Source of the DNA: Candidatus Vogelbacteria bacterium
GTDB taxonomy: Bacteria; Patescibacteriota; Minisyncoccia; Phycocordibacterales; XYD1-FULL-46-19
Direction of reading: 5' to 3'
Length of the DNA: 11,833 nt
NCBI GenBank assembly: GCA_026395035.1
Contig: JAPLZN010000129.1
Coordinates: 1 to 11,833, forward strand
The translations under genes were made by a program, and so were the position numbers. The notes below the pieces were generated by a model. That model searched no databases and was not told the DNA's origin. It saw only the letters and a list, made by a program, of their open reading frames with translations. This document shows, piece by piece, positions 1 through 11,833 of the stretch (position 1 is the first letter of the stretch; each line of letters opens with the position of its first letter).

Positions 1-1725
1 TTGCTTGTTTCCCTCACCTTGGCCACTGTTACCTCTGTTCGGGCGGGCAGCCTCTCGCCACTCACGGGCCCCGGCGCGAGCGGTTATACACTTTCCAATA
101 TTTATGATCGCCTAACTTCTAATGCCTCCGCTACAGCCGGCGATCACCCCTTTGCTCCGTCTGGTGCGCCGGCTGGTTCATTCCACACCCTGACCGAAAT
201 TTATAATTCCATTCCCACAATTGATGCCAGCAAACTTTTAACCAGCGCCACCTATCTGGGTGTAACCGGCACCTACGATGTCACAAATCTCACTGTCGGC
301 AATGTTAAAAGCGGCACTACTTTTGGCGCCGGGCAGACCGGCACCTTGTTGCCCAATGGCGGTACAGCCACGGCGGCTGATGTGTTCAATGGAAAAACCG
401 CGAACTTGACCGATGACTGGTCGCTCGATTCCGGTACCCTAAATTTGGCCTGCAATACCGCTACTTTTGACGGCACAGGCAATAACGTCGCTGATGGCTA
501 CGACGGTGCGGGTGACGGCACTAATCGCTGGTGTATAAAAGCAAGCACTAATTCGGCTGTGGCGGCTAATATTCTGTCCGGTAAAAAAGCTTGGGTAGAT
601 GGTGTGGAAGTTTCCGGCACAATGGCTAACATTGGCCAGCAAATCATCACTCCTGGCCTCACTAGCCAAACAATTACTCAAGGCTACCACGACGGCACTG
701 GTTCGGTAGCGGGGGATGCCGATCTAACGGCCCCCAATATAGCCAACGGCGTAAATATTTTTGGTGTCACTGGCACCGGTTTAATTGCGGCTGGTAATGC
801 GGGGGCTGGTTCTGTTTTAGAAACGGCTACTTTCAGCTCCAGTACGGCAATAAATGTTACGGGAACCATTCCTGTTAAAGCAGGTAATACTCTGGTCGCT
901 TCCAGTTCGGCCCAAGGCACTTCGCTTGTTTTCACAATCCCGATGGGTTATTATAGTGGGGTTAATTCTGTAACTGTGTCAACCAGCTCGACTAATTTTC
1001 TCGCCGCCAATATCAGAAGTGGAACAAACTTGTTCGGCCTCATTGGTACCCTTCCCGTTTTTACCTTTGGTGATGCCAGTTCCAGCTATGTGCTTGGCAC
1101 CGCCTCGGCGTCTGGAACGGCCCTGGTCAATCTATGGAACGGTACGCGCACCGATGGCGGTTTTGCCGGCGGTTCGCAGGCCAATGCGGGAGTAGATGAT
1201 TACAACAATGCCAAAACACCAGCCACCGATCGTTATGTCGGCCCAGCGGGCTGGACTCAATGCAATTCGAGCGCTTATGATGCCGTTACGAACCCTGGCG
1301 GAAATTATTGCAATACGGGCGAATCTGGAGCTGATGCCAAAGACAATTCCACCGGTCAAGTCTGGAGCCTGCCTTGCAATGGAACTGGCTGTTCTTCTTT
1401 CTCCGACGCTTCACCGGGGGCGTATTATTGGGCGGCTACCTCTACTATCAATGCCGGTTTAACCGCGCCCGAACTTTGCTCGGCAGGCGCCCATGGGCGT
1501 TCCGGTTGGACTATTCCGCACCAAAAACAGTTAATGCAAGCCTATATAGACGGTTCTTATGGCAATCTAGAGGCCGCGGGCGTCAGTCGTTACTACTGGT
1601 CCGGCACGACTGTGTCGAACAGTACCGCCAATGCGTGGGTCACCGGCCTGTCTTACGGCGGCACCTACAACACCACGAAGTTGACGGACACCAACTACCT
1701 ACGATGCGTCCGCTCGGCACCGTGA
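1..1725 (+). CDS. DGR target protein: secreted repeat protein with C-terminal DUF1566/C-type-lectin-like variable domain (5' end probably outside window)
   Basis: Likely a secreted or surface-displayed binding protein that the adjacent DGR diversifies. The first ~16 residues (LLVSLTLATVTSVRA) look like the hydrophobic core of a signal peptide. The reading frame is open to base 1, so the TTG there may not be the true start. Residues ~76-350 hold about five degenerate repeats of the form A-x-x-I-x-x-G-x-x-x-F-G-V-T-G-T (for example 76-92, 188-208, 244-260, 335-350), probably beta-rich stalk units. Residues ~434-574 resemble a DUF1566/Lcl C-terminal domain: W503-T-I-P, a Y-Y-W-S-G motif at 531-535 and the terminal R-C-V-R at 568-571, with Cys at 437, 459, 464, 493 and 569 that could form disulfides. 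The variable repeat covers residues 526-573, where TR Asn codons have become S, Y, V, G, T or D. The ligand cannot be predicted from sequence. Confidence 0.88.
   Translation: MLVSLTLATVTSVRAGSLSPLTGPGASGYTLSNIYDRLTSNASATAGDHPFAPSGAPAGSFHTLTEIYNSIPTIDASKLLTSATYLGVTGTYDVTNLTVGNVKSGTTFGAGQTGTLLPNGGTATAADVFNGKTANLTDDWSLDSGTLNLACNTATFDGTGNNVADGYDGAGDGTNRWCIKASTNSAVAANILSGKKAWVDGVEVSGTMANIGQQIITPGLTSQTITQGYHDGTGSVAGDADLTAPNIANGVNIFGVTGTGLIAAGNAGAGSVLETATFSSSTAINVTGTIPVKAGNTLVASSSAQGTSLVFTIPMGYYSGVNSVTVSTSSTNFLAANIRSGTNLFGLIGTLPVFTFGDASSSYVLGTASASGTALVNLWNGTRTDGGFAGGSQANAGVDDYNNAKTPATDRYVGPAGWTQCNSSAYDAVTNPGGNYCNTGESGADAKDNSTGQVWSLPCNGTGCSSFSDASPGAYYWAATSTINAGLTAPELCSAGAHGRSGWTIPHQKQLMQAYIDGSYGNLEAAGVSRYYWSGTTVSNSTANAWVTGLSYGGTYNTTKLTDTNYLRCVRSAP
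1577..1717 (+). repeat. DGR variable repeat (VR)
   Basis: This 141-bp segment aligns without gaps to 3859-3999 (constant offset 2282). It differs at 14 positions: 1586, 1591, 1622, 1639, 1640, 1645, 1646, 1654, 1660, 1661, 1666, 1673, 1687 and 1696. All 14 are A in the template: eight became G, five T and one C. None of the 98 non-A template positions differs. The changes fall in 11 of 15 AAC/AAT codons. The last 21 bases (1697-1717) carry no substitution and end GC-rich (TGCGTCCGCTCGG), which fits an initiation-of-mutagenic-homing site. Identity stops abruptly at both ends. Confidence 0.97.
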
Positions 1726-1726
1726 A

Positions 1727-1758
1727 TTTTTGTCCTAGCGTAATCGCTAGGGCAAAAA
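1727..1758 (+). other. Stem-loop immediately downstream of VR (candidate DGR homing hairpin)
   Basis: A 14-bp stem (1727-1740 pairing with 1745-1758, one G-T wobble) closes a TAAT loop. It starts one base after the target stop codon and 9 bases after VR ends. Known DGRs such as that of Bordetella phage BPP-1 carry a hairpin or cruciform just past VR that helps retrohoming. The T-tract is inside the 5' arm and the A-tract inside the 3' arm, with no T-run after the stem on either strand, so this is not a standard intrinsic terminator, though a role in termination is possible. Confidence 0.65.
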
Positions 1759-1875
1759 ACACGGCTAATTATATTTGAATTTCATTTGCATTTATTTCTT
1801 CGAATTTTTTTTGTTTTCCGCGTGCCAGTGCGGCGTTTTTGATTCTTGTATTGCGATTTTGTCTTTTGTATTTGG

Positions 1876-1902
1876 GTCATTGCGAGCGTAGCGAAGCAAT
1901 CT
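1876..1902. repeat. Dispersed palindromic repeat (CATTGCGAGCG...GCGAAGCAAT type)
   Basis: An imperfect palindrome with ATTGC/GCAAT ends around GAGCGTAGCGA. The type is recognised from bacterial intergenic repeats that give spurious translations such as HCERSEAI. A short related piece (CGCATTGCTTCGCAC) lies near 3786-3800. No coding role is apparent. Confidence 0.55.
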
Positions 1903-1949
1903 TAATTTTGCGTTTTTTTCGAGTTACCTCCCTAACTTTTTGTATTGCC

Positions 1950-2043
1950 ATACCGGACTCAGGTCCCGGTTTTCACCGGGATAAACTCCGTCCGGTATCC
2001 AGGCCCGCATTTCGTCATTCCCGCGCAGGCGGGAATCCATGAC
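1950..2043. repeat. Composite palindromic repeats between target gene and Bro-like gene
   Basis: Two units sit side by side. The first has 9-bp outer arms (ATACCGGAC at 1950-1958 with GTCCGGTAT at 1990-1998) enclosing CCCGG/CCGGG (1965-1969, 1976-1980). The second (2014-2043) starts GTCATTCCCGC and ends GGGAATCCATGAC, with a CCCGC-GCAG-GCGGG hairpin. Related units occur at about 3469, 3682, 4051, 5568, 7776 and 8971. The rest of the 362-base gap (1726-2087) is T-rich sequence with no gene I can support. Confidence 0.75.
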
Positions 2044-2050
2044 ATTTTTT

Positions 2051-2080
2051 TTATCATGTTTTTTCAGAATGTGATAAAAT
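2051..2080 (+). promoter_or_regulatory. Candidate promoter of the Bro/DinD-like gene
   Basis: An extended -10 box, TGATAAAAT (TAAAAT at 2075-2080), lies 7 bases before the ATG. A weak -35 (TTATCA, 2051-2056) is 18 bases upstream. The same nine-base box occurs before the 5764 gene. The spacing puts transcription start almost on the ATG and there is no Shine-Dalgarno, so the mRNA may be leaderless. Confidence 0.4.
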
Positions 2081-2087
2081 ATTACAA

Positions 2088-2939
2088 ATGAAAAAACAAT
2101 CAAAAAATAAAGCAATCGCAATCTTTGAGGGCAATCAAATACGTCGCCATTGGGACGATGAAAAGGAATTGTGGTATTTTGCTGTTTCTGATGTTGTCGC
2201 TGTTTTAACAAAAAGTGCCGATCCGGTCGCTTATTGGAGAAAATTAAAGGAAAGATTGTTAAAAGAAGGCGGAAATGAAACCGTGACAAAATGTCACGGT
2301 TTGAAAATGACAGCACCTGATGGCAAAATGCGTCTTATTGATGTCGCTGATACTGAAGTGATGCTCCGTCTTATTCAGTCGATCCCGTCACCCAATGCTG
2401 AACCATTCAAGCTTTGGTTGGCCCGTGTCGGTTATGAGCGATTGGAAGAAACTGCTGATCCGGAGTTAGCTATCAACCGTGCCCTAAAAACATATCTGCA
2501 AAAAGGTTATAGCCAAGAATGGATCAATCAAAGGCTTAAAAGCATTGAGATTCGCAAAGCTTTAACTGATGAATGGGAAAAGCGAGGGGCAAAAGAGGGT
2601 TTGGAATTTGCTATTTTGACGAATGAAATTACCAAAGCATGGACCGGTATGACGACGAAAGAGTATAAGAATTTAAAAGGCTTAAAGAAAGAAAATTTGC
2701 GTGACAATATGACTAATCTGGAATTGGTTTTGAATATGTTGGCGGAAACGGCCACAACTGAAATTTCCAATAAACGAGAACCAAAAGATTTGGATGAAAA
2801 TAAAGCCGTGGCAAATGAAGGCGGAAGCGTGGCCGGCAACGCTAGGCGTGAAATAGAATCTAAGACTGGTAATAAAATAATCACCAGCAAAAACGCTAAA
2901 AATTTACATAGTAAAGATGAGCCAAAGAAATTAAAATAA
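2088..2939 (+). CDS. Bro-N / DinD-like protein (phage antirepressor-type)
   Basis: A 283-aa protein with an N-terminal Bro-N (prophage antirepressor) domain at ~8-125. Visible marks are I-R-R-H-W and W-Y-F-A-V-S-D-V-V at 18-37, Y49-W-R-K-L-K, C69-H-G-L-K and D78-G-K-M-R, the stretch L-I-Q-S-I-P-S-P-N-A-E-P-F-K (95-108), and W110-L-A-x-V-G. The C-terminal half (~130-275) resembles the DinD-type tail, with G171-L-E-F-A-I-L-T-N-E-I and A-N-E-G-G-S-V-A-G-N-A-R at 242-253, then a basic end. Bro-N proteins usually bind DNA or act as antirepressors, and E. coli DinD is SOS-induced. The exact role here is unknown. It lies between the DGR target gene and avd, convergent with avd, with 87 bases between the two stops. 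Whether it controls the DGR is inference only. Confidence 0.85.
   Translation: MKKQSKNKAIAIFEGNQIRRHWDDEKELWYFAVSDVVAVLTKSADPVAYWRKLKERLLKEGGNETVTKCHGLKMTAPDGKMRLIDVADTEVMLRLIQSIPSPNAEPFKLWLARVGYERLEETADPELAINRALKTYLQKGYSQEWINQRLKSIEIRKALTDEWEKRGAKEGLEFAILTNEITKAWTGMTTKEYKNLKGLKKENLRDNMTNLELVLNMLAETATTEISNKREPKDLDENKAVANEGGSVAGNARREIESKTGNKIITSKNAKNLHSKDEPKKLK
2278..2302. repeat. Perfect 11-bp inverted repeat inside the Bro-like gene
   Basis: AAACCGTGACA (2278-2288), spacer AAA, TGTCACGGTTT (2292-2302). It encodes the conserved Bro-N stretch E-T-V-T-K-C-H-G-L-K. It could be an operator-like site or mRNA hairpin, or a by-product of conserved protein sequence. Confidence 0.8.
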
Positions 2940-3026
2940 TCGAGAGTAAATTAAGAAGTAGTCTTCTGGCGGGTGAAGTACCTTACAGAGGTGTACGCTT
3001 AGTCCTAACGTTGATTGAGCGGCATC

Positions 3027-3386
3027 CTAAATGGGTGCTGTTTGTTGTTTCCTCGCCCAATCCAGCCATCCTATCAATTGAGTAGAAATTTCTTCCAGTT
3101 GCCGGGCAAAAGATTCAAAATGTTTAAGCCCTAAAATTTTTAGATCACAGGCTAGACGAAGATGAATTCTCAATTGTTCGAGACAAATCGCCATCTCCTC
3201 CAATGTCGTTGTTTTATTATCCAACGAATTGGCCTTTACGACCGAATCCATTAGACAAGAACTTTGCAACTTAATTTTTTGACCTAGTGTATAGCGATAT
3301 TCTCGGGGAAATTGGCGAGTAGTTTTGTAGATTTCGAGTGTTAACTTGTAGGTGAGTTGAAAAATTGGCAGGTTATTATAACGCAT
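3027..3386 (-). CDS. avd: DGR accessory variability determinant (Avd)
   Basis: A 119-aa protein matching the Avd four-helix-bundle family, which in characterised DGRs forms a pentameric, positively charged barrel that binds the reverse transcriptase and template RNA and is needed for retrohoming. Visible marks: L-P-I-F-Q near the start (6-10), F26-P-R-E-Y-R-Y-T-L-G-Q (26-36), the L-E-x-L-R-I-H-L-R-L-A-x-D-L helix (69-82) and the terminal I-x-x-Q-L-I-G-W-L segment. Length is typical for the family. I chose the ATG at 3386-3384 because the longer frame upstream is translation of a palindromic repeat. No clear Shine-Dalgarno sits right before this ATG; an AGAGGAG lies ~50 bases upstream. It shares the minus strand with the RT, with TR in between. 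Confidence 0.9.
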   Translation of the reverse strand: MRYNNLPIFQLTYKLTLEIYKTTRQFPREYRYTLGQKIKLQSSCLMDSVVKANSLDNKTTTLEEMAICLEQLRIHLRLACDLKILGLKHFESFARQLEEISTQLIGWLDWARKQQTAPI

Positions 3387-3468
3387 TCCGTTAATATAAT
3401 AACTCAGTTTACTGTTAATGTTAAATAAATCTTCTCCTCTGCGAAATTTATCGAAGTTTTTATTTGCA

Positions 3469-3544
3469 TTGTCATTCCCACTTAGGCGGTAATCTAGGTT
3501 TTTGGTTGCATATTTCTGATTTCCCGCTTGTGTGGGAATGACAA
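3469..3544. repeat. MITE-like palindromic element with 13-bp terminal inverted repeats
   Basis: TTGTCATTCCCAC (3469-3481) is perfectly inverted as GTGGGAATGACAA (3532-3544), giving a 76-bp element. It lies in the upstream region of avd, whose start is at 3386. No transposase is present in the window, so mobility, if any, would need help in trans. Confidence 0.8.
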
Positions 3545-3568
3545 AGAATAAATAAATTGTGGTATATT
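3538..3568 (+). promoter_or_regulatory. Weak candidate promoter for the plus-strand TR transcript
   Basis: The TR RNA must be made from the plus strand, but the flanking DGR genes are on the minus strand, so a plus-strand promoter is expected upstream of 3859. The best I see is ATGACA (3538-3543), a 19-base spacer and TATATT (3563-3568). The -35 lies at the outer edge of the palindromic element. The spacing is poor and the site is speculative. Confidence 0.2.
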
Positions 3569-3858
3569 TAAATCTATAGAAAAGATTCGGGAGAGTCGGA
3601 ATTTCGCCGCTTGCGGGCGGCGGGAGCGCGCTTTGATCCATTGCGGCCTTGCCTGGTTGGAAGGCATGAATTCTTTGTGTTTGTCATTCCGGGCTTGACC
3701 GGAATCCAGGATTGAATTTTGCGGTTTAATCCTGGACCCCGTTCTGCTACGGGGTGACACAATACAATTATTTCTAACCCCAGATCGCATTGCTTCGCAC
3801 TTCGCCCTAGGCGAGGGCCGAACAAGGAGAATTTCTTTAAACGGCAAGGCATTATCTT
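3545..3858 (+). other. Intergenic leader region upstream of TR
   Basis: There is no gene I can support. It holds a GC-rich hairpin (CGCCGC at 3605-3610 with GCGGCG at 3617-3622), the palindromic element at 3682-3759 and a small TCGCC/GGCGA hairpin at 3802-3814. An AAGGAGA at ~3824-3830 is not followed by a usable reading frame. If TR is transcribed from a promoter near 3540, these structures would form the 5' part of the template RNA. Confidence 0.4.
3682..3759. repeat. 78-bp palindromic repeat element upstream of TR
   Basis: The ends TGTCA and TGACA are inverted. Inside are CCAGGATT (3706-3713) with AATCCTGG (3728-3735), a TTCCGG/CCGGAA stem at the left and CCCCGT/ACGGGG at the right. It is the same family as the elements at 3469, 5568 and 8971. 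Confidence 0.8.
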
Positions 3859-3999
3859 CGGGCGTCAATCGTAACTACTGGTCCGGCACGACTGTGTCGA
3901 ACAATACCGCCAATGCGTGGAACACCAACCTGTCTAACGGCAACACCAACAACAACACGAAGTTGACGAACACCAACAACCTACGATGCGTCCGCTCGG
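3859..3999 (+). ncRNA. DGR template repeat (TR), core of the template RNA
   Basis: The non-coding 141-bp donor for VR. 43 of 141 bases are A, mostly in AAC/AAT triplets in register with VR codons (15 Asn codons), so substitution at the first two codon positions gives broad amino-acid choice and never a stop from AAY. All 14 differences from VR are at these A bases. The sense that shows A-mutagenesis is the plus strand, so the RNA must be transcribed on plus, antisense to the RT and avd. TR ends 188 bases from the RT stop codon. The 3' end (TGCGTCCGCTCGG) is identical to VR, then diverges at 4000. Confidence 0.96.
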
Positions 4000-4050
4000 A
4001 AATGGGCGTAAAAGGCCATTTGGCTCTCCCGAATCTTTTGTATATTGCCC

Positions 4051-4090
4051 TTGTCATTCCAGGCTCAGGTCCCCGTTTTCACGGGGATAT
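4051..4090. repeat. Partial palindromic repeat downstream of TR
   Basis: TTGTCATTCC at 4051-4060 is followed by a CCCCGT...ACGGGG hairpin (4071-4085), close in sequence to the unit at 1950-1998. No matching right-hand terminal repeat is seen, so this looks like a partial copy. Another fragment (CCGGCGGGAATCTAGG) at 4177-4192 runs into the RT stop codon at 4190-4188. Confidence 0.6.
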
Positions 4091-4121
4091 AACTAGGTAC
4101 AATATAAGCTTCCTCGGCTCG

Positions 4122-4150
4122 GAAATGTGAAAGAAATACTTTCCCATTTC
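4122..4150 (+). other. Stem-loop between TR and the RT gene
   Basis: Arms GAAATGTGAAAG (4122-4133) and CTTTCCCATTTC (4139-4150) pair over 12 positions with one mismatch, loop AAATA. GCTCGGAAATG precedes and overlaps the left arm and also occurs at the TR 3' boundary (3995-4005). It could be a structured 3' part of the TR RNA or lie in the RT-avd transcript. Confidence 0.45.
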
Positions 4151-4187
4151 ACTCGCCTTATTGTCGCTTATAAACTCCGGCGGGAAT

Positions 4188-5516
4188 CTAGGTCTTTGTT
4201 TTCTTTTGGATAATGGTTTCCGATATCGGCCAGTCTTTGTTTCTTTCTTCCTGACATTTCTTTATAAAATCTGGTTTGATTTGAAAAGCGATTAATTCGT
4301 GCGGATTAGCCAGGTCGTCAATTTCTTTTGTTTCTAGATAATCTCTAATTAACCCAAAATTTTTACTCCATAATTTATATCTGAGCTTGAAAGTATTGGC
4401 GTGGCGGAAAAATCCAAAATAGGAATTTACCGTGGCTAAAATCTTTTCTATTTTTTCTAGCGGTGCTTCTTGATCGGCAAAGGGAAGTAATAATTGGCCA
4501 GTCTTTTTGTTGTTCGGGCTAGGAGGCCCATTCACCAATTCTTGATTAATTAAAAAAAGTTTTCGCTTAAATGCCCTTACTACTCGAGGTCGAACAAGCA
4601 CTCGACCAGGTTTTACGATATACCCTAGCCAATCAACTCCCTTATCGACCGGTTGGAGTATTTGCTTTTTAAAATTTAATTCAAGCCCCAGTCGTTCTTT
4701 GACAAAAGTATTAATTTGACCGACCCAGGCTTTTAATTGTTCTTTGTCTTTTGATAAGAATAAAATATCGTCGACATAACGTATATAGTAGGCACTTTTT
4801 AACTGGCGTTTGGCGAATTGATCCAGTTCGTTGAGATAAACATTGGCAAAAAATTGGGAGGTTAGATTGCCGATCGGCAGGCCCTGATTCTTGGGAACAT
4901 GGAACAGTGATTTATGCGGTGGGATTCGGTCGAAAAGTGCTTTGTCGCTCTTGCTCGTAAAATCTAAGGTTGGATCATTGAAAATAATGAGTTTGGTTAG
5001 CCAAATTAGTTCGGGATCTTTTATGAATTTGCTTATTTGAGCAAATAGAATATCTTTTTGCAGACTCATAAAGAAGCCCTTGATATCCAGATGAAGAAAA
5101 TAAGCCTTTTCACGGCCATTTTGCGTTATCTGACGTAGACATTTTTTAAGGTAATTTAGTGACGGATGGATTCCTTTGCCCCGTCGGCAGGCAAAAGATT
5201 GGGCGATAAATTTTGGTTCAAAAATTGGTTCTAGAAAATTGTATAACAAATGGTGGACAACCCGATCTCGAAAAGTGGCGGCAAAAACTTCCCGTAGGGT
5301 TGGGGAGGTTACGACAAAACAGATTGAACGGCTGATCTTGTAAGATTTGCTCTGTAACTCTCGCTCTAATTTTAGAATCTCCGCTTCCAAATTCAATTCA
5401 AATTTGGCGGCGTGGTAGGTGTGGCGTTTATTTTCTCTGCAGTCTAAATAAGCTCGATAGAGCCTTTGAAAATCAAATAAACTGCCGGGATCGTCTCGGG
5501 GGGGGGGTGACTTCAT
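4188..5516 (-). CDS. DGR reverse transcriptase
   Basis: A 442-aa reverse transcriptase that should copy TR RNA into cDNA with errors at adenines, for transfer into VR. Domains in order: R-D-R-V-V-H-H-L-L near 83-91, Q106-S-F-A-C-R-R-G-K-G (motif 1/2 region), catalytic D143 in H-L-D-I-K-G-F-F, the DGR-type motif G212-L-P-I-G-N-L-T-S-Q221 (the I-G-x-x-x-S-Q form that separates DGR RTs from group II and retron RTs), catalytic Y247-V-D-D250, and W296-L-G-Y-I. It lacks the maturase and endonuclease domains of intron-encoded RTs. The ATG at 5516-5514 is the only usable in-frame start, since homology begins around residue 13. Codons 4-7 contain ten consecutive C, a slippage-prone tract. The stop lies inside a palindromic-repeat fragment. 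It probably shares expression with avd. Confidence 0.96.
   Translation of the reverse strand: MKSPPPRDDPGSLFDFQRLYRAYLDCRENKRHTYHAAKFELNLEAEILKLERELQSKSYKISRSICFVVTSPTLREVFAATFRDRVVHHLLYNFLEPIFEPKFIAQSFACRRGKGIHPSLNYLKKCLRQITQNGREKAYFLHLDIKGFFMSLQKDILFAQISKFIKDPELIWLTKLIIFNDPTLDFTSKSDKALFDRIPPHKSLFHVPKNQGLPIGNLTSQFFANVYLNELDQFAKRQLKSAYYIRYVDDILFLSKDKEQLKAWVGQINTFVKERLGLELNFKKQILQPVDKGVDWLGYIVKPGRVLVRPRVVRAFKRKLFLINQELVNGPPSPNNKKTGQLLLPFADQEAPLEKIEKILATVNSYFGFFRHANTFKLRYKLWSKNFGLIRDYLETKEIDDLANPHELIAFQIKPDFIKKCQEERNKDWPISETIIQKKTKT
5498..5507 (-). repeat. C10 homopolymer in the start of the RT gene
   Basis: Ten G on plus, ten C on the coding strand, covering codons 4-7 (S-P-P-P-R). One base lost gives a stop after 22 codons; one gained gives a stop after 14. 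It is a candidate phase-variation switch, but tracts like this are also prone to assembly error. Confidence 0.7.
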
Positions 5517-5530
5517 TAGTAGTGTTAATT

Positions 5531-5549
5531 ATAACCCCATTTGGGTTAT
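5531..5549. promoter_or_regulatory. Hairpin in the 5' leader of the RT gene
   Basis: ATAACCC (5531-5537) and GGGTTAT (5543-5549) form a perfect 7-bp stem ending 14 bases before the RT start. On plus it is followed by a T-rich stretch, which would fit a terminator, but no plus-strand gene ends there. An operator or leader structure for the RT is the other reading. Confidence 0.4.
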
Positions 5550-5567
5550 TTTCTGTTCTTCTGTTTT

Positions 5568-5690
5568 GTCATTCCCGGGAATCTAGGCTTTTGGTTTGAT
5601 AGCCTCTGGTTGGATACCGGCCTCCGCCGGTATGACAATGCAATGGGCAGGGCATCTGTGTCCCCGTTGCAGAACGGGGTCCAGGCCTGT
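5568..5690. repeat. Cluster of palindromic repeat units upstream of the surface-gene run
   Basis: GTCATTCCCGGGAATCTAGG (5568-5587) is followed by ATACCGGC-CTCC-GCCGGTAT (5614-5633, perfect 8-bp arms) and CCCCGTT-GCAG-AACGGGG (5662-5679). The GCAG loop is shared with units at 2014 and 9044 although the stems differ in sequence. Confidence 0.75.
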
Positions 5691-5709
5691 GTTTATACAC
5701 CTTTTTCGT

Positions 5710-5738
5710 TTGTATTGCTATTGTCGGGATGATAAAAT
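5710..5738 (+). promoter_or_regulatory. Candidate promoter for the surface-protein gene run
   Basis: TTGTAT (5710-5715), 17-base spacer, TAAAAT (5733-5738) preceded by TGA, an extended -10 identical to the box at 2072-2080. Predicted transcription start is ~5745, which leaves a short leader with a weak AAGAGA before the ATG at 5764. Confidence 0.5.
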
Positions 5739-5763
5739 AGTTACATTTATACAGATAAGAGAA

Positions 5764-7671
5764 ATGCTGAAAAGAACGCGACCTAAGCGATATTTTGCAT
5801 CTATAATTTTCACTGCCATCGTTTTGGTTGCAGTATCTTTGGGTGTAAATAATGTTTTGGCATCAGAAACGGAGGGTACGATTGATGCTTCGAATAAGCA
5901 TGCGTGGTCAGAAAATGTGGGCTGGGTAGATTTTGGTACAACCGAAGGCAATGTCCATGTCACTGATTCGGTTCTAACTGGTTATGCTTGGGGCGAAAAT
6001 GTGGGCTGGATATCCTTGAATTGTTCCAATGACACCTCGTGTGGGACGGTGGATTATAAAGTAGTCAATGATAGCAACGGCAATCTTTCCGGTCAGGCTT
6101 GGTCGGAAAATGTCGGCTGGATAATTTTCAATCCATCCGGCGGGGGAGTGTCAATTAATTCCGCCGGAGAATTTCAGGGGACAGCCTGGGGAGAGACGAC
6201 CGGCTGGATAGTTTTTAATTGCGCCGAAAACAGTTCCTGTTCGGTGGTTAGTTATAAAGTTAAAACTGATTGGCGACCGGTCTCGGCGCGGGGGACTACG
6301 CCTGGGGCGACTCCTGATTCCAGCACCAACACCAGCTCTTCGCATTCTTATGGTTCTATTATTTCCAATTGGGCGCGGTTGCTGGGTTTGAATCAGCCCA
6401 AGATTGGTAGCTCTACTATTTTGTATCCTGAATTGCTGGCGGTAAATCCACTGGTGGAAAAAATTACCAAGAATCCATTGGCGGAAAAGGTAAGAGAAAT
6501 AGTCAAGATCGTCGTACCTGATTTTGTTCAGAATACTTTATCCGGGGGTGAGCCCGTTGTACCTTCCTTGCGTGATTTGTTGCCGAAAAAAGCCCCTCTT
6601 TCATTGCGGGGAAAATGGAATATTATGCCGACCGAAGCTAGTAAATTTGCTCTAGCGCCCTTACCGACCGAAACTCGACTTTTGGCGCAAAAATTTCCCG
6701 AGCTAGGCAAAACTTTTGCTAAAGTTGGGATAAACAGGATGGCCGATGTCGGAAAACTAGCAGCCACTAGTCTGGAATTGCCGGGCTTATCCACTGTTCT
6801 AGGGCTGGCGGAAACAAAGCAGGTCAATGATCGTTTGTTGACGGTGGGAATACCGATTGATCGTCTGTCGGGAACAGCTAAACAAAAACTGCCCAGCGAT
6901 ATCGTTTTTGTCCGTTCATTTGGGGAAACATTGGATATAAATACCAACTTAACTTTTGATAATTTGGGCCACGCTAAACAGCAGATCAATGTTACGACCG
7001 GTAAGTCGCTTAGTTTGGTGGTCAAGCCGGAAGCGCCGGTGCGCGGTGTCAAGGGTTATATTGTTTTAACCAATCAGCCGGATAAAACGGCAATGCGCTT
7101 GCCAATGAGTTCTCTTATGGCCTCGGCGATTTTTGCGGTTCCGAAACTGGCTTACGACCAAGAGCAGCCGATCACCAAAGACACAAAGTTCGTTTTGTCG
7201 TCGTTTGAATATACCGATCCTGATCATGACGGCATCTATACAGCCGAAGTCCAGGCCCCGCAGGTAGCTGGGCAGTATGAAGTAATTACCGTAATGGACT
7301 ACCTTAACCCTAAAATGGGAGCCAAAGAAATTCGGCTGATCGCAGTGGTTGACCCGGAGGGCTATGTTTACACCAAAACTGGCAGCTTGGAGGCGAATGT
7401 TCCCGGTGCGACAGTCTCTCTATTCTGGTTAAACCAAAAGTCGGGTCAATTTGAATTGTGGCCGGCAAAAGAATATATGCAAAAAAATCCCCAACAAACC
7501 AATGTCCGGGGTAATTATTCGTTCTTGGTACCGGAAGGCAAATATTATTTGGCAGTCGGTGCGTCCGGTTATAAACCCTATCAGGGTGAGCAATATGATG
7601 TGGCGGAGGGGAATAGTATTCACGCCAATAATGAGCTAGTCTCAACCGGTTGGGGTTGGATCGAATGGTAA
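5764..7671 (+). CDS. Secreted surface protein with four A-W-x-E-N-V-G-W-type repeats
   Basis: A 635-aa protein. The start at ATG 5764 gives a clear signal peptide: basic MLKRTRPKR, a hydrophobic core (~10-29), then V-L-A-S-E. An in-frame extension upstream runs through repeat DNA and is rejected. Four short repeats lie at ~46-57, 75-87, 112-124 and 141-153, each A-W-(S/G)-E-N-V-G-W-I or close, with Cys pairs at 87/93 and 153/159 that may form disulfides. A Ser/Thr-rich linker follows, then ~350 residues without a recognised family. The last ~105 residues, from G-Y-V-Y-T-K-T-G, look like a carboxypeptidase-regulatory-like or B-type beta-sandwich (P-G-A-T-V-S-L-F, G-N-Y-S-F-L-V-P-E-G-K-Y). Function is unknown; probably an envelope or appendage protein. 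It is the first gene of a same-strand run. Confidence 0.85.
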   Translation: MLKRTRPKRYFASIIFTAIVLVAVSLGVNNVLASETEGTIDASNKHAWSENVGWVDFGTTEGNVHVTDSVLTGYAWGENVGWISLNCSNDTSCGTVDYKVVNDSNGNLSGQAWSENVGWIIFNPSGGGVSINSAGEFQGTAWGETTGWIVFNCAENSSCSVVSYKVKTDWRPVSARGTTPGATPDSSTNTSSSHSYGSIISNWARLLGLNQPKIGSSTILYPELLAVNPLVEKITKNPLAEKVREIVKIVVPDFVQNTLSGGEPVVPSLRDLLPKKAPLSLRGKWNIMPTEASKFALAPLPTETRLLAQKFPELGKTFAKVGINRMADVGKLAATSLELPGLSTVLGLAETKQVNDRLLTVGIPIDRLSGTAKQKLPSDIVFVRSFGETLDINTNLTFDNLGHAKQQINVTTGKSLSLVVKPEAPVRGVKGYIVLTNQPDKTAMRLPMSSLMASAIFAVPKLAYDQEQPITKDTKFVLSSFEYTDPDHDGIYTAEVQAPQVAGQYEVITVMDYLNPKMGAKEIRLIAVVDPEGYVYTKTGSLEANVPGATVSLFWLNQKSGQFELWPAKEYMQKNPQQTNVRGNYSFLVPEGKYYLAVGASGYKPYQGEQYDVAEGNSIHANNELVSTGWGWIEW

Positions 7672-7761
7672 ATGATCCTGATTGGCATTTTCATCATCCT
7701 CGTGCTTTTCTTGTTGTATCGGCTTTATGGTCGGAGAATTAGGGTTAAGATTTCAAGTTGA
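7672..7761 (+). CDS. Possible 29-aa membrane peptide, or stop-separated membrane anchor of the preceding protein
   Basis: The ATG directly follows the TAA of the upstream gene and is in the same frame. The product has a 16-residue hydrophobic helix (ILIGIFIILVLFLLYR) followed by basic G-R-R-I-R-V-K, a typical stop-transfer anchor. It may be a separate small protein, or the C-terminal anchor of the upstream surface protein cut off by a nonsense codon or reached by read-through. There is no independent Shine-Dalgarno. Confidence 0.4.
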   Translation: MILIGIFIILVLFLLYRLYGRRIRVKISS

Positions 7762-7775
7762 TAATATTTCTTTGT

Positions 7776-7804
7776 GTCATTCCTGCGCAGGGGAATCCAG
7801 GATT
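7776..7804. repeat. Single palindromic repeat unit
   Basis: GTCATTCCTGCGCAGGGGAA followed by TCCAGGATT; the stem has a GCAG-containing centre like the units at 2014 and 5662. It lies between the small membrane frame and the 7846 gene. Confidence 0.65.
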
Positions 7805-7845
7805 AAATCACTAAAAACTAAAATGATAAAAAATAATTTAAAAAT

Positions 7846-8208
7846 ATGCAAAAAACTAGGCTAAGTTTCATTCTAATTGTTCTATTGTTGGCTTCTAATT
7901 TTCTGTGGGGATTTTTCTATTTTATGAATCGATCGGAATTGGTTACCTTGCGCTCGCAAGCCCAAAATCAGGAGACCAACGCGCAAGTCGTAACCTTTAC
8001 TCGTTTGTTTATTAATGACGTACTAAAAGCGCACGGGGAAGTAGTTTTTGATAAACGGCTCGAATTAGAGAATGCGGTACGAGCTTTAAAAGATCAAACG
8101 ATCTTGGCGCAATGGGGTAAATTTATTAACGCCAAGGATGAATTGACCGCGCAGACTGAAGTTAAAAATTTGCTTGGTATGTTGGTTGATAAAATAACGG
8201 TAAAATAA
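7846..8208 (+). CDS. Small membrane-anchored protein of unknown function
   Basis: A 120-aa protein. Residues ~6-27 (LSFILIVLLLASNFLWGFFYF) form one hydrophobic segment after a short basic start, so it is a signal anchor or signal peptide. The rest is a charged, mostly helical soluble domain with no family I recognise (for example L-E-L-E-N-A-V-R-A-L-K-D-Q-T at ~71-84). The ATG at 7846 is preceded by an A-rich stretch and no Shine-Dalgarno. Only 8 bases separate its stop from the next ATG, so it is probably co-transcribed with the Ig-like genes. Confidence 0.7.
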   Translation: MQKTRLSFILIVLLLASNFLWGFFYFMNRSELVTLRSQAQNQETNAQVVTFTRLFINDVLKAHGEVVFDKRLELENAVRALKDQTILAQWGKFINAKDELTAQTEVKNLLGMLVDKITVK

Positions 8209-8216
8209 AAAAAATT

Positions 8217-8942
8217 ATGATAAAAAAGATATTTATATACCTTGCCATCATTTCAATTTTTTCGGGGTATGGACTAATTTCGGCAATTCACGTCGGGGCA
8301 GAGGAAAGCGGGACCGCTACTACTACCGACGAATTGGTTCCCAATATAATTTCTTCCTCTACAGATTCAGTATTGGTTGCTAGTTCTAGTCTAGATGCTT
8401 TGGGCGAGCCACTTGCTACAAGTAGCGACTCATTGTCGAAGATAGGAGAGGCAACAACGACAGCAACGACTTCGGATCAAATTAGCTCGGATGATATTGA
8501 GGTGGCGGCAACTTCCACGGGTGATATCAATAACAGAGTACAAAAAAGTGCCACCTCGACTGACATCGGGGAAGTGGAAAAAGAGGCGACAAGCACCTTA
8601 CCAGTTGTGCAACTAAAATCATTAGAGGAGAATATCGCTCCAGCCGGAGAAATTGTTTCAGTCTCTCCAAATTCTGTGGTTAATGGCGTTGTCCCGATTA
8701 AAATTCAGATATCGGATTTAGGTTCGGGGCTAGCTAATATTCTCTTTTATCTTTCAGACAACAATGGTACTTTCTTGGGTGAAACCAGCCAGCAGGATGC
8801 AGATGGTTTGTACACCATTGAGTGGAATACAAATCGCACCAAGTTTTCAGAATATGGCCCGCATTATCTTTATGCTGCCATTTTAGGGGTTGGAGGTGCG
8901 GCATATAATTCTGCTTGGGTGCCGATTAACGTTGGACGGTAG
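8217..8942 (+). CDS. Secreted Ser/Thr-rich protein with one Ig-like domain
   Basis: A 241-aa protein with an N-terminal signal peptide (MIKKIFIYLAIISIFSGYGL..., cleavage near A-I-H-V-G-A-E-E). Residues ~30-130 are low complexity with repeated A-T-S-T/A-T-T-T tracts, likely an extended stalk. Residues ~142-241 form a bacterial Ig-like beta-sandwich (V-S-V-S-P-N-S-V-V-N-G-V-V-P-I-K-I, later Y-L-Y-A-A-I-L-G). Part of this domain is almost identical to one in the 9114 protein. No anchor or enzyme motif is seen. Likely an exported surface protein acting with its neighbours. There is no clear Shine-Dalgarno. Confidence 0.8.
   Translation: MIKKIFIYLAIISIFSGYGLISAIHVGAEESGTATTTDELVPNIISSSTDSVLVASSSLDALGEPLATSSDSLSKIGEATTTATTSDQISSDDIEVAATSTGDINNRVQKSATSTDIGEVEKEATSTLPVVQLKSLEENIAPAGEIVSVSPNSVVNGVVPIKIQISDLGSGLANILFYLSDNNGTFLGETSQQDADGLYTIEWNTNRTKFSEYGPHYLYAAILGVGGAAYNSAWVPINVGR
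8736..8812 (+). repeat. Near-identical block shared with the 9114 gene (copy 1)
   Basis: 8736-8800 is identical over 65 bases to 9615-9679; extending to 8812 (9691) adds one mismatch. It encodes N-I-L-F-Y-L-S-D-N-N-G-T-F-L-G-E of the Ig-like domain. Flanking domain sequence is clearly less similar, which suggests recent duplication or gene conversion. Confidence 0.9.
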
Positions 8943-8970
8943 AAGATTCCAACCGATGTGACTTATTTTG

Positions 8971-9078
8971 TGTCGTTCCGGGCATGACCCGGAATCCAGA
9001 ATCAAATCACTAAATACAGTTCTGGATTCCCGCCGGAGTTTATCCCCGTGCAGACGGGGACCTGAGTAGGGAATGACA
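8971..9078. repeat. Composite palindromic element with inverted ends
   Basis: TGTCGTTCC at the left and GGAATGACA at the right are inverted with one mismatch. Inside are TTCCGGG/CCCGGAA (8976-8982, 8988-8994), CCAGAA/TTCTGG and CCCCGT-GCAG-ACGGGG (9044-9059). It fills most of the 171-base gap before the 9114 gene and might separate that gene's transcription from the upstream run. Confidence 0.8.
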
Positions 9079-9113
9079 AATGCGGATGCCAAGAATAACA
9101 AAGAAGTTCAATT

Positions 9114-11084
9114 ATGAACAACAATTTTTATAAAATATCAGTATTTACCTTATTTAGTTTTGCCGTTTTGTTTTCTGCCAGTAGTGTCATCGCGGCAATA
9201 AATATAACGGCACCAGGGGAAGGCGAAACATTGTCCGGTCAAACTTCTTTGAGTGCTTTTGCTTCCACAACAGAGGCAAGTACTACTGTCTCTAGTGTTA
9301 TGTTCTATTACCTTTCCGGAACCGACCCTGTTTTGATCGCCGAACAAACTTCAACATCTTCACCAGATAACTATTCTACCGTCTGGGACACATCCAATAT
9401 CTCCGATGGGCCTTACTCTCTTTTTTCTGTAAACTTGGATAGTGTCGGGAATCAATCGACCTCGACCAGTGTAATGGTAAATATCCGTAACGCTATTGAC
9501 CAAAGTCAGCCGAATCCGCCAACTGGTTTTCTTGTTTCTCCTCTCGCTGGTATTACGGCCACGACAACAATACCGATCAGTGTGCAAATTACAGACGCTG
9601 GTTCTGGCTTGGCAAATATTCTCTTTTATCTTTCAGACAACAATGGTACTTTCTTGGGTGAAACCAGCCAGCAGGATGCCGATGGTTTGTATACGATAAA
9701 TTGGAATCCGGAGACTAGTGGGGTGTTAGATGGAGAACATTATCTTTATACTGCCCTGCTTGGGACGGATGGGGGAGCATCTAATCCGCCTTGGGTCTTG
9801 ATAAAAACGGATAATAATAAACCCGTTGCTTCGTTTACTTATGATCCAAGCGGGCCGACAAATGGCAACGTAACGGCCACTCTTATTCCCAATCGACCGG
9901 TTACCATTTTAAATAATAGTGGAACTACGACTTATACATTTATCGATAATGGGTCGTTTCGGTTTGATTTTGTCGATGAATTAGGAAGAACTGGTTCGGC
10001 CACAGCGACGGTGTCTAGTATTGATCGCACCGCCCCAGTCATTCCTGGCTTAAGCCCAATTGGAGGCAGTTATGTAAATGCCTCGACTTCAATTGTTTTT
10101 CAAGATGCAGATCAGACTACCCCACAATGTTCTCTATTGGGAAGCATTTGGGGTTCTTGCTCAGCAACATCTTTTGGGTCGCTAACTGGTTTTTCGACAC
10201 TGCCCGATGGTCGTTTTACTTTGAATATTAAAGCGATTGACGATGTTGGTAATGAAAGTACGACGAGTGTTGACTACATCAAAGATACTATCACCCCGAC
10301 GATCGTTTCTGCGGAAACTCAAACTAGTCGGTCTATTCTCCTGTCTCTTAATGAAGCGCTCCTAAACGATTCGATTGTATCGCCGCAAAAATCTGATTTG
10401 AGCGTTTTTTCTATCCGCGATGGATCTAGGGTGGATTTGCCGATTGACAATATAATTTACGCTGATAAAAAAATCACAATTAATTTAACTTACGATATTA
10501 AAGCGGGGGATCAAATTAATTATCTTGTTCGGTCAGAAAGCAATCTGTCAGATTTAGCGGGTAACATATTTAACGCCGGGGCAACTTCGACGGGTATTGT
10601 TGTAAATAAACTGCCTGTCCCGCCAATTAGCGTCTCAGTCGTAGCTAATTCTGGCGGCGGAGGCGGGTCGTCCGGGAGCTATGCGGCGAGGATAATCCCA
10701 GCGCCGGTTGTGTTAAATGTTTCGAGCACCACACCTTTTTCTGGCCAAGTTCTTGGTATTGAAACATTTTATTTTTCTCACGATTTAATGTTTCCGATTA
10801 AGAAAGCTGATGTTAGAGAATTACAGAAAAGATTAATGAAGGAGGGTTTTATGGCTACTTCGACTGTCACTAATTACTTTGGGCCAATAACCCTGAACGC
10901 CGTTCGGCGATATCAAAAGATTCATAATTTGCCAATGACGGGCAATCTTGGTCCTAAAACTAGAGCCGTCCTCAATGGCGGGATGACAAGTTCCGTTTAT
11001 CGCCAACTACAGATTGATAATCTGCTCAAAAAAATTCAAAATCTTCAATCTGAACTGGCTTCGTTAAAATTAAAGACCAAATAA
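9114..11084 (+). CDS. Secreted multi-Ig protein with C-terminal peptidoglycan-binding domain
   Basis: A 656-aa protein with signal peptide 1-28 (cleavage near S-V-I-A-A). Ig-like modules follow: ~30-125 (N-I-T-A-P-G-E-G-E-T-L-S-G start, D-S-V-G-N end), ~140-235 (shares the identical block with the 8217 protein), then further domains at ~240-305, ~310-395 (D-D-V-G-N-E-S-T) and a SbsA-type Ig-like ~397-500. A Gly/Ser-rich linker lies near 515. Residues ~554-623 match a peptidoglycan-binding type 1 domain (V-R-E-L-Q-K-R-L, Y-F-G-P-I-T-L-N-A-V-R-R-Y-Q, G-N-L-G-P-K-T-R-A-V-L-N). A short coiled coil closes the protein (~629-653). It probably ties surface structures to the cell wall. The start has only a weak AGAAG upstream. 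Confidence 0.88.
   Translation: MNNNFYKISVFTLFSFAVLFSASSVIAAINITAPGEGETLSGQTSLSAFASTTEASTTVSSVMFYYLSGTDPVLIAEQTSTSSPDNYSTVWDTSNISDGPYSLFSVNLDSVGNQSTSTSVMVNIRNAIDQSQPNPPTGFLVSPLAGITATTTIPISVQITDAGSGLANILFYLSDNNGTFLGETSQQDADGLYTINWNPETSGVLDGEHYLYTALLGTDGGASNPPWVLIKTDNNKPVASFTYDPSGPTNGNVTATLIPNRPVTILNNSGTTTYTFIDNGSFRFDFVDELGRTGSATATVSSIDRTAPVIPGLSPIGGSYVNASTSIVFQDADQTTPQCSLLGSIWGSCSATSFGSLTGFSTLPDGRFTLNIKAIDDVGNESTTSVDYIKDTITPTIVSAETQTSRSILLSLNEALLNDSIVSPQKSDLSVFSIRDGSRVDLPIDNIIYADKKITINLTYDIKAGDQINYLVRSESNLSDLAGNIFNAGATSTGIVVNKLPVPPISVSVVANSGGGGGSSGSYAARIIPAPVVLNVSSTTPFSGQVLGIETFYFSHDLMFPIKKADVRELQKRLMKEGFMATSTVTNYFGPITLNAVRRYQKIHNLPMTGNLGPKTRAVLNGGMTSSVYRQLQIDNLLKKIQNLQSELASLKLKTK
9615..9691 (+). 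repeat. Near-identical block shared with the 8217 gene (copy 2)
   Basis: Partner of 8736-8812, at a constant offset of 879 bases, in the second Ig-like domain of the peptidoglycan-binding protein. Confidence 0.9.
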
Positions 11085-11779
11085 TTATTGGGAGGCCAGT
11101 TTTTGTCCGTGGTGCGCGCATGGGTGGGAGCCCGCCGGTACTCCGGCGGGCTGGGGCAAGCACACCCTGTCTTTATGATCTGATCCAACAAAGCACCCCG
11201 TGCAGACGACGAAGGGCATTTCCGCTAGGGCTGGCCTGATTAAATGAACGCCGCCGTGGTCGAAGGCACAGGATATTAAAGAAGCGAAGCGGGTTAACTA
11301 ACCTTTCTGATGAAAACAGGGCGAGGGGTTGGCGACTCCGGTCGGCCGAGCCCTGCCGAGGCGAGGAGGAGCTGGGGAGAGGGTTCGCCCTCTCCCCATA
11401 AAGAGTGCGCCTGGCCGCCTTCAAGCGGCCTAAGGGCGCAGACCGAGCAGGATAGGCGCGAGTAGCCCTAGCGGAAATGCCCGACGGCGGATGCCGAGGG
11501 TGCGATTTAGCAGGCCAACCGGTCGAATACCACGTACTCTCGAGAGGAAGCGCTCCGGCCCGACCCCGGCTGGACCGGAAGAAGAAGCGAATGTAAATAA
11601 ACCACAACAAAATATATCACTCCTAGCTTCTTCTGCAGGGCCAAGCCGGGGTTCCCCGCCTAGCCTTGTTCCGTTTCCTCATCCGCACTCAACCCCCCCC
11701 GCGAAAAGATTTAATTGGGCACGGAACAGGGCGCAGGCGGTGGCCGGCCGAGAGGCCGGAGGGCCGGAGCGCGACACGG
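11085..11779. ncRNA. GC-rich, highly structured non-coding region (candidate large RNA, strand unknown)
   Basis: About 695 bases, far more GC-rich than the neighbouring genes, with no reading frame I can support. Perfect hairpins: 11129-11138/11143-11152 (10 bp, TACT loop), 11373-11383/11388-11398 (11 bp, TTCG loop), 11406-11411 with 11435-11440 enclosing 11413-11418/11425-11430, and 11744-11749/11754-11759 (6 bp, GAGA loop). Longer-range pairings: 11214-11232 with 11464-11482 (19 bp) and 11663-11674 with 11721-11732 (12 bp, one G-U). TTCG and GAGA loops are typical of folded RNA. No RNase P, tmRNA, rRNA or tRNA signature was found. It could equally be a cluster of DNA repeats. Confidence 0.35.
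11214..11482. repeat. 19-bp perfect inverted repeat spanning 231 bases
   Basis: GGGCATTTCCGCTAGGGCT (11214-11232) and its exact reverse complement at 11464-11482. It encloses the TTCG hairpin and the two-part hairpin at 11406-11440. It fits a closing long-range helix of a structured RNA or the ends of a small inserted element. Confidence 0.85.
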
Positions 11780-11833
11780 TTAAACTTCTTCATCTTCATT
11801 GTTTTCAAAATGTGTTCGGATTTCATCATATAA
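11780..11833 (-). CDS. C-terminal fragment of a gene entering from outside the window
   Basis: On the minus strand the frame from the window edge reads 17 residues, L-Y-D-E-I-R-T-H-F-E-N-N-E-D-E-E-V, then TAA at 11782-11780. The AT-rich composition and acidic tail look like a genuine protein end, in contrast to the GC-rich DNA next to it. Too short to assign a family. Confidence 0.4.
   Translation of the reverse strand, partial: LYDEIRTHFENNEDEEV

What the first reader, a model, noticed from the sequence alone, without database searches (positions are those of the whole stretch)
1577..3999. Complete DGR with strictly adenine-specific TR-to-VR changes
VR (1577-1717) and TR (3859-3999) align over 141 bases with 14 differences, all at TR adenines (14 of 43 A changed, 0 of 98 non-A). 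They affect 11 of 15 Asn codons in the lectin-like end of a secreted protein. RT and Avd are both present and look intact, so the system is probably active or recently active.
Basis: partly seen in the sequence, partly recalled or inferred. Interest (0 to 1): 0.85.

Follow-up and report, generated by a model that had tools for sequence, protein, structure and literature searches.

The report
Retroelement paired with lectin-like protein

Summary
VR (1577-1717) and TR (3859-3999) align ungapped over 141 nt with 14 differences, all at TR adenines (chance about 1e-8), changing 11 of 15 Asn codons in the target's Lcl_C (C-lectin) end. RT and Avd frames are intact. This is a diversity-generating retroelement (DGR), by inference of Patescibacteria; activity is not shown.

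Not in the finding: (1) RT is convergent to TR, as in 8 of 10 loci of its RT clade (inverted-RT cassettes are in print). (2) A structured RNA leader (3572-3858) precedes TR. A covariance model from five relatives finds it here at E 2.9e-12; its 4 hits in 397 genomes are all at DGRs (two were training members). Helix P5 ends 8 nt before TR: 56/56 cells paired in 7 loci, 8/8 pairs with double changes. Helix P1 joins the leader to a segment about 20 nt after TR, enclosing the template; it is clear at that place in 5 loci. (3) Here the P3 loop holds a REP-like insertion, Avd is inverted, and a multi-copy Bro-N/DinD-like gene sits between target and Avd.

Verdict: an ordinary DGR by its parts; a new variant in template-RNA anatomy.

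The parts
1..1725 (+). target gene (5' end cut by the contig end), C-lectin (Lcl_C) C-terminal domain
1577..1717 (+). variable repeat VR
1727..1758 (+). 14-bp stem with TAAT loop just after the target's stop; place fits the post-VR stem-loop of known DGRs, but it also looks like a terminator
   Evidence: -28.4 kcal/mol for the 75-nt stretch folded
2088..2939 (+). Bro-N / DinD-like gene between target and Avd; multi-copy gene in the phylum, not counted as a DGR part
3027..3386 (-). Avd (119 aa), inverted relative to the nine clade relatives
3572..3858 (+). structured leader of the template RNA; ends at the base before TR
   Evidence: R1 E 2.9e-12, matching 3572-3673 only; R2 75.6 bits, 3572-3858, but 3572-3673 with the stricter filters; window not used to build either model
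3575..3600 (+). P1, 5' arm (pairs with 4019-4044)
3602..3624 (+). P2 hairpin
3646..3653 (+). P5, 5' strand GCCTTGCC
3655..3779 (+). P3 stem (3655-3662 with 3772-3779) whose loop holds a roughly 110-nt insertion with REP-like palindromes
3793..3822 (+). P4 hairpin (approximate)
3843..3850 (+). P5, 3' strand GGCAAGGC, 8 nt before TR
3859..3999 (+). template repeat TR
4019..4044 (+). P1, 3' arm
4188..5516 (-). DGR reverse transcriptase, convergent to TR
   Evidence: (YVDD, IGNLTSQ)
5764..7671 (+). neighbour gene (repeats rich in GW, CarboxypepD_reg-like below its cut-off); a relative lies in 13 of the other 50 DGR loci read
7846..8208 (+). neighbour gene of 120 aa; a relative lies in 7 of the other 50 loci read

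Best explanation
A diversity-generating retroelement. A plus-strand transcript holding leader, TR and trailer is folded by P1 to P5. RT with Avd copies TR into cDNA, misreading template A, and the cDNA replaces VR in the target, changing Asn codons of a C-lectin domain. SHOWN: A-only TR/VR differences, open RT and Avd frames, C-lectin domain, conserved leader structure with compensatory changes, P1 pairing around TR. INFERRED: the transcript itself, that RT/Avd bind the leader, that P5 just before TR stops reverse transcription at the template's 5' boundary, that P1 brings the 3' priming side to the leader, and that the varied face binds surfaces of other cells or viruses.
For: (A-only changes). 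(RT, Avd, target). (same set in relatives). P5 on a MAFFT alignment of 7 loci, 56/56 cells paired (0/500 shuffles reach it), 8/8 pairs with a change on both sides (2/500), covariation score 1.01 against 0.53 (0/500), slid versions 37.5-58.9% paired; 30 of 47 predicted pairs with a kept double change (5 loci). R1 hits 4 of 397 genomes, all at DGR loci (2 of the 4 were in training). R2, 14 hits in 13 of 379 genomes, 12 of 14 beside an RT or TR/VR pair (4 of the 12 were in training); leader x trailer duplex, native total -818.7 against permuted -660.7 (sd 24.5), 0/5000 in 21 nearer loci. P1 pairs in 77 of 80 cells of 5 loci, 9 of 16 positions with a double change; window RNA 3572-4046 folds with P1, P2, P5 unaided, z -7.2.
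Against: No transcript, read or strain data. Avd is inverted and a REP-like element sits in P3 of this copy. The promoter scan finds no plus-strand match between 2900 and the leader, and no excess overall (4 found, 6.1 expected). P1 at its place is shown in 5 loci only; 10 of the 21 nearer loci have no leader-trailer stem beyond shuffles (more than 1/30). P5 does not beat shuffles locus by locus in the nearer group (1 of 21 passes, with another helix); its support is covariation, and one measure, the number of pair types (10), is not above shuffles (13.3). arms were chosen after inspection and A4 is fitted to the structure. permutations do not control base composition. The z is helped by the inserted palindromes. 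Two R2 hits (G550:C21, C17) have no RT in their 1,750-base loci, and one weak R2 match (L099:4206-4372, E 0.041) is not at TR. Avd has no solved relative by sequence at E 0.01, the target none at E 0.1.
Confidence: 0.88

Rival explanations
1. A recently decayed DGR: proteins and repeats remain, but Avd inversion and the REP-like insertion in the template RNA leader have cut it off.
For: Avd on the minus strand here, co-directional with TR in the nine clade relatives; insertion in P3; REP-like query with 29 matches in the genome.
Against: RT and Avd frames open; P1, P2, P3 and P5 kept, P5 a perfect 8-bp match; the insertion lies in a hairpin loop; VR differs from TR only at A, with no later non-A drift.
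Confidence: 0.15
2. The conserved leader is not part of the template RNA but a separate regulatory or DNA element (for example a cis-regulator of the convergent RT, or a cruciform).
For: No RNA data; inverted repeats can act as DNA; RT runs towards it.
Against: It ends at TR-1, keeps its place and orientation before TR while RT lies elsewhere (L040, L087 against window), and G-U pairs occur within P5.
Confidence: 0.12
3. TR and VR are an ordinary duplication that diverged.
For: Two copies 2.3 kb apart.
Against: 14 of 14 changes at A, P 1e-8; RT and Avd alongside.
Confidence: 0.005

Closest known systems
Bordetella phage BPP-1 DGR (AY029185, fetched)
   Same: RT family (nearest solved RT 8ub7, E 1.7e-38; that this series is the BPP-1 RT is recalled), Avd, A-specific TR/VR, C-lectin target and stem-loop after VR (these for BPP-1 partly recalled)
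   Different: BPP-1 has bbp7 (avd), TR and brt in one direction, avd ending next to TR and 144 nt between TR and brt. Here RT is convergent and the structured part lies before TR. The same stem scan gives no leader-trailer helix beyond shuffles in BPP-1 (60-nt trailer 47.0 against 46.0 +/- 4.8; 144-nt 74.0 against 65.7 +/- 9.3); it has a perfect 8-bp helix before TR that is not beyond shuffles (25/200); R2 finds nothing there at E 1.
DGR clade 2 of Roux et al. 2021 (PMC8144416; passages seen)
   Same: Patescibacteria-only, cell-encoded DGRs
   Different: Placement in that paper's tree was not tested here. My term searches of its main text found no 'orientation', 'RNA structure' or 'non-coding'.
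Cassette group G5 (RT inverted) of PMC6642488 (passages seen)
   Same: RT orientation inverted relative to the prototype
   Different: Groups there are defined by order, orientation and number of TR, VR and RT only
Second DGR of the same genome (G000:C9, L039)
   Same: A-only TR/VR changes, Avd-like protein, a helix before TR
   Different: RT 36% identical, order VR-TR-avd(-)-RT(+), one VR in trans on C101

Membership tests
Diversity-generating retroelement | TR and VR near-identical with substitutions confined to TR adenines | tested here: met
   14 of 14 at A
Diversity-generating retroelement | RT of the DGR type (SQ in place of SP in motif 4, YxDD; motif rule recalled) | tested here: met
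   IGNLTSQ and YVDD; best solved match 8ub7
Diversity-generating retroelement | Avd or other accessory protein | tested here: met
   bAvd above its cut-off; NCBIfam Avd model below its cut-off (69.6 of 80)
Diversity-generating retroelement | VR at the 3' end of a C-lectin target | tested here: met
Diversity-generating retroelement | stem-loop after VR | tested here: inconclusive
   strong stem in the window, which could equally be a terminator; of the other 15 loci folded, L087 and L092 have a strong stem close after VR, the rest vary
Diversity-generating retroelement | mutagenic homing activity | not testable with these tools
   no reads or strains
BPP-1-type template RNA (structured spacer after TR) | long spacer between TR and a co-directional RT | tested here: not met
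   RT convergent; in L033, L034 and L035 the RT stop lies within 12 nt of the TR end; conserved structure lies before TR
Rfam families | any family matching the leader | tested here: not met
   no match at the leader up to E 1 in window, L033, L034, L040, L098, L039, L046, L048, L105, L121 (the one window match, MIR5512 at 3454-3559, lies on REP-like repeats before the leader)

The most novel reading that the evidence does not exclude
In this Patescibacteria lineage the template is a self-framed RNA: a conserved 5' leader, not the 3' spacer used by BPP-1, is the RT/Avd landing site; P5 sets the 5' limit of the cDNA and P1 brings the priming end to it. TR is thereby an RNA module independent of where RT lies, which would explain why RT could flip or move.
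Probability: 0.4. Interest if true: 0.72.

Novelty: new variant of a known kind. Interest (0 to 1): 0.52.

Why it matters
As far as I recall, DGR template RNA has been dissected mainly in one phage system (BPP-1; its model is stated in PMC12875486, passages seen). A leader supported by covariation in a cell-encoded lineage gives base-level predictions for how the template is delimited and recognised, a model that found DGR loci from the RNA alone, and a compact system to test in E. coli.

Tried and rejected
Bro-N/DinD gene as a DGR accessory: found beside DGRs in the window, L089, L102 and L113, but it matches 83 of 379 genomes, often in several copies (its match list is truncated). Among the matches listed, three (window, G542:C13, G693:C11) lie by a close RT; its nearest relatives (83%, 79%; G448, G535) are in genomes without one. 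Kept as a lead only. Motif YTRCGG before TR as a universal mark: 21 of 36 loci against 17% of background windows; dropped in favour of P5. Viral origin: no relative of RT in viral contigs (three pattern matches, none confirmed). MIR5512 Rfam hit: lies on REP-like repeats, discarded. P5 by single-locus shuffles: 1 of 21 in the nearer group, so not usable alone; 10 of 15 in the distant group, which has its own 12-13-bp helix before TR. The aggregate of TR/VR changes (509 of 521 at A, 36 loci, 26 of them with every change at A) comes from a scan that required at least 75% at A, so it is illustration, not a test. Rows dropped: L088 (same record as L035); L048 (RT under 33%); L094 and L114 (RT pieces under 230 aa), leaving 49 RTs. 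Population variation of VR could not be checked: no metagenome scans were allowed. Papers looked up by DOI from memory (DGR surveys of 2017 and 2018, BPP-1 RNA biochemistry, a survey of structured RNAs) were not held.

Not-in-print statement: the listings showed no paper that I could see to describe a conserved leader before TR in Patescibacteria DGRs; most subscription papers are not held, so this is weak.
Full report
Observation. The alignment is ungapped over 141 nt, with 14 differences, all at TR adenines, and identity falls away on both sides. 11 of 15 Asn codons are changed.

Architecture. I fetched loci of RT relatives from sets of 61, 397 and 379 genomes that overlap and from named contigs, and read 51 loci, the window among them, for RT, Avd, TR and VR. 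TR/VR pairs were found in 36. In the window, L033, L034, L035, L086, L098, L099 and L100 the RT runs against TR and lies after it; L040 and L087 have RT before TR and co-directional. These ten form one RT clade (support 88/90); window, L034, L098 and L033 form an inner clade (99/95). Avd is co-directional with TR in the other nine; only the window has it inverted. REP-like inverted repeats (2011-2035 and 3521-3545; one REP-like query has 29 matches in the genome) enclose the Bro-N and Avd genes, so inversion between them is a plausible cause (inference). A relative of the gene 5764-7671 lies in 13, and of 7846-8208 in 7, of the other 50 loci.

Template RNA. The 5' flanks of TR in relatives share motifs. 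Leader and trailer pair better in their own locus than when permuted among the 21 nearer loci (0 of 5000), less clearly among 15 distant loci (263 of 5000; base composition is not controlled). Against dinucleotide-shuffled trailers, 35 loci were scanned: 0 of 30 shuffles reach the native stem in window, L033, L034, L040, L086, L091 and L092; 1 of 30 in L098, L099, L103, L113 and the distant L120; the other 23 do not stand out. The stems of L040 and L099 lie at another place; those of L091, L092, L103 and L113 were not aligned to P1. At the P1 place, window, L033, L034, L086 and L098 pair in 77 of 80 cells with double changes at 9 of 16 positions; I chose these arms after inspection.

Leader helices. 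RNAalifold on a plain MAFFT alignment of five leaders, window excluded, gives P2, P3, P4 and P5 with 30 of 47 pairs showing a kept double change. It also draws a short local hairpin that competes with P1. P5, read on a MAFFT alignment of seven loci, pairs in 56 of 56 cells (0 of 500 shuffles), all 8 pairs with double changes (2 of 500 shuffles); sliding the partner drops pairing to 37.5-58.9%; the count of pair types is not above shuffles (10 against 13.3). With nine leaders aligned to the model the whole structure pairs in 89.4% of cells (shuffled 67.3%) and 37 of 46 pairs have double changes (that alignment leans to the structure).

Search with the model. R1, built from the five, finds the window's leader (3572-3673, up to the insertion) at E 2.9e-12 and gives four hits in 397 genomes, all at DGRs, two of them training members. 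Over 52 sources (the 51 loci and BPP-1) it also finds L086, L035, L099, L104 and, weakly, L100. R2, built from nine, places the window leader at 3572-3858, ending at the base before TR, and also finds L089; one weak match in L099 (E 0.041) is not at TR, and no TR is known for L104. In 379 genomes R2 gives 14 hits in 13 genomes at E 0.1; 12 lie beside an RT or a TR/VR pair (4 of these were in training), two (G550) do not within the DNA held. No Rfam family matches the leaders searched. The window's RNA 3572-4046 alone folds with P1, P2 and P5, z -7.2, helped by the inserted palindromes. Its P3 loop holds a roughly 110-nt insertion with REP-like palindromes.

Mechanism. By the BPP-1 model (PMC12875486, introduction passage) a spacer after TR recruits RT-Avd and primes cDNA, and a sequence in avd before TR ends it. 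In this clade the RT stop comes within 12 nt after TR in L033, L034 and L035 on the other strand, and the conserved structure lies before TR. I infer that the leader recruits RT-Avd, P5 ends the cDNA, and P1 joins the priming side. This is untested.

Known or new. DGRs in Patescibacteria and RT-inverted cassettes are in print (PMC8144416 passages; PMC6642488 passages). The leader and its helices did not appear in the listings of my searches, but key papers are not held. I rate it a new variant of a known kind.

Noticed in passing
L039 (G000:C9) and G000:C101:8346-8472: A second, distantly related DGR in the same genome with one VR in cis and one in trans; each VR has 17 changes, all at TR adenines, and the two VRs differ at 13 sites, all TR adenines.
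   Followed up: partly
window 2088-2939; L089, L102, L113: Bro-N/DinD-like gene recurs beside DGRs in four loci although it is a scattered multi-copy gene.
   Followed up: partly
window 1945-2040, 3471-3545, 3683-3760, 4051-4201, 5569-5690, 7780-7810, 8970-9080: REP-like GTCATTCCCGC...GCGGGAATC palindromes in many of the intergenic stretches; 29 matches in the genome to one query, itself included.
   Followed up: partly
distant DGR loci such as L039, L046, L105, L118, L120, L121: Their own 12-13-bp helix just before TR, beyond shuffles (at most 10/200) in 10 of 15 loci: perhaps a second leader class.
   Followed up: partly
window 8694-8828 and 9573-9707: 135-nt repeat, 82% identical, in two neighbouring genes (the second copy overlaps the Big_7 Ig-like match).
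   Followed up: no
window 11090-11833: Stretch with several inverted repeats and a partial copy in G000:C118; its short frames were not searched for families.
   Followed up: partly
window 5764-7671 and 7846-8208: Two genes of unknown role with relatives beside DGRs in other genomes; may be partners of the target.
   Followed up: no
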